From an uncultured Tateyamaria sp. (GTDB lineage Bacteria > Pseudomonadota > Alphaproteobacteria > Rhodobacterales > Rhodobacteraceae): 64,000 nt of DNA. Shown in pieces: positions 1-64,000 of this stretch. Both the position numbers and the translations under genes were made by a program. Numbering within the stretch: the first letter of the stretch is position 1; every line of letters starts with the position of its first letter. A model generated the notes under the pieces. It made no database searches. It was not told the DNA's origin and saw only the letters and a list, made by a program, of their open reading frames with translations. Location of the stretch: NCBI RefSeq assembly GCF_947494755.1, contig NZ_CANLVZ010000005.1:186001-250000 (forward strand), written 5' to 3'.

Positions 1-630
1 AAGTCGCGCAATTTCGCCGTCGGGATCACTTTCAAAAAGACCGAAACCATGCAGGCGGTTCTCGTGGGTTGGCTCATTCTTGGCGATCAGGTCACGACCT
101 TCGGGTTTGTGGCTATCGGGATCGGGCTGGTTGGGGTGCTGTTGCTGTCCACGCCCCCGGACCTCTCGGGTTTTCGCTGGCGGGACATGGCCAACCGGTC
201 GGTGGGGCTGGGCCTGAGCGCCGGTATTCTGTTTGCGGTGTCGGCGGTCACGTATCGTGGCGCGTCCCTGAGCCTTGGATTGGACGACCCGCTTGCGCGA
301 GCCGGTCTGACGCTGGCAGCAGTGACAACGATGCAGACGATCGCGATGCTGGTCTGGCTGCGCCTGCGCGATCCGGGGCAGGTCAGCGCCGTCTGGGCCG
401 CGCGACGCATCGCGGTTTGGGTGGGCATGATGTCGATGGCCGGATCATTCTGCTGGTTTGTGGCCTTCACGCTGCAGAATGCGGCCTACGTGAAGGCTGT
501 CGGGCAGGTGGAACTGGTGTTCAGCATGCTGGTCACGGTGCTGATCTTTCGGGAGGCGATCAGCGCGCGGGAATGGATTGGCATGGCGGTGCTGATGACG
601 TCGATCCTGATGCTGGTTGCGACCATCTGA
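1..630 (+). CDS. EamA/DMT-family membrane transporter, 5' end outside window
   Basis: The reading frame is open from the first base, so the gene begins upstream; an internal ATG at 49 is not a credible start because the coding signal continues before it. The visible 209 residues form about six hydrophobic helices separated by short loops, as in the second half of drug/metabolite transporters of the EamA family. The C-terminal part (an NAAYVKAVGQVE segment followed by LVFSMLVTVLIF) matches the usual last EamA repeat, where the final helices line the substrate path. Such proteins export small metabolites or amino acids from the cytoplasm; the substrate cannot be told from sequence. The gene ends 44 bases before a convergent NUDIX gene, with a palindromic element between them. 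Confidence 0.85.
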   Translation, partial: KSRNFAVGITFKKTETMQAVLVGWLILGDQVTTFGFVAIGIGLVGVLLLSTPPDLSGFRWRDMANRSVGLGLSAGILFAVSAVTYRGASLSLGLDDPLARAGLTLAAVTTMQTIAMLVWLRLRDPGQVSAVWAARRIAVWVGMMSMAGSFCWFVAFTLQNAAYVKAVGQVELVFSMLVTVLIFREAISAREWIGMAVLMTSILMLVATI

Positions 631-640
631 AGGGGCCACC

Positions 641-663
641 GTAAGGCGGACGTGTCGTCCGCC
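641..663. repeat. Palindromic intergenic repeat, copy 1 (probable bidirectional terminator)
   Basis: GTAAGGCGGACG followed by TGT and CGTCCGCC forms an 8-bp stem with a 3-base loop. The same 23 bases occur at 15022-15044 and a variant at 55463-55485. All three lie at gene 3' ends; this copy is between the convergent EamA and NUDIX genes, so termination in both directions is the likely role. Confidence 0.7.
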
Positions 664-673
664 ACCATCACGC

Positions 674-1375
674 TCAGTTCTGCATCACTGTGCCGCGCAA
701 CCGCAAGAACAGGCTCTCTTCATCATCATTCTTGAAGTAAGGCACGCTCGCGGGCGGGGCCGGATCGGTGAGGCGGGCGCTGATCTCGCTCAGTACGACT
801 TCGGTGATAAAGGGCATGTCAAAGCGGCGCATATCTTCCAATGCGACCCATTGCAGATGCGATAACTCGTCCGAGGCCGCGCTGAAATCATCCGGGTCCG
901 ACGCCAGATCACCCGCATCAATCAGGAAAAACCGCGCATCAAAGCGGCGGGGCCGCCCCGGCGGGGTCAACGCGCGAAACACGAATTGCAACGGTGCGGC
1001 ATGGGGCAAGTGTCCGGTGGCGGCAAAGCCCTCCCAATCGGGGGGTGGCGCATCCCATGTGCCGGGCCGACCCAGGACTTGGCCGGTCTCTTCGAATAAC
1101 TCACGGATCGCGGCGACGGCCAGCGCCGGACCAATGTCCGCGGCGCTCTCCTCACGCAGCCGTTGGTCGTTTGGCGCGCTAAGCGTTGAACTCAGGGGGA
1201 TCGCATGATCGCCTGCATCCACGGCTCCGCCCGGAAAGACGAACTTGCCCGGCATGAACACGGCCTTCGCCCCGCGCTGACCCATCAGAATGCGCGGCGA
1301 CGTGGCGCGGTCGCGCAGCACGATGACGGTGGAGGCATCGCGCACTTGGGTCTTGTCGATGGGATCCGCTGTCAT
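674..1375 (-). CDS. NUDIX hydrolase
   Basis: A 233-residue cytoplasmic protein with a recognisable Nudix helix, RELFEETG at residues 91-98, preceded by a VFPGG segment at 46-50. There is a long insertion between the Gly-Gly and the helix, which is common in the longer NUDIX proteins of Rhodobacterales. NUDIX enzymes hydrolyse a nucleoside diphosphate linked to another group, using metal bound by the Glu cluster of the helix; the substrate here is not predictable. It lies 36 bases downstream of the DUF983 gene on the same strand, so the two are probably co-transcribed. The ATG start at 1375 puts the domain at the usual distance from the N terminus. Confidence 0.85.
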   Translation of the reverse strand: MTADPIDKTQVRDASTVIVLRDRATSPRILMGQRGAKAVFMPGKFVFPGGAVDAGDHAIPLSSTLSAPNDQRLREESAADIGPALAVAAIRELFEETGQVLGRPGTWDAPPPDWEGFAATGHLPHAAPLQFVFRALTPPGRPRRFDARFFLIDAGDLASDPDDFSAASDELSHLQWVALEDMRRFDMPFITEVVLSEISARLTDPAPPASVPYFKNDDEESLFLRLRGTVMQN

Positions 1376-1411
1376 GTCTGCGCCTTTGATCTGTGATCCG
1401 GGGGCGTGTCG

Positions 1412-1810
1412 CTAGGTCTGTACGTGCCCGAACCCGCCCATTTGCCGGGCCCACTGAAAGGCAACAATCGCCCCCTTGAGCCGCGGCAGAAGGTACAGCG
1501 ACAACCCCACACAGCCAACCGCAAAGATGGTGAACAGCACAAGTGGTTCCGGTCGCCATGTCACAAAAACAACGTGCAACAGCGGGGCCATCAGGTGTCC
1601 GACCAGCAGAATGGTGACATAGGCGGGCCCGTCATCAGCGCGGTGATGGCTGTAATCCAGCTTGCAGACCGGGCACGAAGGGGCCACCTGCAAATAGCCC
1701 TTGAGCAATTTGCCCTGCCCACAGCGGGGGCACCGGTTGCGCCAGCCCCGGAACAGGGCCGGGCGAAGCGGGTGCTGTGCTGCGCCGTCTGCGATGTGGT
1801 CGGTGTGCAT
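1412..1810 (-). CDS. DUF983 family membrane protein
   Basis: A 132-residue protein with an N-terminal zinc-ribbon-like part (CPRCGQGKL at about 27-35 and CPVC at about 46-49) followed by two hydrophobic helices at about 65-85 and 90-110. This order is the signature of DUF983 proteins, small inner-membrane proteins common in alphaproteobacteria and often found near cytochrome oxidase or NUDIX genes. The function of the family is not established. It is the first gene of a minus-strand pair with the NUDIX gene, and its start faces the divergent EF-hand gene across 213 bases. Confidence 0.85.
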   Translation of the reverse strand: MHTDHIADGAAQHPLRPALFRGWRNRCPRCGQGKLLKGYLQVAPSCPVCKLDYSHHRADDGPAYVTILLVGHLMAPLLHVVFVTWRPEPLVLFTIFAVGCVGLSLYLLPRLKGAIVAFQWARQMGGFGHVQT

Positions 1811-2023
1811 GATCTGCGTCCTTGATGCCCGCGTGGCTCCCTAAATGGGCGCTGCGCGTGCAGAACGAAATGGTGCAAAACGTCCTTGCGTCGCGATGTC
1901 GCGCGCCACCCCCCAAAACCAACAGCGAAATTTTTTCGACGGAATGCGGTGCGGGGCCCGTTTGATCGTCATGAGGCGCTCGGAGATGACCCTGACGCCC
2001 TCGATCCAAAAACGGAGAACAAG
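1811..2023. promoter_or_regulatory. Divergent intergenic region between DUF983 and EF-hand genes
   Basis: This 213-base stretch separates two divergent genes and must hold both promoters. A small inverted repeat, CGAAA-TTT-TTTCG at 1926-1938, is the only clear structure. No convincing sigma-70 or ECF promoter pair with normal spacing was found by eye. Confidence 0.4.
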
Positions 2024-2470
2024 ATGAAAAGCACAACCTATATCGCACTGGTCGCAACCATCGCTTTGGGCGTGAGCACAGTGCTGGCGATGGCCGCCAA
2101 CCAGGGACCGGATTTCGGCACATTGGACACTGACGCCAACGGCGAAATCACGATGCAAGAGTTGCAAGCCCGCGCCGCCGCCCGGTTTGACGAGGCGGAC
2201 ACGAACGCCGACGGCTTTCTGGACCAGGCCGAGATCGAAGCCCGCGCCGCCGCCCGCAGCGGCGACCGCGCCACCAAGATGATCGAACGGATGGATGCAA
2301 ACGCGGATGGCAAATTGTCACCCCAAGAGATGCAGAACAAACGCCGCAACCCCGCCCGCTTCTTTGAGCGCATGGATGCCGACAACAATGGTGCCATCAG
2401 CGAGGCCGAATTTGAAGAGGCCCGTGCCAAGATGCAGGACCGTCGCGCCAAGCGCATCAACAAGAACTAA
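2024..2470 (+). CDS. Secreted EF-hand calcium-binding protein
   Basis: A 148-residue protein starting at ATG 2024 behind a GGAG at 2013-2016. It begins with a Sec-type signal peptide (MKST, then a hydrophobic run ending near AMA). The mature part carries four EF-hand loops of the DxDxNG type: DTDANGEITMQE, DTNADGFLDQAE, DANADGKLSPQE and DADNNGAISEAE. All four have the acidic residues at the calcium-coordinating positions. It is therefore probably a periplasmic calcium-binding protein. It sits immediately before an ECF sigma factor gene and its presumed regulators, a neighbourhood suggesting a sensing or buffering role, but no direct function is known. Confidence 0.85.
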   Translation: MKSTTYIALVATIALGVSTVLAMAANQGPDFGTLDTDANGEITMQELQARAAARFDEADTNADGFLDQAEIEARAAARSGDRATKMIERMDANADGKLSPQEMQNKRRNPARFFERMDADNNGAISEAEFEEARAKMQDRRAKRINKN

Positions 2471-2479
2471 GTACCAGAG

Positions 2480-2514
2480 CTTGGCCCGCCCCTTGCACAA
2501 GGGGTTGGGCCAAG
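2480..2514 (+). promoter_or_regulatory. Strong hairpin between EF-hand and sigma factor genes
   Basis: CTTGGCCC at 2480-2487 pairs with GGGCCAAG at 2507-2514, and CCCCTT at 2489-2494 pairs with AAGGGG at 2499-2504, with a GCAC loop. No T-run follows, so it looks more like an mRNA-stabilising or translation-modulating structure than a full terminator. It ends 15 bases before the sigma factor start, which lacks a strong Shine-Dalgarno. Confidence 0.6.
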
Positions 2515-2528
2515 GCTACGCCGGACAG

Positions 2529-3116
2529 ATGACCATGCCGCTTGATACCAGCCCCGACACGGATGATGCCGCGTTTCTTGCGCGATACGGTCGTGGGGAT
2601 GCGGCGGCGGCGCGTAGTCTCACGGTGCGCCTTGTCCCGCGTGTCCACGCTCAGGCCTACCGGATGCTGGGCGATGCGGCCGAGGCCGAGGATGTCGCCC
2701 AGGAGGCGATGATGCGGCTGTGGAAGATCGCGCCCGACTGGCGTGAGGGCGAGGCGAAAGTCTCGACCTGGCTGTTTCGGGTGGTGGCCAACCTATGCAC
2801 GGATCGTCTGCGCAAACGCCGGGGCGGCAATGTCCCGCTTGAGGATGTGGCCGAACCCGCTGATCCCACCCCCTCGGTCGAGGCGAACATGCAGACCCGC
2901 GCCCGGCAGGATGCATTGCGCGCCGCCCTTGCAGAGTTGCCCGAACGCCAGCGTAATGCGGTTGCGATGCGCCACTTTGACGGGGCCTCGAACCCTGAAA
3001 TCGCTGCGGCCCTGTCGATCAGCACCGAAGCAGTTGAAAGTCTGACCGCACGGGGCAAACGCGCCCTCGCACACGCACTGAAAGGGCAGGCCGATGCCCT
3101 TGGATATAAAGGATGA
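2529..3116 (+). CDS. ECF-type RNA polymerase sigma factor
   Basis: A 195-residue protein with the two sigma regions of ECF factors. Region 2 runs through YRMLGDAAEAEDVAQEAMMRLW and then STWLFRVVANLCTDRLRKR. Region 4 contains LPERQRNAVAMRHFDG and an HTH (NPEIAAALSISTEAVESLTARGKR). It would direct core polymerase to a small stress regulon. The start at ATG 2529 (or 2535) is chosen because sigma region 2 normally begins about 30 residues in. The stop overlaps the next ATG by four bases, so the following membrane protein is translationally coupled, as expected for a sigma/anti-sigma pair. Confidence 0.88.
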   Translation: MTMPLDTSPDTDDAAFLARYGRGDAAAARSLTVRLVPRVHAQAYRMLGDAAEAEDVAQEAMMRLWKIAPDWREGEAKVSTWLFRVVANLCTDRLRKRRGGNVPLEDVAEPADPTPSVEANMQTRARQDALRAALAELPERQRNAVAMRHFDGASNPEIAAALSISTEAVESLTARGKRALAHALKGQADALGYKG

Positions 3117-3481
3117 CGGATATGACCCGCCCCCCAGACCGCCGCGATGATGCGGCTTGGCTTGACGAGATGCTGGATGAGATGGCCGGGTCGGATGTGC
3201 CCGCCCCCGCGCCGGATCTGATGGCCCGTGTTCTGGCGGACGCAGTTGCGCAGATGCCCCCGCCGGGCGGCGCGCCCGCCTCTGCCCCGCTCTGGCGTCA
3301 GATCGTGCGCGGCCTTGGCGGGTGGAGCGCTGTGGGCGGTCTGGTGGCAGCGGCGGCCACGGGCTTTGTCGTGGGGCTTGGGGGGCTTGAGACAGTTGGT
3401 GCAGACGCGCTCTGGTCGGATACATATTATGACAGCTCAACTGCGCTCGACGCATTTGGCTGGGATTACGAGGAGGGCTGA
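3113..3481 (+). CDS. Small membrane protein, candidate anti-sigma factor
   Basis: A 122-residue protein with an acidic N-terminal cytoplasmic part (DDAAWLDEMLDEMAGSD), one hydrophobic helix at about residues 72-92 (GGWSAVGGLVAAAATGFVVG) and a short acidic periplasmic tail. The ATGA overlap with the sigma factor gene and single-span topology fit an anti-sigma factor. No conserved zinc-binding anti-sigma motif (HxxxCxxC) is visible, so this is inferred from position. It is followed two bases later by a second membrane protein that looks like a periplasmic sensor. Confidence 0.6.
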   Translation: MTDMTRPPDRRDDAAWLDEMLDEMAGSDVPAPAPDLMARVLADAVAQMPPPGGAPASAPLWRQIVRGLGGWSAVGGLVAAAATGFVVGLGGLETVGADALWSDTYYDSSTALDAFGWDYEEG

Positions 3482-3483
3482 GC

Positions 3484-3978
3484 ATGAATGACTCCCCCGA
3501 ACAACGACGCTGCCCGGTGTGGGTGAAGGTCGCGTTGGGCCTATCGCTCGCGCTTAATCTGGCGGTGGCGGGCCTGGTGACTGGCCTTGCCTTGCGCGCT
3601 GGCGGTGGGCCGGGGGGCGCGCGAGCGCCCGGCATCGGGTATGCGCTGCCCTATGTCGTGGCGTTGCCACGCGAAAGCCGGCGCGCTGTTTTTGATGCGG
3701 TGCGTGAGAATCCGGCCTTGCCGGACCGTCGGGCACGGCGCGCGGATTATGCAGCCATGGTCGGTGCCTTGACGCAAGACCCCTTTGATCGGGGCGCGGT
3801 GCAGGCCATTCTGGAGCGCCAGCAAAATGGTGTAGCAGGCGTGCAGCGTGCCGCCCAATCCAAGTGGCTGGATGTGGTTGCCGCCATGCCCGCCGAGACG
3901 CGCGCGTCTTATGCTGCGCGGATCGAAGAGGTTCTGAAACGTGGCCCGAAGCGGTCCAACCGCGGCCCTAAACCCTGA
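3484..3978 (+). CDS. Periplasmic heavy-metal-sensor-like protein
   Basis: A 164-residue protein with an N-terminal anchor helix (about residues 15-38) and an alpha-helical periplasmic part with Arg-rich, evenly spaced motifs (LPRESRRAVFDAVRENP). This resembles the Spy/CnrX/ZraP group annotated as periplasmic heavy metal sensors. It is the last gene of the EF-hand, sigma, anti-sigma set, with gaps of a few bases, and probably feeds an envelope signal to the anti-sigma protein. No cysteine or His cluster for metal binding stands out, so the ligand may not be a metal. Confidence 0.6.
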   Translation: MNDSPEQRRCPVWVKVALGLSLALNLAVAGLVTGLALRAGGGPGGARAPGIGYALPYVVALPRESRRAVFDAVRENPALPDRRARRADYAAMVGALTQDPFDRGAVQAILERQQNGVAGVQRAAQSKWLDVVAAMPAETRASYAARIEEVLKRGPKRSNRGPKP

Positions 3979-3982
3979 GGTT

Positions 3983-5380
<1,398 letters not shown>

Positions 5381-5474
5381 CTTATGTGTCCAATTCCAAA
5401 CAATTAACGTACGTTTGTTTTTTGTTGGTTTAGGTTAACAAAGGGTTTCGAAATGGCCGGGAAGGGCTTTTGAC
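5381..5474. promoter_or_regulatory. Divergent pleD / DUF3572 promoter region
   Basis: This short AT-rich spacer separates the two divergent starts. It contains a perfect 10-base palindrome AACGTACGTT at 5406-5415 and T-rich DNA next to it. Both promoters must lie here; no exact boxes are assigned. Confidence 0.4.
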
Positions 5475-5759
5475 ATGGCGATGTCGCAAGAATCCGCCGA
5501 AGTGATCGGCTTAAAAGCGCTGGCATGGCTGGCGTCCCACGAAGAATTGCTGCCCGTCTTCCTTGGCGCGACCGGTGCAAACGAGGCTGATGTGCGCAGC
5601 GGTGCAACCGATCCGGCGTTTCTGGGGGCGCTTCTGGACTTTGTGATGATGGACGACGCGTGGGTGCGAGAATTCTGTGACGGGGCCGGCTTGCCCTACG
5701 AGCAGCCCATGATTGCACGTATGTCTTTGCCCGGCGGCGGTCAGGTGCATTGGACATGA
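5475..5759 (+). CDS. DUF3572 family protein
   Basis: A 94-residue acidic protein. The segments IGLKALAWLASHEELLPVFL and FLGALLDFVMMDDAWVREFC are characteristic of DUF3572, a small all-helical family of alphaproteobacteria that often lies next to pleD. The function is unknown. The stop codon overlaps the ATG of the HAD phosphatase gene by four bases, so the two are coupled. No signal peptide or membrane segment is present. Confidence 0.8.
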   Translation: MAMSQESAEVIGLKALAWLASHEELLPVFLGATGANEADVRSGATDPAFLGALLDFVMMDDAWVREFCDGAGLPYEQPMIARMSLPGGGQVHWT

Positions 5760-6460
5760 GCGCGCCGGTGCGCGGCATCATCTTTGACAAGGACGGTACC
5801 CTATTCGATTTCGGCACCACGTGGGAGGCGTGGGCCGCCGCCTTCCTGCTGAACGCGACCGACAATGACACCGTGCGGGCGACCAAGATTGGCCATGCCA
5901 TCGGCTTTGATCTGGCCAAGCGCAAGTTTCGCCGCGACAGCCTGGTGATCGCCGGCACGGCTGGTGAAATCACCGACGCCCTGTTGCCGCATTTTCCGGG
6001 CATGGGGCGCGACGCGATGCTGAACATGCTGAATGCCGAGGCCGAAGTCGCGCCTCAGGCCGAGGCCGTCGCACTGGCCCCGTTCCTGCAAGGCTTGCGC
6101 AGGCGCGGCCTGGCCCTTGGCGTTGCAACGAATGATGCCGAAAGCCCGGCACGCGCGCATCTGCAGGGGGCGGGTGTCGTCGATCTGTTCGATTTCGTCG
6201 CTGGCTTTGACAGCGGCCATGGCGGCAAACCGGCCCCGGGCCAATTGCTCGCATTTTGCGCGCAATGCGGGCTGGAGCCTGTCGATGTGATCATGGTCGG
6301 CGACAGCTTGCATGATTTGCGTGCGGGGCGCGCGGCTGGAATGCGCACTCTGGGTGTGTTGACAGGCATGGCAAGCGAGGCCGACCTTGCCCCTCTTGCC
6401 GAGACGGTCCTGCCTGACATCGGGCACATCCCCGCTTGGCTCGATCAGCAGGGCGTTTGA
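5756..6460 (+). CDS. HAD-superfamily hydrolase (phosphoglycolate phosphatase-like)
   Basis: A 234-residue protein with HAD motif I FDKDGTLFDF near residue 11, motif II T in VATND near 120, and motif III/IV in VIMVGDSLHDLRAGRAAGM near 180-198. The first Asp is the nucleophile and the second the acid/base of a Mg-dependent phosphatase. The helical cap between motifs I and II fits the Gph / PGP subgroup, which hydrolyses 2-phosphoglycolate or similar small phosphoesters. The start is taken as ATG 5756 (overlapping the DUF3572 stop) rather than an upstream TTG. Confidence 0.85.
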   Translation: MSAPVRGIIFDKDGTLFDFGTTWEAWAAAFLLNATDNDTVRATKIGHAIGFDLAKRKFRRDSLVIAGTAGEITDALLPHFPGMGRDAMLNMLNAEAEVAPQAEAVALAPFLQGLRRRGLALGVATNDAESPARAHLQGAGVVDLFDFVAGFDSGHGGKPAPGQLLAFCAQCGLEPVDVIMVGDSLHDLRAGRAAGMRTLGVLTGMASEADLAPLAETVLPDIGHIPAWLDQQGV

Positions 6461-6535
6461 GGCAAACGGCACTCCGTCCCTGAAAAACGACACTTCCGGT
6501 CGCTATTGGCAATGTGATCCGCCGCCCGCTGCGCT

Positions 6536-6556
6536 GTCTTGGTGCGACACCAAGGC
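6536..6556. promoter_or_regulatory. Operator-like inverted repeat before mttB-family gene
   Basis: CTTGGTG-CGA-CACCAAG at 6538-6554 is a perfect 7-bp inverted repeat with a 3-base centre, extended by a further G-C pair outside. It ends 14 bases before the ATG. Its symmetry suits a dimeric repressor or an mRNA hairpin close to the ribosome site. Confidence 0.5.
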
Positions 6557-6570
6557 AAGAGGGCGATCAC

Positions 6571-8133
6571 ATGAGCGATACCGGTCAAAGGCGCAGAACA
6601 CGTGGTGGCGGACGGGCAGGGGCCGCTGCACGACGCGGTGGGGCCGTGATCGAACAGATGCCGTGGAACCCGCCGATGATGATCGACGCCCCGATTGAGC
6701 CGCTGAAACCCGAAGGCGTCGCTGCGATCCATGACGGTGCAATGCGCATCCTCGAAGAGATCGGCGTGCAGTTCCTGAACGAAGAGGCCCTCGGGATCCT
6801 CAAAGAGGCGGGGTGCAAGATCGATGGTGACATCGTGCGCATGGACCGCGATTTCGTGATGGAGATGATTGGCAAAGCCCCGTCCGAGTTTACGCTGACC
6901 CCGCGCAATGAGGCCCGCAAGATCACCATCGGCGGCAATCACCTGACGTTCGGCAACGTGTCCTCCCCTCCCAACTATTGGGATATGGAGATCGGGACCA
7001 AGGTCGCGGGCACCCGCGAAATGTGCGCCAACCTGCTTAAGCTTACCCAGTATTTCAACTGCATCCACTTTGCAGGCGGCTACCCGGTGGAGCCGGTCGA
7101 TATTCACGCCTCGATCCGGCATCTGGACGTCGTCTATGACAAGCTGACGCTGACGGATAAAGTCATGCACGCCTACTCGCTAGGCAAGGAGCGGGTCGAG
7201 GACGTGATGGAGATGGTGCGCATCGCAGGCGGCCTTACCCATGAGGAGTTCGAGGCGAGCCCGCGGATGTATACCAACATCAACTCGACCTCACCGCTGA
7301 AACATGACCACCCGATGATTGACGGATGCCTGCGGCTGGTGCGGCGCGGGCAGGCGGTGGTCGTGACGCCGTTTACCTTGGCGGGTGCGATGGCCCCGGT
7401 GACGATGGCGGGGGCGGTGGCCCAATCGATTGCCGAAGGGCTCTGTGCGATTGCATTGTTCCAGTACGTCGCGCCGGGCTGTCCCTGCGCGATTGGGACG
7501 TTTACCTCAAATGTGGACATGAAGTCGGGCGCGCCCGCCTTTGGCACCCCTGAATACATGCGCGCGACGCAAATGACCGGCCAATTGGCGCGGTTTTACG
7601 GGTTGCCTATGCGCTCGTCGGGGGTGTGCGCGGCGAACGTGCCGGACGGGCAGGCCATGTGGGAGACATCCAACAGCCTGTGGTCGGCGGTGCATTCGGG
7701 CACCAACATGGTTTACCATGCCGCCGGCTGGCTTGAGGGCGGGTTGATCGCAAGCCCCGAGAAATTCATCATGGATTGCGAGATTTTGCAGCAAATTCAG
7801 CGGTATCTGGATCCTTCGATCACCTCGACGGCACCTGACGACATCGCACTCGATGCGATCAAGTCGGTCGGCAATGACGGGCACTTTTTTGGCATTCAGC
7901 ACACGCAGGATCGCTATACGACCGCGTTTTACCAGCCCTTCCTGAGCGATTGGAAAAACTACGAAGGATGGGAGGTCGCGGGGGGTATTTGGACGCCCGA
8001 ACGGGCTCACGTGATGTACAAAGACATTCTCGCCAATTTTGAAGCCCCCGAGATGGACGCAGCCATTCACGAAGAACTTGTGGCCTTTGTCGAACGGCGT
8101 AAAGCCGAAGGGGGCGCGCCGACCGACTTCTGA
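6571..8133 (+). CDS. MttB-superfamily methyltransferase without pyrrolysine
   Basis: A 520-residue protein of the trimethylamine methyltransferase (MttB) family. Family segments include a Gly-rich Arg-rich N terminus, HDGAMRILEEIGVQFL, NEARKITIGGNHLTFG and the C-terminal EALEELVAFVERRKAE-like end (here IHEELVAFVERRKAE). The frame has no in-frame amber codon, so it is the non-pyrrolysine branch, whose characterised members demethylate quaternary amines such as glycine betaine to a corrinoid protein. No corrinoid protein gene is adjacent. The start at ATG 6571 (behind GAGGG) is preferred to an ATG at 6514 that would add 19 residues overlapping a palindrome. Confidence 0.85.
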   Translation: MSDTGQRRRTRGGGRAGAAARRGGAVIEQMPWNPPMMIDAPIEPLKPEGVAAIHDGAMRILEEIGVQFLNEEALGILKEAGCKIDGDIVRMDRDFVMEMIGKAPSEFTLTPRNEARKITIGGNHLTFGNVSSPPNYWDMEIGTKVAGTREMCANLLKLTQYFNCIHFAGGYPVEPVDIHASIRHLDVVYDKLTLTDKVMHAYSLGKERVEDVMEMVRIAGGLTHEEFEASPRMYTNINSTSPLKHDHPMIDGCLRLVRRGQAVVVTPFTLAGAMAPVTMAGAVAQSIAEGLCAIALFQYVAPGCPCAIGTFTSNVDMKSGAPAFGTPEYMRATQMTGQLARFYGLPMRSSGVCAANVPDGQAMWETSNSLWSAVHSGTNMVYHAAGWLEGGLIASPEKFIMDCEILQQIQRYLDPSITSTAPDDIALDAIKSVGNDGHFFGIQHTQDRYTTAFYQPFLSDWKNYEGWEVAGGIWTPERAHVMYKDILANFEAPEMDAAIHEELVAFVERRKAEGGAPTDF

Positions 8134-8227
8134 TGAGGTCCCGAAAAATAGCTCAAATTGCATCTGTTATCTGAATATTTAGAGCTGACCGTGCATGTAT
8201 GGCGCGAAGATTTGGGATATCTGCGCG

Positions 8228-8815
8228 ATGCATGGTCTGATCAATAGGGCAATCCAGTGCTTTGTCACTGACAGTTACGGCGCTGACAAATGGGTCGAAG
8301 CGACCCGTGTGGCCGACCTTGATTTCGTCGAATTCGAGGCGATGTTGACCTATGATGATGACATTACCCCGGCTTTGCTCGACGCGGTCAGCGATGTTCT
8401 GGACCGTCCCCGCGACGAGGTGATGGAGGATATTGGCACCTATCTGGTATCCCATCCCAATGTGGAGGCGCTGCGCCGTCTGTTGCGTTTTGGCGGGGTG
8501 ACCTTTGTCGAGTTTCTGCACTCTCTCGATGATCTGCCGGATCGTGCGCGCCTTGCGGTGTCCGATCTGAACCTGCCGCGTATCGAATTGCGCGACCATT
8601 CCCCCACCCAGTTCAGCCTGATCTGCCAAAGCCCTGTCGCGGGATATGGTCACGTGATGATGGGCATATTGCGCACCATGGCGGATGATTACGGAACGCT
8701 GGCCATGCTCGAACATACCGGGGCTGGCAACGGGGTCGAAACGATCTCCGTCTCTCTGATCGAAACCGAGTTTGCGGAAGGCCGGGTGTTTGACCTCGGC
8801 GCGCGTGCCTCATGA
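8228..8815 (+). CDS. H-NOX (heme NO-binding)-like domain protein, ligand residues lost
   Basis: A 195-residue stand-alone H-NOX fold: MHGLINRAIQCFVTDSYG at the N terminus and the following helices fit the HNOB family. In classical members the heme iron is held by a His in the stretch aligned with LDDLPDR (residues 100-106); here that position is P104. The YxSxR heme-propionate motif aligns with LICQS (131-135) and is also gone. So a normal heme pocket is unlikely. The start at ATG 8228 gives the standard family N terminus; an ATG at 8195 adds 11 unrelated residues. It overlaps the next gene, a GGDEF cyclase, by four bases. Confidence 0.85.
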   Translation: MHGLINRAIQCFVTDSYGADKWVEATRVADLDFVEFEAMLTYDDDITPALLDAVSDVLDRPRDEVMEDIGTYLVSHPNVEALRRLLRFGGVTFVEFLHSLDDLPDRARLAVSDLNLPRIELRDHSPTQFSLICQSPVAGYGHVMMGILRTMADDYGTLAMLEHTGAGNGVETISVSLIETEFAEGRVFDLGARAS

Positions 8816-9849
8816 GTGATGTCGGCCAAATGTACCAGACCTTGGATGTCTTGTGCCCGATGCATGTGGTGTTGTCGGCGACCGGTCATGTGACCCATGC
8901 CGGGCCAACGGTGCAGAAGCTACGGCCTGATACGGCCATGATCGGGCGTCGGTTCCTCGAAATTTTTGACCTCAAACGCCCGCGGGCGATCTCGACAATG
9001 GACCAGTTGCGCGATACCGCAGGCACAAAGTTGCATTTGCAGCTGCGCGATGCCCCCCAGACCGAAGTAAAAGGTATTCTGGTGCCAGGGTTTGCGCCGG
9101 ATCATAGCATCGTGAACCTGTCCTTTGGTATTTCCGTTGTCGATGCGGTGTCGGACTATGCGCTGAGCAGCGCTGATTTCGCGGCCACGGATCTGACGGT
9201 GGAAATGCTGTATCTGGTCGAGGCAAAGTCGGCCGCCATGGACGCCTCGCGCAAGCTGAACCTGCGGTTGCAAGGCGCGATGATCGCCGCCGAAGAACAG
9301 GCGTTTACCGACACGCTGACGGGGCTGAAAAACCGCCGGGCCATGGATCATGTGCTGGCCCGTCATATCCAATGGGACACGCGCTTTGGTCTGATGCAGA
9401 TCGATCTGGACTGGTTCAAAGCGGTGAACGACACCCTCGGCCATGCGGCAGGAGATCATGTGTTGCAGACTGTGGCCCGCGTCATGGTCGAGGAAACCCG
9501 TGAAACAGACACCGTGGCCCGTGTCGGTGGTGATGAATTCGTGATCATCCTGCCCCATGCCAAAGGGCCCGATAGCCTGCTGAGCATCGGTCGGCGCATC
9601 ATCAAACGACTGTCCCGACCGATCCCCTTTCAGGGGGAGGAGTGCAAGATTTCAGCCAGCATAGGCGCCGCGGTCTTTGAGCCGGAATCAGGCCTGACAG
9701 TGGCGGAGATTCTCGACAATGCGGATGTGGCTTTGTACGCCTCCAAGCATGGCGGGCGCAGCCAACAGACCATTTACCACCCGGACCTGCGCGCACAGAC
9801 ACACAACCTCGCGCCGCCGGTCGGGCGCGCCGATACCCGGACCGCGTAG
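8812..9849 (+). CDS. HNOBA-like / GGDEF diguanylate cyclase
   Basis: A 345-residue protein. The N-terminal part (about 1-120: VLCPMHVVLSATGHVTHAGP, then GRRFLEIFDLKRPR) resembles the heme-NO-binding-associated PAS-like domain found with H-NOX proteins. A helical linker (about 130-165) leads to a GGDEF domain with LTGLKNRRAMD, active-site GGDEF at 239-243 and an I-site RETD at 230-233. It should therefore synthesise cyclic di-GMP with product feedback. The ATGA overlap with the H-NOX-like gene shows the two are made together, and the H-NOX protein is the likely regulator of this cyclase. Confidence 0.88.
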   Translation: MSDVGQMYQTLDVLCPMHVVLSATGHVTHAGPTVQKLRPDTAMIGRRFLEIFDLKRPRAISTMDQLRDTAGTKLHLQLRDAPQTEVKGILVPGFAPDHSIVNLSFGISVVDAVSDYALSSADFAATDLTVEMLYLVEAKSAAMDASRKLNLRLQGAMIAAEEQAFTDTLTGLKNRRAMDHVLARHIQWDTRFGLMQIDLDWFKAVNDTLGHAAGDHVLQTVARVMVEETRETDTVARVGGDEFVIILPHAKGPDSLLSIGRRIIKRLSRPIPFQGEECKISASIGAAVFEPESGLTVAEILDNADVALYASKHGGRSQQTIYHPDLRAQTHNLAPPVGRADTRTA

Positions 9850-10048
9850 ATCGCAGGACATTGGCAGGCCTGAGGCTTTGCCACCGTGGACGATGAGTCG
9901 GCCTTGGATCGGCAAATTCCAAGGCGCGCCCCATTTCCATCCGGCTCCGTTTGCAGGATGTTTTGACCGTTGTGGTCTTTGATCCCTGTAAGTATTTGAT
10001 GCGCCTTCGTGATGAGCGCGGTTTGCCGGACCAACCATTCCCGCAAAG
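9850..10048. other. Unassigned spacer upstream of the puc control region
   Basis: About 200 bases between the cyclase stop and the first PpsR box. Frames are open in places on the minus strand but show no family motif, no ribosome site and no match to neighbouring codon use. Nothing recognisable is seen; it may be decayed coding DNA or a long promoter region. Confidence 0.35.
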
Positions 10049-10066
10049 TGTCAGGATATATTTACA
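10049..10066 (+). promoter_or_regulatory. PpsR/CrtJ-type operator, site 1
   Basis: TGTCAGGATATATTTACA fits TGT-N12-ACA exactly. PpsR (CrtJ) represses photosynthesis genes in oxygen or high light through such boxes, usually in pairs. It lies about 120 bases before pucB. Confidence 0.85.
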
Positions 10067-10074
10067 CTTGAAAT

Positions 10075-10092
10075 TGTAAGTTTTTGCTGACA
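10075..10092 (+). promoter_or_regulatory. PpsR/CrtJ-type operator, site 2
   Basis: TGTAAGTTTTTGCTGACA is a second exact TGT-N12-ACA box, eight bases after the first. This close tandem arrangement is the usual form for cooperative binding by PpsR. The pucB promoter is expected to overlap these sites. Confidence 0.85.
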
Positions 10093-10185
10093 CTCTGGCT
10101 GGTACAGTGTGTGTTTAGAGGCGACAGGACCGGGGCATGGCAAGCCTGATTCTGGCGCAAAGCTTCGAAACACGGAGGAATGAAC

Positions 10186-10341
10186 GTGGCGGATAGTGAC
10201 GACAAAGTGTGGCCGACGGGGCTCACGCTTGAAGAGGCTGAGGAAGTCCACAGCTACCTCATCGATGGGACGCGCGTCTTTGGCGCAATTGCCCTTTTGG
10301 CCCACATCTTGGTCGCTGTGTCGACCCCGTGGTTGGGATAG
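10186..10341 (+). CDS. pucB: Light-harvesting LH2 beta polypeptide
   Basis: A 51-residue protein, too short for standard ORF cut-offs. It matches Puc[30 protein letters not shown], and a C-terminal STPWLG. H40 is the expected axial ligand of a B850-type bacteriochlorophyll; H22 is the other conserved His. A single membrane helix spans about 26-46. The GTG at 10186 is preferred to an ATG at 10180: it gives the 51-residue length of R. sphaeroides PucB and places the GGAGG (10174-10178) seven bases upstream, whereas the ATG would be only one base away. pucA follows after 12 bases. Confidence 0.93.
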
Positions 10342-10353
10342 GGGAGTCCTCAC

Positions 10354-10701
10354 ATGAACAATGCAAAAATGTGGTTGGTCGTAAATCCAACAGTTGGTGT
10401 GCCGCTGTTTCTGAGCGCGGTTGCGGTCGGATCCTTCGCGGTTCATGTCGCAGTGCTCAGCAACACATCCTGGGTGTCTGACTTCTTGTCGGGCAACGAA
10501 CTGGGCTCGGGTGACGAGGTGTCTGCAAGGCTGCTGCCGAATGCGGACACAGATGTGGCCAAGGCGACTTACGTCGTGCCCGGCGCGGATGGGTCACGTG
10601 AAGTGACGATCATCATGTCCGATGGCACGCCCGTCAAAGCGATCCTGCAACCATCTGAGTTGCATGCCGCGTCAGGCGCAACGCCACTGATCTCGCAATA
10701 A
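10354..10701 (+). CDS. pucA: Light-harvesting LH2 alpha polypeptide with long C-terminal extension
   Basis: The first 48 residues are a typical LH2 alpha chain: KMWLVVNPTVGVPLFLSAVAV, one membrane helix, and H31 as bacteriochlorophyll ligand. Met1 would ligate the B800 pigment. Positions 44 and 45, usually Tyr-Tyr or Tyr-Trp in B850 antennae, are Phe and Leu, the pair seen in B800-820 (LH3) complexes. The protein then continues for about 67 residues (49-115), a hydrophilic tail expected on the periplasmic side; ordinary alpha chains are about 53-60 long. A GGGGAG site lies at 10341-10346, overlapping the pucB stop, so pucBA are translated together. Confidence 0.92.
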   Translation: MNNAKMWLVVNPTVGVPLFLSAVAVGSFAVHVAVLSNTSWVSDFLSGNELGSGDEVSARLLPNADTDVAKATYVVPGADGSREVTIIMSDGTPVKAILQPSELHAASGATPLISQ

Positions 10702-10707
10702 AACACA

Positions 10708-10737
10708 TCAGCCCGCGCTGTAGGCAGGGCGGGCTGA
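10708..10737 (+). promoter_or_regulatory. Intercistronic hairpin between pucA and pucC
   Basis: TCAGCCCGC at 10708-10716 pairs perfectly with GCGGGCTGA at 10729-10737. There is no T-run. In purple bacteria such hairpins stabilise the abundant pucBA message and limit readthrough into pucC, giving more antenna subunits than assembly factor. Confidence 0.8.
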
Positions 10738-10793
10738 GCACGTCCAGGGGCGGGCGCGCGACGCGCGGCACGTCGGAATATGGCGGACCACGC

Positions 10794-12251
10794 ATGTTCG
10801 ACTATCGTACATATGCAACGCGGAAATTGGCGGCTGTTGGCCCCAAATATCTGCCGTTTGCGGATGTGGCGAGTGACGAGGTCCCCCTGTCGCGTCTTTT
10901 ACGTTTGTCGTTGTTTCAGGTCACTGTCGGGATGGCGTTGGTGTTGCTTGTCGGCACGCTGAACCGGGTGATGATCGTTGAGCTGTCAGTGCCCGCGACG
11001 CTTGTGGCGTTGATGCTGGCACTGCCTTTGATATTTGCGCCGCTGCGGACCCTGATCGGTTTCAAGTCGGACACCCATGTCTCGGCCCTTGGCCTGCGCC
11101 GCGTGCCCTATATCTGGAAGGGCACATTGCTGCAATTTGGCGGCTTTGCGATCATGCCCTTCGCGCTGCTTGTGCTGTCGGGATATGGCGAGGCGGTCGA
11201 TGCGCCCCGCTGGATCGGATACAGTTCTGCGGCGCTGTCGTTTCTGCTGGTGGGGGCCGGGGTGCACATGGTGCAGACCATCGGCTTAGCTTTGGCCACT
11301 GATCTGGTCCCGCAAGAGGATCACCCCAAGGTCGTTGGACTGATGTATGTCATGTTGTTGCTTGGCATGGTCGCGAGTGCGCTGGTTTTTGGCGCGCTGC
11401 TGGAGACCTACACGCCGGGCCGGTTGATCCAAGTCATACAGGGGGCGGCCGTCGCGACGGTTGCGCTGAACATGTGCGCCATGTGGAAGCAGGAGGCCCG
11501 CAATCGCCCCCGTGCAGCTGCCATGAAGGCCGCGCAACCCGTTGAATTTACACACGCCCTTTCCAGCCTTATCAAGGCCAAGGGCATGACCTGTTTGCTT
11601 GGCGTGATCGCCCTGGGCACATTCGGCTTTGGTATGGCGGATGTCCTGCTGGAACCTTACGGCGGACAGGTTCTGGGCCTGTCGGTGGCGGGCACGACCA
11701 AGCTGACCGCACTCTTGGCAGCCGGAACACTTTGCGGCTTCGTGCTGGCGGCGCGCAATCTGGGGCAGGGCGGATCGCCCACCCGGTTTTCCATGATCGG
11801 GGCGGCCATCGGTATCCCCGGGTTCCTGGCGGTCATTGTGTCGGCGCAAGGCTTTGGCATCCCGTTGTTTCTCGCAGGCACGCTGGCCACCGGGATTGGC
11901 GCGGGCCTGTTCGGACACGCCACTTTGACTGCGACCATCCGCAACGCGCCCAAGGACCGCATCGGCCTCGCGCTTGGCGCGTGGGGTGCCGTGCAGGCGA
12001 CGGCGGCGGGCATCGGCATTGCTTTGGCCGGGATTGTGCGTGATGTCATTGTGGGCTGGCACGGCGATGTTGGACGCGCCGCGCAAACGCCCTACACTTT
12101 GGTATTCATGATAGAAATCGTGTTTCTTGTATTGGCCATTCTGATCTTGCTGCCGACCTTGAAACGCCCTTTACGACCTAATGATCGGCTGGAACTGTGC
12201 GCGCCTGCTGAACCGACAAACCAAAATTCAAACCCGGTGGAGGTTCCATGA
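10794..12251 (+). CDS. pucC: PucC, LH2 assembly factor of the BCD/MFS family
   Basis: A 485-residue inner-membrane protein with twelve predicted helices. Family hallmarks are the N-terminal KYLPFADVASDEVPLSRLLRLSLFQ region, GTLNRVMIVELSVPA, and FKSDTHVSALGLRRVPYIWKG between helices 2 and 3. PucC belongs to the bacteriochlorophyll-delivery subfamily of major facilitators and is needed for LH2 assembly, probably by bringing pigment or holding subunits. It lies 92 bases after pucA, beyond a stable hairpin. Its stop overlaps the next ATG by four bases, coupling it to the repeat-containing protein. Confidence 0.92.
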   Translation: MFDYRTYATRKLAAVGPKYLPFADVASDEVPLSRLLRLSLFQVTVGMALVLLVGTLNRVMIVELSVPATLVALMLALPLIFAPLRTLIGFKSDTHVSALGLRRVPYIWKGTLLQFGGFAIMPFALLVLSGYGEAVDAPRWIGYSSAALSFLLVGAGVHMVQTIGLALATDLVPQEDHPKVVGLMYVMLLLGMVASALVFGALLETYTPGRLIQVIQGAAVATVALNMCAMWKQEARNRPRAAAMKAAQPVEFTHALSSLIKAKGMTCLLGVIALGTFGFGMADVLLEPYGGQVLGLSVAGTTKLTALLAAGTLCGFVLAARNLGQGGSPTRFSMIGAAIGIPGFLAVIVSAQGFGIPLFLAGTLATGIGAGLFGHATLTATIRNAPKDRIGLALGAWGAVQATAAGIGIALAGIVRDVIVGWHGDVGRAAQTPYTLVFMIEIVFLVLAILILLPTLKRPLRPNDRLELCAPAEPTNQNSNPVEVP

Positions 12252-12931
12252 CCAATATTATCTCACGTGTATTCGAGGATGAGGCCGCAGCCCGCTATGC
12301 GGCCGAACGGATCGTGTTTCGCGGGGTGCCAAGCCGTGACGTCAAAGTGATCGCGGGCTCGGATGCCGAGGCCACGAACGCCAAGATGGCCCAAGCCGAA
12401 GTGGATGACGGCACGATGAGTGCATATGCTTCGGCGCTGGAGAAAGGGCAGGCCGTTCTTGTCGTGCGGGCCACCTACAAACCGCTGACAGCGGCCACGG
12501 TTGTGCGCGATCTGCTGTCCAAGATGGACACCATCGATGTTGGCGATGTGGTCGAGGATTACTACCGTGTCGATGGCCCCGAGGTCGCCTCCAGCGTGCT
12601 CAAAGAGCATCCGCTCTTCCTGACGGTGCGGTTTGACCGCACGGGGTATTCCGGTGGGCCGGTCACCAAGGGTCTTGGGTGGCGCATGCTCAGCCAGCGG
12701 CGCGCCCGCACCTCGGCCATTCGCGGCGGTGGGTTCAAGTCGCGCGTGTTCTGGCCGATGCCCCTTTTGTCGACCAAACAGCGCAAGAAGTCCGTTATCA
12801 GCGGCGGGCGATACATGTCCAAGGCGTTCTGGCCAATGGCGCTTTTGTCGACGAAGCCCCGTTCGAATTCGGTGATAAAGGGCGGTGATTTGCCCTTGTC
12901 GCGTGCCTTGGGTTGGCCTGCCGTCAGCTGA
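12248..12931 (+). CDS. Puc-operon protein of unknown function with FWPM-LLST repeats
   Basis: A 227-residue soluble protein translationally coupled to pucC by an ATGA overlap. The N-terminal part (1-110) is a small alpha/beta fold starting VFEDEAAARYAAERIVFRGV, somewhat like stress proteins of the YflT type. The C-terminal part is made of repeats of 24-26 residues: R1 136-159, R2 160-185, R3 186-211 and a half copy R4 212-227. Repeats 2 and 3 share FWPMPLLSTK or FWPMALLSTK, flanked by GG and an S-V-I-S/K end. The tail is very basic and aromatic. No catalytic motif is recognised. Its place in the puc operon, ahead of the terminator, suggests a role in antenna assembly or regulation, but this is inference. 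Confidence 0.7.
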   Translation: MTNIISRVFEDEAAARYAAERIVFRGVPSRDVKVIAGSDAEATNAKMAQAEVDDGTMSAYASALEKGQAVLVVRATYKPLTAATVVRDLLSKMDTIDVGDVVEDYYRVDGPEVASSVLKEHPLFLTVRFDRTGYSGGPVTKGLGWRMLSQRRARTSAIRGGGFKSRVFWPMPLLSTKQRKKSVISGGRYMSKAFWPMALLSTKPRSNSVIKGGDLPLSRALGWPAVS

Positions 12932-12950
12932 TCACACCCCACATCTTTCG

Positions 12951-12982
12951 AGCGGCGTACCCATCGGGGCGCGCCGCTTTTT
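12951..12982 (+). terminator. Rho-independent terminator of the puc operon
   Basis: AGCGGCG at 12951-12957 pairs with CGCCGCT at 12972-12978, followed directly by TTTTT. It lies 20 bases after the last gene of the operon. Confidence 0.85.
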
Positions 12983-13057
12983 CATGCGCTGCGTCAAAGG
13001 CTTATGCGCGCAGCGTCTAACCCGTTGGTCATCTTGAGTTGTGCGGAAAGATGCAAT

Positions 13058-13132
13058 TGGCATCCCGTAGGGGAATCGAACCCCTCTTTCCAGGTTGAAA
13101 ACCTGGCGTCCTAACCGATAGACGAACGGGAC
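13058..13132 (-). tRNA. tRNA-Glu (anticodon UUC)
   Basis: Read on the minus strand, a full cloverleaf is present. The 5' end GTCCCGT pairs with ACGGGAT, giving a G-U first pair. The anticodon stem is CCAGG/CCTGG around TTTTCAA, and the T arm is GAGGGGTTCGATTCCCC. The anticodon is TTC, decoding Glu. The 3' GCCA is encoded at 13058-13061. Confidence 0.97.
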
Positions 13133-13211
13133 ACAAACTGTGAGCGGTGAGATAGGCGTTTCAGGGATAAGGCGCAACCCAAAAAGTTATCAAAATGATT
13201 TATCTCTGTTC

Positions 13212-14951
13212 TCAGGCCAGGGCGGCATCCTCCAGTCTCAGCTGCACCGATTGACGTCCCCGGAAACTGTTGATCTCAAGCCGTCCGGCCAAGTGAAACG
13301 GCGCGCCCCCATGGTCGATCAGCGCTTGCCCCAATGTGCTATCAAATGCGCCAAAGGCAATGGCATCGAGCCGCGCACCGCCGGTTTCGCCGAATGTGAC
13401 CTTGAGGTGCGTTTCCCCGACCCGGCGCGCATTCAGGATCCGCATGCCGGAAAACGCATAGCGGGGCGCGGGCGCACCTGCGCCGAACGGGCCCGCCGCG
13501 TCGATCTGTTCCAGCAATTCAATGGTTGCCGCGGCGGGCATCAAGGCCCCGTCCAATCGCAAGTCCGCAGGCCCGAGCGTGTCGGCCCCCTGACGCGCCA
13601 GCAATTCGCTCAGCCGCGCCATTGCGGCCTCGATCTTGTCTTCTGCCACGGTAAGCCCCGCAGCCATCTTGTGCCCGCCGCCCTTGATCAGCAGCCCCTC
13701 GGCGGCCAGCCGTTGGATGGGTGCGCCCAGATCAATGCCCGACACCGACCGCCCCGATCCTTTGCCGATCCCGTTCTCTATCCCGATCACGATGGAGGGA
13801 CGGTTTGTCGCCTCTTTAAGCCGGGCCGCCACGATCCCCACGACACCGGGATGCCAGCCCGCACCCGCCGCCCAGGCCAAAGCGCCATCGGTTCCGCGCG
13901 TCTCGCTCTGGGCGATGGCCTCGGCGCGCACCGTTGCCTCAATCTCGCGGCGATCCGCGTTCAGGGTGTTGAGCCGCTCGGCCAGCGCTTCGGCCTCGTG
14001 GGGGTCTTGCGTGCTCAGCAAACGTGCGCCCAGATCGGCCTGGCCAATCCGCCCGCCTGCGTTGATCCGTGGGCCAAGCATATAGCCCAGATGGTAGGGC
14101 GTGGGCGCTGTATCCATCCCCGCAATGTCCGCCAGTGCCACCAGGCCGGGCCGATCCCGCCGCCCCATGACGGTCAGCCCCTGGCGCACAAAGGCCCGGT
14201 TGACCCCGATCAGCGGGGCCACATCCGCAACGGTGGCGAGGCCAACAAGATCCAGCATCGACATCAGGTCGGGCCCTTGCGTCCCGGCCTCGCGCATCTG
14301 CCGCCCGGCCTCGACCAAGACTAGAAACACCACCGCCGCCGCACAGAGGTGCGCCAGGGCTCCGTCTTCGTCCTGCCGGTTGGGGTTCACGACGGCCAGG
14401 GCCGAGGGCAGGGTTTCGCCGCCCAAATGGTGATCCAGCACAATCACATCCGCCGCGGAGGCCGCGTCAATCGGACCATGGGACAAGGTTCCGCAATCCA
14501 CGCAGATGATCAGATCATGGCGCGCGGCGAGGTCCGCCATGGCGGCCTCATTGGGCCCATACCCTTCGTCGATTCGGTCGGGGACATAAAGCGTCGCGCT
14601 GTGGCCGAGCGCGTGCAGCCACGTGATCAGCAGGGCCGCCGAACTGCCCCCATCCACGTCATAATCGGCAAAGACGGCGATGCGCTGGCGCTGCTCGACA
14701 GCCGCCACAAGACGCGCGGCGGCAGGCTCCATATCCCGCAAACTGCGCGGATCGGGCATCAATGCACGTAAAGTCGGTGCCAGATAGGCGGCGGCCTCAG
14801 AGGCATCGACACCCATCCGGGCCAGGATCTGACAGACGGGGCGGGGCAGGCTGCTTTGCTGGGCCAGCGCCTCTGCCGCGCGGCTCAGCTCAGCGTCCGG
14901 GCCAACCCAACGCCGCCCGGTCAGGGACTGCTCTACATCCAGAAATGCCAT
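13212..14951 (-). CDS. recJ: Single-stranded-DNA-specific exonuclease RecJ
   Basis: A 579-residue DHH-family nuclease. Motif I is DYDVDG at 96-101 and motif III is DHH at 173-175, followed by LGG; these bind the catalytic divalent metals. The DHHA1-type region includes INAGGRIGQADLGARLL and the later KGSGRSVSGIDL and KGGGHKMAAGLT. RecJ degrades single strands 5' to 3' in recombinational and mismatch repair. The start at ATG 14951 follows a GGAAG site; an in-frame ATG at 15002 would run through a palindromic repeat. It is the last gene of the hom-glpX-recJ group. Confidence 0.95.
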   Translation of the reverse strand: MAFLDVEQSLTGRRWVGPDAELSRAAEALAQQSSLPRPVCQILARMGVDASEAAAYLAPTLRALMPDPRSLRDMEPAAARLVAAVEQRQRIAVFADYDVDGGSSAALLITWLHALGHSATLYVPDRIDEGYGPNEAAMADLAARHDLIICVDCGTLSHGPIDAASAADVIVLDHHLGGETLPSALAVVNPNRQDEDGALAHLCAAAVVFLVLVEAGRQMREAGTQGPDLMSMLDLVGLATVADVAPLIGVNRAFVRQGLTVMGRRDRPGLVALADIAGMDTAPTPYHLGYMLGPRINAGGRIGQADLGARLLSTQDPHEAEALAERLNTLNADRREIEATVRAEAIAQSETRGTDGALAWAAGAGWHPGVVGIVAARLKEATNRPSIVIGIENGIGKGSGRSVSGIDLGAPIQRLAAEGLLIKGGGHKMAAGLTVAEDKIEAAMARLSELLARQGADTLGPADLRLDGALMPAAATIELLEQIDAAGPFGAGAPAPRYAFSGMRILNARRVGETHLKVTFGETGGARLDAIAFGAFDSTLGQALIDHGGAPFHLAGRLEINSFRGRQSVQLRLEDAALA

Positions 14952-14970
14952 TCGCCCCCACTTCCTTTCG

Positions 14971-14992
14971 CCAAAAATACCTCCGCCGGAGG
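14971..14992. repeat. TATTTTTGG-flanked palindromic intergenic element, copy 1
   Basis: CCAAAAATA followed by CCTCCG-C-CGGAGG (14980-14992) is a perfect stem next to an A/T run. On the minus strand this reads as a GC stem followed by TATTTTTGG, a terminator-like form after glpX. Related elements with the same TATTTTTGG edge occur at 55391-55447 and, in part, at 36491-36530. Confidence 0.6.
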
Positions 14993-15021
14993 CGCACCTC
15001 AATGCACGCGCGCGCCGGATT

Positions 15022-15044
15022 GTAAGGCGGACGTGTCGTCCGCC
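15022..15044. repeat. Palindromic intergenic repeat, copy 2
   Basis: These 23 bases are identical to 641-663: GTAAGGCGGACG, TGT loop, CGTCCGCC. The element lies seven bases after the glpX stop on the minus strand and is probably its terminator, working with the next element at 14971-14992. Confidence 0.7.
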
Positions 15045-15050
15045 AAGACC

Positions 15051-16019
15051 TCAGACGGTGTGGGTCGGGGTGCGGTAGCTCATGCGCCGCACCGATCCGG
15101 TTTTCGAGCGCATCAGCAGTGTTTCGCAGGTCAACCAACCCGGTTCGCGGTGCACGGCGGCCAACAATGAACCGTCCGTCACGCCCGTCGCGGCAAAGAT
15201 CACATCCTGCGTCACCATCTCGTCGCGCGCATAGATCCGGTCCAGATCGGTGATCCCGGCCTTGGCCGCACGGCCGCGCTCGTCATCATTGCGGAACAGC
15301 AACTTGCCATAGATCTGGCCGCCCATGCACTTTAACGCGGCGGCCGCCAGCACTCCCTCGGGCGCGCCACCTTCGCCCATATACATGTCGATGCCCGTGG
15401 AGGGGTCGGCGCAGTGCATGACCCCCGCCACATCGCCATCGGTGATCAGACGGATCGACGCGCCGGTGCCGCGCACCGCTTCGATCATCGCCGTGTGGCG
15501 GGGACGTTCCAGAATGCAGACGGTGATGTCAGAGGCTTCGCAATTTTTGGCCTTGGCCAGCGCATGCACACGATCGGCGTGATCCATCTCGAGCGTGACG
15601 GTGTCGGTCGCAAAACCCGGCCCAATCGCCAGTTTGTCCATATAGACATCCGGCGCATGCAGCATCGATCCGCGCGGCCCCATCGCGATGACGGTCAGCG
15701 CGTTGGGCATGTCCTTGGCCGTCAGGGTTGTGCCCTCAAGTGGGTCAAGCGCGATATCCACCCCGGGCCCGTTCCCGGTGCCCACCTCTTCGCCGATATA
15801 AAGCATTGGCGCTTCGTCCCGTTCGCCTTCGCCGATGACCACCACGCCTGCAATGTCGAGCAAGTTCAACTGTTCGCGCATCGCGTTGACGGCTGCCTGA
15901 TCGGCGGCCTTTTCGTCGCCGTGCCCGACAAGGCGGGCCGAGGCGAGCGCGGCAGCCTCAGAGACACGGGCAAGGCCCAATGACAGCAAACGGTCCTGAA
16001 ATTGTGCAGTGGCGGTCAT
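15051..16019 (-). CDS. glpX: Class II fructose-1,6-bisphosphatase GlpX
   Basis: A 322-residue protein of the GlpX family. Diagnostic segments are AVNAMREQLN, GVVVIGEGERDEAPMLYIGEEVG, and DIALDPLEGTTLTAKDMPNA, which carry the acidic metal-binding and phosphate-binding residues, and GDVAGVMHCADPSTGIDMYMGEGGAPEGVLAAAALKC split over the later part. It hydrolyses fructose-1,6-bisphosphate in gluconeogenesis and, in phototrophs, the Calvin-type cycle. The start at ATG 16019 gives the family N terminus (MTATAQFQDRLLSLGLARV). It lies 37 bases after hom on the same strand. Confidence 0.95.
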   Translation of the reverse strand: MTATAQFQDRLLSLGLARVSEAAALASARLVGHGDEKAADQAAVNAMREQLNLLDIAGVVVIGEGERDEAPMLYIGEEVGTGNGPGVDIALDPLEGTTLTAKDMPNALTVIAMGPRGSMLHAPDVYMDKLAIGPGFATDTVTLEMDHADRVHALAKAKNCEASDITVCILERPRHTAMIEAVRGTGASIRLITDGDVAGVMHCADPSTGIDMYMGEGGAPEGVLAAAALKCMGGQIYGKLLFRNDDERGRAAKAGITDLDRIYARDEMVTQDVIFAATGVTDGSLLAAVHREPGWLTCETLLMRSKTGSVRRMSYRTPTHTV

Positions 16020-16056
16020 GGCAAAATCCTTTTTGTGAAAATTTCGGGCACTAGGG

Positions 16057-17343
16057 TCAGACAGATTCGATGCGCAACACAACCGGTTCGGAGGCAATCA
16101 CGCCAGTGCCATCCATGGCGGCAAGGGCCGTATCAAGGGCTGCGCGGGTGCATTTGTGCGTGACGATCAGCACAGGTGCGGTCGTATCGTTATGGCCATA
16201 CTGGCGCATGCGGTCGATGCTGACGCCCGCTTCGCCCAGAACGGTCGCGATCTTGGCCAGCGCGCCTGGTTTGTCCACGAGGCTGGTGCGCAAATAGTAG
16301 GGCGCAGGCAGCAGGGAGGTGGTGCGCGTCGCCGCCTCAAGCCCTGTGGCGGGTTGGCCAAAGACGGGCAGGCGCAGACCGCGCGCGATGTCGGACACGT
16401 CGCCCATGACGGCGGAGGCCGTAGGCCCTTCGCCCGCGCCGGGCCCGCGCAGGACCACCTGTTCCACCGCGTCCCCTTCGATGGCGACCATGTTGGTGCC
16501 GCCCTGCAATTGTCCCATGGGCGAGGTCGCAGGCACAAGGCACGGCATCATCCGCTGTTCGAGGCCGCGCCCGGTTTTCTGGGCGACCCCAAGCAGCTTG
16601 ATCTTGTAGCCCATGTCGTCGGCATGGCGGATGTCATCGATGCTGACGCGCTCGATCCCCTCAAGCTCGATCCCGTCGAAATCAACGCGGGTGCCAAAGG
16701 CGATGGCTGACAGGATCGCCAGCTTGTGCGCGGCGTCGATCCCGCCGACGTCCAGTTGCGGATCCGCCTCAAGATAGCCAAGTCCGTCCGCTTCGGCGAA
16801 GACGTCCGCATAGGGCAATCCGGCGCTTTCCATCCGCGTCAGGATGTAATTGCACGACCCGTTCATCACGCCCACGATCCGGGTGACCTGATTGCCCGCG
16901 AGCCCTTCGGTCAGGGCCTTGATCACAGGAATGCCGCCAGCGACGGCCGCTTCATAGCGCAAAGAAACCCCGGCGGCTTCGGCCGCTTCGGCGAGCGCCT
17001 GCCCGTGGATGGCCAGCATCGCCTTGTTGGCGGTGACCACATCCTTGCCCGCCTTGATCGCGGCCTCGACCGAGGCTTTGGCAGGTCCGTCGGTGCCGCC
17101 CATCAGCTCGATATAGACATCCACATCGTCGCGGGTGGCGAGGGCAACGGGGTCATCTTCCCAGGCATATCCAGACAGGTTCACGCCCCGGTCCTTGTCC
17201 CGGCTGCGCGCGCTGACGGCCGAGATGGTGATCTCGCGCCCGGTGCGTGCGCCCAGAAGGGCCGCGTGTTGGCGTACGATCTTGACCACACCGATCCCGA
17301 CGGTGCCCAGACCCGCAATACCAAGGCGCAGGGGAGTGTTCAT
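16057..17343 (-). CDS. hom: Homoserine dehydrogenase
   Basis: A 428-residue NAD(P)-dependent enzyme that reduces aspartate semialdehyde to homoserine on the way to threonine and methionine. The Rossmann start is LGIAGLGTVGIGVVKI, the catalytic core has GVMNGSCNYILTRMES and GLGYLEADPQLDVGGIDAAHKL, and a C-terminal ACT domain (about 350-428) contains LVDKPGALAKIATVLGEAGVSI, which usually binds threonine for feedback. The start at ATG 17343 is used; a longer in-frame start at 17418 would add 25 non-homologous residues. It is first in the hom-glpX-recJ operon common in Rhodobacterales. Confidence 0.95.
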   Translation of the reverse strand: MNTPLRLGIAGLGTVGIGVVKIVRQHAALLGARTGREITISAVSARSRDKDRGVNLSGYAWEDDPVALATRDDVDVYIELMGGTDGPAKASVEAAIKAGKDVVTANKAMLAIHGQALAEAAEAAGVSLRYEAAVAGGIPVIKALTEGLAGNQVTRIVGVMNGSCNYILTRMESAGLPYADVFAEADGLGYLEADPQLDVGGIDAAHKLAILSAIAFGTRVDFDGIELEGIERVSIDDIRHADDMGYKIKLLGVAQKTGRGLEQRMMPCLVPATSPMGQLQGGTNMVAIEGDAVEQVVLRGPGAGEGPTASAVMGDVSDIARGLRLPVFGQPATGLEAATRTTSLLPAPYYLRTSLVDKPGALAKIATVLGEAGVSIDRMRQYGHNDTTAPVLIVTHKCTRAALDTALAAMDGTGVIASEPVVLRIESV

Positions 17344-17445
17344 GGCGGAATCCTTTTGCAGCAAAAGCGCAGTGCGCGGCATTTCTGGCGATGTAGCGGG
17401 TTCCGCCGGGCGGTGCAATTGTCCCTTGGGCGCGCTCGCGCCGGA

Positions 17446-17730
17446 TTAGCCGAGCCGGTCCTCGATGCGCCGCCGGGTTGCGGCGTCAACGATGGGTCGG
17501 CTTTGCAGGGACTGTGCCCGTGCACGCAGCGACGCGACCCGTGCCTCTAGCGTTTTGGTGGTGTCGGTGGGATCGCTCACGATGGGTGCGGCCTGTGCTT
17601 CGAACGTTTCGAACGGGATCAGGGTGGGGAAATTCGCCTTTTCCACCTCCGGCGAGATCGTGCCATCGAGCTCGGGAAACTGGGTGCATCCGCTGCAGGC
17701 GAGGGCAAGGATCAGAAAGGTGGCACGCAT
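17446..17730 (-). CDS. Small putative lipoprotein
   Basis: A 94-residue protein with a short signal sequence (MRATFLILALACSGC) whose C15 after S-G is a plausible lipobox cysteine. The mature part is helical and charged, with a coiled-coil-like stretch KTLEARVASLRARAQSLQSRP near 60-80. It would be an envelope-anchored lipoprotein of unknown function. It lies about 100 bases upstream of hom on the same strand. No domain is recognised. Confidence 0.6.
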   Translation of the reverse strand: MRATFLILALACSGCTQFPELDGTISPEVEKANFPTLIPFETFEAQAAPIVSDPTDTTKTLEARVASLRARAQSLQSRPIVDAATRRRIEDRLG

Positions 17731-17829
17731 CTGGCGGGGTCCGGGTTCGGAAATGTGTTACGGTTGTGATGCACCATGGCGCGCGCGCAGGCAAGCGTGG
17801 CTTGCAGTGGTGGTGTATGAGCGTGCTTG

Positions 17830-17855
17830 GATTTAAACGGGTGTTCAGTTAAATC
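17830..17855 (+). promoter_or_regulatory. Inverted repeat before tetR-family gene
   Basis: GATTTAA at 17830-17836 and TTAAATC at 17849-17855 are exact inverted arms with a 12-base spacer, ending six bases before the regulator ATG. This is a likely autoregulatory operator. Confidence 0.5.
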
Positions 17856-17861
17856 TGGCCC

Positions 17862-18461
17862 ATGGCGCGCACAGCAGGGTCCCATTCCGATATCACCGGT
17901 CCGCGTGTGCGCGAAGCGGCCTTGCGCCTGTTTGCCCGCCACGGCTTTGCCGCGGTGTCCATGCGCCAGATCGCGTCAGAGGTCGGGGTGCAGGCGGGCG
18001 CGCTTTATAACTACACCCCCGACAAGCAGACCTTGTTGTTCGAGTTGATGCGCAACCACATGAATGAACTGCTCGCCGCGATGCGCCCCGATCCGGCCGG
18101 CTCACCTTCCGCTCAGCTTGACGGGTTTGTGCGCTTTCACATCGCCTTTCACCACGCCCGCCCGGATGCGGTGTTCATCGCCTATATGGAGTTGCGCAAT
18201 CTCGAGCCGGAGAATTTCGCCACCATCGAAGCCTTGCGCCGTCAATACGAGACGGTGCTGGAGGATATCCTTTGCGCGGGCGTCGATGCGGGGCTGTTTG
18301 ATGTCGCCGACACGAAGGTGGCGACATTGGCGGTGATTGCGATGCTGACGGGGGTCACCACTTGGTTTCGCCCCGATGGCCGGCTGAGTCTGGGTGACGT
18401 GCAGGACCAGTATTGCCAGATGGTGACCCGTCTGGTCGGTGCGCCGGGTGGCTCTGTTTGA
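17862..18461 (+). CDS. TetR/AcrR-family transcriptional regulator
   Basis: A 199-residue protein with an N-terminal HTH typical of the family: VREAALRLFARHGFAAVSMRQIASEVGVQAGALYNY, covering helices 1-4. The C-terminal part is the variable ligand-binding region and resembles regulators with the TetR_C domain that includes FHIAFHHARPDAVFIAYMELRNL. The ligand and targets are unknown; fatty-acyl or xenobiotic genes are usual. The gene is convergent with the pirin gene, and no target operon sits beside it except possibly itself, given the inverted repeat upstream. Confidence 0.88.
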   Translation: MARTAGSHSDITGPRVREAALRLFARHGFAAVSMRQIASEVGVQAGALYNYTPDKQTLLFELMRNHMNELLAAMRPDPAGSPSAQLDGFVRFHIAFHHARPDAVFIAYMELRNLEPENFATIEALRRQYETVLEDILCAGVDAGLFDVADTKVATLAVIAMLTGVTTWFRPDGRLSLGDVQDQYCQMVTRLVGAPGGSV

Positions 18462-18505
18462 GCGGACGCTCAAAAACGCCCACCCGCAGACCCTTGGACA
18501 GCGCC

Positions 18506-19417
18506 TTAATGCGCGGGTTTGATGAAAGTCCCGTTTTGCAGATCCCGCATGGCCTGTTGCAACTCGCTTTGCGTGTTCATCACGATGGGGCCGTGCCATG
18601 CGACGGGTTCGTCAATCGGCGCGCCCGAGATCAGCAGGAAGCGTGCGCCCTCCGGCCCGGCCTGCACCGTGACCTCATCCCCGGTGCCAAACCGGATCAG
18701 CGTGCGATCCCCCGACAGGTCCCGAATGTTGAGTTCCTGTCCGGCCACCTCTTTTTCCAGCAGCACGCCTGCGGGGGCTGAGGCATCGACAAAGGCTGCT
18801 GCCCCGCCGAAGACATAGGCGAACGCGCGTCGATAGGTGTCGATGGCAAAGGTCTTTTTTACCCCTGCGGGCAATGTGATGTCGAGGTATTGCGGATCGG
18901 CTGCGATCCCGTCCACGGGTCCGGTTACCCCCCAAAAGCTGCCAGTGATCACTTTGACGCGCGTGCCGTCATCGTCCGTCACCACCGGAATATCCGCACT
19001 GGTGATGTCCTGATAGCGCGGCGCGGTCATCTTTTGATCTGCGGGCAGGTTCCCCCACAGCTGGAAGCCGTGCATCTGCCCACGCGCGTTCCCTTGAGGC
19101 ATTTCCTGATGGAGGATGCCCGACCCGGCCGTCATCCACTGCACATCGCCCGCCCCCAGGGTGCCCTGATTGCCGAGCGAATCCCCGTGTTCAACCGTGC
19201 CTTCAAGCACGTAGGTTATGGTTTCGATGCCCCTGTGCGGGTGCCACGGAAATCCCTTTTCGAAATGCGCCGGGATGTCGTTGCGGAAATCGTCAAATAG
19301 CAGGAAGGGGTCAAGCTCGCTTGGGTCCTGAAAGCCGAAGGCGCGGTGCAGATGCACGCCCGCACCTTCCATGGTGGGCATGGCCTGGCGGGTCTCAAGG
19401 GTGGGTCTGATGGACAT
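18506..19417 (-). CDS. Pirin family protein
   Basis: A 303-residue bicupin. The N-terminal cupin has FPWHPHRGIETITYVLEG, holding two of the metal His residues, then EHGDSLGNQGTLGAGDVQWMTAGSGILHQEMP with a further His and Glu. The second cupin (about 190-290) is present. Bacterial pirins bind iron and some act as quercetinases or regulators of central metabolism; the role here is unknown. The start at ATG 19417 gives the normal N terminus (MSIRPTLETRQA). The gene converges on the TetR gene. Confidence 0.9.
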   Translation of the reverse strand: MSIRPTLETRQAMPTMEGAGVHLHRAFGFQDPSELDPFLLFDDFRNDIPAHFEKGFPWHPHRGIETITYVLEGTVEHGDSLGNQGTLGAGDVQWMTAGSGILHQEMPQGNARGQMHGFQLWGNLPADQKMTAPRYQDITSADIPVVTDDDGTRVKVITGSFWGVTGPVDGIAADPQYLDITLPAGVKKTFAIDTYRRAFAYVFGGAAAFVDASAPAGVLLEKEVAGQELNIRDLSGDRTLIRFGTGDEVTVQAGPEGARFLLISGAPIDEPVAWHGPIVMNTQSELQQAMRDLQNGTFIKPAH

Positions 19418-19795
19418 GGGTGCGCTCCGGCGATCACGTTGGGCGCAGCATACCCGCCCGCCCCGCTGGCGCAATTGCGCAGGGACAAACGGGTGGTGTG
19501 CGTGGATGATTGGATGACGGGAACCACCACGACCGTTTGGTTCTCTCATTCCCGAGGACCTGTATGTACAGGTGGGTGCCAGGTAACCGGACCAGGATCC
19601 GGACAGAGCCAGCGCCCTCGGAATTGCTTAAGGCCACCGGAATGCAACCTGTCACGAGAAGGGCAGAACCCGTCACGCATTCACATAGGTGCGCGCGCAG
19701 GGCGGGGCAAGGGCCGGTCAGATGCAATCGACGCCGGTGCCGCGCGCTTGATCATCGGGGCAGTGCCCCGCCTGATCGTCTGGGCGACGTCCTGC
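19418..19795. other. 378-base intergenic stretch with an inverted repeat
   Basis: No convincing gene is seen on either strand. The one clear structure is ACCTGTA-TG-TACAGGT at 19558-19573, a 7-bp inverted repeat fit for a dimeric regulator. A weaker hairpin GGGGCA-GTGCCCC lies near 19757-19770. The region must hold the pirin promoter on the minus strand. Confidence 0.45.
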
Positions 19796-20212
19796 TCAAT
19801 CGTCGTGGATGTGTCCGCGCATCTGCATAAGGTGATCGTCCCATCCTTTGTCGAGCGCGAGCGTCAGCCCAAACGCGACCTCGCCTTGGGGCAAGCCGCT
19901 GTGTTCCAGGGCAAGTTGCGTGCCGCCCGGCACCTCTGTCAGGATCCATTTGACCGTGCTGACCGCGTCACCCATCGGCCCGACCGTAAAGCTGTATTCC
20001 AGATGATCAGGCGCGTTGGCCACGCGCACCTCGCCCCAGATCAGCTTGTCGCCGCTGGTGGTGCCGAACATTTCGAGCGGTTCACCCGCCTTGAGCGGCC
20101 CCTTGGGTGCATGAAACCACTTGGCAAGATGCTCGGGCTGGGTCAGATAATCCCACACCATTTGCCGTGGGGCCTTGAGAAAGATGGTTTTGCGCAGAAC
20201 GGTGTCGGTCAT
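19796..20212 (-). CDS. SRPBCC / AHSA1-like protein
   Basis: A 138-residue START-like fold protein of the AHSA1 type. It begins LRKTIFLKAPRQMVWDYLTQPEHLAKWF and ends with a helix GLTLALDKGWDDHLMQMRGHI, as usual for this group. These proteins form a hydrophobic cavity and bind small ligands; most are uncharacterised. It overlaps the upstream ArsR gene by four bases. ArsR plus SRPBCC is a very common two-gene unit in bacteria, in which the regulator controls both genes. Confidence 0.88.
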   Translation of the reverse strand: MTDTVLRKTIFLKAPRQMVWDYLTQPEHLAKWFHAPKGPLKAGEPLEMFGTTSGDKLIWGEVRVANAPDHLEYSFTVGPMGDAVSTVKWILTEVPGGTQLALEHSGLPQGEVAFGLTLALDKGWDDHLMQMRGHIHDD

Positions 20213-20529
20213 TGGGTGTCCTTTTCGATGGCGGATTTGAGGTCTGACAGGCGGTCATCCCAGAACTGGTCAAAGATTTGCAGCCAGGTCAGCACGGGGG
20301 CCAACCCATTGGGGTTCAGCCGATTGATCCGTTCGCGCCCCCGCACCTCGACGGTGATCAGCCCGCCGTCACTCAGCACGGTCAGGTGCTTTTTCACAGC
20401 CGCCCGCGTCATGTCAAAGCGCGCGCTGACCTCGGCGATGGTCATCGCCTCGTGCCGCAGCAACTGGATGATCTCGCGCCGCGTTGGATCAGCGAGCGCG
20501 CGAAAGGTGGATTGTGTGGGATCGCTCAT
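20209..20529 (-). CDS. ArsR-family winged-helix regulator
   Basis: A 106-residue repressor with the HTH core FRALADPTRREIIQLLRHEAMTIAEVSARFDMTRAAVKKHL split across helices 1-4 and a wing GLITVEVRGRERINRLN. It lacks the metal-binding ELCVCDL motif of ArsR/SmtB metal sensors, so it is one of the non-metal SdpR/YdfF-like members. It is the first gene of a pair with the SRPBCC gene, and two matched palindromes just upstream are the likely operators. Confidence 0.9.
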   Translation of the reverse strand: MSDPTQSTFRALADPTRREIIQLLRHEAMTIAEVSARFDMTRAAVKKHLTVLSDGGLITVEVRGRERINRLNPNGLAPVLTWLQIFDQFWDDRLSDLKSAIEKDTQ

Positions 20530-20544
20530 GGATTTCCGCTAAAT

Positions 20545-20585
20545 GATGCCATTTGGTATCATTTAATTAGATACCTTTTGGTATC
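20545..20585 (-). promoter_or_regulatory. Tandem palindromic operators upstream of arsR-like gene
   Basis: GATGCCATTTGGTATC (20545-20560) and GATACCTTTTGGTATC (20570-20585) are near-identical 16-base palindromes with GGTATC half-sites, centred 25 bases apart. They lie 16 bases before the ArsR start and would cover the promoter. Confidence 0.75.
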
Positions 20586-20610
20586 ACGTCAAGGGTTGCC
20601 GTTACGGGCC

Positions 20611-21366
20611 CTAACTGTCGGGTGGCGTAAACCCGTAACGGGCCAATTCCTCGGGCAACAGCACATAGATCTCGTCCGGCGGGGTAGAAAGGGCATGCTG
20701 CATGACCAGCGGGTCGATCCCCATCTCGTCGAGGTACGTCATCACCTCGCCCTGTCCGCGCTGGATATCCTCGACCGCAAAGGCGGCGGGCAGAAACGTG
20801 TTTTCGCCGAAATAGTGTTGATGCACACCCACCGTCGCGTTCGCGTCGATCTCGCGGCTGGTCCCGGCGGCGAGAAGGTAGGGGCAGGCGGACATACAGA
20901 ACTCACCCGAGAGCATACGCGTCGTCATCCCTTCGGCACGGATGTGGCGCCCGAGCTCCAGCGCGTCGCTGACCGAGCCGCCGGGCGATTGCAGGATCAG
21001 CGTTTCCGGGGTCGGCTCAGCGGCGTTGATCAAGCCGATCAGGCGCGGCGCGTCTCCTGCGCGGATGCCGCCCTCGAGCCGATAGGTCGCCCCGTCGGTC
21101 TGTGTCAGGACCAGCCGGTCGGGCAAATCACCGGGATCGCGCGCGGGCTGCATCGTGGGGCGGTCCCTGTCAGGGCGAAAGGTGCGGCGCTGGTCGCCCG
21201 GGCGCACCGGCTCGGTCAGGCGCGGGGCGTCTGGTCCGAAACTCGGCAGGCGCAGCCCTTGCATATCGCCAAGGATCAGCAGACCCCCAAGGCCAAGCTG
21301 AAAGATCAGCACGCCCATAAGGACGCGCGCCACCGGGCTGCGGGGCTTGGTGGCCTCCTCGCTCAT
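20611..21366 (-). CDS. Membrane-anchored ClpP/crotonase-like protein
   Basis: A 251-residue protein with one N-terminal membrane helix (about 12-33) and a proline-rich linker. The ClpP-like domain (about 85-251) carries LILQSPGGSVSDALELGR (the oxyanion strand, SPGGS at 127-131), a nucleophile candidate S159 in CMSAC, and H182/H184 in GVHQHYF, at a spacing like the Ser-His of ClpP. It matches the COG3904 group of predicted periplasmic proteins. It may be a periplasmic serine protease or a catalytically altered relative. It overlaps the upstream coiled-coil membrane protein gene by four bases, so the pair probably works together. Confidence 0.75.
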   Translation of the reverse strand: MSEEATKPRSPVARVLMGVLIFQLGLGGLLILGDMQGLRLPSFGPDAPRLTEPVRPGDQRRTFRPDRDRPTMQPARDPGDLPDRLVLTQTDGATYRLEGGIRAGDAPRLIGLINAAEPTPETLILQSPGGSVSDALELGRHIRAEGMTTRMLSGEFCMSACPYLLAAGTSREIDANATVGVHQHYFGENTFLPAAFAVEDIQRGQGEVMTYLDEMGIDPLVMQHALSTPPDEIYVLLPEELARYGFTPPDS

Positions 21367-22652
21367 TCGGCGGCCTTGGTCTTTGTGGGAAGTGGAATGT
21401 CGGGGGGCGCACTGTGCGTTTCGTGATCGGTCATGGCGGTTTCCACGTCCCGCGCGGCGGCAAGTGCGGCGCGCAATTCGGCGAGCGTCAGCGTGTCTTC
21501 GATGGCGGTGCCTTCGCGCCCGCCCCGGATGGCGGCTTGGGTAATGGCCACGATGAACACCAGCACGGCGGGCAGCAGGTCAATCGCAATGGCCCCGGCC
21601 CATGAGGGGATGAAATTGCGCGCATAAAGGATCACGGCATCCGCCGATGAGATGGGCGTATAGGTCACGTCGGGGGGCGGTTGCTGGGCCTGCACCGCTT
21701 GGGCGGCGCGTTCGAGCGTGGTGGCACGTTGGGCCAGTACTTCGAGGACCGAAGTAATCGTGGCAGCTTGATCGACGCGGCCTGCTTCGGTTTGCCCATC
21801 AAGTTCGGGCAGCACGACCGAGGCGGCAAGGTCCTGCGCGGCCCGTTCGACCAGCGGCGCGATAGAAAGCTGGCGCAATTGTGTGATCAGGCCCGCCAGA
21901 CGCACGGCCTGTTCGGAGAATTCGACACTGCGCGCCTCTACGGGGCCGGGTTCGACGGTGAGCGCGCGCATCCGGCTGAGGATCGCGTTGCCCTCGGCAA
22001 AGGCGGATTGCACCAGAGGGGTCTGCGCGCTGATCTGGCCCTCAAGGCCCGACAACTCCGCCGCTTTCTGGCGCAGCACGCGGAACACCGCACCGCGTCC
22101 GGCGAGGCCCGACAGGGCCCCGGCCGCTTCCTGCTCGGACAGGTCTTCGAAGGATTGGCGGGTACGGGCCACGTCGCGCTCCAGCGATTGGGCGGTGATC
22201 GCAACTTCATGCGCCCGCTCAAGGCTGGTCTGATAATCCTGCACTGTCTTGGCGAGGTGCTGTTCGACGGCGGCGGAGCCGGCCAGGGCCGCCGCATTCA
22301 GCCAGGACGACATGGCCACAATCGCGAGGGAGCCGACGCCCATGGTGAGGATCAGCCCCACCCGCGCCTGCGCTGAGCGCACCGCCGGAAACAGGCGCAT
22401 CATGTAAGACCAGAACACGAAGATGCCGACCGATACGGCGACGGAATAGGCGATGGCGGCAAACACCGACATGGCCCCGTTTTCGTCCAGCAGCGAGGAC
22501 ACGCCGAGATAGGTGTAGATGCCCGATGCCACCGCCAGCACCCCGAGGGCGGTGCCAGAAAATGTATCGAGCCAGCCAAGGTGCCCTTCAAGTTCGCGTG
22601 CATAGCGTACGCCGCGCGCTTGGGTGTCGCTCAGGCGGGGTTGGTTGGTCAT
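21363..22652 (-). CDS. Membrane protein with central coiled-coil region, unknown function
   Basis: A 429-residue protein. Three or four hydrophobic helices lie in the first 140 residues (LDTFSGTALGVLAVASGIYTY, MSVFAAIAYSVAVSVGIFVFW and VGLILTMGVGSLAIVAM are examples). A long helical, Ala/Glu/Arg-rich middle part follows (about 145-330), and another helix near 365-390 (AGAIAIDLLPAVLVFIVAIT). The tail is cytoplasmic and charged. No family is recognised. Its start at 22652 is chosen because it gives MTNQPRL next to a GGGAC ribosome region, and the longer frame has no signal. It is coupled to the ClpP-like gene downstream. Confidence 0.65.
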   Translation of the reverse strand: MTNQPRLSDTQARGVRYARELEGHLGWLDTFSGTALGVLAVASGIYTYLGVSSLLDENGAMSVFAAIAYSVAVSVGIFVFWSYMMRLFPAVRSAQARVGLILTMGVGSLAIVAMSSWLNAAALAGSAAVEQHLAKTVQDYQTSLERAHEVAITAQSLERDVARTRQSFEDLSEQEAAGALSGLAGRGAVFRVLRQKAAELSGLEGQISAQTPLVQSAFAEGNAILSRMRALTVEPGPVEARSVEFSEQAVRLAGLITQLRQLSIAPLVERAAQDLAASVVLPELDGQTEAGRVDQAATITSVLEVLAQRATTLERAAQAVQAQQPPPDVTYTPISSADAVILYARNFIPSWAGAIAIDLLPAVLVFIVAITQAAIRGGREGTAIEDTLTLAELRAALAAARDVETAMTDHETHSAPPDIPLPTKTKAAE

Positions 22653-22730
22653 AAAGGTCCCTCGTAAATGATCTGTTAACGTAAGGCGGGGTGGACGGAT
22701 CGCCAAGGGGCTGATCTCGCGCTTGCTTTT

Positions 22731-22745
22731 GTTCAGGGTTTGTTC
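22731..22745 (+). promoter_or_regulatory. LexA SOS box before mmcB
   Basis: GTTC-AGGGTTT-GTTC is an exact GTTC-N7-GTTC direct repeat, the LexA site of alphaproteobacteria. It ends 12 bases before the mmcB ATG, where bound LexA would block transcription. Confidence 0.85.
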
Positions 22746-22757
22746 GTATTCTGCAGT

Positions 22758-23216
22758 ATGCAAGGCGCACAAGATCTTTCAGTGATGATGCCGGGCCAGA
22801 TGCTGGCGCGGGGCGTGTCGCGCCATCTGGCAAGTCTTGGCTGGGTCACGGTAGAAGAGCTGGTGCCCGCGCGCGGCTTGCGTGTGGACGTGATGGCACT
22901 GGGCCCGAAGGGCGAGATTTGGGTGGTGGAGTGCAAATCCAGCCGTGCGGATTTCATGACGGATGCCAAGTGGCAGGGCTATCTGGAATGGTGTGATCGG
23001 TTTTTCTGGGCCGTCGACAGCGATTTCCCCGTCGATCTGCTGCCCGACGACAGCGGCCTGATCATCGCGGACGCCTATGATGCAGAAATCATCCGGATGG
23101 GCCCCGAACACAAGCTCGCTGCCGCCCGGCGCAAGGTCATGGTACAGAAATTCGCGACCCATGCGGCGCGCCGTTTGCATAGCTTGCGCGACCCCGGCGC
23201 GGGGCTGGCGTGGTGA
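22758..23216 (+). CDS. mmcB: MmcB-family DNA repair protein
   Basis: A 152-residue protein of the MmcB (DUF1052) family. The core has the PD-(D/E)xK nuclease layout: RLDVMALG-type Asp (here RVDVMALG), then EIWVVECKSSRADF with the ExK pair, and KWQGYLEWCDRFFWAV. In Caulobacter, mmcB is LexA-controlled and its loss causes mitomycin C sensitivity. The SOS box upstream supports the same regulation. The start at ATG 22758 is favoured; an upstream TTG would lie inside the SOS box. It is divergent from the coiled-coil membrane protein gene. Confidence 0.9.
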   Translation: MQGAQDLSVMMPGQMLARGVSRHLASLGWVTVEELVPARGLRVDVMALGPKGEIWVVECKSSRADFMTDAKWQGYLEWCDRFFWAVDSDFPVDLLPDDSGLIIADAYDAEIIRMGPEHKLAAARRKVMVQKFATHAARRLHSLRDPGAGLAW

Positions 23217-23346
23217 TTTGATTGCCAAAAACCGACCGCCTACCGAAAATCGGGTATGGAGACGGCGCGAAATCGTCCCATCTTGGGTGACAACCCTATT
23301 TGAATACGTCTAGATGGGCTTGGAAACGCGCGTTTTTCCGCGAAAA

Positions 23347-23369
23347 CGGCACGGGCTTGGCCTGTGCCG
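23347..23369 (+). promoter_or_regulatory. Hairpin in the leader of the Mrp operon
   Basis: CGGCACGGG at 23347-23355 pairs with CCTGTGCCG at 23361-23369 (one G-T pair) around a five-base loop. It lies about 60 bases before the mnhA start and has no T-run, so a leader structure is more likely than a terminator. Confidence 0.45.
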
Positions 23370-23425
23370 TGATCATGCGGGCGCTCGCTATACCAGACCA
23401 AAAGACCACCGCCGCAGGAGTTCGC

Positions 23426-26305
23426 GTGTCCCTCTTCTTTATCGTTGCTCTTCCGTTCTTTGGTGCATTGCTGCCGGGGCTCATGAATTCTGCGGGACGC
23501 TCGGCGTGCGCGGGGGTGACGTTCACGGTCTCGCTGGCGGCGTTTATCGGATTGCTCACCAATCTGCCGACGGTTCTGGCGGGCGAGGTCGTCACGGCCG
23601 GTGTCGATTGGATGCCCGTGCTTGGGCTGAACTTCACGCTGATGCTCGACGGGCTTGGCTTTTTCTTTGCGTTGCTGATCCTTGGGATCGGGCTGCTGAT
23701 CATCGCCTATGCGCGCCACTACCTGAGCCGCGACGACAATATGGGGCAGTTTTTCACCTACCTGCTGCTGTTCCAAGGCGCGATGGTGGGAATCGTCCTG
23801 TCCGATAATATATTGCTTTTGCTTATTTTCTGGGAGCTCACGTCGCTGTCTTCATTCCTGCTGATCGGGTATTGGAAACATCTGCCGGAAGGTCGCCAAG
23901 GCGCGCGTATGGCGCTGACCGTCACTGGCATGGGTGGCCTTGCGATGATTGGGGGGATGCTGATCCTTGGTCAGATTGTGGGCAGCTATGATCTGAGCGT
24001 CATCCTGCAAAACCGCGATTTGATCCAAGCGGATCCGCTTTATGTCCCTGCGCTCATTCTGATCCTGCTGGGCTGTTTCACGAAGTCCGCACAGTTCCCG
24101 TTCCACTTCTGGCTGCCGCACGCCATGGCGGCCCCTACACCGGTCTCGGCCTACTTGCACTCGGCCACGATGGTCAAAGCGGGCATTTTCCTGATGGCGC
24201 GCATGTGGCCGGTGTTGTCAGGCACGACGGAGTGGTTTGTGATCGTGACCACGGCAGGACTGATCACGATGGTTTTGGGCGCGATCATTGCGCTGTTCAA
24301 ACATGATCTCAAGGCGCTGCTGGCCTTTTCGACCGTGTCCCATCTGGGCCTGATCACGATGTTGCTGGGCACCGGCACAGCCTTCGGGGCGATGGCCGCG
24401 ATGTTCCATATCCTCAACCACGCGACTTTCAAAGCGGCCTTGTTCATGTCCGCAGGGATCGTCGATCACGAGACCCACACCCGCGATATTCGCCGCCTTG
24501 GTGGGTTGCGCACCCTCATGCCGATCACCTTTGTCATCGTCGTGCTTGCGGCCTTGTCCATGGCGGGTATTCCGCTGCTTAACGGGTTCCTGTCCAAGGA
24601 AATGATGCTTGAGGAAGCGACACATACCGTCCTGTTCAATTCCCCATGGCTGGTGCCTGCGTTGGCCACGTTTGGTTCGCTTTTTTCGGCCGCCTATTGC
24701 TTCCGCCTGATCGGGCACACGTTCTTTGGGCCGGTGCGCGATGACTACCCGTCCAAGCCGCATGATCCGGGCTTTGGCCTGTGGGGGCCACCCGCGTTTC
24801 TGGTCTTGCTGGTTGTGGCCATTGGCGTCGCACCTTTCCTGGCCGAGCCGTTTGTGAAAATGGTCACCGCCTCCGTTCTGGGCGGTGAGGCCGAAGTGCC
24901 CAAGGCCTATTTCAAGATCTGGCACGGTCTGGTGCCCGCCCTGTTCATGTCGGCGATCGCGGTTGTTGGTGGGCTTGTCCTGTTGGCGGTGTTCAACCCG
25001 GCCTTGCGCCTATGGGACCGCGCCCCGCGCCCCGAAGCCAAGACCATCTTCGAAGCGCTGGTTGAGGCGGTGGCAAGCCTTGCCCGTCGCCTGATCCTGC
25101 CTTTGCATAACGGAGCCTTTTCGCGTTACGCGGCCATCGGGTCGGTGGCGATTGTCGTCCTTGGATTTCACGCGTGGAGCACGGGCACTGTCGGCCCCGC
25201 CACCCGTGTGATGCAGGACGTGACCCCTGTTTCGGTGGCTGGGTGGGCTATGCTGGTGGCCGCTACAATCGGAATGGTATTCCTACACCGCAACCGCTTT
25301 TTGTCGCTCATCCTGATCGGGATTGTCGGTCTGATGGTGTCCATCGGTTTTGTCTTTTTCAGTGCGCCGGATCTGGCGATGACCCAGTTCACGGTCGAGG
25401 TGGTGACGATCATCCTGCTGCTGCTGGCGCTGAATTTCCTGCCCAAGCACACGCCGGTCGAAAGCACGGTGCTGCGCCGCGTGCGCGACACCGGCATTGC
25501 GCTGTTCGGGGGGCTTGCGACCTTTGGGCTGGCCTATCATTACCTGCTGCGCGACGCGGTGACGGGACCCATCTCTGAGTTCCATCTGGCCAATTCCTAC
25601 AAAGGCGGCGGGGGCACCAACGTGGTCAACGTAATCCTTGTCGATTTCCGGGGCTTTGACACCTATGGCGAGATCATCGTGCTGGGGATCGCGGCCCTGC
25701 TGATCTATGCGCTGACCGAGACCCTGTTGGGCGGGCCTGTGCGCGCACGCCTGCTGAACCGCACACCGGATGCGGCGCGGGCAGGGGATGCACATCCGAT
25801 GATGATGGTGGTCCTGACCCGTGTGATCATGCCGGTCGTGTTGATGGTCGGCTTCTACATCTTTTTGCGAGGCCACAACGAACCGGGCGGGGGCTTTATC
25901 GCGGGTCTGATCGTTTCCATCGGGGTTGTGATGCAATACATGGCCAGCGGGTTCAGCTGGACCTCGGCCCGTCTGCGTTATCCCTATCACGGGGTGATCG
26001 GCGCAGGGGTGCTGATCGCGGGGCTGACCGGCATCGGGTCGTGGTTTGTGGGCAAGCCGTTCCTGACCTCGGATTTCACTTATGTGCGCATCCCGCCCTT
26101 CAACGAGTTCGAGCTGGCCACAGCCGCCCTCTTTGATCTTGGCGTGTTTCTTGCTGTCGTCGGCGCGGTGATGTTGTCGCTTGAGAGCTTCTCGCGGCTG
26201 GCGCGTCGCGCCCATGTGCCCGACAACGAACACCCGATGGATATCGACCCGTCGCGCGATGACAAACCGGTGCCCGGCACCCCTGCTGCACAGGGGGGCG
26301 TGTGA
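23426..26305 (+). CDS. mnhA: Mrp/Pha cation/proton antiporter subunit A fused to B
   Basis: A 959-residue polytopic protein. The N-terminal two thirds are MrpA, homologous to complex I proton channel subunits: FTYLLLFQGAMVGIVLSDNILLLLIFWE, then KSAQFPFHFWLPHAMAAPTPVSAYLHSATMVKAG in pieces. The middle has the DUF4040-type region (DLAMTQFTVEVVTIILLLLAL). The last 200 residues are an MnhB domain (MMVVLTRVIMPVVLMVGFYIFLRGHNEPGGGF), so A and B are one chain, as in PhaAB of rhizobia. With subunits C-G it exchanges Na+ or K+ for H+ in alkali and salt stress. Start: GTG 23426, five bases after GCAGGAG. Confidence 0.93.
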   Translation: MSLFFIVALPFFGALLPGLMNSAGRSACAGVTFTVSLAAFIGLLTNLPTVLAGEVVTAGVDWMPVLGLNFTLMLDGLGFFFALLILGIGLLIIAYARHYLSRDDNMGQFFTYLLLFQGAMVGIVLSDNILLLLIFWELTSLSSFLLIGYWKHLPEGRQGARMALTVTGMGGLAMIGGMLILGQIVGSYDLSVILQNRDLIQADPLYVPALILILLGCFTKSAQFPFHFWLPHAMAAPTPVSAYLHSATMVKAGIFLMARMWPVLSGTTEWFVIVTTAGLITMVLGAIIALFKHDLKALLAFSTVSHLGLITMLLGTGTAFGAMAAMFHILNHATFKAALFMSAGIVDHETHTRDIRRLGGLRTLMPITFVIVVLAALSMAGIPLLNGFLSKEMMLEEATHTVLFNSPWLVPALATFGSLFSAAYCFRLIGHTFFGPVRDDYPSKPHDPGFGLWGPPAFLVLLVVAIGVAPFLAEPFVKMVTASVLGGEAEVPKAYFKIWHGLVPALFMSAIAVVGGLVLLAVFNPALRLWDRAPRPEAKTIFEALVEAVASLARRLILPLHNGAFSRYAAIGSVAIVVLGFHAWSTGTVGPATRVMQDVTPVSVAGWAMLVAATIGMVFLHRNRFLSLILIGIVGLMVSIGFVFFSAPDLAMTQFTVEVVTIILLLLALNFLPKHTPVESTVLRRVRDTGIALFGGLATFGLAYHYLLRDAVTGPISEFHLANSYKGGGGTNVVNVILVDFRGFDTYGEIIVLGIAALLIYALTETLLGGPVRARLLNRTPDAARAGDAHPMMMVVLTRVIMPVVLMVGFYIFLRGHNEPGGGFIAGLIVSIGVVMQYMASGFSWTSARLRYPYHGVIGAGVLIAGLTGIGSWFVGKPFLTSDFTYVRIPPFNEFELATAALFDLGVFLAVVGAVMLSLESFSRLARRAHVPDNEHPMDIDPSRDDKPVPGTPAAQGGV

Positions 26306-26306
26306 T

Positions 26307-26663
26307 ATGGAACTGCTTGTCGCATCCGCCATTGGCATCATGACCGCGGGGGGGCTGTACCTGCTGCTGCGCCTGCGCACCTTCCCGGTGATCCTGGGCA
26401 TTTCGCTGCTGACCTATGCGGTCAACGTGTTCCTGTTTGCCTCGGGTCGCCTGACCATCGGCGCGCCGCCCATTCTGCGAGATGACATCACCCGCTATGC
26501 CGACCCGCTGCCGCAGGCCCTTGTGCTGACGGCCATCGTGATTTCGTTCGGGATGACAGCCGTTGTCGTGATGATCGGTCTTGGGGCGTATCTGGGTTCC
26601 CACGACGATCACGTGGACGACCTGCCTGAACCGGATGCAGATGCGTCGGAGGGCCGGTCATGA
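26307..26663 (+). CDS. mnhC: Mrp/Pha antiporter subunit C
   Basis: A 118-residue, three-helix NuoK-like subunit: ELLVASAIGIMTAGGLYLLL, VILGISLLTYAVNVFLF and VLTAIVISFGMTAVVVM are its helices. The acidic tail (DLPEPDADASEG) is cytoplasmic. It is the second gene of the antiporter operon, one base after the fused A/B gene, and overlaps mnhD by four bases. An upstream in-frame start would lie inside mnhA; ATG 26307 gives the family length. Confidence 0.92.
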   Translation: MELLVASAIGIMTAGGLYLLLRLRTFPVILGISLLTYAVNVFLFASGRLTIGAPPILRDDITRYADPLPQALVLTAIVISFGMTAVVVMIGLGAYLGSHDDHVDDLPEPDADASEGRS

Positions 26664-28222
26664 CCCATTGGATCGTTGCGCCGGTCATTCTGCCCGCACT
26701 TGTTGCGCCTTTCATTGTGTTGGCGGCCCGGTACCACATCGGCATCCAGCGGGTGTTTTCGGTTGTGGGGGTGCTGGCCCTGATCGCCATCGCGGGCGGG
26801 CTGACATGGCAAGCCTCTGACGGCACGGTCACCCTGTATCAGCTTGGTGATTGGGCCGCGCCCTTTGGCATCGTACTGGTCGGGGATCGCCTGTCGACCA
26901 TGATGGTGCTGCTGACGGCGGTGCTGGGCCTGTTCGTGCTGCTCTATGCCATCGGGTCGGGATGGGATGATCGCGGGCGGCACTTTCACGCCCTGTTCCA
27001 GTTTCAGCTGATGGGAATCATGGGCGCGTTCCTGACCGGCGACCTCTTCAACCTTTTTGTCTTTTTCGAGGTGCTGCTGATTGCCTCATACGGCTTGATG
27101 ATCCATGCAGGGGGCAATGACCGGCTCCGGGCAGGCGTGCAATATGTGCTGTTCAACCTGATCGGCTCGACCCTGTTCCTGTTCGCGCTCGGGGCGATTT
27201 ATGCCGAAACGGGCACGCTCAACATGGCCGATCTGGCCGAGCGCGTCCGCCTGATCGACGCCGAAGAGACGGTGGGCATCCGCGTGGCCGCCGTGCTTTT
27301 GTTGCTGGTCTTTGCAATCAAGGCCGCGCTTGTGCCGCTGCACTTCTGGCTGCCGTCCAGCTATGCCGAGGCACCCGCACCGGTGGCCGCGCTGTTTGCG
27401 ATCATGACCAAGGTGGGGGCCTATGCGATCATCCGGGTCTACACGCTTGTCTTCCCGCCTGACCTTGAGGTGACGCAGGGCCTGCATGATCTTTGGCTGT
27501 TGCCCGCCGCGCTGGTCTCGCTCGCTATCGGGATGATCGGCGTGCTGGCCGCGAAAAAGCTCGACCGGCTGGTGGCCTTTTCGGTGATCGGGTCGATGGG
27601 GATGGTGATGATTTCCATCGCGCTGTTCACACCCGAAGGGATCGCGGCGGCGCTCTATTACATCATCCACTCGACCCTTGCCGGGGCCACGTTGTTTCTG
27701 ATTGCGGACCTTGTGCGCTGTTCGAGGGCCAATTTGCAGCTGACCCCGCAGGCCCCCATGGCCGGTGCCGCGCTGACGGCGGCTTTGTTCTTTGCCGGGG
27801 CGATTGCGATGGCGGGTCTGCCGCCGCTTTCGGGGTTCCTGGGAAAGCTGCTGGTGCTGGATGCTGCTTTTGACACCGACCTTGTGGTCTGGATCTGGGC
27901 GGTCGTGCTGACCTCAAGCCTGATCAGCATTCTGGGATTTGCGCGCGCCGGCAGCGTCCTGTTCTGGAAAGCCCACAGCGTCACACCGCCCGAAGGTGAA
28001 ACACCGCTGCCCCGGCCTGCACCGCTGTCCTATGTGGCCGTTGGCGGGCTGATCGCGCTGCTTGGGCTGCACACCGTTTTTGCAGGCATTGTGCACGGAT
28101 ACACGACCACCATGGCCCGCGATCTGTTTGCGCCGGGGACCTATATCGAGACGGTTGTGGACACGCCGGGCAAGCTGAGCAAACCCGACATCGACAAGGC
28201 CGCCGACAAGGAGGATCACTGA
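26660..28222 (+). CDS. mnhD: Mrp/Pha antiporter subunit D
   Basis: A 520-residue polytopic subunit of the complex I ND2/ND4/ND5 family. Segments FVFFEVLLIASYGLMIHAGG, IKAALVPLHFWLPSSYAEAP and LVAFSVIGSMGMVMISIALF are conserved for proton-translocating channels, including the Lys of HFWLP-type helix 7 and the Glu in FFEVLL. It pairs with subunit A to carry ions. The start overlaps mnhC by four bases, and mnhE begins one base after its stop. Confidence 0.93.
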   Translation: MTHWIVAPVILPALVAPFIVLAARYHIGIQRVFSVVGVLALIAIAGGLTWQASDGTVTLYQLGDWAAPFGIVLVGDRLSTMMVLLTAVLGLFVLLYAIGSGWDDRGRHFHALFQFQLMGIMGAFLTGDLFNLFVFFEVLLIASYGLMIHAGGNDRLRAGVQYVLFNLIGSTLFLFALGAIYAETGTLNMADLAERVRLIDAEETVGIRVAAVLLLLVFAIKAALVPLHFWLPSSYAEAPAPVAALFAIMTKVGAYAIIRVYTLVFPPDLEVTQGLHDLWLLPAALVSLAIGMIGVLAAKKLDRLVAFSVIGSMGMVMISIALFTPEGIAAALYYIIHSTLAGATLFLIADLVRCSRANLQLTPQAPMAGAALTAALFFAGAIAMAGLPPLSGFLGKLLVLDAAFDTDLVVWIWAVVLTSSLISILGFARAGSVLFWKAHSVTPPEGETPLPRPAPLSYVAVGGLIALLGLHTVFAGIVHGYTTTMARDLFAPGTYIETVVDTPGKLSKPDIDKAADKEDH

Positions 28223-28223
28223 C

Positions 28224-28724
28224 ATGACCCGTGCATTCCGTTGGCTTCTGCCGCACCCCTTCCTGACACTGCTGCTGGCGGTGGTCTGGATATTGCTGCA
28301 AAATCAGGTGTCTGCCGGGATGGTGGTCTTTGGGATCATCCTGGGCGTGATCATCCCGTGGATGACGGCCGTCTGGTGGCCTGACACGCCGCAGGGGTTT
28401 CATCTGGGCAAGATGGTCAGCTACTCGATCATGGTGATCTGGGACATTCTGGTGGCCAACGTTGAGGTCGCGTGGATCGTGCTGACCGTCCCGAATGCCA
28501 AGCTCAAACCTGCATGGATCGTGATCCCGCTGGATTTGCGGCAGCCCGAGGCGATTACGGTGCTGGCGGGCACGATCACCCTAACACCCGGCACCGTGTC
28601 GGCGGATTTGTCGGATGAAGGGCACTCGCTGCTTGTGCATGTACTGCACACCGATGACCCCGATGGCGTCCGCGACGAGATCAAGACCCGCTACGAGGCC
28701 CGCCTTAAGGAGATTTTCGCATGA
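28224..28724 (+). CDS. mnhE: Mrp/Pha antiporter subunit E
   Basis: A 166-residue subunit with two or three N-terminal helices (FLTLLLAVVWILLQNQVSAGMVVFG) and a cytoplasmic domain containing PLDLRQPEAITVLAGTITLTPGTVSADL, a diagnostic stretch of the MnhE family. It has no counterpart in respiratory complex I. Its gene overlaps mnhF by four bases. It is needed for assembly or activity of the antiporter complex. Confidence 0.92.
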   Translation: MTRAFRWLLPHPFLTLLLAVVWILLQNQVSAGMVVFGIILGVIIPWMTAVWWPDTPQGFHLGKMVSYSIMVIWDILVANVEVAWIVLTVPNAKLKPAWIVIPLDLRQPEAITVLAGTITLTPGTVSADLSDEGHSLLVHVLHTDDPDGVRDEIKTRYEARLKEIFA

Positions 28725-29008
28725 GTGCCGCCACTGATTTCATGAATACCGCGCTGATCATCACGTTCGTGGTGATTGTGCTGGCGCAGGTTCTGTCGAT
28801 GGTACGCCTTGTGATGGGGCCGACCGCTGGCGACCGCATCCTGGCGCTGGACACGATGGTGATCAACGCGCTTGGGCTGGTTGTGCTGCTTGGGATTTAT
28901 CAGGGCGTCCAGATCTACTTCGAAGTGTCGCTGCTGATTGCGATGCTGGGCTTTGTATCTACTGTCGCACTGGCGCGGTTCATTTTGCGGGGGGATATTA
29001 TCGAATGA
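28721..29008 (+). CDS. mnhF: Mrp/Pha antiporter subunit F
   Basis: A 95-residue, three-helix subunit. It contains VLAQVLSMVRLVMGPTAGDRILALDTMVIN, whose RLVMGPTAGDR loop is the MnhF signature, and ends FILRGDIIE, also typical. It overlaps mnhE and mnhG by four bases each, so the cluster is strongly translation-coupled. Confidence 0.93.
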   Translation: MSAATDFMNTALIITFVVIVLAQVLSMVRLVMGPTAGDRILALDTMVINALGLVVLLGIYQGVQIYFEVSLLIAMLGFVSTVALARFILRGDIIE

Positions 29009-29391
29009 TCGAGGTCGTTTTGACATATGCCGTTGCCGTCTTCCTGCTGATCGGGTCCGGCTTTGCCATTGTGGGCGTGATCGGGCTGCTCAAGTTCAAC
29101 GACTCCATGACCCGCCTGCATGCGCCGACCAAAGTGGGCACTGTGGGGATTGGATCGCTGTTGATGGCGTCGATGCTGCATTCCTACACACTTGGCGAGA
29201 CGTCCATGCATGAGCTGCTGATCATGTCGTTCCTGTTCGTGACCGCGCCGATCTCCGCCCACTTCATCGCCAAGGTGAACATCCATCGCCGTGCCTGCGA
29301 CACGCCGCCGTCGCCGCCGCGCGATGACACATGGTCGACCCTCAACGTGCCCGAAGCGGACCGGGCCCTGGAAACCATCAAGGCCCCCTGA
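29005..29391 (+). CDS. mnhG: Mrp/Pha antiporter subunit G
   Basis: A 128-residue, three-helix subunit. The segment GFAIVGVIGLLKFNDSMTRLHAPTKVGTVGIG has the R-L-H-A-P-T-K motif of MnhG. The C-terminal 30 residues are a hydrophilic extension beyond the usual end, ending ALETIKAP. It is the last gene of the operon and converges on the DUF6324 gene eight bases later. Confidence 0.92.
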   Translation: MIEVVLTYAVAVFLLIGSGFAIVGVIGLLKFNDSMTRLHAPTKVGTVGIGSLLMASMLHSYTLGETSMHELLIMSFLFVTAPISAHFIAKVNIHRRACDTPPSPPRDDTWSTLNVPEADRALETIKAP

Positions 29392-29398
29392 ACGGAGA

Positions 29399-29581
29399 TC
29401 AGACGGCGCGGGCGGCTTTGGCTGCGGCCCGAATTTCGTCCGCGATTTCCTCGGCCTCTTCGGGGTCGAAATCCATGGGGACTTCAACGCCTTTTGCTTC
29501 GATATAGATGCGCACCATGCCCTGATCGGTTGGGCCGATCTGCATGTTTGCCTCAATGTCGCGTTCGCTGTTGATACCCAT
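29399..29581 (-). CDS. DUF6324 family small protein
   Basis: A 60-residue acidic protein starting at ATG 29581 (MGINSERDIEANMQIGPTD) and ending ADEIRAAAKAARAV. The pattern VRIYIEAKGVEVPMDFDPEEAEEIA is typical of DUF6324, a small family of Rhodobacterales. The function is unknown. Longer in-frame starts toward 29812 run through the promoter of the divergent GNAT gene and are rejected. Confidence 0.8.
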   Translation of the reverse strand: MGINSERDIEANMQIGPTDQGMVRIYIEAKGVEVPMDFDPEEAEEIADEIRAAAKAARAV

Positions 29582-29662
29582 GGTCGCCTCCGCTCTGGCC
29601 TGAAGAACCTGTGCTATCGCGCGGCCCCTTGAAAGGCAAGATCGCGGGTTGCAGGATAGGGC

Positions 29663-30145
29663 ATGAGCCCGATCACCTTGCGCCCCTTTCGCCCCGAAGA
29701 CACCGATTGGCTGGTCGAGCAACACGGCCTCCAATATGCGCAAGCCGAAGGGTTTGACGCCAGTTTCGGGGTGCTGGTGCGCGAGATTCTCGAAGGCTTC
29801 AACGCTGATCACGACCCTACTTGCGAACAGGGCTGGATTGCGCAGGCCGGTGATACGCGCCTGGGGTCCATCTTTTGCGTGCGCCTCAATGATCGTACCG
29901 CCAAACTGCGCCTGTTTCTGCTGGTGCCGGACGCGCGCGGGCAGGGGGTTGGAGCCAGGTTGCTTGCGGAGTGCATGGGCTATGCCAGATCCAAAGGGTA
30001 TCGCGGCATGCAGCTATGGACCCATGAAAGCCACCGCGCCGCGTGCGCCCTCTATGCGCGCACCGGTTGGCAGTTGGGCGACAGCCGCCCGGTCCGATCC
30101 TTTGGACAGGATTTGGTCGAACAGATATGGTCCTACCGGTTCTGA
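29663..30145 (+). CDS. GNAT-family N-acetyltransferase
   Basis: A 160-residue protein with a clear GNAT fold. The acetyl-CoA pyrophosphate loop is DARGQGVGARLL near residues 91-102 (R/Q-x-x-G-x-G/A form), preceded by the beta4 strand KLRLFLLVP and followed by GYRGMQLWTHESHRAACALYARTGW. The substrate is unknown. Similar proteins are sometimes fused to MarR domains and acetylate small amines, but here the protein is GNAT only. It lies upstream of tRNA-His. Confidence 0.88.
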   Translation: MSPITLRPFRPEDTDWLVEQHGLQYAQAEGFDASFGVLVREILEGFNADHDPTCEQGWIAQAGDTRLGSIFCVRLNDRTAKLRLFLLVPDARGQGVGARLLAECMGYARSKGYRGMQLWTHESHRAACALYARTGWQLGDSRPVRSFGQDLVEQIWSYRF

Positions 30146-30206
30146 CGCTTTTTCTGGTTTTCACGGTCTTGCAATCGCGCGACCTCAGAGGTATCTCAGC
30201 CTCAGT

Positions 30207-30283
30207 GCCGCCTTAGCTCAGTAGGTTAGAGCGCTTGATTGTGGATCAAGAGGTCCCTGGTTCGAGACCAGGAGGTGGTACCA
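30207..30283 (+). tRNA. tRNA-His (anticodon GUG)
   Basis: The acceptor GCCGCCT pairs with AGGTGGT (two G-U pairs). The anticodon stem CTTGA/TCAAG encloses a loop with GTG, and the T arm is CCTGG-TTCGAGA-CCAGG. CCA is encoded at 30281-30283. The base before position 1 is T and the discriminator is A, so the usual G-1 of bacterial tRNA-His is absent, as known for alphaproteobacteria. Confidence 0.97.
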
Positions 30284-30301
30284 CCCCCCCCCTTTTTTAG
30301 G

Positions 30302-30607
30302 TTAGTCCAGCGTTATGGTCCGGCGCAGCGTGCCCGTCACCTGATCAAAGATCAGGATTTCGTCCGTTTCGGTCACCACCGCGAACCAGTCCGAGCCGAC
30401 GGTAAAGGCGGTCGCCACAGCGCCGTCCGGCAATGTCACCTGTTCGGGCAGTACCATCGGAGTGGGGTCCGCATTCAGGCGGATGACAAGCAGTCCGATC
30501 ACCGTTAGAACGCCGAAAATCATGATGGCGGTCAGCACCGTCACCAACCGGCGCAGGAACCGCAGATTGGTCGGTTCGATAGGGGTTTCGATGTCGTCCA
30601 ACACCAT
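30302..30607 (-). CDS. DUF6476 family membrane protein
   Basis: A 101-residue protein with one membrane helix (about 22-44, VTVLTAIMIFGVLTVIGLLVI) and a C-terminal beta-rich part (PEQVTLPDGAVATAFTVGSDWFAVVTETDEILIFDQVTG). This is the pattern of DUF6476 in Rhodobacterales. The function is unknown. The ATG at 30607 lies inside the start of the divergent pseudouridine synthase gene, so the two genes overlap head to head by 17 bases. Confidence 0.78.
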   Translation of the reverse strand: MVLDDIETPIEPTNLRFLRRLVTVLTAIMIFGVLTVIGLLVIRLNADPTPMVLPEQVTLPDGAVATAFTVGSDWFAVVTETDEILIFDQVTGTLRRTITLD

Positions 30608-31613
30608 ATCCTTTGTGATCGGCGAGGCACCCCCGCCGCGCCTTGATAAGGCCATTGCGCGCGACGTGCCAGAGGGGGCGGCGCTGTCGCGCACCCGGCT
30701 CGCCCGTCTGGTGGCGGACGGGGCGGTGTCCGTCGATGGCATCGTGACGGTCGATCCCAAGGGACGCGTGGTCGCGGGGGCGGCGATCACGGTGACAGTG
30801 GTTGAGGCGCAGGACAGCCATATTGCGCCCGAAGACATCCCGCTCGAGATCGTACACGAGGACGGCGACCTGATCGTGGTCAACAAACCCGCGGGCATGG
30901 TTGTGCATCCTGCCCCCGGCTCACCTTCGGGCACTTTGGTCAACGCGCTGATGTTTCACTGTGGCGATGATCTGTCCGGGGTAGGGGGGCTGAAACGCCC
31001 CGGCATCGTGCACCGGATCGACAAGGACACAAGCGGACTGTTGGTCGTGGCCAAATCCGACGCCGCCCATCACGGGTTGGCCGATCAATTCGCGGCCCAC
31101 ACGGTTGAGCGCTACTACCGCGCTTTGGTCTACGGTGTGCCCGATGCGGCCGATCCGCGTCTGCGCGGGATCAAGGGTACGAATTTCGAGTCCGGCAATG
31201 TGCTCAAGATCACGACCCAACTGGCGCGGCACAAGACGGATCGTCAACGCCAGGCGGTGCTGTTTCAGGGCGGGCGGCATGCGGTGACGCGGGCGCGGCT
31301 GGTCGAACGCTATGGCAGCCCCGAAGTGCTGGCGCAGATCGAATGCTGGCTCGAAACGGGGCGGACGCATCAGATCCGCGTGCACATGGCCCATGCCGGA
31401 CATGGGCTGGTCGGTGATCCGGTCTATGGCGGGCGGCGCAAGCTGGCACGCGGCGCGCTCAGTGATGCGGCGGCGGTGGCCGTTTCCGGCTTTGGGCGTC
31501 AGGCGCTGCATGCGGCGGTGCTGGGCTTTGATCACCCCATCAGCGGCGAACAGATGCGATTCGAGGCCGCCTTGCCCGAAGACTTTGAAACACTTTTGGC
31601 CCTTCTGCGTTAA
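30591..31613 (+). CDS. RluA/RluD-family rRNA pseudouridine synthase
   Basis: A 340-residue protein. An N-terminal S4 RNA-binding domain (RLDKAIARDV ... LSRTRLARLVADGAVSVDG, about 16-65) is followed by the synthase core. The catalytic Asp is D144 in HRIDKDTSGLLVVAK. Other core motifs are IVVNKPAGMVVHPAPG and ETGRTHQIRVHMAHAGHGLVGDPVYGG. The S4 domain plus length fits RluD, which modifies 23S rRNA helix 69, but RluC-type specificity cannot be excluded. The start at ATG 30591 is the one that keeps the family N terminus. Confidence 0.9.
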   Translation: MSSNTISFVIGEAPPPRLDKAIARDVPEGAALSRTRLARLVADGAVSVDGIVTVDPKGRVVAGAAITVTVVEAQDSHIAPEDIPLEIVHEDGDLIVVNKPAGMVVHPAPGSPSGTLVNALMFHCGDDLSGVGGLKRPGIVHRIDKDTSGLLVVAKSDAAHHGLADQFAAHTVERYYRALVYGVPDAADPRLRGIKGTNFESGNVLKITTQLARHKTDRQRQAVLFQGGRHAVTRARLVERYGSPEVLAQIECWLETGRTHQIRVHMAHAGHGLVGDPVYGGRRKLARGALSDAAAVAVSGFGRQALHAAVLGFDHPISGEQMRFEAALPEDFETLLALLR

Positions 31614-31756
31614 GGTTTTGTTAGCTTGGCTGTGCAACATCGCCGTGCGACCCTGGGTTTCTGAAATGATCAGCACGTGCGCGTGAGGGCCGGGCTGCGG
31701 GGCTGCACATTCAGGATCGCGCATGCCAATATCACACCAACCGACGACCCTCGCAC

Positions 31757-31786
31757 CTTGAAAGGGTGTGATCGCCGTCCCATATT
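31757..31786 (+). promoter_or_regulatory. Sigma-32 (RpoH)-type promoter before rpoH
   Basis: CTTGAAA at 31757-31763 and CCCATATT at 31779-31786, separated by 15 bases, match the heat-shock consensus CTTGAAA / CCCCATNT closely. This suggests that rpoH is transcribed at least in part by its own product. Confidence 0.75.
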
Positions 31787-31838
31787 CAATGTTAAGCCTC
31801 TAAACATGAAAGGTTTGAGGGGCACCAGGAGGGACAAA

Positions 31839-32735
31839 ATGGCCAATTACGCAAATCTGCCCGCACCCACCCCCGAGGGTGGATTGAACCGCTATATGCA
31901 GGAAATCCGTAAATTCCCGCTGCTTGAGCCGGAAGAAGAATACATGCTCGCCAAGGCCTGGGTCGAAAAGGAAGACACCGAAGCGGCCCACCGGATGGTC
32001 ACAAGCCACCTGCGTCTGGCCGCCAAGATCGCCATGGGGTATCGCGGCTACGGCCTGCCGCAGGCCGAGGTGATTTCGGAGGCCAATGTGGGCCTGATGC
32101 AAGCCGTCAAACGGTTCGACCCCGAAAAAGGCTTTCGCCTTGCGACCTATGCGATGTGGTGGATCCGCGCCTCGATCCAGGAATATATCCTGCGCTCGTG
32201 GAGCCTTGTGAAACTTGGCACCACCTCGGCTCAGAAGAAACTGTTCTTCAACCTGCGCAAGGCCAAGAACAAGATCGGCGCGCTGGAAGAAGGCGATTTG
32301 CGCCCCGAGAATGTGGCACGTATCGCAACCGACCTGGGTGTGACCGAGAGCGAGGTGATCTCGATGAACCGCCGCCTGTCGGGCGGGGACGCATCGCTGA
32401 ACGCCACTGTCGGCTCCGAAGGTGAGGGGACGATGCAATGGCAGGACTGGCTCGAGGATGAAAGCGCCGACCAAGCGGGCGACTATGAGGCGCAAGACGA
32501 GTTGGAAGTGCGCCGCGAGATGCTGGCCGAGGCGCTGGACGTTCTGAACGAGCGCGAGAAGGATATCCTCACGCAGCGCCGGCTGGCCGAAAAGGTCGTT
32601 ACGCTCGAGGAGTTGTCCGAGCAGTACAAGGTCAGCCGCGAACGCATCCGTCAGATCGAGGTGCGCGCCTTCGAAAAACTGCAGAAGAAAATGCGCGATA
32701 TCGCGAAATCCAAAGGGTTGATGGCGACCGCCTGA
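31839..32735 (+). CDS. rpoH: RNA polymerase heat-shock sigma factor RpoH (sigma-32)
   Basis: A 298-residue sigma factor. Region 1.2-2 contains LNRYMQEIRKFPLLEPEEEYMLAK and AEVISEANVGLMQAVKRFDPEKGFRLATYAMWWIRASIQEYILRSWSLVK in sequence. The RpoH box QKKLFFNLR lies at 132-140, which identifies sigma-32 against other group factors. Region 4.2 has VTLEELSEQYKVSRERIRQIEVRAFEKLQ. It directs transcription of chaperones and proteases in heat stress. The start at ATG 31839 follows AGGAGGG; an earlier GTG-type start would cross the promoter. A terminator follows at 32760. Confidence 0.96.
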   Translation: MANYANLPAPTPEGGLNRYMQEIRKFPLLEPEEEYMLAKAWVEKEDTEAAHRMVTSHLRLAAKIAMGYRGYGLPQAEVISEANVGLMQAVKRFDPEKGFRLATYAMWWIRASIQEYILRSWSLVKLGTTSAQKKLFFNLRKAKNKIGALEEGDLRPENVARIATDLGVTESEVISMNRRLSGGDASLNATVGSEGEGTMQWQDWLEDESADQAGDYEAQDELEVRREMLAEALDVLNEREKDILTQRRLAEKVVTLEELSEQYKVSRERIRQIEVRAFEKLQKKMRDIAKSKGLMATA

Positions 32736-32759
32736 CCCGACCCCTTTTGAGATGTGAAT

Positions 32760-32786
32760 GGCCCTGCCATTGTGCGGGGCCTTTTT
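32760..32786 (+). terminator. Rho-independent terminator of rpoH
   Basis: GGCCCTG at 32760-32766 pairs with CGGGGCC at 32775-32781 (one T-G pair), followed by TTTTT. Confidence 0.85.
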
Positions 32787-32888
32787 CGTTTTGATGCTGG
32801 CCGGTGGGTTCCACAGCGGTGGGGCTGACGCGTTGCGATGCTCACATCGGGTGCTATGTTGCAGAGTGTTCAGCTGTGCGAGGTCACC

Positions 32889-33881
32889 ATGTCAAAGCCA
32901 ATCAGATGGGGAATTTTGGGGGCGAGTAACTTTGCGCGCAAGGATATGGCCCCGGCGATCCACGCCGCGCAAGGTGCGGAACTGTCCGCTTTGGCGACGT
33001 CAGATCCAGCCAAGGCCGGGCCATTTTCCGCGTTTTGCCCCGGCTTGAAGATCTATGACGGCTATGACGCCCTGCTGGCCGATCCGTCGATCGACGCGGT
33101 CTATATCCCGCTGCCCAATCATCTGCACGTGGCGTGGTCATTGAAGGCCATGGCGGCGGGTAAACATGTGCTGTGCGAAAAGCCAATGGCGATGGCAGCG
33201 TCCGACTATGACGCGCTGATCGAGGCGCGCGACAGCTCCGGTCTGTTTGCGACCGAAGCCTACATGATCGTGCATCACCCCCAATGGCACCGCGCCCGCG
33301 CGCTCTATCAGGCGGGCGAGATTGGTAAGCTGATCCACGTGGATGCAATGTTTTGCTATGACAACGGGGCCGACACGGCCAACGTGCGCAATCGTCCCGA
33401 AACCGGTGGCGGCGGTATCCCGGATATCGGCGTCTACACCTATGGCGCGACCCGCTGGCTGAGTGGGGAGGAGCCGGTGGAAATCACCCACGCAGATGTG
33501 GATTTCGAGAATGGCGTCGATGTGCTGGCGCGCGTCGCCGCCCGCTTTCCCGGGTTCAACGCCCATTGGGTCACCTCGATGCGCATGCACCCCTATCAGG
33601 AGATGACGTTTTTCGGCTCCGATGGGGTGATCAAATTGACAGCGCCCTTCAATGCGGGCGGTTTTGGCACCGCGCGGTTAGAATTGCAGAAGAACGTGCA
33701 TGGGGGCGGGCGCCCGTCGTCGATCACCGAAGAGCGGTTTCCGGGCGTCAATCATTACGTTCTGCAGGTCGAGGCGTTCTGCGCGCATCTGCGCGAGGGG
33801 GCACCCTATCCCTGGCGGCTTGAGGATGCGCGCGGCACGCAAGCGGTCATTGATGCGGTTTTTGCCGAGGCAAGGGGGTAG
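32889..33881 (+). CDS. Gfo/Idh/MocA-family oxidoreductase
   Basis: A 330-residue NAD(P)-dependent dehydrogenase. The N-terminal Rossmann fold starts RWGILGASNFA and includes IDAVYIPLPNHLHVAW; the EKP motif (E97-K98-P99) after GKHVLC is the conserved catalytic/cofactor Lys site. The C-terminal half is the alpha/beta substrate domain, with GGGGIPDIGVYTYGATRWL. Members oxidise sugars, inositols or trans-dihydrodiols; the closest type by eye is the trans-1,2-dihydrobenzene-diol / xylose dehydrogenase-like group. It is three bases before the zinc finger gene. Confidence 0.88.
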   Translation: MSKPIRWGILGASNFARKDMAPAIHAAQGAELSALATSDPAKAGPFSAFCPGLKIYDGYDALLADPSIDAVYIPLPNHLHVAWSLKAMAAGKHVLCEKPMAMAASDYDALIEARDSSGLFATEAYMIVHHPQWHRARALYQAGEIGKLIHVDAMFCYDNGADTANVRNRPETGGGGIPDIGVYTYGATRWLSGEEPVEITHADVDFENGVDVLARVAARFPGFNAHWVTSMRMHPYQEMTFFGSDGVIKLTAPFNAGGFGTARLELQKNVHGGGRPSSITEERFPGVNHYVLQVEAFCAHLREGAPYPWRLEDARGTQAVIDAVFAEARG

Positions 33882-33883
33882 AT

Positions 33884-34153
33884 ATGGCGGGCGGATGGGC
33901 CAAAGACGGCGCGGTGAGCGAACAGATCGAAGCGTCGATTTCGGACGAACTGGCGCGGATGAAAGCGCGCCGCGCCCCGGTGGGGGAAAGCGCGAAATAT
34001 TGCGCCGAGTGCGAAGAGCCAATCCCCGAAGCGCGCCGCGTGGCCCTGCCGGGCGTGAAGTTGTGCGTTGACTGCGTGGCTGAGCGGGATGCGGCGTTCA
34101 AGGGACGGGGCGGGATCAATCGACGGGGGTCGAAGGATTCGCAGTTGAAGTGA
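33884..34153 (+). CDS. DksA/TraR C4-type zinc finger protein
   Basis: An 89-residue protein with a helical N terminus (SEQIEASISDELARMKARR) and a C4 zinc finger CAECEEPIPEARRVALPGVKLCVDC: four Cys in two CxxC pairs. This is the short TraR-like form, smaller than DksA and without a long coiled coil. Such proteins may bind RNA polymerase secondary channels or act as small regulators. It is adjacent to the Gfo/Idh gene on the same strand, with a two-base gap. Confidence 0.85.
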   Translation: MAGGWAKDGAVSEQIEASISDELARMKARRAPVGESAKYCAECEEPIPEARRVALPGVKLCVDCVAERDAAFKGRGGINRRGSKDSQLK

Positions 34154-34261
34154 TTTGGGGGGGTGAACGGCGGGTGTGAGCCCATACCTACCAAACGCAG
34201 CAAGCTCCTGCTAATCCACACGAACTGCAAAACCTAAGCACCGAAATCTTGAGAGTGGGAA

Positions 34262-34492
34262 ATGTCAGAAACGGTAGAGATTTACGTCTATTTAGAAGAT
34301 GAGGGCGTCGATGTTTGGCGCCCAACCACAGCCAAATCGTTGGGCGAGGGTAGATATCTGCTTCAGGCAACACCCGACTACGATCCAGATTTGGAAAAGT
34401 GGGAGTTTGTTCCAGGAACCGTAGTGTCTAGTCGAATGAGAAGATTTGAAGGAGGGCCGGAGCAAAAGCGAGTAGTTGTGCCAGTTAATTGA
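34262..34492 (+). CDS. Small orphan protein of atypical base composition
   Basis: A 76-residue acidic protein: SETVEIYVYLEDEGVDVWRP, then LLQATPDYDPDLEKWEFVPG and a C-terminal RVVVPVN. It looks like a small beta-rich domain. The gene and its flanks (about 34160-34560) are clearly AT-richer than the surroundings and use codons such as TTA and AGA that are rare nearby, which suggests acquisition by transfer. No family is recognised. A perfect hairpin with a TTCG loop starts six bases after the stop. Confidence 0.6.
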   Translation: MSETVEIYVYLEDEGVDVWRPTTAKSLGEGRYLLQATPDYDPDLEKWEFVPGTVVSSRMRRFEGGPEQKRVVVPVN

Positions 34493-34497
34493 CCAAA

Positions 34498-34521
34498 GTC
34501 CGCTTTGTTCGCAAAGCGGAC
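34498..34521 (+). terminator. Perfect 10-bp hairpin with TTCG loop after the orphan gene
   Basis: GTCCGCTTTG (34498-34507), loop TTCG, CAAAGCGGAC (34512-34521). The stem is perfect. No T-run follows, so it may act as a processing or stabilising structure; related GTCCGCTTT repeats are common in Roseobacter intergenic DNA. Confidence 0.6.
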
Positions 34522-34583
34522 ATTCGTGTCCAAGCGCTTGTGGTCTTTCGACAATCCAGACGGACATCCCGCGCGCAGGACAG

Positions 34584-36404
34584 TTATCCTTCCATCGCTT
34601 CCAATTCATCGATAAACCCCGAGATCATCGACAGCCCTTTGTCCCAGAATTTCGGGTCCGAGGCATCAAGGCCGAAGGGGGCCAGAAGCTCTTTGTGGTG
34701 TTTGGAGCCACCCGCTTTGAGCATATCGAAATACTTGTTCTCGAACCCGTCTGCACCCTCGGCATAGACCGAGTAGAGCGCGTTCACGAGCCCGTCGCCG
34801 AAGGCGTAGGCGTAGACGTAGAAGGGCGAGTGCACGAAGTGGGGGATGTAGGCCCAGAACGTCTCGTACCCGTCCATGAAATCGAAGGCGGGCCCAAGCG
34901 ACTCTGCCTGCACCGACATCCACAGCGCGTTGATGTCTTCGGGCGTCAGCTCTCCGCCGCGCCGCGCCTCGTGCAGTTTGCACTCAAAGTCGTAGAACGC
35001 GATCTGGCGCACGACGGTGTTGATCATGTCCTCGACCTTGCCTGCCAGCATGACCTTGCGCTGCGCGGGTGTTTCGGCGCCGTCCAGCATTTTGCGGAAG
35101 GTCAGCATTTCGCCAAAAACCGACGCCGTTTCGGCCAGTGTCAGCGGGGTGGAGGAAAGCATCTCGCCTTGCCCCGCCGCGAGCACCTGGTGGACGCCGT
35201 GGCCGAGTTCGTGGGCCAGCGTCATCACATCGCGCGGTTTGCCGAGGTAGTTCAGCATCACGTAAGGATGGACGTCCGTGACCGTGGGATGGGCAAAGGC
35301 ACCCGGTGCCTTGCCCGGTTTCACGCCCGCATCAATCCAACCCTTGTTGAAAAACGGCTGCGCCAACTCCCCCATGCGGGGATCGAACGCGTTGTAGGCG
35401 TCCATGACGGTTTTCTCGGCCTCGTCCCAGTCCACGATACGCGGATCTTCCATGGGCAGGGGCGCGTTGCGGTCCCAGACCTGCATCCGCTCGAGCCCGA
35501 GCCATTTGCGTTTAAGTTCATAGTAGCGATGGCTGAGTTTGGGATAGGCGGCGACAACGGCGTTGCGCAGGGCCTCGACCACTTCGGGTTCGACCTGGTT
35601 GGACAGGTGCCGCCCCGTTTGCGCGGTGGGCATGCCGCGCCACCGGTCGATGATTTCCTTTTCCTTGGCCTGTGTGTTGTGGACGCGGGCAAAGGTCTTG
35701 ATGTTGCCGCTGAACACTTCGGCCAGTTCGCGTGCGGCGGTTTCGCGCTTCTTACGGTCGGGATCGGTGAGGAAATTCAGCGTGCCCTCGATGTTGAGCA
35801 AATCTCCGTCGATGTTGAATTCCAGCCCGGCAATGGTTTCGTCAAAGAGCCGCTCCCACGCGTCGCCGACGACACCGAGATCGTGCAGAAACTTCTCCAT
35901 CTCATCCGAAAGCTGGTGGGGCTTCATCGCGCGGATCTTGTCAAAGACCGGTTTGTAACGCGCCAGATCCGCATTTTCGGCCATGGCTTTGTCCAGGTGG
36001 TCGTCCTCGAGCCGGTTGAGTTCGAGCGTGAAGAAGACGAGCGGGGTGGTGAAGTTGGTGATCTTCTCCTGGCAATCGGACATGAATTTTGCCCGGCCGG
36101 CATCGGTGGTCAGTTGGTAATAGCGCAGACCCGCGAAGGACATGATCCGCCCTGCGATCTGGTTGATCCGTTCCTGGCGGTGAATGCAGTTGAGCAGCCC
36201 TTTGGCGTCGAGTTGGTCGAGCTTGCCTTCGTAGTCGGTCGCGAAACTGGTGCACGCCGTTTCCAGCCAATCAAGATCGCGCTTGAGTTCGGGCGCGTTT
36301 TCGCCGGCGTAGAGGTCATCGAGATTCCATTCCGGCAGATTGCCCAGTGGCTCGCCCCCTGATTGAGTGGCAGCGTCGCAAACGGGGAAGGGCAGGTGCA
36401 GCAT
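34584..36404 (-). CDS. pepF: Oligoendopeptidase F (M3 family)
   Basis: A 606-residue cytoplasmic zinc metallopeptidase. The HELGH zinc motif is at 398-402, with E399 as catalytic base, in the family context RDVMTLAHELGHGVHQVLA. The third zinc ligand Glu lies further on in TLAETASVFGEM. The N-terminal part is the PepF helical domain (WNLDDLYAGENAPELKRDL). The enzyme cleaves peptides of about 7-17 residues. The start at ATG 36404 gives MLHLPFPVCDAA; an earlier in-frame ATG would add 36 unlikely residues. Confidence 0.94.
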   Translation of the reverse strand: MLHLPFPVCDAATQSGGEPLGNLPEWNLDDLYAGENAPELKRDLDWLETACTSFATDYEGKLDQLDAKGLLNCIHRQERINQIAGRIMSFAGLRYYQLTTDAGRAKFMSDCQEKITNFTTPLVFFTLELNRLEDDHLDKAMAENADLARYKPVFDKIRAMKPHQLSDEMEKFLHDLGVVGDAWERLFDETIAGLEFNIDGDLLNIEGTLNFLTDPDRKKRETAARELAEVFSGNIKTFARVHNTQAKEKEIIDRWRGMPTAQTGRHLSNQVEPEVVEALRNAVVAAYPKLSHRYYELKRKWLGLERMQVWDRNAPLPMEDPRIVDWDEAEKTVMDAYNAFDPRMGELAQPFFNKGWIDAGVKPGKAPGAFAHPTVTDVHPYVMLNYLGKPRDVMTLAHELGHGVHQVLAAGQGEMLSSTPLTLAETASVFGEMLTFRKMLDGAETPAQRKVMLAGKVEDMINTVVRQIAFYDFECKLHEARRGGELTPEDINALWMSVQAESLGPAFDFMDGYETFWAYIPHFVHSPFYVYAYAFGDGLVNALYSVYAEGADGFENKYFDMLKAGGSKHHKELLAPFGLDASDPKFWDKGLSMISGFIDELEAMEG

Positions 36405-36490
36405 GGTGAAAAACCTCGTGTTGTGTTGCGCAATAGGTATGGGTGCGAGCCTGCGGGGGCAAGGGCGATGCCGTTTGTTTCGCGCGCCGA

Positions 36491-36530
36491 CAGGCTGGGG
36501 GCCAGCCCCCATACCCCCGCGGTTTATCTG
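36491..36530. repeat. GC-rich palindromic intergenic element, copy 2
   Basis: CAGGCTGGGGGCCAGCCCCC followed by ATACCCCCGCGGTTTATCTGG forms a stem (GGCTGG/CCAGCC) and ends in CCCCCGCGGT like the element at 55401-55447. It separates pepF from the downstream amidohydrolase gene. Confidence 0.5.
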
Positions 36531-36545
36531 GCGAAATGAAAGCGA

Positions 36546-37403
36546 TCAGGTCAGGAACAGGCGGTTGGGTGTGTCGACGAGGATTTTTTGGCGTTCATGG
36601 GGGCGCGTGATTGCGCTCAGGTGGTCTGCCAATGTGGCGGCGCGCGGCATTTTCGCCTTCCCCAGCATGATGTGTGGCCAGTCCGAGCCCCAGAGGCAGC
36701 GATCTGGGTTGGCGTCGATCAATCGCCGCATCAGTGGTTCGGTCTGCGTGATGTCGCGTGTGAGCCGGTAGGGGGCGGAGAGTTTTATGTGGATGTGCCC
36801 TTCGCTGAGTAGCGCGCAGAGCGTGTCGATGGCGGCGCGATCCGGCTTGAGCGTTGTGGGCCAGCCGCAATGGTCGATGACCAGCGGGACGGGCAGGGCG
36901 CGGATATCGCTCGCGAGTTCAGCGACATGTTTGTCTGCGTGCAGCAGCATCTGGATGTGCATGCCGTGGTCTGCCAGCAGCGGGGCCATCGCCTTGGCCC
37001 CGTCCCATGTCAGCACACCGCCATGCACGTAATTCAGTCGCACCGCAACGCAGTTGGCGCGCGACAGGGTCCGCACAGCCGCAAGATCGGCCCCGTCGGG
37101 CAGTAGCCCCACCCCCTTGAAGTCAGCCCCGAGCGCTGCGACCGCATCACAGGTGACCGCGTTGTCCGTCCCGTAAAGGATCGAGTGTACGATCAGCGCG
37201 TGCGCGCAGCCCAGTGCCGCAAGGTGGTCCCGCAGCATCGCCAGCCAATCGTCAAAATCGTGCCCGGGTGCCGGGTTTTGTGCCCGGTTCGGTGACAAGG
37301 GGTGTTGTGGGCCGCCGAGCATGTGCACATGCGCGTCCCAAGCGCCTTTTGGCAAGGGATGCGTTGGAGGCGCGGGGGCGAATGGCGGGTCGGCATTATC
37401 CAT
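36546..37403 (-). CDS. Amidohydrolase-family protein (2-pyrone-4,6-dicarboxylate lactonase-like)
   Basis: A 285-residue metal-dependent hydrolase. It opens with GAWDAHVHMLGG, the HxH motif of strand 1. Later strands hold VIDHCGWP with another His, and RCLWGSDWPHIML with the last conserved Asp. The size and the LWGSDWPH motif fit the COG3618/LigI group of lactonases acting on dicarboxylates. The exact substrate is unknown. The start at 37403 overlaps the end of the ligase gene by eight bases, so the two are probably co-transcribed. Confidence 0.85.
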   Translation of the reverse strand: MDNADPPFAPAPPTHPLPKGAWDAHVHMLGGPQHPLSPNRAQNPAPGHDFDDWLAMLRDHLAALGCAHALIVHSILYGTDNAVTCDAVAALGADFKGVGLLPDGADLAAVRTLSRANCVAVRLNYVHGGVLTWDGAKAMAPLLADHGMHIQMLLHADKHVAELASDIRALPVPLVIDHCGWPTTLKPDRAAIDTLCALLSEGHIHIKLSAPYRLTRDITQTEPLMRRLIDANPDRCLWGSDWPHIMLGKAKMPRAATLADHLSAITRPHERQKILVDTPNRLFLT

Positions 37404-38988
37404 AGGTTTTCAGCATTTCTTTCAGATCATCGAGGCTGTTGGCCTCTTGCAGGGGTTTGTCACGGCGCCAACGGGACATGCGCGGAAACCGCAATGCCAC
37501 GCCGGATTTGTGACGGGAAGAGGCCTGTATCCCCTCGAAAGCGATTTCGAAGACGTGGTGCGGTGTGACGCTGCGCACGGGACCGAACCGTTGCACGGTG
37601 TTCTTTTTCACCCAAGCTGTGATCTTGCGAAACTCTTCGTCCGTCAGGCCGGAATAGGCTTTGGTGAAGGGGACTAGGTCGTTGCCGTTCCAGACCGCGA
37701 AGGTGAAGTCGGTAAACAGATTGGCGCGCCTGCCTGACCCGGCCTGAGCATAGATCATCACCGCATCAATGGTCAGCGGGTCGAGTTTCCACTTCCACCA
37801 GTCCCCTTTCTTGCGCCCCGTCAGGTAGGGGCTATCGCGGCGCTTGAGCATCAGCCCTTCGGCCTGGGCCTCGCGCGCATTGCTGCGGGTCTGGGCGAGG
37901 GCGCGCCAATCGTCGAACGCGACGGTGGGCGAAAGCTTGATCGGCGCGTCCTCGGGCAGACCTTTGCAGAGCTTTTCCAGCAGGGCACGGCGGTCTTTTT
38001 GGGCGGTGTCGCGCATGTCCTGTCCCTGCCATTCCAGCAGATCGTAGGCATAAAGGATCACCGGCGCGTCCTTGAGCAGTTTTTTGGGCACGGTCTTGCG
38101 CCCGATCCGTTTCTGCAAGACGTTGAAGTTCTGCGGGACGCCATCGCCCCAGGCCAGAATTTCCCCATCCAGCACCGTGCCATCGGGGATGAAGTCGCGC
38201 GCCCGTGCCAGTTCGGGAAAGCGGTTGGTCATCAACTCTTCGCCGCGCGACCAGACAAAGTGTTGCCCATCGCGCAGGATAAGCTGGCCTCGGATGCCGT
38301 CCCACTTCCACTCTGCCTGCCAATCCTCTGGCTTGCCTAGATTTTCCGGTTCACTCTCGAGCGCGTAGGCAAGGTAGAACGGGTAGGGACGCGAGGCGTT
38401 CGCCGCCGGGTCAGCAGCTTCGATGAGGCTGTGCCATGTGACGTCGGCCGGGTTCCAGTCGCCCATCAGCCGGTGCGCCATTTCGGCCTCGTCTCCGCCT
38501 GTGGCGCGGGCCAGCGCGCGGGTCATCAGCTTTTGACTGACGCCGATGCGGAAACCACCTGTCAGCAGCTTGTTGAAGAGAAACCGCTGCGTGGGATCGA
38601 GGGTGCGCCACGCCTCAAGAACAACCACTTTGCGCGCGCTTTCCTCGACATCAGCGAGGGCGCGCAGGGTATTGATCCAACGCGTTAAACCGAGATCAGA
38701 GGTTTCATCAGGCGGCGGCAGCACCAGCGCGATGGTTTCGGCCAGATCGCCGACGATGGGATAGGCTTCCTCGAACAGCCACAGGGGGATGTCCGCCACT
38801 TCTGCCGCCCATTCGCGCAGCCGCGTCGTGGTCACGGCCCGCTTCGGGCGACGGCCGGAAAAGATCGCGATGGTCCAGACCCGGTCACTTTCGGCAGCGT
38901 TTGCGAAATAATCAGCGAGGGCGGCGACCTTGACGGTTGTTTTGGTGGATTGGTCGATGGCGTTGAACAGGGCAGCGAAATCTTTCAT
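37396..38988 (-). CDS. ATP-dependent DNA ligase (ligase-associated repair cluster type)
   Basis: A 530-residue ligase. An N-terminal DNA-binding domain (about 1-200) precedes the nucleotidyltransferase core. The adenylated Lys is K228 in EWKWDGIRGQLI (KxDG motif). Later motifs are DGEILAW, the AEGLMLKRRDSPYL motif IV region, and GDWWKWKLDPLTIDAVMIYAQAGSG near motif V. The C-terminal OB fold follows. It joins DNA nicks with ATP, as a second ligase beside NAD-dependent LigA. It overlaps by four bases with the exonuclease gene upstream, a pairing known as ligase-associated repair. Confidence 0.92.
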   Translation of the reverse strand: MKDFAALFNAIDQSTKTTVKVAALADYFANAAESDRVWTIAIFSGRRPKRAVTTTRLREWAAEVADIPLWLFEEAYPIVGDLAETIALVLPPPDETSDLGLTRWINTLRALADVEESARKVVVLEAWRTLDPTQRFLFNKLLTGGFRIGVSQKLMTRALARATGGDEAEMAHRLMGDWNPADVTWHSLIEAADPAANASRPYPFYLAYALESEPENLGKPEDWQAEWKWDGIRGQLILRDGQHFVWSRGEELMTNRFPELARARDFIPDGTVLDGEILAWGDGVPQNFNVLQKRIGRKTVPKKLLKDAPVILYAYDLLEWQGQDMRDTAQKDRRALLEKLCKGLPEDAPIKLSPTVAFDDWRALAQTRSNAREAQAEGLMLKRRDSPYLTGRKKGDWWKWKLDPLTIDAVMIYAQAGSGRRANLFTDFTFAVWNGNDLVPFTKAYSGLTDEEFRKITAWVKKNTVQRFGPVRSVTPHHVFEIAFEGIQASSRHKSGVALRFPRMSRWRRDKPLQEANSLDDLKEMLKTYG

Positions 38989-39983
38989 GCCGCGTCCTCA
39001 GCTTCGTCCCCACCGAATTCGGTTGGTACGACCTCGGCAGTCCAACCTTCGGCATTCAGGTAGCGCGCGAAGATATCCGTGTAACCATGTGTGACGTATA
39101 TGTTTTCCGCACGGGTTTCCTTGATTGCCGAAAGCAGTCCGACCCAATCGGCATGGTCGGAAATCACAAACCCCCGATCCCCGGCGCGCCGACGCCTGAT
39201 CCCGCGCACAGCCATCCAGCCACTTGCAAAGGCGGTTTCCCGCGCCCCGAATTTGCGCGCCCATGCCGAGCCAAGCGCTGATGGGGGTGCCAGCACCAGC
39301 GCGCCGGGATGATCCTTGGGAGTCAGATCGGCATCGGCGCGGATTGTATCCACCAGATCAATCCCCTGATCGCGCATCACCGCATTGGTGTTTTCAATCG
39401 CGGTATGGGTCAGGATCGGGCCGATCTCGGGGTTCAGCATGCTCATGAGGCGCTGCGCCTTGCCAAGCGCGTAGCAGCCCAGAAAGGCGGTCTTGCCCGC
39501 CGCTGCGCACCCGGCCCACCAATCATTGATCTGGGTCGCGATGACGGCCTGATCCTGCCAGCGAAAGACCGGCAGGCCAAAGGTGCTTTCGGTGATGAAA
39601 TGGTGACATTTGACGGGTTCAAACGGGGTGGACAGCCCATCATCCACCACCTTGTAGTCGCCCGAGGCGACCCAGACCTCGCCTGCGACCTCGACCCGGA
39701 TCTGGGCCGAGCCGGGGACATGGCCTGCGGGATGAAAGGACACGGTGGCATCGCCGATCACACGCCGTTCGCCATATGTGATGGTGTCCAAAGCGATATC
39801 ACCAAGCCGGTGGCGCATCACGGGGGCCGCGATATCGCTCGCCAGATAGTTGCCCATGCCCCAACGCGCGTGGTCCGCATGCCCGTGCGTGATCAGGGCG
39901 CGCGGTACGGGGCGCCACGGGTCGATATAGAAATCGCCAGCCGCGCAATAGATGCCATCGGGGGTAAAGGTCAGCACACTCAT
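38985..39983 (-). CDS. Ligase-associated DNA exonuclease (metallo-beta-lactamase fold)
   Basis: A 332-residue beta-lactamase-fold nuclease. The metal motif HGHADHAR lies at 33-40, with further ligands in FHPAGHVPGSAQIRV and SGDYK. The last part, FVISDHADWVGLLSAI and YVTHGYTDIFARYL, resembles the beta-CASP-like end of this group. Together with the adjacent ATP-dependent ligase it forms half of the ligase-helicase-exonuclease-phosphoesterase (LHEM-type) repair set; the helicase and phosphoesterase are not in this window. The ATGA overlap ensures co-translation. Confidence 0.9.
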   Translation of the reverse strand: MSVLTFTPDGIYCAAGDFYIDPWRPVPRALITHGHADHARWGMGNYLASDIAAPVMRHRLGDIALDTITYGERRVIGDATVSFHPAGHVPGSAQIRVEVAGEVWVASGDYKVVDDGLSTPFEPVKCHHFITESTFGLPVFRWQDQAVIATQINDWWAGCAAAGKTAFLGCYALGKAQRLMSMLNPEIGPILTHTAIENTNAVMRDQGIDLVDTIRADADLTPKDHPGALVLAPPSALGSAWARKFGARETAFASGWMAVRGIRRRRAGDRGFVISDHADWVGLLSAIKETRAENIYVTHGYTDIFARYLNAEGWTAEVVPTEFGGDEAEDAA

Positions 39984-40021
39984 GCAGACCTACTTAGTCT
40001 GTCACGGCGCATACGCCAGCG

Positions 40022-40963
40022 TCAGGCAGCCTTTTCGAACCGCGTGGCCAGCGTGTCGAAGATGCGGGTGCGGGTTTCGGGGTCTTCCATCAGCACTTCG
40101 TGCTCGCCACCTTCGATCATGTGCAGGACGCCGTCTGACCAGCTGTCCATCCGCGCCTCGATCCGACCGATATGCACAATCCGTTCGTTGGTTCCCAGGA
40201 ATGTATCGCATTGCAGGTCCGGGGCCGGCATTTGCGCCAGCGCAAGCGTTTCATCCAGCGCCTCACGCAGCCACACAAAGCTGGGTCCGCCAAGGGCCAG
40301 TTCGGGATGAGCCTGCAATTGCGTGCGCATCATGTCGTACATCTCGACATCGGTGGTGAGCATATTGTCGTCAAAGGGGGCCGTCAGTACATATGAATCG
40401 ATAACGGTGCCCGGTGGCAGGCGGTGGCCTTGGCCCAGAACCGGCATCACCCGGCCCAATGCCCAGGCCACCGGTCGCAGGTGGGGCGAGATGCGGATGC
40501 CCCACATCGGACCGGTAAAGGCGGCCGCTGCCACCTCCAGTCCTTCGTGCAAGGCGCGCAGCCCAATGCAACCGCCCATCGAGTGGCCAAGCAGAAAGAA
40601 GGGCTTGGGCAGGTTCAGCTCGTGAGCCGCGTCGACTGCGGCCACCACGTCACGCTGATAATCGGTAAACACCTCGACATGGCCGATGCGGCCATCATCA
40701 AGCAGGCGATCTGCAATCCCTTGCCCCCGCCAGTCCACCGCAACGGTGGCAAAACCGCGCGCCGCCAGATCGGCAGCGGCGGGGCTGTATTTTTCCACGT
40801 ATTCGGTGCGCCCCGGAAACAGCAGGACCGTTCCCTTGGGGGCATCCGGGGCAAAGACCCCAATCCGGATGCGCACCCCGTCCGAGGTTTTTGTCCAGTA
40901 GGCTGCCCCATCCAATGGTGCGGGGCTGACGTCGGAAAAAAGAGGGGCAGCCTGCAAGGTCAT
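40022..40963 (-). CDS. Alpha/beta hydrolase (monoacylglycerol lipase/lysophospholipase-like)
   Basis: A 313-residue hydrolase. The lid-less core has RTEYVEKYSPAAADLAARGFATVAVDWRGQG and the nucleophile elbow FLLGHSMGGCIGLRA with Ser in GHSMG. The acid Asp and His are expected near LQCDTFLGTNERIVH and EGGEHEVLMEDPE. This pattern is typical of the PldB/MGLL group (COG2267), acting on lysophospholipids or monoglycerides. It begins with an overlap of one base with the SCP2 gene's stop (TGATG), suggesting a lipid-related pair. Confidence 0.88.
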   Translation of the reverse strand: MTLQAAPLFSDVSPAPLDGAAYWTKTSDGVRIRIGVFAPDAPKGTVLLFPGRTEYVEKYSPAAADLAARGFATVAVDWRGQGIADRLLDDGRIGHVEVFTDYQRDVVAAVDAAHELNLPKPFFLLGHSMGGCIGLRALHEGLEVAAAAFTGPMWGIRISPHLRPVAWALGRVMPVLGQGHRLPPGTVIDSYVLTAPFDDNMLTTDVEMYDMMRTQLQAHPELALGGPSFVWLREALDETLALAQMPAPDLQCDTFLGTNERIVHIGRIEARMDSWSDGVLHMIEGGEHEVLMEDPETRTRIFDTLATRFEKAA

Positions 40964-41253
40964 CAGGCCAGAACTGCCGCCAGTTTCATCGCCATGCCCA
41001 TGTCACCGTCCACCTTCAGTTTGCCCGTCATAAAGGCCGAGGTCGGGTTGGTTGAGCCGTCAAGGATCGCCTTGAACGTCTCGACATCCGCCGACAAGGT
41101 CACATCCGCTGCATCATCCGCCGCACGTGCGCCGCTTTCATCAATCATCACGGCCCCTTCGCCTTCGATGTCGAATTTCGCGGTGCCCGAAAAATCGGCA
41201 CCCGCCAGCTTTTCGTTCAGAACGGTTACGGCTTCGTTTACTGTGTCACTCAT
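40963..41253 (-). CDS. SCP2 sterol-binding domain protein
   Basis: A 96-residue single-domain protein: GTAKFDIEGEGAVMIDESG, ADVTLSADVETFKAILDG, and PTSAFMTGKLKVDGDMGMAMKLAAVL. This is the SCP2 fold, a hydrophobic-tunnel domain that binds fatty acids or lipids. In Rhodobacterales it usually occurs as a small stand-alone protein. The start at ATG 41253 is the family start. It precedes the lipase-like gene in the same direction, with a one-base stop/start overlap. Confidence 0.88.
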   Translation of the reverse strand: MSDTVNEAVTVLNEKLAGADFSGTAKFDIEGEGAVMIDESGARAADDAADVTLSADVETFKAILDGSTNPTSAFMTGKLKVDGDMGMAMKLAAVLA

Positions 41254-41326
41254 CTTTGATGCCTTTTTGTTGGTTGGCTGGCCTGTCTTACTAGAATTCG
41301 CAGGTTCGCCTGTTACATTGACAACT

Positions 41327-41884
41327 ATGGGCACTCGACTTCGCAAACTCTACCCTGTCGTCACGGCACTTTTACTGACAGTAGGGAATTCCTTACCCGC
41401 ATGGGCGCAATCTTCATTGGACGAGATGAAGGATGCGTTACGCACCGCCGAACCGGCGGAGGCTGCGCGCCTCACCCGCGAGATCGAGCGGGCGTGGGCG
41501 CAGTCGGGCTCTACGGCGCTTGATATGCTGCTGCGCCGGGGCCGCGACGCGCTTGAGGACGATAACGCCGACATCGCGATTGAGCATCTGACGGCTGTGA
41601 CTGACCATGCGCCCGAATTTGCCGAAGGCTGGCATGCGCGTGCCACCGCCTATTACATGAAGGGGCTTTACGGCCCGGCACTGGATGACTTGCAGCGCGC
41701 CCTGATCCTGAACCCCGACAATTACAACGCGATCTTTGGTCTGGGCGTGATGTTGCAGGAATTTGGCGACTATGTCCGTGCCCGCTCGGCCTTTGAACAG
41801 GTCCTCGACTTGCATCCCAACCACGAAAACGCCACCAAGGCGCTCGAGCAGCTCAAAGCCAAAGGCATCGGCCGCGAACTCTGA
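41327..41884 (+). CDS. Periplasmic TPR-repeat protein
   Basis: A 185-residue protein with a signal peptide (MGTRLRKLYPVVTALLLTVG, cleavage after PAWA). The mature part is helical. At least two TPR units are visible: AEGWHARATAYYMKGLYGPALDDLQRALILNPDN and AIFGLGVMLQEFGDYVRARSAFEQVLDLHPNH. TPR proteins mediate protein contacts; the partner is unknown. It lies 32 bases before the helicase gene. Longer upstream frames run antisense through the SCP2 and lipase genes and are rejected. Confidence 0.85.
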   Translation: MGTRLRKLYPVVTALLLTVGNSLPAWAQSSLDEMKDALRTAEPAEAARLTREIERAWAQSGSTALDMLLRRGRDALEDDNADIAIEHLTAVTDHAPEFAEGWHARATAYYMKGLYGPALDDLQRALILNPDNYNAIFGLGVMLQEFGDYVRARSAFEQVLDLHPNHENATKALEQLKAKGIGREL

Positions 41885-41916
41885 ACCAGACGAGGCCGCC
41901 AAGCGGGAGAAGTGCG

Positions 41917-44823
41917 ATGTCGGGCGACGCGCGGGTGGTGGCAGTTCTTGGCCCCACCAACACAGGCAAGACGACCTATGCGATCGAACGGATGCTGGGC
42001 CACCGCACGGGTGTGATCGGCCTGCCGCTGCGCTTGCTGGCGCGCGAGGTCTATGACCGGATCGTTGCGTTGCGCGGCCCTTCGGTTGTGGCACTGGTCA
42101 CGGGCGAGGAACGCATCGTCCCGCCGCGCACGCAATACTGGGTTTGCACGGTTGAGGCGATGCCCGAAGGGATGGGCATTGATTTTCTGGCCATCGACGA
42201 AATTCAACTGTGCGCAGATCCAGAACGCGGCCACGTGTTCACGGATCGCCTGCTGCGCGCCCGCGGCCTGCACGAGACGCTGTTTCTGGGGGCTGACACC
42301 ATGCGCGGCCCTATCGGCGCGCTGGTGCCAGAGGCGCAATACATGCGCCGCGAACGCATGTCGCAACTGGTCTATTCGGGGCAGAAAAAGGTCAGCCGGA
42401 TGCGCCCGCGCAGCGCCATCGTCGGGTTCTCGGTGGATAATGTGTACGCCATCGCCGAGCTGATCCGCCGTCAAAAGGGCGGGGCGGCTGTGGTGATGGG
42501 CGCGCTGTCCCCCCGGACGCGGAACGCTCAGGTGGATATGTACCAGAACGGCGAGGTCGATTTTCTGGTGGCGACGGATGCCATCGGGATGGGGCTGAAC
42601 CTCGATATCGACCACGTGGCCTTCTCAAGTCTTACGAAATTTGACGGGCGGCGGATGCGCCCACTCGCGCCAAATGAACTGGCCCAGATCGCCGGGCGGG
42701 CCGGGCGGGGGCAGAAGGACGGGACCTTCGGTGTCACGGGCGATGTCCGCCCCTTGGACGAGGGCACGGCGCAGGCGATCATGGATCATCGCTTTACGCC
42801 CCTCTCAAAGCTGCAATGGCGCAATCACGCGCTGCAATTTGGCACCATCGACGCGCTGGTGCGCAGCCTCGAGGCCCCGCCCGATCACGAGGTTTTGGTG
42901 CGCGCGCGCGAGGCCGATGACCTCATGGCGCTGAAATCCCTGTCCGAAAGCGCCGAGGTCACCGCGCGCTGCACCGACGCGCTTTCTGTCCGTCTGCTTT
43001 GGGATGTGTGCCGCGTGCCCGACTTTCGTGGTATCAGCCATGCGGAACATTCCAACCTTTTGGACGTTATCTTTCGGTATCTCCATGAAAGGGGCACAAT
43101 TCCAAACGATTGGATGGCACGCCAGATCAAGCGGATTGACCGCAGCGACGGCGATATCGACGCGATCAGCAAGCGATTGGCCTTTATCCGCACATGGACC
43201 TACGTGGCTCAGCGGAAAGGGTGGGTTGACGACGAAACCCATTGGCGCGACGAGACGCGCCATGTAGAAGACCGACTGTCAGATGCTCTGCACGAGAAAC
43301 TGACGCAAAGATTTGTAGATCGGCGCACCTCTGTGTTGTTGCGCCGGCTAGGACAGAAGGAAGCCATGGTGGCCGAAGTAAACGATTCTGGTGAAGTGAC
43401 TGTCGAAGGCGAGTTCGTCGGCAAATTGGACGGCTTCCGTTTCAGCCAAGACAAAGGCGCAGGTGCGGCCGAGGCCAAGACGATCAAGTCCGCTGCCTTG
43501 CAGGCGCTGGCCCCGCAATTCCACTTGCGCGCCGATCGTTTTTACAACGCGCCAGACACCGAAATCGACTTTACCGAACAGGGCGGCCTGATGTGGGGCT
43601 CTGCTGCGGTTGGTAAACTGGTCGCGGGGGCCGAGCCTCTCAAGCCTATGGTCGAGGTCTTCGTGGACGATGTGGCGGGCCCCGAGGTTGCCCAGAAGGT
43701 ACAGCGCCGTTTGCAGCATTTCATCGACCGTAAGGTGGCGGCCCTGTTTGAGCCGCTTATGAACATGCAGCGTGACGAGACGTTGAACGGTCTGGCCAAA
43801 GGCTTTGCCTTTCGGATGATCGAAGCACTTGGCGTGTTGCCCCGTGCGGCTGTCGCGGAGGATGTCAAAGCGTTGGATCAGGACGCCCGCGGCGCGCTGC
43901 GCAAGCATGGTATCCGTTTTGGTCAGTTCACCATTTTCCTGCCCTTGCTGCTGAAACCCGCCCCGACGCGCCTGCGCCTTGTGCTGTGGTCGCTGTCGCA
44001 GGGCCTTAGCGAATTTCCTGAAAGCCCGCCCCCCGGTCTGGTCACGGTGCCTGCGATGGTGGACGGCCCCCAAGGGGTCGATACGATGTCGGGCTATCGC
44101 AACGCTGGCACCCGCGCGATCCGCATCGACATGCTGGAACGCCTCGCCGACATGTTGCGGGCCGAGGATTCACGCGGCGGGTTCGAGGCAAAGGCCGATA
44201 TGCTCTCGATCACCGGTATGACACTGGAACAGTTCGCGACGCTGATGGAAGGTCTGGGCTACAAGGCCGAAAAGGGCGAGCGCGAGAAGGTGAAGCCTGC
44301 TGACGCGGTCGTGACCAAGGATGCGACGCCGGATGCGGCTGACATTCCGGTTATGGATGCGGCTGACGCCACGCTACCCACTGCCGAAACAATGCCCGCC
44401 GATGCGCCTGAGCCTGTGGCAGATGATGTGGTCGCAGGCACCGAAGAGATCGCGGATGCAGGGCAAGCGCCGATCATCGAAGAGCCTGCCGAAACGCCCG
44501 ATGTTACTGCCGAAATCCCGGTCAACTCCGAGACCGAGATCGACCCCGGCGCAGCCCCTGATGCGGCTGTGGCTGGCCCCGAAACCGAGGTATTCTACAC
44601 CTTCACTTGGGGGCGCAGCGCGCCAAACCGTCGCCCGCAAAACGGAGGCAAACCTCGTGGCAAGCAGGGCACACCCGGTGGCAAGGGCAAGGGCAAAGGC
44701 CCGCGCCGCGACGGGGGCGACAAGTCGCAAAACTTCTCGGCACGGCCCCCCAAGAAGGAAAAGGCCATCGACCCTGACAACCCGTTCGCCGCAGCCCTCA
44801 TGGGGCTCAAGGACGGCAAATAA
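41917..44823 (+). CDS. SUV3-like DExH RNA helicase
   Basis: A 968-residue helicase-related protein. Walker A is GPTNTGKT at 12-19, the DExH box is DEIQ at 94-97, motif IV-V lies in VDFLVATDAIGMGLNLD and motif VI in QIAGRAGRG at 257-265. The SUV3 C-terminal regions follow. The last 200 residues are an acidic Ala/Pro/Glu-rich stretch and then a basic, Gly/Lys-rich tail (GGKPRGKQGTPGGKGKGKG), perhaps for RNA binding. Related to mitochondrial SUV3 of the RNA degradosome. Followed without gap by the S4 gene (TAAGTG). The helicase-S4-fdxA-carD order is widespread in alphaproteobacteria. Confidence 0.9.
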   Translation: MSGDARVVAVLGPTNTGKTTYAIERMLGHRTGVIGLPLRLLAREVYDRIVALRGPSVVALVTGEERIVPPRTQYWVCTVEAMPEGMGIDFLAIDEIQLCADPERGHVFTDRLLRARGLHETLFLGADTMRGPIGALVPEAQYMRRERMSQLVYSGQKKVSRMRPRSAIVGFSVDNVYAIAELIRRQKGGAAVVMGALSPRTRNAQVDMYQNGEVDFLVATDAIGMGLNLDIDHVAFSSLTKFDGRRMRPLAPNELAQIAGRAGRGQKDGTFGVTGDVRPLDEGTAQAIMDHRFTPLSKLQWRNHALQFGTIDALVRSLEAPPDHEVLVRAREADDLMALKSLSESAEVTARCTDALSVRLLWDVCRVPDFRGISHAEHSNLLDVIFRYLHERGTIPNDWMARQIKRIDRSDGDIDAISKRLAFIRTWTYVAQRKGWVDDETHWRDETRHVEDRLSDALHEKLTQRFVDRRTSVLLRRLGQKEAMVAEVNDSGEVTVEGEFVGKLDGFRFSQDKGAGAAEAKTIKSAALQALAPQFHLRADRFYNAPDTEIDFTEQGGLMWGSAAVGKLVAGAEPLKPMVEVFVDDVAGPEVAQKVQRRLQHFIDRKVAALFEPLMNMQRDETLNGLAKGFAFRMIEALGVLPRAAVAEDVKALDQDARGALRKHGIRFGQFTIFLPLLLKPAPTRLRLVLWSLSQGLSEFPESPPPGLVTVPAMVDGPQGVDTMSGYRNAGTRAIRIDMLERLADMLRAEDSRGGFEAKADMLSITGMTLEQFATLMEGLGYKAEKGEREKVKPADAVVTKDATPDAADIPVMDAADATLPTAETMPADAPEPVADDVVAGTEEIADAGQAPIIEEPAETPDVTAEIPVNSETEIDPGAAPDAAVAGPETEVFYTFTWGRSAPNRRPQNGGKPRGKQGTPGGKGKGKGPRRDGGDKSQNFSARPPKKEKAIDPDNPFAAALMGLKDGK

Positions 44824-45210
44824 GTGAGCGCATCGGCGGACAAGCTGCGGCTGGACAAATGGCTGTGGTTTGCCCGCTTTTTCAAATCCCGCTCACTGGC
44901 GGCCACCCAAGTGGGGGCAGGCAATGTGCGGGTGAATGGCGAGCGGGTCAGCAAGTGCGCCACCACGATCAGTCCGGGCGATGTGCTGACCTTTTCACAA
45001 GGGCGTGTGGTGCGCATCGTCGAGGTCGTGCTGCTTGGCACCCGGCGCGGTCCGGCCCCCGAGGCGCAAACGCTTTATTCCGATATGTCGCCCCCACCGC
45101 CGCCAAAGGAAACGCACGTTCCCGAAAACCCCCGATTTGAAGGAAAAGGACGCCCCACCAAGCGCGACAGACGCCAAGGCGATCTTTCCCGCGCACGCCA
45201 CCTTGAATGA
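44824..45210 (+). CDS. S4 RNA-binding domain protein (HslR-like)
   Basis: A 128-residue protein. The S4 domain is RLDKWLWFARFFKSRSLAATQV, then NVRVNGERVSKCATTISPGDVLTF, as in Hsp15/HslR, which binds stalled 50S subunits with nascent peptidyl-tRNA. The basic Pro-rich tail (RFEGKGRPTKRDRRQGDLSR) is typical. Translation starts at GTG 44824 directly after the helicase TAA, showing tight coupling. Confidence 0.9.
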   Translation: MSASADKLRLDKWLWFARFFKSRSLAATQVGAGNVRVNGERVSKCATTISPGDVLTFSQGRVVRIVEVVLLGTRRGPAPEAQTLYSDMSPPPPPKETHVPENPRFEGKGRPTKRDRRQGDLSRARHLE

Positions 45211-45262
45211 TCGCGGCGGCTGATTTAGCTAGGCGGCTGACCCAAACGAGACGAGCCCCCGC

Positions 45263-45598
45263 ATGACCTATATCGTCAATGACAGCTGCATTGCCTGCAA
45301 ATACACGGACTGCGTTGAAGTCTGCCCCGTGGATTGCTTTTATGAGGGCGAGAACATGCTGGTGATCCATCCCGACGAATGTATCGACTGCGGTGTTTGT
45401 GAACCCGAATGCCCTGCTGATGCGATCCGCCCCGACACCGAACCGGACATGGAGAAGTGGGTCGAGTTCAATCGCAAATACTCCGAAATGTGGCCGGTCA
45501 TCATCACCAAAAAAGACCCGCTGCCCACCGCCGACGAGATGGACGGCAAAGAGGGCAAGATGGAGATGTTCTCCGAAGCGCCCGGCGAGGGCGGCTAA
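45263..45598 (+). CDS. fdxA: Seven-iron ferredoxin FdxA
   Basis: A 111-residue 7Fe ferredoxin. The N-terminal half has [17 protein letters not shown], forming the 3Fe-4S and part of the 4Fe-4S set, and [16 protein letters not shown] gives the second. The conserved [15 protein letters not shown] start and the C-terminal extension ([14 protein letters not shown]) match FdxA of alphaproteobacteria. It is an electron carrier; the partner is unknown. It is followed by a terminator and then carD. Confidence 0.94.
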
Positions 45599-45906
45599 GC
45601 GCCGAATCGGTTGGACCGGCTGCACGCCCGGTTCTGCTCGCGAAAACTGAGACGCAACAGCTTGGAAATACAGCGCCTTTTGAAAGTTTCCTTTAGGTTA
45701 GCTTTCGGAAGGGCGTTTTTTGTGCTATAGTGCTCCCACAATTGACAAACGGACGTTCTGAGACCTGCCGTTCACTCCGGCGGGCATATGAAATCTTGAC
45801 CCTGACCCGCAGCAAGACGTGGCATCACGTGCCCCGCCTGATGCGGTTTTGACTGTGTAAAACGGGGCGAGTGCGGGGAATGACCAATGTCTTATGAGGA
45901 TCAGGA
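45599..45906 (+). promoter_or_regulatory. 308-base intergenic leader of carD
   Basis: The first part holds the fdxA terminator (45675-45721). A TATAGT box at 45726-45731 overlaps the end of it, with only a weak TTTCGG 17 bases before, and TTGACA occurs at 45742-45747 without a good -10. The carD leader would be about 150-180 bases and contains small hairpins, such as CCTGCCG/CGGCGGG near 45764-45784 and GTTTT/AAAAC near 45845-45862. No gene is seen. Confidence 0.4.
45675..45721 (+). terminator. Rho-independent terminator of fdxA
   Basis: CCTTTTGAAAG at 45676-45686 pairs with CTTTCGGAAGG at 45702-45712 (two T-G pairs) around a 15-base loop, followed after GCG by TTTTTT at 45716-45721. Confidence 0.7.
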
Positions 45907-46419
45907 ATGACAAAATCTAAGAAACTCGACTTCCGCCCCAACGAATTTGTGGTCTATCCGGCCCATGGCGTGGGCCAGATCGTGTCCATCGAAAGCCAAG
46001 AGGTTGCAGGCATCGCCCTTGAGCTGTTTGTGATCTCGTTCGAGAAAGACAAGATGACCCTGCGGGTGCCCACCAACAAGGCGACCGATATCGGAATGCG
46101 CGCCCTGTCCAGCCCCGACGTGATTGCCCACGCGATGAAGACCCTCAAGGGCAAGGCCAAGGTCAAGCGGGCCATGTGGTCGCGTCGTGCGCAGGAATAC
46201 GAGCAAAAGATCAACTCGGGTGATCTGATCGCCATCGCCGAAGTGGTGCGCGACCTGCACCGCACCGACGATCAGCGCGAGCAAAGCTACTCCGAGCGTC
46301 AGCTTTATGAAGCCGCGCTTGAGCGGTTGACCCGCGAAGTCGGTGCCGTCTCTGGTGGGGACGAATTGGCCGCGGCCAAGGAAATCGGGGATGTGTTGAC
46401 CAGCCGCGTTGCGGCTTGA
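45907..46419 (+). CDS. carD: CarD-family RNA polymerase-binding regulator
   Basis: A 170-residue protein. The N-terminal RNA polymerase interacting domain starts RPNEFVVYPAHGVGQIVSIESQEVAG and ends DKMTLRVPTNKA. The C-terminal helical part contains KRAMWSRRAQEYEQKINSGDLIAIAEVVRDLHR, the DNA-minor-groove wedge region with W. CarD stabilises open complexes, especially at rRNA promoters, and is essential in several bacteria. In Rhodobacterales it is needed for many sigma-70 promoters that lack T at -7. A terminator follows. Confidence 0.93.
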   Translation: MTKSKKLDFRPNEFVVYPAHGVGQIVSIESQEVAGIALELFVISFEKDKMTLRVPTNKATDIGMRALSSPDVIAHAMKTLKGKAKVKRAMWSRRAQEYEQKINSGDLIAIAEVVRDLHRTDDQREQSYSERQLYEAALERLTREVGAVSGGDELAAAKEIGDVLTSRVAA

Positions 46420-46441
46420 TCTGACATTCCAGTTCTTAGAA

Positions 46442-46471
46442 AGGCGCGCTCCGGTCGGGGCGCGCTTTTTT
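46442..46471 (+). terminator. Rho-independent terminator between carD and cobS
   Basis: GCGCGC (46444-46449) and GCGCGC (46460-46465) form a stem with a 10-base loop, followed by TTTTTT. The end overlaps the cobS stop by a few bases, so it serves convergent genes. Confidence 0.75.
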
Positions 46472-47234
46472 ATTGGGTCAGAGCGATGAGGGTCAGCAGC
46501 ACGGCGATTTCGGTGATGACTTGCGTCGCGCCGAGGATGTCACCCGTCTGACCGCCGAGTTTCGCCTTGGCGATGCCTCCGATCAGTGCGGTGACAAGAG
46601 CTGCAATAATCAGCGCCACCAGACCGGCACCCCCCGCGCAAATCAGCGCGCAAAGTGCTGCCAACCCAACGCCGATACCCACGGACAACATATCCGGCGC
46701 GCCCACGCTACGCGCCAACCCGTCCTCGCGCGCGTGGGGCAGGGCGTGCATCAGCACCGGCATCATCGCGCGCGACACCACCAGGGCGGTGATAAGCCCG
46801 GTCCACGTAACCTCGGCAAATCCAAGCCAGCGCAGACCCATCCCGAGGATCAGCGCCAGCACGCCATACGCGCCGATCCGGCTGTCTTTCATGATCTCAA
46901 GGCGGCGGGCAGGATCGAACCCGCCCCACAGCCCATCCGCACTGTCGGCCAGTCCGTCCTCGTGCATCGCACCGGTCAGGATCACCAGCGCGGCGAGGGA
47001 AAGGCCCGCGATGATCGCAGGGGGCAGCCCGAAAACGCTAAGGATTGCGGCAAGCGCGCTCACAATCAGCCCCAGAATTGCGCCCACAAGCGGGTAGGCC
47101 CAGACCGCGCTTGCACCATGTCCGAAGACGTGATCGGGCAGGTGCGGCAGCGGCAGGCGGGTCAGCAGAACCAGCGCCACGGGCAGGTCCCAGACCCGGG
47201 AGACGGGGCCGATGTCGGTTTCTTTTGGTCCCAT
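46470..47234 (-). CDS. cobS: Adenosylcobinamide-GDP ribazoletransferase CobS
   Basis: A 254-residue polytopic membrane enzyme. Its signature is TGAMHEDGLADSADGLWGG near 87-105, with the Asp and His residues of the CobS family, followed by RRLEIMKDSRIGAYGVLAL. It condenses adenosyl-GDP-cobinamide with alpha-ribazole to make cobalamin, the last assembly step. The start at ATG 47234 gives a short N-terminal cytoplasmic part. It is divergent from cobT, its pathway partner, with a 71-base gap. No cobalamin riboswitch fits in that gap. Confidence 0.94.
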   Translation of the reverse strand: MGPKETDIGPVSRVWDLPVALVLLTRLPLPHLPDHVFGHGASAVWAYPLVGAILGLIVSALAAILSVFGLPPAIIAGLSLAALVILTGAMHEDGLADSADGLWGGFDPARRLEIMKDSRIGAYGVLALILGMGLRWLGFAEVTWTGLITALVVSRAMMPVLMHALPHAREDGLARSVGAPDMLSVGIGVGLAALCALICAGGAGLVALIIAALVTALIGGIAKAKLGGQTGDILGATQVITEIAVLLTLIALTQ

Positions 47235-47305
47235 GTCCGGTCCTGACTTGCGGGGGTCGCGGCTTTGGGTAAAGACCGACGGACCAACAGGCAAGGAAAA
47301 CAGGT

Positions 47306-48313
47306 ATGAGTTTTGACACACTGGATGAGGTGCGCGCCCTTTTGGCCGATATCCCGGGCCCGGACGCGGATGCCATTGCCGGGGCTGCGGCGCGCAACGG
47401 GCAGTTGACGAAACCTCCTGGTGCTTTGGGGCGGCTTGAGGAGCTGGCGCAGTGGTATGCGGGTTGGCGCGGTGATGTCCGCCCCGAAATACGCGCTCCG
47501 CAAGTGATCATCTTTGCAGGCAATCACGGGGTGGCGGCGCGCGGCGTGTCTGCTTTTCCGCCCGAGGTGACGGTGCAGATGGTCGCGAATTTCGAACAGG
47601 GTGGGGCGGCGATCAACCAGCTTGCCAAAGCCTTTGGCGCGCGCATGGATGTCGTGCCGTTGAACCTGAACAGGCCCACGGCGGATTTCACCGAAGGTCC
47701 TGCGATGCGCGAGGACGAGGTTGTCGCGGCCCTGCGCTCAGGCTGGGACGCGGTGGATGCGGCCACGGACCTGTTGGTGGTCGGCGAAATGGGGATTGGC
47801 AACACGACCTCGGCCGCTGCGATTGCAGCGCGCCTGTTTGGCGGGGACGCGGGCGACTGGACGGGCCGGGGCACCGGGGTCGAAGGCGACGCGCTCGCCC
47901 TCAAGACCGAGGTGGTGGGCGACGCATTGGCAGCGCACGGGGCGGCGACCGACGGGCTGGATGTCCTGATGCGCCTTGGAGGCCGGGAGTTGGCGGGCAT
48001 GGCCGGCGCGATGCTGCGCGCGCGGGTGTTGCGCATACCGGTCATCATGGACGGCTTTATCTGCACGGCGGCGGCGGCCTGTCTGGAACACACGGTCAAA
48101 GGCGCGCTCGATCACGTCGTGGCGGGCCACCAAAGCGACGAGGCTGCGCATGGGGCGATGCTGGAGGCGTTGGACAAAGCGCCGCTGCTGTCGCTTGGTT
48201 TGCGTCTTGGCGAGGGGTCGGGTGCAGCACTCGCGATTGGGGTGCTGAAAGGCGCGATTGCGTGCCATTCAGGCATGGCCACTTTCGCCGAAGCGGGTGT
48301 GTCAGACGGATAG
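47306..48313 (+). CDS. cobT: Nicotinate-nucleotide-dimethylbenzimidazole phosphoribosyltransferase CobT
   Basis: A 335-residue enzyme. Key segments are [62 protein letters not shown], and [19 protein letters not shown], which carries the catalytic Glu. It makes alpha-ribazole phosphate from dimethylbenzimidazole and NaMN for the lower ligand of cobalamin. Start at ATG 47306 behind AAACAGG-type upstream sequence. Its position back-to-back with cobS forms a small nucleotide-loop assembly locus. Confidence 0.95.
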
Positions 48314-48374
48314 GCCCGGCGGGCGGGATTGTTTTGCACTGTGGCGCAAAAGGTGCCCGCCCACCGACCCATGA

Positions 48375-50270
48375 TCACGCGCGCTTGGGTTCTTCCTGTC
48401 GTGCGGAGAGGGACAGTTCGAGGTCTTTTTCCAATGCCTTGGCCCGCGCCACATAGGCGTCGTTCCTGGACGTGGGCACATTCGGGTCCCACAGCTCGGC
48501 CAGTTCCTTCACAGCCTCGCGGTCATGGGCGTAAAAGACGCGCTCCGCTTCGGCGGCCTCGTAGTCACTCAGCCCAAGGTTTTCCAGCGCATAGCGTCCC
48601 GCCCGCAGCGAGGCGTCAAACATCTCGCGCACGATATCATCGGCTCCGGCCTGATAAAGCTTGTAGACATGCACCCGGTCATAGGCCCGCGCGATGATGT
48701 GCAGATCGGGGCGCACCTTGCGCGCATAGGCCACCAGCCGCGTGGACACCTCTGGATCATCCAGAGCGACCACCAGAACCCGGGCGGTATCGAGCCCTGC
48801 GGCGTTCAGAATATCAGGGCGGCTTGGATCGCCAAGGAACCCTTTGAACCCAAAGCGCCGCATCAGCGTGATGGTTTCGATATCGTGATCCAGCACGACG
48901 GTGTTGAAGCCCGACCCTTGCAGAAGGCGGTTCACGATCTGCCCGAACCGCCCGATCCCGGCGATGATGACCGGGCCTTCCTCATCGATCTCGTCGGCTT
49001 CCACATCCGCGGTCGCATCGCTCATGCGTTGGGTGATCACCTCGTAAAGGATGAACAGCAGCGGCGTGATCAGCATAGTGAGCGCCACAACCAATAGCAG
49101 CGTTTCGGCTACATCAGTCGGGATCACCCCCTGACCAACCGAAAAGGCGACCAGCACAAAGCCGAATTCCCCCGCTTGCGCGAGGCCGAGCGTGAACAGC
49201 CACCGGTCCCGGCCTTTGATCTTGAAGGCCACCGCAAGGGCATAAAGCACGAGGCCCTTGATCGCGATCACAAGAATGGCCATCGAGATCAGCGCAGGCC
49301 AATCCGCAAACAGCAGCGCAAAATTGATGCCCGCCCCGACGGTGATGAAAAACAGACCCAACAGCAGCCCCTTGAACGGCTCGAGGTCGGATTCCAGTTC
49401 GTGCCGGAATTCCGAGCTGGCCAGAACCACGCCCGCAAGGAACGCGCCGAGCGCAGGGGACAGCCCCACGAGCATCATCAGGAACGAGATCGACACGACG
49501 ATCAGCAGGGCCAGAGCCGTATACATCTCGCGCAGATGCGCGGCATGGATGAAGCGGAACACCGGGCGGGTCAGAAAGACACCCGCAAGGATCACCGCAA
49601 TGACCGCACCAATGGTCACAAGCGTGACGCCCCATGCGGGCAGGCCATCCACAAGGCTCATCGCCGCGTCGCCGTGACCGCCGCCGTGACCATCGCCATG
49701 TTCGGCGCCATGGGGCCGCTCGATCGAGCCGTCTGGGGTGATCGACATGGGCAGCGTGACAATCAGCAGCGGCAGGAAGGCGAGGATCGGGATCACCGCG
49801 ATATCCTGCGTCAGCAACACCGAAAAGACCGAGCGTCCGCCGCCCGTCTGCATCAACCCCTTTTCCGAGAGGGTTTGCAAAACGATGGCCGTCGAGGACA
49901 GCGCGAGAGTCAGACCGATGGCAAGGCCCACGCCCCAGGGTTGGCCATAGGCGATGGCCACGCCCATCAGAGCCAGCGTGGACAGCAAAACCTGCATGCC
50001 CCCCAATCCAAGCAGTTTGTGGCGCATGTCCCACAAGGCGCGTGGTTCCAGCTCGAGCCCGATCAGGAACAGCATCATCACCACGCCAAATTCGGCAAAG
50101 TGCTGCAAGTCCTCGGTTTCAGATCCCACCAGCCCCAAAACAGGGCCAATGATGATCCCGGCCGCCAGATAGCCCAGCACCGAACCCAGCCCAAGCCGGG
50201 CTGCGATGGGCACTGCAATCACGGCGGCAGCGAGGTAGATTGACGCCTGATAGAGAAAGCTTTCCATCAA
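48375..50270 (-). CDS. CPA2-family cation/proton antiporter with RCK domain (KefB-like)
   Basis: A 631-residue membrane protein. The N-terminal Na+/H+ exchanger domain (about 1-390) has about 12 helices, starting VLGYLAAGIIIGPVLGLVGSETEDLQHFAEFGVVMMLFLIGLEL. A regulatory RCK/TrkA-N domain (about 410-530) includes VIIAGIGRFGQIVNRLLQG, a Rossmann nucleotide loop, and GDPSRPDILNAAGLDTARVLVVAL. The order matches KefB/KefC, glutathione-gated K+ efflux systems. A His-rich stretch (GDGHGGGHGDAAM, about 199-211) sits in a loop. It lies 38 bases after the AsnC gene on the same strand. Confidence 0.92.
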   Translation of the reverse strand: MMESFLYQASIYLAAAVIAVPIAARLGLGSVLGYLAAGIIIGPVLGLVGSETEDLQHFAEFGVVMMLFLIGLELEPRALWDMRHKLLGLGGMQVLLSTLALMGVAIAYGQPWGVGLAIGLTLALSSTAIVLQTLSEKGLMQTGGGRSVFSVLLTQDIAVIPILAFLPLLIVTLPMSITPDGSIERPHGAEHGDGHGGGHGDAAMSLVDGLPAWGVTLVTIGAVIAVILAGVFLTRPVFRFIHAAHLREMYTALALLIVVSISFLMMLVGLSPALGAFLAGVVLASSEFRHELESDLEPFKGLLLGLFFITVGAGINFALLFADWPALISMAILVIAIKGLVLYALAVAFKIKGRDRWLFTLGLAQAGEFGFVLVAFSVGQGVIPTDVAETLLLVVALTMLITPLLFILYEVITQRMSDATADVEADEIDEEGPVIIAGIGRFGQIVNRLLQGSGFNTVVLDHDIETITLMRRFGFKGFLGDPSRPDILNAAGLDTARVLVVALDDPEVSTRLVAYARKVRPDLHIIARAYDRVHVYKLYQAGADDIVREMFDASLRAGRYALENLGLSDYEAAEAERVFYAHDREAVKELAELWDPNVPTSRNDAYVARAKALEKDLELSLSARQEEPKRA

Positions 50271-50308
50271 AGTCTCCGATTTGCGACGCGCCAGGACGGG
50301 CGGGTCAA

Positions 50309-50764
50309 TCAGGTGGGCAGGGGGCCATCCCGTTTGAGTTGGTCCATGACGATCTGGCTGTGCACCCGCGACACCGCCGGATGGGGCAGCAGCACGTCAT
50401 GGATAAGGGTGTTTAACGCGCTTAGGTCGGCGCAGTACACCCGCAACAGGTAGTCCGCATCGCCCGTCATGGTCCAGGCACTTGTGATCTGGGCCTGCGT
50501 GTTCAAAAGCCGGGCAAAACTGGCCGAATGTTCGGGGCCGTGGGTGCTGAGGTGGACCTGAACAAAGCCCTGCACGCTCAATCCCAGGGCCTCGGGGTTC
50601 AGCCGTGCGACATAGCCCTCGATGTAACCTGCCGCCTCGAGGCGCTGCCTGCGCCGTCCGGCCTGGCTGGGCGACAGGTTCAGCACATCGCCGAGGTCCT
50701 GTGCGGTCAGGTGCGCATTCTTTTGCAGTGCAGCCAAAAGACGGGTGTCAATCGAATCGAGCAT
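50309..50764 (-). CDS. Lrp/AsnC-family regulator, likely of hpd
   Basis: A 151-residue regulator. The HTH is DTRLLAALQKNAHLTAQDLGDVLNLSPSQAGRRRQRLEAAG, and the C-terminal RAM ligand domain contains TMTGDADYLLRVYCADLSALNTLIHDVLL. It is divergent from hpd across 137 bases, the classical layout for a regulator controlling its neighbour and itself; aromatic amino acids are likely effectors. Start at ATG 50764; longer frames extend into hpd. Confidence 0.9.
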   Translation of the reverse strand: MLDSIDTRLLAALQKNAHLTAQDLGDVLNLSPSQAGRRRQRLEAAGYIEGYVARLNPEALGLSVQGFVQVHLSTHGPEHSASFARLLNTQAQITSAWTMTGDADYLLRVYCADLSALNTLIHDVLLPHPAVSRVHSQIVMDQLKRDGPLPT

Positions 50765-50797
50765 ATGCGGGCTTTCTGTACGGATCGCATAAACTAT

Positions 50798-50810
50798 GCG
50801 GAATATCCGC
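50798..50810. promoter_or_regulatory. Lrp-like palindrome between asnC-type gene and hpd
   Basis: GCGGA-ATA-TCCGC at 50798-50810 is a 5-bp inverted repeat with a central ATA, in AT-rich DNA. A partial copy (TATATTCCG) lies near 50865-50875. These fit repeated Lrp-family sites. Confidence 0.5.
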
Positions 50811-50900
50811 GCCCTGTGAAAGCGGCGTGCGGTCATTTGCGCAGAATTCACAGTGACGAAGGCGTATATTCCGATCAAACATACTGTCAGGAGGTCACCC

Positions 50901-51995
50901 ATGGGTCCGTTCCCGCACAATGCCCCGAAATCGCAGATCACCGAGGCCAACCCCATGGGCACCGATGGTTTTGAATTTGTCGAATTTGCCAGTGCCGATC
51001 CGGACGCCCTGCGCATCTTGTTTGAGCGTATGGGCTATCAAAAGGTGGCCAAACACAAGGCCATGGACATTGAGCTGTGGCAGCAGGGTGATATCACCTA
51101 CGTGCTGAATGCCGAAGCTGGCAGTTTCGGGGCCCGCTTTGTCGAAGAACACGGGCCATGCGCCCCGTCAATGGGCTGGCGGGTTGTGGATGCAGGCGCT
51201 GCGTTCAAACGGGCGGTGGATCTGGGCGCGAAACCCTATGAGGGGGCTGGCAAGGTGCTTGATGTGCCCGCGATCTACGGGATCGGCGGCAGCTTGATCT
51301 ATTTCGTGGACCAGTACTACGATACGTCTCCCTATAACGGCGAATACGAATGGCTGGCGCCATCCAAGCCGCGCGGCGTGGGGTTCTTTTACCTCGATCA
51401 CCTGACGCACAACGTCCACAAGGGCAACATGGACAGGTGGTTCAGCTACTACCGCGACCTGTTCAACTTCAAGGAAATCCGGTTCTTCGATATCGAGGGC
51501 AAGTTCACCGGCCTGTTCAGCCGCGCGTTGACGTCCCCGTGTGGGCGCATCCGCATTCCGATCAACGAGGACCGGGGCGAGACGGGGCAGATCGTGGCCT
51601 ACCTCAAGAAGTACAATGGCGAGGGTATTCAACACATCGCGGTGGGCTCTGATGACCTGTATGACAGCACTGACATCATCGCCGAAAACGGGCTGAAGTT
51701 CATGCCCGGCCCCCCGGATGCGTATTACAACCTGAGCCATGACCGCGTTGTGGGGCATGACGAGCCGATTGAACGGATGAAAAAGCACGGCATCCTGATC
51801 GACGGCGAAGGGGTTGTGGATGGGGGCGAGACCAAGATCCTGCTCCAGATATTCTCCAAAACGGTGATTGGCCCGATCTTTTTCGAGTTCATCCAGCGCA
51901 AGGGCGATGACGGCTTTGGCGAGGGCAACTTCAAGGCGCTGTTCGAAAGCATCGAACAAGAGCAGATCAACAGCGGTGAATTGTCAGCCAGCTAG
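50901..51995 (+). CDS. hpd: 4-hydroxyphenylpyruvate dioxygenase
   Basis: A 364-residue Fe(II) dioxygenase. The three iron ligands are identifiable: H167 in LDHLTHNV, H245 in GIQHIAVGS and E329 in FFEFIQRKGDDGFGEGNF. The N-terminal half is the inactive vicinal-oxygen-chelate repeat. It converts 4-hydroxyphenylpyruvate to homogentisate in tyrosine degradation and tocopherol/pyomelanin-type pathways. The start at ATG 50901 follows CAGGAGG. Homogentisate dioxygenase is not in the window. Divergent Lrp/AsnC regulator suggests aromatic amino acid control. Confidence 0.96.
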   Translation: MGPFPHNAPKSQITEANPMGTDGFEFVEFASADPDALRILFERMGYQKVAKHKAMDIELWQQGDITYVLNAEAGSFGARFVEEHGPCAPSMGWRVVDAGAAFKRAVDLGAKPYEGAGKVLDVPAIYGIGGSLIYFVDQYYDTSPYNGEYEWLAPSKPRGVGFFYLDHLTHNVHKGNMDRWFSYYRDLFNFKEIRFFDIEGKFTGLFSRALTSPCGRIRIPINEDRGETGQIVAYLKKYNGEGIQHIAVGSDDLYDSTDIIAENGLKFMPGPPDAYYNLSHDRVVGHDEPIERMKKHGILIDGEGVVDGGETKILLQIFSKTVIGPIFFEFIQRKGDDGFGEGNFKALFESIEQEQINSGELSAS

Positions 51996-51998
51996 GGC

Positions 51999-54512
<2,514 letters not shown>

Positions 54513-54589
54513 ATCGGATGTGTACCAACTATGCGGCGTAGAGTGAATGCGACCTGCGTTCATAAATAGAATAAAGCAGGAGTTTGCCC

Positions 54590-54682
54590 ATGCAAAGCAA
54601 AAGCCCGTTAAAGGACGCGCTAAGCTTGCATGATGCCGAGCGGTGGCGCATATTTTCTGCCCACCACATCCATGGATTTTGA
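54590..54682 (+). CDS. Possible 30-residue leader ORF before the SIMPL gene
   Basis: An ATG at 54590 follows AGGAG at 54578-54582 with seven bases between, an ideal ribosome site. It encodes 30 residues, beginning MQSKSPLKDALSLHDAERW, and its stop at 54680-54682 overlaps the GAGGA site used by the next gene. Codon choice includes TTA and CTA, rare here, so it may be a regulatory uORF or a chance ORF. Confidence 0.35.
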   Translation: MQSKSPLKDALSLHDAERWRIFSAHHIHGF

Positions 54683-54693
54683 GGAATTACACC

Positions 54694-55368
54694 GTGAAAT
54701 CAATCCTTTTGAGCGTGATGATCATGTGTTTCACGACCCTGACGGTGCGGGCGGAAACGCCACCGCCTTTTGTGTCCGTGACGGGGGAAGGGACAGTGAC
54801 GGTCGTACCGGACATGGCCGTGATTTCCTTGGGTGTCTCTCATCAGGACAAGACGGCCAAGGCAGCGATGGACGCGGTCAGCGCCGATGCGCGGGCCTTG
54901 CTGGCCCGATTGGCGGAACTGGGCATAGCGGCGCGGGATGTGCAGACGGATCAGCTGAACGTGTCGCCTGTGTGGGAGCAGGTGGACAACGCCCGTCGCG
55001 TCGTCGGGTTTGCCGCGTCCACAGGCGTGTCGGTTCGGGTGCGCGCATTGGATGATCTGGGCCTCATCCTCGATGAGGCTTTGGCGGCGGGAGCCAATAC
55101 ATTCAATGGGTTGCAGTTCGACCTTGCAGAACGGCGCGAAGCCGAAGCAGAGGCCCGCGAGGCGGCGGTGCGCGACGCGATTGCCCGCGCAAACGAAATG
55201 GCAGGCGCTGCGAACCTCGCCCTTGGTCCTGTGCGCAGCATGGTCGAGCAGGGCAGTGGTGGCGCGCCTCAGATGATGTCGATGGCGCGATCCGAAGGTG
55301 TGCCCGTTGCGGTGGGTGAGTTGTCGGTGTCGGCGCGTGTGGCCGTGACTTTTGACCTGACCCAATGA
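54694..55368 (+). CDS. SIMPL/DUF541-domain periplasmic protein
   Basis: A 224-residue protein with a signal peptide (KSILLSVMIMCFTTLTVRA) and a SIMPL domain: PPFVSVTGEGTVTVVPDMAVISLGV, then ARALLARLAELGIAARDVQTDQLNVSPVWEQ and VRVRALDDLGLILDEALAAGANTFNGLQF in pieces. SIMPL proteins are periplasmic and linked to oxidative stress, but no catalytic activity is established. The start is GTG 54694, six to eight bases after GAGGA; an ATG at 54643 gives no signal peptide start. Confidence 0.85.
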   Translation: MKSILLSVMIMCFTTLTVRAETPPPFVSVTGEGTVTVVPDMAVISLGVSHQDKTAKAAMDAVSADARALLARLAELGIAARDVQTDQLNVSPVWEQVDNARRVVGFAASTGVSVRVRALDDLGLILDEALAAGANTFNGLQFDLAERREAEAEAREAAVRDAIARANEMAGAANLALGPVRSMVEQGSGGAPQMMSMARSEGVPVAVGELSVSARVAVTFDLTQ

Positions 55369-55390
55369 TTTAGATGCCGCTTGCGCGACG

Positions 55391-55447
55391 ATATTTTTGA
55401 GGGGGCGCTGCCCCCGGCCTTCGGCCTCCCCCGCGGTATTTTTGGTC
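55391..55447. repeat. GC-rich palindromic intergenic element, copy 3
   Basis: Two hairpins in a row: GGGGGC-GCT-GCCCCC (55401-55415) and GGCC-TTC-GGCC (55416-55426), then CCCCCGCGGTATTTTTGG. It is flanked by ATATTTTTGA on one side and TATTTTTGG on the other, so it can terminate in both directions between SIMPL and metY. Confidence 0.65.
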
Positions 55448-55462
55448 AAAAGACGGGGAAAG

Positions 55463-55485
55463 GTAAGGCGGAGGTGGCCTCCGCC
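55463..55485. repeat. Palindromic intergenic repeat, copy 3 (variant)
   Basis: GTAAGGCGGAGG followed by TGG and CCTCCGCC. It has the same GTAAGGCGGA start and 23-base length as copies at 641 and 15022, with compensating changes in the stem, and lies between convergent SIMPL and metY. Confidence 0.65.
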
Positions 55486-55495
55486 CCCTCCGGTT

Positions 55496-56788
55496 TTAGC
55501 TGACCGCTTTGCTGAGTGCCTGATCGAGATCGGCGATCAAGTCGTCCGCATCTTCGATCCCGATGGAGACCCGCACCACTTCGGGGGCCGCTCCGGCGGC
55601 GCGCTGTTGTTCTGCCGTCAACTGGCGGTGCGTGGTCGACGCCGAGTGGATGATCAGCGAGCGTGCATCGCCGAGGTTCGCCACGTGGCTGAAGATTTCC
55701 AGCGCGTTCACCAGCTTGACGCAGGCGTCGTAACCGCCCTTGACCGCGAAGGTGAACAGACCCCCTGCACCGCGCGGACAGATCTTGGCCACCCGGTCGA
55801 AATAGGGCGAGGATTCCAGCCCTGCATAGGTGACGTAGTCCACCCTGTCATCTGCTTCGAGCCATTGCGCGATCTTGGTCGCGTTCTCGATATGCCGGTC
55901 CATGCGCAAGGACAGCGTTTCGGTGCCCATCAGCGTGTAGTGCGCGGCCTGAGGGTTCATCGTCATGCCCAGATCGCGCAAGCCAATGGCGATGCCGTGG
56001 AAGGTGAAGGCGAGGGGGCCGAACGTCTCGTGGAACTTCATCCCGTGATAGGCGGGTTCGGGCGCGCTGAGTGAGGGGAACTTGTCATTCGCGGACCAGT
56101 CGAACTTGCCCGAGTCCACGACGCAGCCCCCTGTGACCGTGCCGTTGCCGGTAAGGTATTTGGTGGTCGAGTGGACGACCAGCGTGGCCCCGTGTTCGAT
56201 GGGACGGCACAGGTAGGGTGTCGCCGTGGTGTTATCCACGATCAGCGGGATTTCAGCCGCATCCGAGATGGCCGAGATCGCATCGAGGTCGGTGATATAG
56301 CCGCCCGGATTGGCGATGGATTCACAGAACACAGCCCGTGTGTTGTCATCGATGGCCGCCTTGACCGCATCCACATCGTCGAAGTCGACGAATGTGGCCT
56401 CCCACCCGAAGCGCTTGATGGTCTGGCTGAACTGGGTCACCGTGCCGCCGTAAAGGCGTGTCGAGACGACCACGTTCTTGCCCGGGCTCATCAGCGGGAA
56501 CAGCGCCATGAGCTGTGCGGCGTGCCCCGATGAGCAGCAAACCCCGCCCGCGCCCCCCTCGAGGGTGGCGATCCGTTCCTGCAGGACCGCCACGGTGGGA
56601 TTGGTCAGGCGCGAATAGATGTAGCCGACCTCTTGCAGGTTAAAGAGGGCGGCGGCGTGCTCGGCGTCGCGAAACACGTAAGCCGTGGACTGATAGATCG
56701 GCGTTTGCCGCGCCCCCGTGGCCGGGTCGGGCCGTGCGCCTGCATGGATCTGGAGGGTGTCAAAGCCGTATGTGGGTCCGTCGGTCAT
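55496..56788 (-). CDS. metY: O-acetylhomoserine aminocarboxypropyltransferase (sulfhydrylase)
   Basis: A 430-residue PLP enzyme of the Cys/Met metabolism family. K210 in HSTTKYLTGNGTVTGG is the PLP-binding Lys. Other motifs are QIHAGARPDPATGARQTPIYQST, CCSSGHAAQ and IVDNTTATPYLCRPIEHGA. The length and the long C-terminal insertion fit MetY rather than MetB/MetC. It makes homocysteine from O-acetylhomoserine and sulfide. The hom gene upstream in the same pathway lies elsewhere in the window (16057). No SAM riboswitch was recognised in its short leader. Confidence 0.94.
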   Translation of the reverse strand: MTDGPTYGFDTLQIHAGARPDPATGARQTPIYQSTAYVFRDAEHAAALFNLQEVGYIYSRLTNPTVAVLQERIATLEGGAGGVCCSSGHAAQLMALFPLMSPGKNVVVSTRLYGGTVTQFSQTIKRFGWEATFVDFDDVDAVKAAIDDNTRAVFCESIANPGGYITDLDAISAISDAAEIPLIVDNTTATPYLCRPIEHGATLVVHSTTKYLTGNGTVTGGCVVDSGKFDWSANDKFPSLSAPEPAYHGMKFHETFGPLAFTFHGIAIGLRDLGMTMNPQAAHYTLMGTETLSLRMDRHIENATKIAQWLEADDRVDYVTYAGLESSPYFDRVAKICPRGAGGLFTFAVKGGYDACVKLVNALEIFSHVANLGDARSLIIHSASTTHRQLTAEQQRAAGAAPEVVRVSIGIEDADDLIADLDQALSKAVS

Positions 56789-56874
56789 GGGTCAGGTGTC
56801 CTTGCTGCCTGGGCGATCTGTCGGCACCATGGATAGGCAAGCGCGCCGGCAGGGGCAAGGGTGCCTTGACCGAG

Positions 56875-57300
56875 TCAGGCACCGACCACGGCAAAGCGCT
56901 GATAGACCTCTGGAAAGGCTGCGACCTGATAATCGATCATCTCGATCACCGGAAACAGCTGGCCTGCGTCCTGAAACAGCGCATAGCGCACCTGGCTTAT
57001 GCGCAGGCAAACCCCGTGCGCATCAAAGTGGTCCCATTCGACCCACACATTGGAATAGCCCTGGGCGGGCATGCCTTGCGCCACGATCCGCGGCGTGACC
57101 CGCACCACACCCGCCGCGCGTATCGTGTCCCGATAAAGCGCGAGGCCCTGCACCAGCGTCCCGGATGATCCAAAGACCGACAGGTGATCGCCCGCATAGA
57201 ACGGCACGGGATAGCAAAGATGCTCCGAAACGTCGGCCAGCCGGTCTTCGTTGAAGGCATGGGCGAGGTTGGCGAGAAACTTGGCGTTAATGTTGGACAT
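56875..57300 (-). CDS. NTF2/SnoaL-like small protein
   Basis: A 141-residue protein with an alpha-helix start (NAKFLANLAHAFNEDRLADVSEHLCYP) and a beta-rich body (VTPRIVAQGMPAQGYSNVWVEWDHFDAHG). The pattern fits the NTF2-like cone fold, similar to SnoaL-type proteins. Its function is unknown. Gene order is minus-strand, 86 bases before metY. A TetR-type palindrome lies upstream near its promoter (57334-57349). Confidence 0.65.
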   Translation of the reverse strand: MSNINAKFLANLAHAFNEDRLADVSEHLCYPVPFYAGDHLSVFGSSGTLVQGLALYRDTIRAAGVVRVTPRIVAQGMPAQGYSNVWVEWDHFDAHGVCLRISQVRYALFQDAGQLFPVIEMIDYQVAAFPEVYQRFAVVGA

Positions 57301-57333
57301 GGCGCGGTCCGATCAAGACGATGTGCAGTTTAT

Positions 57334-57349
57334 TTGACTGATTGGTCAA
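57334..57349 (-). promoter_or_regulatory. TetR-type palindrome before NTF2-like gene
   Basis: TTGAC-TGATTG-GTCAA at 57334-57349 has exact 5-bp inverted arms with a six-base centre, like AcrR/TetR operators with TGAC/GTCA half-sites. It lies 34 bases before the NTF2-like start. Confidence 0.55.
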
Positions 57350-57438
57350 TTAACACTTTTGCGCGAAATGTCAGCGCGCAAATCCAACCTGCCGTTGTGC
57401 CATTTCGCCGCGCACAAAAACGCAGAGCGGTCATGCGT

Positions 57439-58455
57439 CTAGCGCATCCAGAATCCGTTGGACTTGATCCGGTTGCGGATCGCCTGTTCGCGCCGTGGCA
57501 TGTCGTTCTGATCAAACAGTGCCCGCACCTTGGCCCCGCGCCCTTGAAACACCATCCGTTTGATGGGGTCGTAAGATTTCAGCACCTTCTTGATCTTGTT
57601 GGGGGCCGCCACGCTTTCCAGCGCCGCAATCACCGCGTCGCTTTCGCGGGCATAAAGCATGGGCAGCAACCGGTAATGGCACGAGACCGGCCCGTCGAGA
57701 TAGTCATGCACCGCGCTGTCGCGCCCCCCGCCAAAGCTGTGGATCACCAGCGGCAAGGCCACCTGATCCAGCCATGGATCAAGTGTCTGACACACCAGTT
57801 CCTTGGGTGGGTTGTCCCGGATGCGCAGCGCGTATTCGAGGAACCGTTCCCCGAAGGCATGTGGGCAGGCCCCAAAGAAGAAGCCCGCGTTGAAATAAAG
57901 GTAGCGTGCCCAGTATTCGTCCGGTTCGGCCAGATCGAGGCTGCTTTCGAAGTCGAGGCCAAAGGCATCATAAAGCGATTTCCACGTTTCGGTGTAACCA
58001 GGGCCGTAAAGCTCGATCTCGGGCCATGTTCCTGTGCGCCGCAGCGAGGCCGAGGGCGTGTCAAAGTCGAAGGGTACTGCGCCCAGATCGCCGGTGATCA
58101 GCGTGTCGCTGTCAAAGAACACGAAGGGTTCGCCCTTGGGCAGGGCCGTCAGCATCTCGATCTTGTTGCCATAGGCATAGGCGTGGCCAAAATGCGCGCT
58201 TTCGAAGGGGATGATTTCAGCCCCCAAGTCGGTCAGCGCGTCGCGCAAGTCTTGCGGCGCGATGCGTGGGTCATTGGGCCAGAGGGGGCCGGTTTGCGGC
58301 TCTGCAATCAGCACGCGGCCCTGAAATGTGGGCGCATTGGCCCGCAGCGAGGCCACGAACAACAGCGCTTCGTATCCGAGCCGCCCGTTTTGCCCTACAA
58401 GGGCGACGTTAAACGGTTTCGGGGCCTTGGATTCTTTTGTCGATTTGCGTGCCAT
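57439..58455 (-). CDS. Glycosyltransferase-like protein (GT8-like)
   Basis: A 338-residue cytoplasmic protein. It starts basic and then has a GT-A type beta start (PFNVALVGQNGRLGYEALLFVASLR). A DxD metal motif is visible as D115-S-D117 in FVFFDSDTLITGDL. A long charged C-terminal helix ends RRREQAIRNRIKSNGFW-like. The overall pattern is that of glycosyltransferase family 8 relatives annotated as hypothetical. Acceptor and sugar are unknown. It is isolated on the minus strand. Confidence 0.65.
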   Translation of the reverse strand: MARKSTKESKAPKPFNVALVGQNGRLGYEALLFVASLRANAPTFQGRVLIAEPQTGPLWPNDPRIAPQDLRDALTDLGAEIIPFESAHFGHAYAYGNKIEMLTALPKGEPFVFFDSDTLITGDLGAVPFDFDTPSASLRRTGTWPEIELYGPGYTETWKSLYDAFGLDFESSLDLAEPDEYWARYLYFNAGFFFGACPHAFGERFLEYALRIRDNPPKELVCQTLDPWLDQVALPLVIHSFGGGRDSAVHDYLDGPVSCHYRLLPMLYARESDAVIAALESVAAPNKIKKVLKSYDPIKRMVFQGRGAKVRALFDQNDMPRREQAIRNRIKSNGFWMR

Positions 58456-58575
58456 ATGCCTGCGATATGCTCAGATCAGGTGGGCAGGGTTGGCCCCGCC
58501 ATTTGCCCGAGTATAGGCCGACCAGACCGCCCGCGCCAAGACAGGTATCTGCAATCAATGCGGGTGATGCGCAAT

Positions 58576-58839
58576 TCACTCAGGCGGCGGGTTCAGCACG
58601 TCATAGAGCTTTTGCAAGAGGCTCAGCACCAGAAACGCGCCAACGGCCCAGATCAGCAACTCGAACGGTGCGAAATCCGTGCCGCGCAGCCACTGACCCA
58701 AAAGGCTGCCTTGCGGGCGCAGCGCCTCAATCCCGAACAGCCCGTCGCGCGGCCAGAGCGAAAACGTCCAGAACCGTGACAGGTAAAACAGGATAGCCGC
58801 GACCGATGCGGCAAGGGTCAGCCAGAAGATCCGCTTCAT
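58576..58839 (-). CDS. Small membrane protein of the Rieske/heme operon
   Basis: An 87-residue protein with two helices, at about 3-22 (IFWLTLAASVAAILFYLSRF) and 55-77 (FAPFELLIWAVGAFLVLSLL). No motif is recognised. It is the last gene of a four-gene operon and overlaps the preceding gene by four bases. It may act as an assembly or anchor subunit. Confidence 0.65.
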   Translation of the reverse strand: MKRIFWLTLAASVAAILFYLSRFWTFSLWPRDGLFGIEALRPQGSLLGQWLRGTDFAPFELLIWAVGAFLVLSLLQKLYDVLNPPPE

Positions 58840-59591
58840 TCGCTCAACTCGATTGTGTCGGTGTCGATTTCCCAGACCAAAAGGTCTCCGCGCCGGGTCA
58901 ATTCGCCCTCCGCAGTGATGTATTGGGCCACGAAATCATAGGCTTCTCGGGGCAGTCGGGTGCCGCCGGGGCCGGTGACCAGCAGGAACTCCTCGCCCAG
59001 AACCGGTTGGGATGAGACGAAGATCGGCGGCACATCCCCAAGCAGGCACAGGTTGGCGCAGGCCTTGTGCGCAAGTCCACGACCCGGGCGCATCGCCCCT
59101 GCCAGACACTTGCCGTCACAAATCTCGCCGGTCAGTTGCCAGCGCCCTTGGGGTTCGACGGCGATCTCGGGGGCTTCACCTTCGGCGGCCTGCAGGCCAT
59201 TGCGCCCACCACGCACCTGCATCATGTAAAGATCGCCACGTTCCAGAACGACGCCGGATACCTGGGCTAACTGGCCGTTCAAAGGCATCGCCCGTCCATC
59301 CACGCCGGACTTGCCGCCCGCCGTCATCATGAAACTGTCGCCCGGTTTGATCCGGTCATTGCCCTCGACCACATGGATGACGGGGTAGGGAGTCATCTCG
59401 ACCACGCCCACCACCGTCTGGCGGCCATAGTCAAAGCGGAAGGCACCGGGGCCGGGATCATCCTGCGCCGCGCCCATCAGGAAGCCTGCACCGGCAAGCC
59501 CTGCAATCAGCAATACGCACGCGCTCAGCAGGAAGGTCCGCAACGGGCCGGGGGCTGGCAGGTAGCCGACGAAAAAGGGTTTCTCGCTCAT
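58836..59591 (-). CDS. Membrane-anchored protein with conserved Cys quartet
   Basis: A 251-residue protein with one membrane helix (about 17-40). The domain that follows is beta-rich (YPVIHVVEGNDRIKPGDSFMMT, VSGVVLERGDLYMMQVRGG). A striking motif lies at 158-182: C158-DGK-C162, then GAMRPGRGLAHKACANLC with H175, C178 and C182. The pair of CxxxC motifs and the His could hold a metal or a disulfide switch. No family function is known. It overlaps its neighbours by four bases on both sides, so the four proteins are produced together. Confidence 0.6.
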   Translation of the reverse strand: MSEKPFFVGYLPAPGPLRTFLLSACVLLIAGLAGAGFLMGAAQDDPGPGAFRFDYGRQTVVGVVEMTPYPVIHVVEGNDRIKPGDSFMMTAGGKSGVDGRAMPLNGQLAQVSGVVLERGDLYMMQVRGGRNGLQAAEGEAPEIAVEPQGRWQLTGEICDGKCLAGAMRPGRGLAHKACANLCLLGDVPPIFVSSQPVLGEEFLLVTGPGGTRLPREAYDFVAQYITAEGELTRRGDLLVWEIDTDTIELSE

Positions 59592-60661
59592 GCGGGTTCT
59601 CCCTCTGGTGTTGGTTCCGTCGCGGCCCCGGGCAGTGGCACCGGGTCCACATAGGTGCCGGGTGGATTCGCGTCCGGGTGGACCTCGACCATGTCCCCGA
59701 CAAGGCGCAGCCGATAGGTGGGCACCATTTCGGTAAACGGCGCGGGCGAGCGGCCCGAGCGGACATCGTATTGGAACCCGTGCCAGGGGCACGTCACAAG
59801 GCAGTCGATGATCTTGCCCTCGCCAAGGGGCCCGTTCTGGTGGGCGCAGGCATTGGCGATGGCTGAAAGCTGCCCCTCCATCAGAAAGATTGCAACGCGG
59901 TCGCCATTGGCCAGCCGCTTGATCTTGGCAAACCCTTCGCGAAAGCTGGAGGCGGGGCCGACCTTGACCCATGCACCATCCTTGGACACCGGGTCATTCC
60001 GCTCGGACCACCACGCTGCCAGATGCAGCACGATCACGGCTGCGGCCCCGGCCATGAACATGACCGTAAAGACGTGGTTTTGCTGTTCTTGCAGGATGCC
60101 AAGCGAGATATGCGCAGCAACCGAGAAATAGGCGGCATAGATCAGATAATGCAGTCGCTTCCACACGGGCGGTGTCAGGAATTTCAGCCAAAAGTCGTGG
60201 CTCGTGGCCGCGAGGATCATCAGACAGATCAGTGCAAAAATCCCAAAGAGTTCAAAGGGAAAGCCCGCAATCTGGCCAAAGCTGGAATTTGCATAAAGCA
60301 GGCCGACGTATTTGTCCGAGCTGGAAAAGTTGAAGTACCAGTTGAGGATGTAACCAGAATGCGTGATGGCCACAAAGGTCGTCATCACCCCGAAATGACG
60401 CCGGTTATACAGCAGTGGCAGGAACCGTTTATCAAGTCGCGCGGCAGGGCCGATGCACAGGATCACCGTCAGCATCATGAAGGCGCAGGCTCCAAAGGCG
60501 CGCGCGTTGTGGATTTGCGGATCGACCGCGCGTTCATGGTCCAGCGCCTCGGGCGACACATACAAAAAGAGCCACAGAAAGGCGGCCACTGCGGCCAGCA
60601 TCACAGCATCATAGATCCACTTGTTCGGGTTCCATTGAACCGGCGTGTACTTGACGCTCAT
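59588..60661 (-). CDS. Ferric-reductase-like membrane protein fused to a Rieske domain
   Basis: A 357-residue fusion. The N-terminal 220 residues form six or seven helices of the ferric reductase/MsrQ type; candidate heme ligands are H101 (AITHSGYIL), H171 (KRLHYLIY) and H184 (VAAHISLG), the last two 13 residues apart as in MsrQ. The C-terminal part (about 240-330) is a Rieske [2Fe-2S] domain: C272-A-H274 and C291-P-W-H294. It should pass electrons between a quinone or heme in the membrane and the Fe-S centre. The start at ATG 60661 is taken. It overlaps genes on both sides. Confidence 0.85.
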   Translation of the reverse strand: MSVKYTPVQWNPNKWIYDAVMLAAVAAFLWLFLYVSPEALDHERAVDPQIHNARAFGACAFMMLTVILCIGPAARLDKRFLPLLYNRRHFGVMTTFVAITHSGYILNWYFNFSSSDKYVGLLYANSSFGQIAGFPFELFGIFALICLMILAATSHDFWLKFLTPPVWKRLHYLIYAAYFSVAAHISLGILQEQQNHVFTVMFMAGAAAVIVLHLAAWWSERNDPVSKDGAWVKVGPASSFREGFAKIKRLANGDRVAIFLMEGQLSAIANACAHQNGPLGEGKIIDCLVTCPWHGFQYDVRSGRSPAPFTEMVPTYRLRLVGDMVEVHPDANPPGTYVDPVPLPGAATEPTPEGEPA

Positions 60662-61029
60662 TTGCTGGCCCCTTCGCTCAGTTGGACGGGGGTGATGTCT
60701 TCGGGCCATGTCTGACGCACCGACAGGCCGGTGATGACGATGACCACGATCCCGATGCTCATCGCGATGACGGCGAGGCCGTAGCCCTTGCGCACCGGGC
60801 GGTAGCGATCAGCCCATGCGGCGCGCTCGGTTTCGATCTGCCACCAGCGCCACAACACGATGGGCCAGATCAGCAGCACACCGGGAATCAGCAGCGGGCG
60901 AAAGATGTAGGCCCCGCGCGCGTCTTCATCTATGCGATCAATGCCGATGGTGATGAACAACAGCGCCACAAGTGCCCCGATGATCCCCCATGTCTGCATG
61001 CCCATCACAAGGGCCTGTGCCACGTCCAT
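60658..61029 (-). CDS. Three-helix membrane protein, first gene of Rieske/heme operon
   Basis: A 123-residue protein with helices at about 12-30 (WGIIGALVALLFITIGIDRI), 45-60 (LLIPGVLLIWPIVLWRWW) and 86-105 (GLAVIAMSIGIVVIVITGLS). The W-R-W-W-Q-I-E segment marks the second loop. No family motif is known. It overlaps the Rieske fusion gene by four bases and faces proX divergently across 250 bases. Confidence 0.65.
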   Translation of the reverse strand: MDVAQALVMGMQTWGIIGALVALLFITIGIDRIDEDARGAYIFRPLLIPGVLLIWPIVLWRWWQIETERAAWADRYRPVRKGYGLAVIAMSIGIVVIVITGLSVRQTWPEDITPVQLSEGASK

Positions 61030-61130
61030 TCGGTCATTTCCTTGCAGTTTGGTGTCCGACTTGACGTTGACCTTAACAAGGGTAAGCAACCGGACCCAAC
61101 CCCAAATAAGTCGCACGTGGCTGACACAGC

Positions 61131-61149
61131 GGGAATGTGATCAATTCCC
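61131..61149. promoter_or_regulatory. Inverted repeat between Rieske operon and proX
   Basis: GGGAAT-GTGATCA-ATTCCC at 61131-61149 is a perfect 6-bp inverted repeat with a 7-base centre. It is in the middle of the divergent spacer (61030-61279) and could bind a regulator of either operon. Confidence 0.5.
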
Positions 61150-61279
61150 TGTCACTCTGTGCCGGTTCCTGCATTGAATTCGCAAGAATGTGGAAATTGG
61201 ACTGTAAGATCAGGCCGCATTGGGTCTATGACTCGTCGTATCTTTTGCCAAATACTTGGGCACAACAGGGAGAACTGAA

Positions 61280-62245
61280 ATGAAAAAACGTGTTTTTGCC
61301 AGCGCACTTGTGCTGAGCAGTGGGCTGGCCTCCATGGCCGCGGCGGATTGCGGCGAGGTGTCGATCACCGAAATGGACTGGGCCTCGGCGGCTGTGGTCA
61401 CCAATGTGTCCAAGTTCCTGCTCGAGCAAGGCTATGGCTGTTCGGTGTCCATCGTTCCAACCACAACTGTCCCCGCCATGGCGTCGGTCGCCGAAACGGG
61501 CGAGCCTGACATTCTGACCGAGCTGTGGACCTCCTACACCGAAGTCTACGAAGAGCTGCGCGGCGAAGGCAAACTGGTCGAGTTGTCCAAGGTCCTGTCC
61601 GATGGCGGGGTCGAGGCGTGGTGGATCCCCGACTATCTGGCCGAGGCGCACCCCGAACTGACCACCCTTGAGGGCATCAAGGCCAACCCGCAGCTTGTCG
61701 GTGGCCGCTTTCACGACTGCCCGTCGGGCTGGGGCTGTGACGTGACCAATAACAACAACTTCAAGGCCGCCGGTCTGGCCGATGCGGGCGTCGAACGCTT
61801 CCAGCACGGCTCGGGAGAGACATTGGCGACCGCCATTGCCGCCGCCTATGAGGCGAAAGAGCCCTGGTTCGGCTACTACTGGGCCCCCACATCGGTGCTG
61901 GGCAAATACCCTATGGTTCAGGTCTCGATGCCGGAATATGACGCTGACACCCACACCTGCAACGGTCTGGAAGACTGCGCGACCCCCGGTCTGTCCGCCT
62001 ATCCGGTTTCGAACGTGGTGACAGCCGCGACGCAAGCCTTTGTGGACCGCGAACCCGAGGCGGCCGCCTTGATGGGCAACGTGACCTTCACCAACGCGCA
62101 GATGGGCGAAGTGCTGGCCTGGCAGGAAGCCAACCAAGCCTCGAACGAAGAGGCGGCGGTCTACTTCCTAACGACCTATAAGGACACGTGGGGCGACTGG
62201 CTGAACGATGCGGCCCGCGAAAACCTAGCGGCCTTGCTGCAATAA
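61280..62245 (+). CDS. proX: Glycine betaine/choline-type ABC transporter substrate-binding protein
   Basis: A 321-residue periplasmic protein of the OpuAC family. Signal peptide MKKRVFASALVLSSGLASM, cleaved near AAA. The mature part begins CGEVSITEMDWASAAVVTNVSKFLLEQGYG, and carries aromatic residues (W in EMDWAS, YYWAPTSVLGKYP) likely to form the cage for a quaternary ammonium. Four Cys (CPSGWGC, CNGLEDC) may form disulfides. It binds betaine-like substrates and passes them to the permease. Start at ATG 61280 behind AGGGAGAA. A hairpin separates it from the permease gene. Confidence 0.9.
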   Translation: MKKRVFASALVLSSGLASMAAADCGEVSITEMDWASAAVVTNVSKFLLEQGYGCSVSIVPTTTVPAMASVAETGEPDILTELWTSYTEVYEELRGEGKLVELSKVLSDGGVEAWWIPDYLAEAHPELTTLEGIKANPQLVGGRFHDCPSGWGCDVTNNNNFKAAGLADAGVERFQHGSGETLATAIAAAYEAKEPWFGYYWAPTSVLGKYPMVQVSMPEYDADTHTCNGLEDCATPGLSAYPVSNVVTAATQAFVDREPEAAALMGNVTFTNAQMGEVLAWQEANQASNEEAAVYFLTTYKDTWGDWLNDAARENLAALLQ

Positions 62246-62251
62246 CCGACC

Positions 62252-62281
62252 CACCCCGCGCCGCCACAGTGGTGCGGGGTG
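62252..62281 (+). promoter_or_regulatory. Hairpin between proX and proW-like genes
   Basis: CACCCCGC at 62252-62259 pairs perfectly with GCGGGGTG at 62274-62281. Such intercistronic hairpins give more binding protein than permease. Confidence 0.75.
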
Positions 62282-62329
62282 ATCCATACCAAGAACAAAC
62301 CCCACGAACGGGGTGACAGGGGGCGCAAC

Positions 62330-63364
62330 ATGGCGCAATACGAGGCGGTTTTCGACACGCTTGGCCTGCGGGACTGGTGTGATGCGGGCACGGGTGAGGC
62401 ACCTGTGTCCATGGCCCAATTGCTGGCCCAGGCCAAAGGCGGCGGAACCGAAGAGGCGGGCAGCGGCCTGCCTTTTCCCTCGCTTGATGTGCTGCACGAA
62501 GCCTGTCCGCGTATCGGCCAGACCCGTGATCTGACCGAGGGGCTTGAGCAGGGGTTTCTGTCGATCAGGTCCGAATTGAAATTCGTGCTCGACCCGATCA
62601 CCCAACCGCTCAGCTGGATGCTGGACGGGACGTTGTTTGTTTTCGAAAGCGCGCCGTGGTGGGTGATGATCCCGGCGCTTTTGCTGGTGTCCTGGCTGGT
62701 GTCGCGGTCCCGTTCGGTCACCGGGTTCGTGGCTTTCGTCCTGCTGTTTTTCGCCTTTATCGACCACTATGAGGTCGCGATGCAGACGCTGGCCATTGTG
62801 TTTGTCTGCACCGGCATATCGGTGCTTTTGGGAGTGCCTATCGGGATTGGCATGTCCAAGTCCGACACCGCCCAACGCAGCATCGTGCCGCTCTTGGACC
62901 TGCTTCAAACGCTGCCCACATTCGTCTACCTGATCCCGTTGATTTTCCTGTTTTCCGTCACGGAATCAAAGCTTTATGGGATCGCGATCATCCTTTACGC
63001 CATCGTGCCGGTGATCCGGTTGACGGATCTGGGCATCCGGCTGGTGGACAAGGACGTGATCGAGGCGGCAGATGCATTTGGCCTGACATCGCGCCAGAAA
63101 CTGGCGCGGGTGGAGTTGCCGCTGGCTTTGCCCAACATCATGGCTGGCGTGAACCAGACGATCATGATGAGCCTTGCGATGGTGGTCATCGCCTCGCTGG
63201 TCTCGGCACCCGGTCTGGGCGTGCTGGTGCTGCGCGGTATCCGCAGCCTTGATCTGGGCGTGGGGATCGTGGCGGGCCTTGGCATCGTGTTGCTGGCGGT
63301 TGTGCTTGATCGGGTCTCAAAGGCGGCACTGGCCCGCGTTGATACTCAGAGGAACACGAAATGA
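62330..63364 (+). CDS. proW: Glycine betaine-type ABC transporter permease
   Basis: A 344-residue membrane protein. A hydrophilic N-terminal part of about 85 residues precedes five or six helices. The permease loop EAADAFGLTSRQKLARVELPLALPNIMAG contains the EAA motif that contacts the ATPase. Helices include PLLDLLQTLPTFVYLIPLIFLF. It forms the translocation channel with ProV. Start at ATG 62330, following GGGGGC; it overlaps proV by four bases. Confidence 0.9.
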   Translation: MAQYEAVFDTLGLRDWCDAGTGEAPVSMAQLLAQAKGGGTEEAGSGLPFPSLDVLHEACPRIGQTRDLTEGLEQGFLSIRSELKFVLDPITQPLSWMLDGTLFVFESAPWWVMIPALLLVSWLVSRSRSVTGFVAFVLLFFAFIDHYEVAMQTLAIVFVCTGISVLLGVPIGIGMSKSDTAQRSIVPLLDLLQTLPTFVYLIPLIFLFSVTESKLYGIAIILYAIVPVIRLTDLGIRLVDKDVIEAADAFGLTSRQKLARVELPLALPNIMAGVNQTIMMSLAMVVIASLVSAPGLGVLVLRGIRSLDLGVGIVAGLGIVLLAVVLDRVSKAALARVDTQRNTK

Positions 63365-64000
63365 GCGGTCAGCCCAAGGTCTCGATACGGGGTCTCTACA
63401 AGATCTTTGGCCCCGATGATCGCGCGATGGTGCCCCATGTGCAGGGTGGCATGGACAAGGCCACGCTGCTGGATCGCCACGGCCATGTGCTGGGTCTGCA
63501 GGACATCAATGTCGACATGCAACCGGGTGAAATCACGGTGATCATGGGCCTGTCCGGGTCGGGCAAGTCCACGCTGATCCGCCATCTCAACCGGTTGATC
63601 GAACCCTCGGCGGGTGAGATCCTTGTGGATGGCACGGACGTGATGGCGCTTGGCGACAGGGATTTGCGCCGCTTGCGGCAGAAACAGATGTCGATGGTGT
63701 TCCAGAAATTCGCGCTGTTGCCGCACAAGACCGTGCTGGAAAACGCGGCCCTTCCATTGAGCGTTCAGGGGGCGGACGCGCAGACGCAGGACCGCGAGGC
63801 GCGCAAGTGGCTGGCCCGCGTCGGCCTTGACGGGTTCGAGGATCGCTACCCGGCGCAGCTATCGGGTGGCATGCAGCAACGGGTGGGAATCGCGCGCGCG
63901 CTGACCGCCAACACAGACATCATGCTGATGGACGAGGCGTTTTCGGCCCTTGATCCGCTGATCCGCACGGACATGCAGAACCTGCTGCTTGAGCTGCAAA
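63361..64000 (+). CDS. proV: Glycine betaine-type ABC transporter ATP-binding protein, cut by window end
   Basis: The first 213 codons are visible. Walker A is GLSGSGKST, the Q-loop is FQKFALLPHKTV, the ABC signature is LSGGMQQRVGIARAL and Walker B is IMLMDEAFSALDPL. The N terminus has the ProV-type extra segment before the first strand (IFGPDDRAMVPHV). The C-terminal CBS part is outside the window. It powers the importer. The start overlaps the permease stop (ATGA). Confidence 0.92.
   Translation, partial: MSGQPKVSIRGLYKIFGPDDRAMVPHVQGGMDKATLLDRHGHVLGLQDINVDMQPGEITVIMGLSGSGKSTLIRHLNRLIEPSAGEILVDGTDVMALGDRDLRRLRQKQMSMVFQKFALLPHKTVLENAALPLSVQGADAQTQDREARKWLARVGLDGFEDRYPAQLSGGMQQRVGIARALTANTDIMLMDEAFSALDPLIRTDMQNLLLELQ

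Follow-up and report, generated by a model that had tools for sequence, protein, structure and literature searches.

What kind of antenna does the puc locus of this uncultured Tateyamaria sp. encode, and from how many parts is that antenna built? The window analysed here is the whole 64,000-nucleotide stretch of contig NZ_CANLVZ010000005.1 (positions 186,001 to 250,000), and its puc genes lie close together on the forward strand. In our judgement the locus is best explained, as a whole and with good probability, as a four-gene puc operon (pucB, pucA, pucC and a new gene) for an LH2 ring of the LH4 type. The genes concerned are as follows:

10180..10341, + strand: pucB, LH2 beta chain, 53 aa (PF00556, E 3.4e-10)
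10354..10701, + strand: pucA, LH2 alpha chain, 115 aa, with H31, V41, F44, L45 and a C-terminal extension (PF00556, E 1e-12)
10794..12251, + strand: pucC, LH2 assembly factor (PF03209, E 3.1e-141)
12248..12931, + strand: fourth puc gene, 227 aa, whose start overlaps the pucC stop (ATGA); proposed gamma-like LH2 subunit

The alpha chain, with the N-terminus MNNAKMWLVV, is recognisable as an LH2 alpha from its match to the LHC family, its His31 and its puc context separate from the LH1 pair; the genome's second LHC pair lies on contig C14 and puc on C5. A first-pass annotation of the locus had identified H31 and a Phe44-Leu45 pair in PucA, and both were borne out. Residues 1-48 or more align to solved LH2 alphas without gaps in all five phmmer alignments shown, and F44-L45 fall opposite Y44-Y45 of R. 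sphaeroides (7pbw). Since the register to these solved chains is free of gaps, positions 44-45 are the hydrogen-bonding pair. With V41-F44-L45, PucA has no donor at alpha 41, 44 or 45, the positions that bond the B850 C3 acetyl groups in solved nonameric LH2s, as the LH4 type requires. Val41, the conserved C-terminal extension of PucA and the fourth gene of the operon were all absent from the first-pass annotation. The parts of PucA that matter to the argument are these:

10444..10446, + strand: H31 codon, placed by alignment; B850 bacteriochlorophyll ligand by analogy with solved homologues
10474..10476, + strand: V41 codon; the equivalent Tyr41 is a hydrogen-bond donor in strain 7050 LH3
10483..10488, + strand: F44-L45 codons, replacing both hydrogen-bond donors of B850 LH2
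10495..10698, + strand: C-terminal extension, conserved in relatives; three strands predicted within residues 70-98 (block pLDDT 49-74)

The extension, slightly under 70 residues long, is present in nearly all of the roseobacter-type alphas collected, and from LH2 topology we take it to lie on the periplasmic side. To the eye it resembles the domain at the C-terminus of R. sphaeroides Puc2A, but homology was rejected (hhalign E 0.17, probability 0.4%).

How widely the motif is shared was determined in several overlapping collections. A search of the same family found a PucA-like match in 38 of 295 genomes, and the 41 PucA from those genomes comprised 31 with F44-L45, three with Y44-L45 and seven with Y44-Y45; among the best 80 of 172 relatives from a contig scan, 75 had F44-L45 and five Y44-L45. 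Pooling these, best 80 included, with loci from two genera and counting identical PucA once gave 110 distinct proteins, of which 96 carry V41-F44-L45, seven Y44-L45 and seven Y44-Y45. As H31 is present in all 110 and F44-L45 in 96, neither is a chance feature of this one chain; with V41-F44-L45 at that frequency, the motif is typical of a clade. Y44-L45 is found, for example, in Thetidibacter halocola and Tateyamaria pelophila, and five of the seven Y44-L45 proteins (L021/L078, L036, L037, L091, L095) also have Y41. To judge from these residues, Y41 together with Y44 could return two hydrogen-bond donors, and we would expect such proteins to absorb to the red of 805 nm, making these variants a natural test of hydrogen-bond number against band position. 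A further locus, L266 (G425:C31), from another family of the class, has an F44-L45 PucA of roseobacter type complete with C-terminal extension, perhaps a transfer; its fourth gene is divergent.

The spectral consequence of these residues can be anticipated from characterised complexes. Two, one or no hydrogen bonds to the C3 acetyl go with bands at about 850, 825 and 800 nm respectively (PMC9618040). The expectation that this organism's antenna absorbs well below 850 nm is supported by D. shibae and R. litoralis, whose PucA share V41-F44-L45 and which absorb at 804 and 806 nm (PMC12654162, Table 2). R. denitrificans PucA carries the same three residues, and all three species show a single peak at about 800 nm together with the F44L45 motif (PMC12654162, section 3.4.2). 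The genomes that supplied these three PucA were assigned to their species by 100% matches to the known plasmids. The missing C3-acetyl bonds would shift the B850 Qy band to the blue until it merged with B800, leaving one band at about 805 nm, in line with the single band reported for relatives with the same residues. Resemblance to these High-800 antennas extends further, to Ser27 and the C-terminal extension, and in their puc loci, as in the window, pucC is followed by a member of the fourth-gene family.

The B800-820 complex LH3, with which the first-pass annotation had compared this chain, proved to be the wrong yardstick. LH3 of Rhodoblastus acidophilus 7050 likewise has no donors at 44 and 45, and F44-L45 was named in that annotation as an LH3 pair; moreover, an R. 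sphaeroides mutant in which the two donors are gone has its band at 826 nm (PMC9618040). The two-band antenna implied by the annotation's title, with one band at 800 nm and another at about 820 nm, is nonetheless improbable, for LH3 retains alpha-Tyr41 as a donor (PMC9618040), the window PucA has Val41 and so falls outside the LH3 definition (Tyr41 kept, 44 and 45 non-donors), and the characterised relatives with the same residues show one band at 804-806 nm. Because LH3 keeps the Tyr41 bond, LH4 (about 805 nm) and not LH3 (about 820 nm) is the appropriate model, and since Val41 accompanies F44-L45 in 96 of 96 proteins a band near 805 nm, not 820 nm, is to be expected. A closer published counterpart is the PucD-LH2 of Rhodopseudomonas palustris (7ze3), likewise without a B850 hydrogen bond and with a single band at 803 nm, although it is a low-light complex among several LH2s, has F44-M45 and is built on a 59-residue alpha without the extension. 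An antenna that still absorbed near 850 nm, with other donors such as a beta-chain Trp compensating, is very improbable: the window beta chain does end in TPWLG, with Trp at His+9, and in Phs. molischianum such a beta Trp acts as donor to beta-B850 (PMC9618040), yet D. shibae, with the same beta end and the same alpha residues, absorbs at 804 nm.

The blue-shift motif is therefore real, but it is not special to this organism. It is a trait of the clade, the link of F44L45 to a single LH4-type band at about 800 nm in aerobic phototrophs is already in print (PMC12654162, a 2025 review), and the tuning by hydrogen bonds is known. What is possibly new here is the fourth gene, as a member of a gamma-like LH2 subunit family extending beyond Rhodopseudomonas.

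The promoter region of the operon carries a tandem pair of regulatory sites:

10049..10066, + strand: PpsR/CrtJ-type site TGTN12ACA, first of the pair, upstream of pucB (exact match)
10075..10092, + strand: second PpsR/CrtJ-type site, 26 bp from the first (exact match)

Of the 77 named relatives whose sequence reaches far enough upstream, 71 have at least one TGTN12ACA in the roughly 350 nt ahead of pucB, compared with a mean of 5.2 and a maximum of 12 when the same 77 regions were subjected to 200 mononucleotide shuffles. Across the window the pattern occurs 16 times against a mean expectation of 7.8, and a second pair, 38 bp apart, lies at 5385-5440. Immediately before the puc promoter, at 8195-9849, stand two overlapping genes, one for a haem-NO-binding (H-NOX) protein and the other for a diguanylate cyclase that has an HNOBA-like part.

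The fourth gene consistently accompanies this type of LH2. When the 295 same-family genomes were searched with PucA and with a profile of the fourth gene, all 34 that have a roseobacter-type PucA proved to carry it, against two of 261 without (Fisher's exact p 1.4e-42, kinship ignored), the four genomes with only Y44-Y45 PucA being grouped as non-roseobacter type. The two positives among the 261 are a broken relic in G126 and, in G058, a protein that matches in its N-terminal part only. In G126 no pucBA was found and the LHC search gave the LH1 pair alone; at this locus (L227, G126:C3:38000-52000, at 6649-8259) pucC and the fourth gene are both decaying. Within two genera in which LH2 is patchy, the gene occurs in 26 of 26 PucA genomes and in none of 13 others, again with kinship ignored and with three genomes (G000, G240, G266) entering the family tally as well as that of the genera. 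One of the 26, G328, was counted as present although its match has an internal stop; this copy may be broken.

Its position is equally constant. Among the 80 named loci (the best 80 of 172 relatives) the gene was found at 77, and in all 77 pucC lies between pucA and the fourth gene on the same strand. From the last aligned pucC base to the start of the fourth gene is 0-391 nt, with a median of 6, figures to be read knowing that the distance is shorter at L105 and that the start found at L124 is a truncated one. L105 is an ALOHA metagenome locus whose PucA (2501-2836) has Arg in place of Trp40; there the fourth gene lies closer to pucA. In the three exceptions (L049, L052 and L066, which correspond to G324, G301 and G316) the gene is elsewhere in the genome. 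Of five copies situated away from pucC, three have a TGTN12ACA at most 350 nt upstream, where chance would give 0.045-0.093 per copy, and the stray copy of G324 is preceded by a tandem pair with the same 26-bp spacing as in the window's puc promoter. Between the window and G323 the dN/dS of the gene is 0.025/0.54.

D. shibae likewise has pucB, pucA, pucC and the fourth gene in a row. The puc operon of this species has been taken to comprise Dshi_2897-Dshi_2900, whose levels fall in an ldaP mutant and rise in a ppsR mutant (PMC10890935). It is the gene layout, rather than the wording of that paper, that makes the fourth of these tags the homologue of our gene. In a search of openly licensed PubMed Central papers the gene was implied only, by this four-gene operon; Duquesne et al. 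2011 could mention it. In the Rhodobacter-type (Y44-Y45) puc loci no member of the family was found (best E 0.93 with filters off, seven loci in four genomes), and the profile search found none in the four genomes that have Y44-Y45 PucA only.

What does the fourth protein do? It divides into two parts:

12248..12577, + strand: N-terminal ferredoxin-like domain (AlphaFold2, residues 1-110, block pLDDT 75-92)
12578..12928, + strand: basic repeat region (from residue 116, K+R 21 and D+E 3)

The excess of K+R over D+E seen in this tail is shared by D. shibae (21 vs 9) and R. denitrificans (44 vs 17). In the window protein, repeat units of 24-26 residues occur near residues 143, 168 and 194 and are followed by a C-terminal cap, LSRALGWPAVS. 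Beyond residue 110 the pLDDT of the AlphaFold2 model, made with an 11-row alignment, is mostly below 50, which would fit a ribbon but also an alignment that shallow. Family members come in two sizes: among the 39 proteins collected first, a few of them cut by contig ends, 28 are 193-252 aa long and the other 11 measure 312-365 aa. The window and D. shibae have the short form, with about three to five units by eye (the pattern finds 0-4), whereas R. denitrificans and R. litoralis have a long form of eight units. Seven of the 14 long proteins have exactly eight units at a spacing of 25; another has eight but with a single spacing of 26, one has seven by the pattern, two have eight at less regular spacing, two are mainly of 15-residue units and one has five. 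The two with short units, L204 and L196, carry the GHKFMAKFPFGHIVP type rather than units of 25, near the repeat length of gamma, the LH2-linked repeat protein of R. palustris.

Searches of general databases gave the protein no name. The window protein had no Pfam match; four further family members had none above the cut-off (with one chance-level match to ribosomal L12), nor had two more. NCBIfam matched none of 11 members, and PHROGs matched one of the 11, at E 0.0013 to a 'DNA methyltransferase' family, which we took as chance. Foldseek returned 619 matches at E <= 10 and none at E <= 0.001; as the best was at E 0.068, with CutA1-like structures among the best, no function can be assigned from it. 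The N-terminal domain of one distant relative resembles the stress-protein domain YflT (PF11181) weakly and below the cut-off (E 0.0014, 19.5 bits against 26.2), and the window protein does not match YflT.

Such hints would suit a cytoplasmic factor for LH2 assembly, stability or stress, its basic tail touching the membrane or nascent chains, that is neither a subunit nor a pigment carrier. Besides the YflT likeness, this reading can call on the place of the gene after the assembly factor pucC, on a protein without a transmembrane stretch (best 19-residue hydropathy mean 0.99), and on G674 and G058, the latter matching in the N-terminal part, which lie away from LHC genes and look stress-related. 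We regard it as a possible but rather unlikely account: eight regular 25-residue units, as in half of the long proteins, suit a scaffold on a ring better than a chaperone, and a relative beside LH2, that of G575, matches LH2-gamma first in the PDB.

This relative came from outside the family. A class-wide search found the fourth-gene family in five of 384 other genomes, all of them outside the family. In G425 the gene is divergent beside an F44-L45 LH2, in G428 convergent beside a Y44-W45 LH2, and in G477 and G654 it stands between two pucBA pairs with F44-F45; G674 has a DUF2382 protein (E 1.7e-17) of stress type, far from LHC genes. In the family to which G477 belongs, five of 17 genomes match, G575 and G719 among them, both with the gene beside an F44-F45 LH2 and in G575 directly after pucA. 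G716 gave a weak family match (E 5e-4). That the fourth gene goes strictly with F44-L45 was considered and rejected in view of the F44-F45 neighbours in G477, G654, G719 and G575 and the Y44-W45 neighbour in G428; nor, given this Y44-W45 LH2 beside it in G428, does the gene follow the blue shift without exception.

When the G575 protein was compared with 177,635 PDB sequences, the first match was R. palustris LH2-gamma (E 0.006), the next being at 0.89. The alignment has a 16-residue period with one longer unit and a G-x-P-L-[IL]-x-K core that the two proteins appear to share, and its score was reached by one of 2000 column-shuffled gammas, by one of 5000 shuffled G575 cores and by 24 of 5000 in a register test. 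PDB searches with the window, R. denitrificans and G477 proteins and with both family profiles did not match gamma; directly against 7zcu_S, the window protein gave nothing at E <= 10 and profile A2 nothing at E <= 5. Pairwise p values against gamma were 0.011 for G477 and 0.33 (chance) for R. denitrificans; the window protein gave 0.002 in a short alignment. The G575 repeats are in turn weakly similar to those of R. denitrificans and of the window, with 21 and 11 of 1000 shuffles respectively reaching the score. As the connection passes through the shared N-terminal domain and G575 only, kinship between the roseobacter repeats and gamma is a lead and not proof.

Gamma itself (7zcu chain S) is a ribbon with six extra bacteriochlorophylls, and PMC9618040 (section 9) reports it in Rhodopseudomonas only. 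It differs from the fourth protein in having 97 residues, no N-terminal domain and Ser ligands, and for its ligand Ser there is no certain counterpart in the fourth protein. By analogy with gamma, we lean slightly towards reading the fourth protein as an LH2 accessory subunit, a basic-repeat ribbon on the cytoplasmic side of the ring that probably binds extra monomeric bacteriochlorophylls. The repeat region would then run as an extended ribbon along that face, with the N-terminal domain in the cytoplasm, and further monomeric bacteriochlorophylls would probably be bound as they are by gamma in R. palustris; in the long form, eight repeats plus the cap could serve all nine alpha-beta pairs. 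The more specific proposal, that the roseobacter LH2 has a third subunit whose repeats wrap the ring cytoplasmically like gamma, bind extra B800-type bacteriochlorophylls and add absorption at 800 nm, is in our view evenly balanced. If it were true, gamma would be one branch of a wider family of LH2 ribbons, whose usual members have a stress-type N-terminal domain. Should the fourth protein have this role, a component of LH2 would have gone overlooked in many marine roseobacters, and the pigments of purified LH4-type complexes would have to be counted again.
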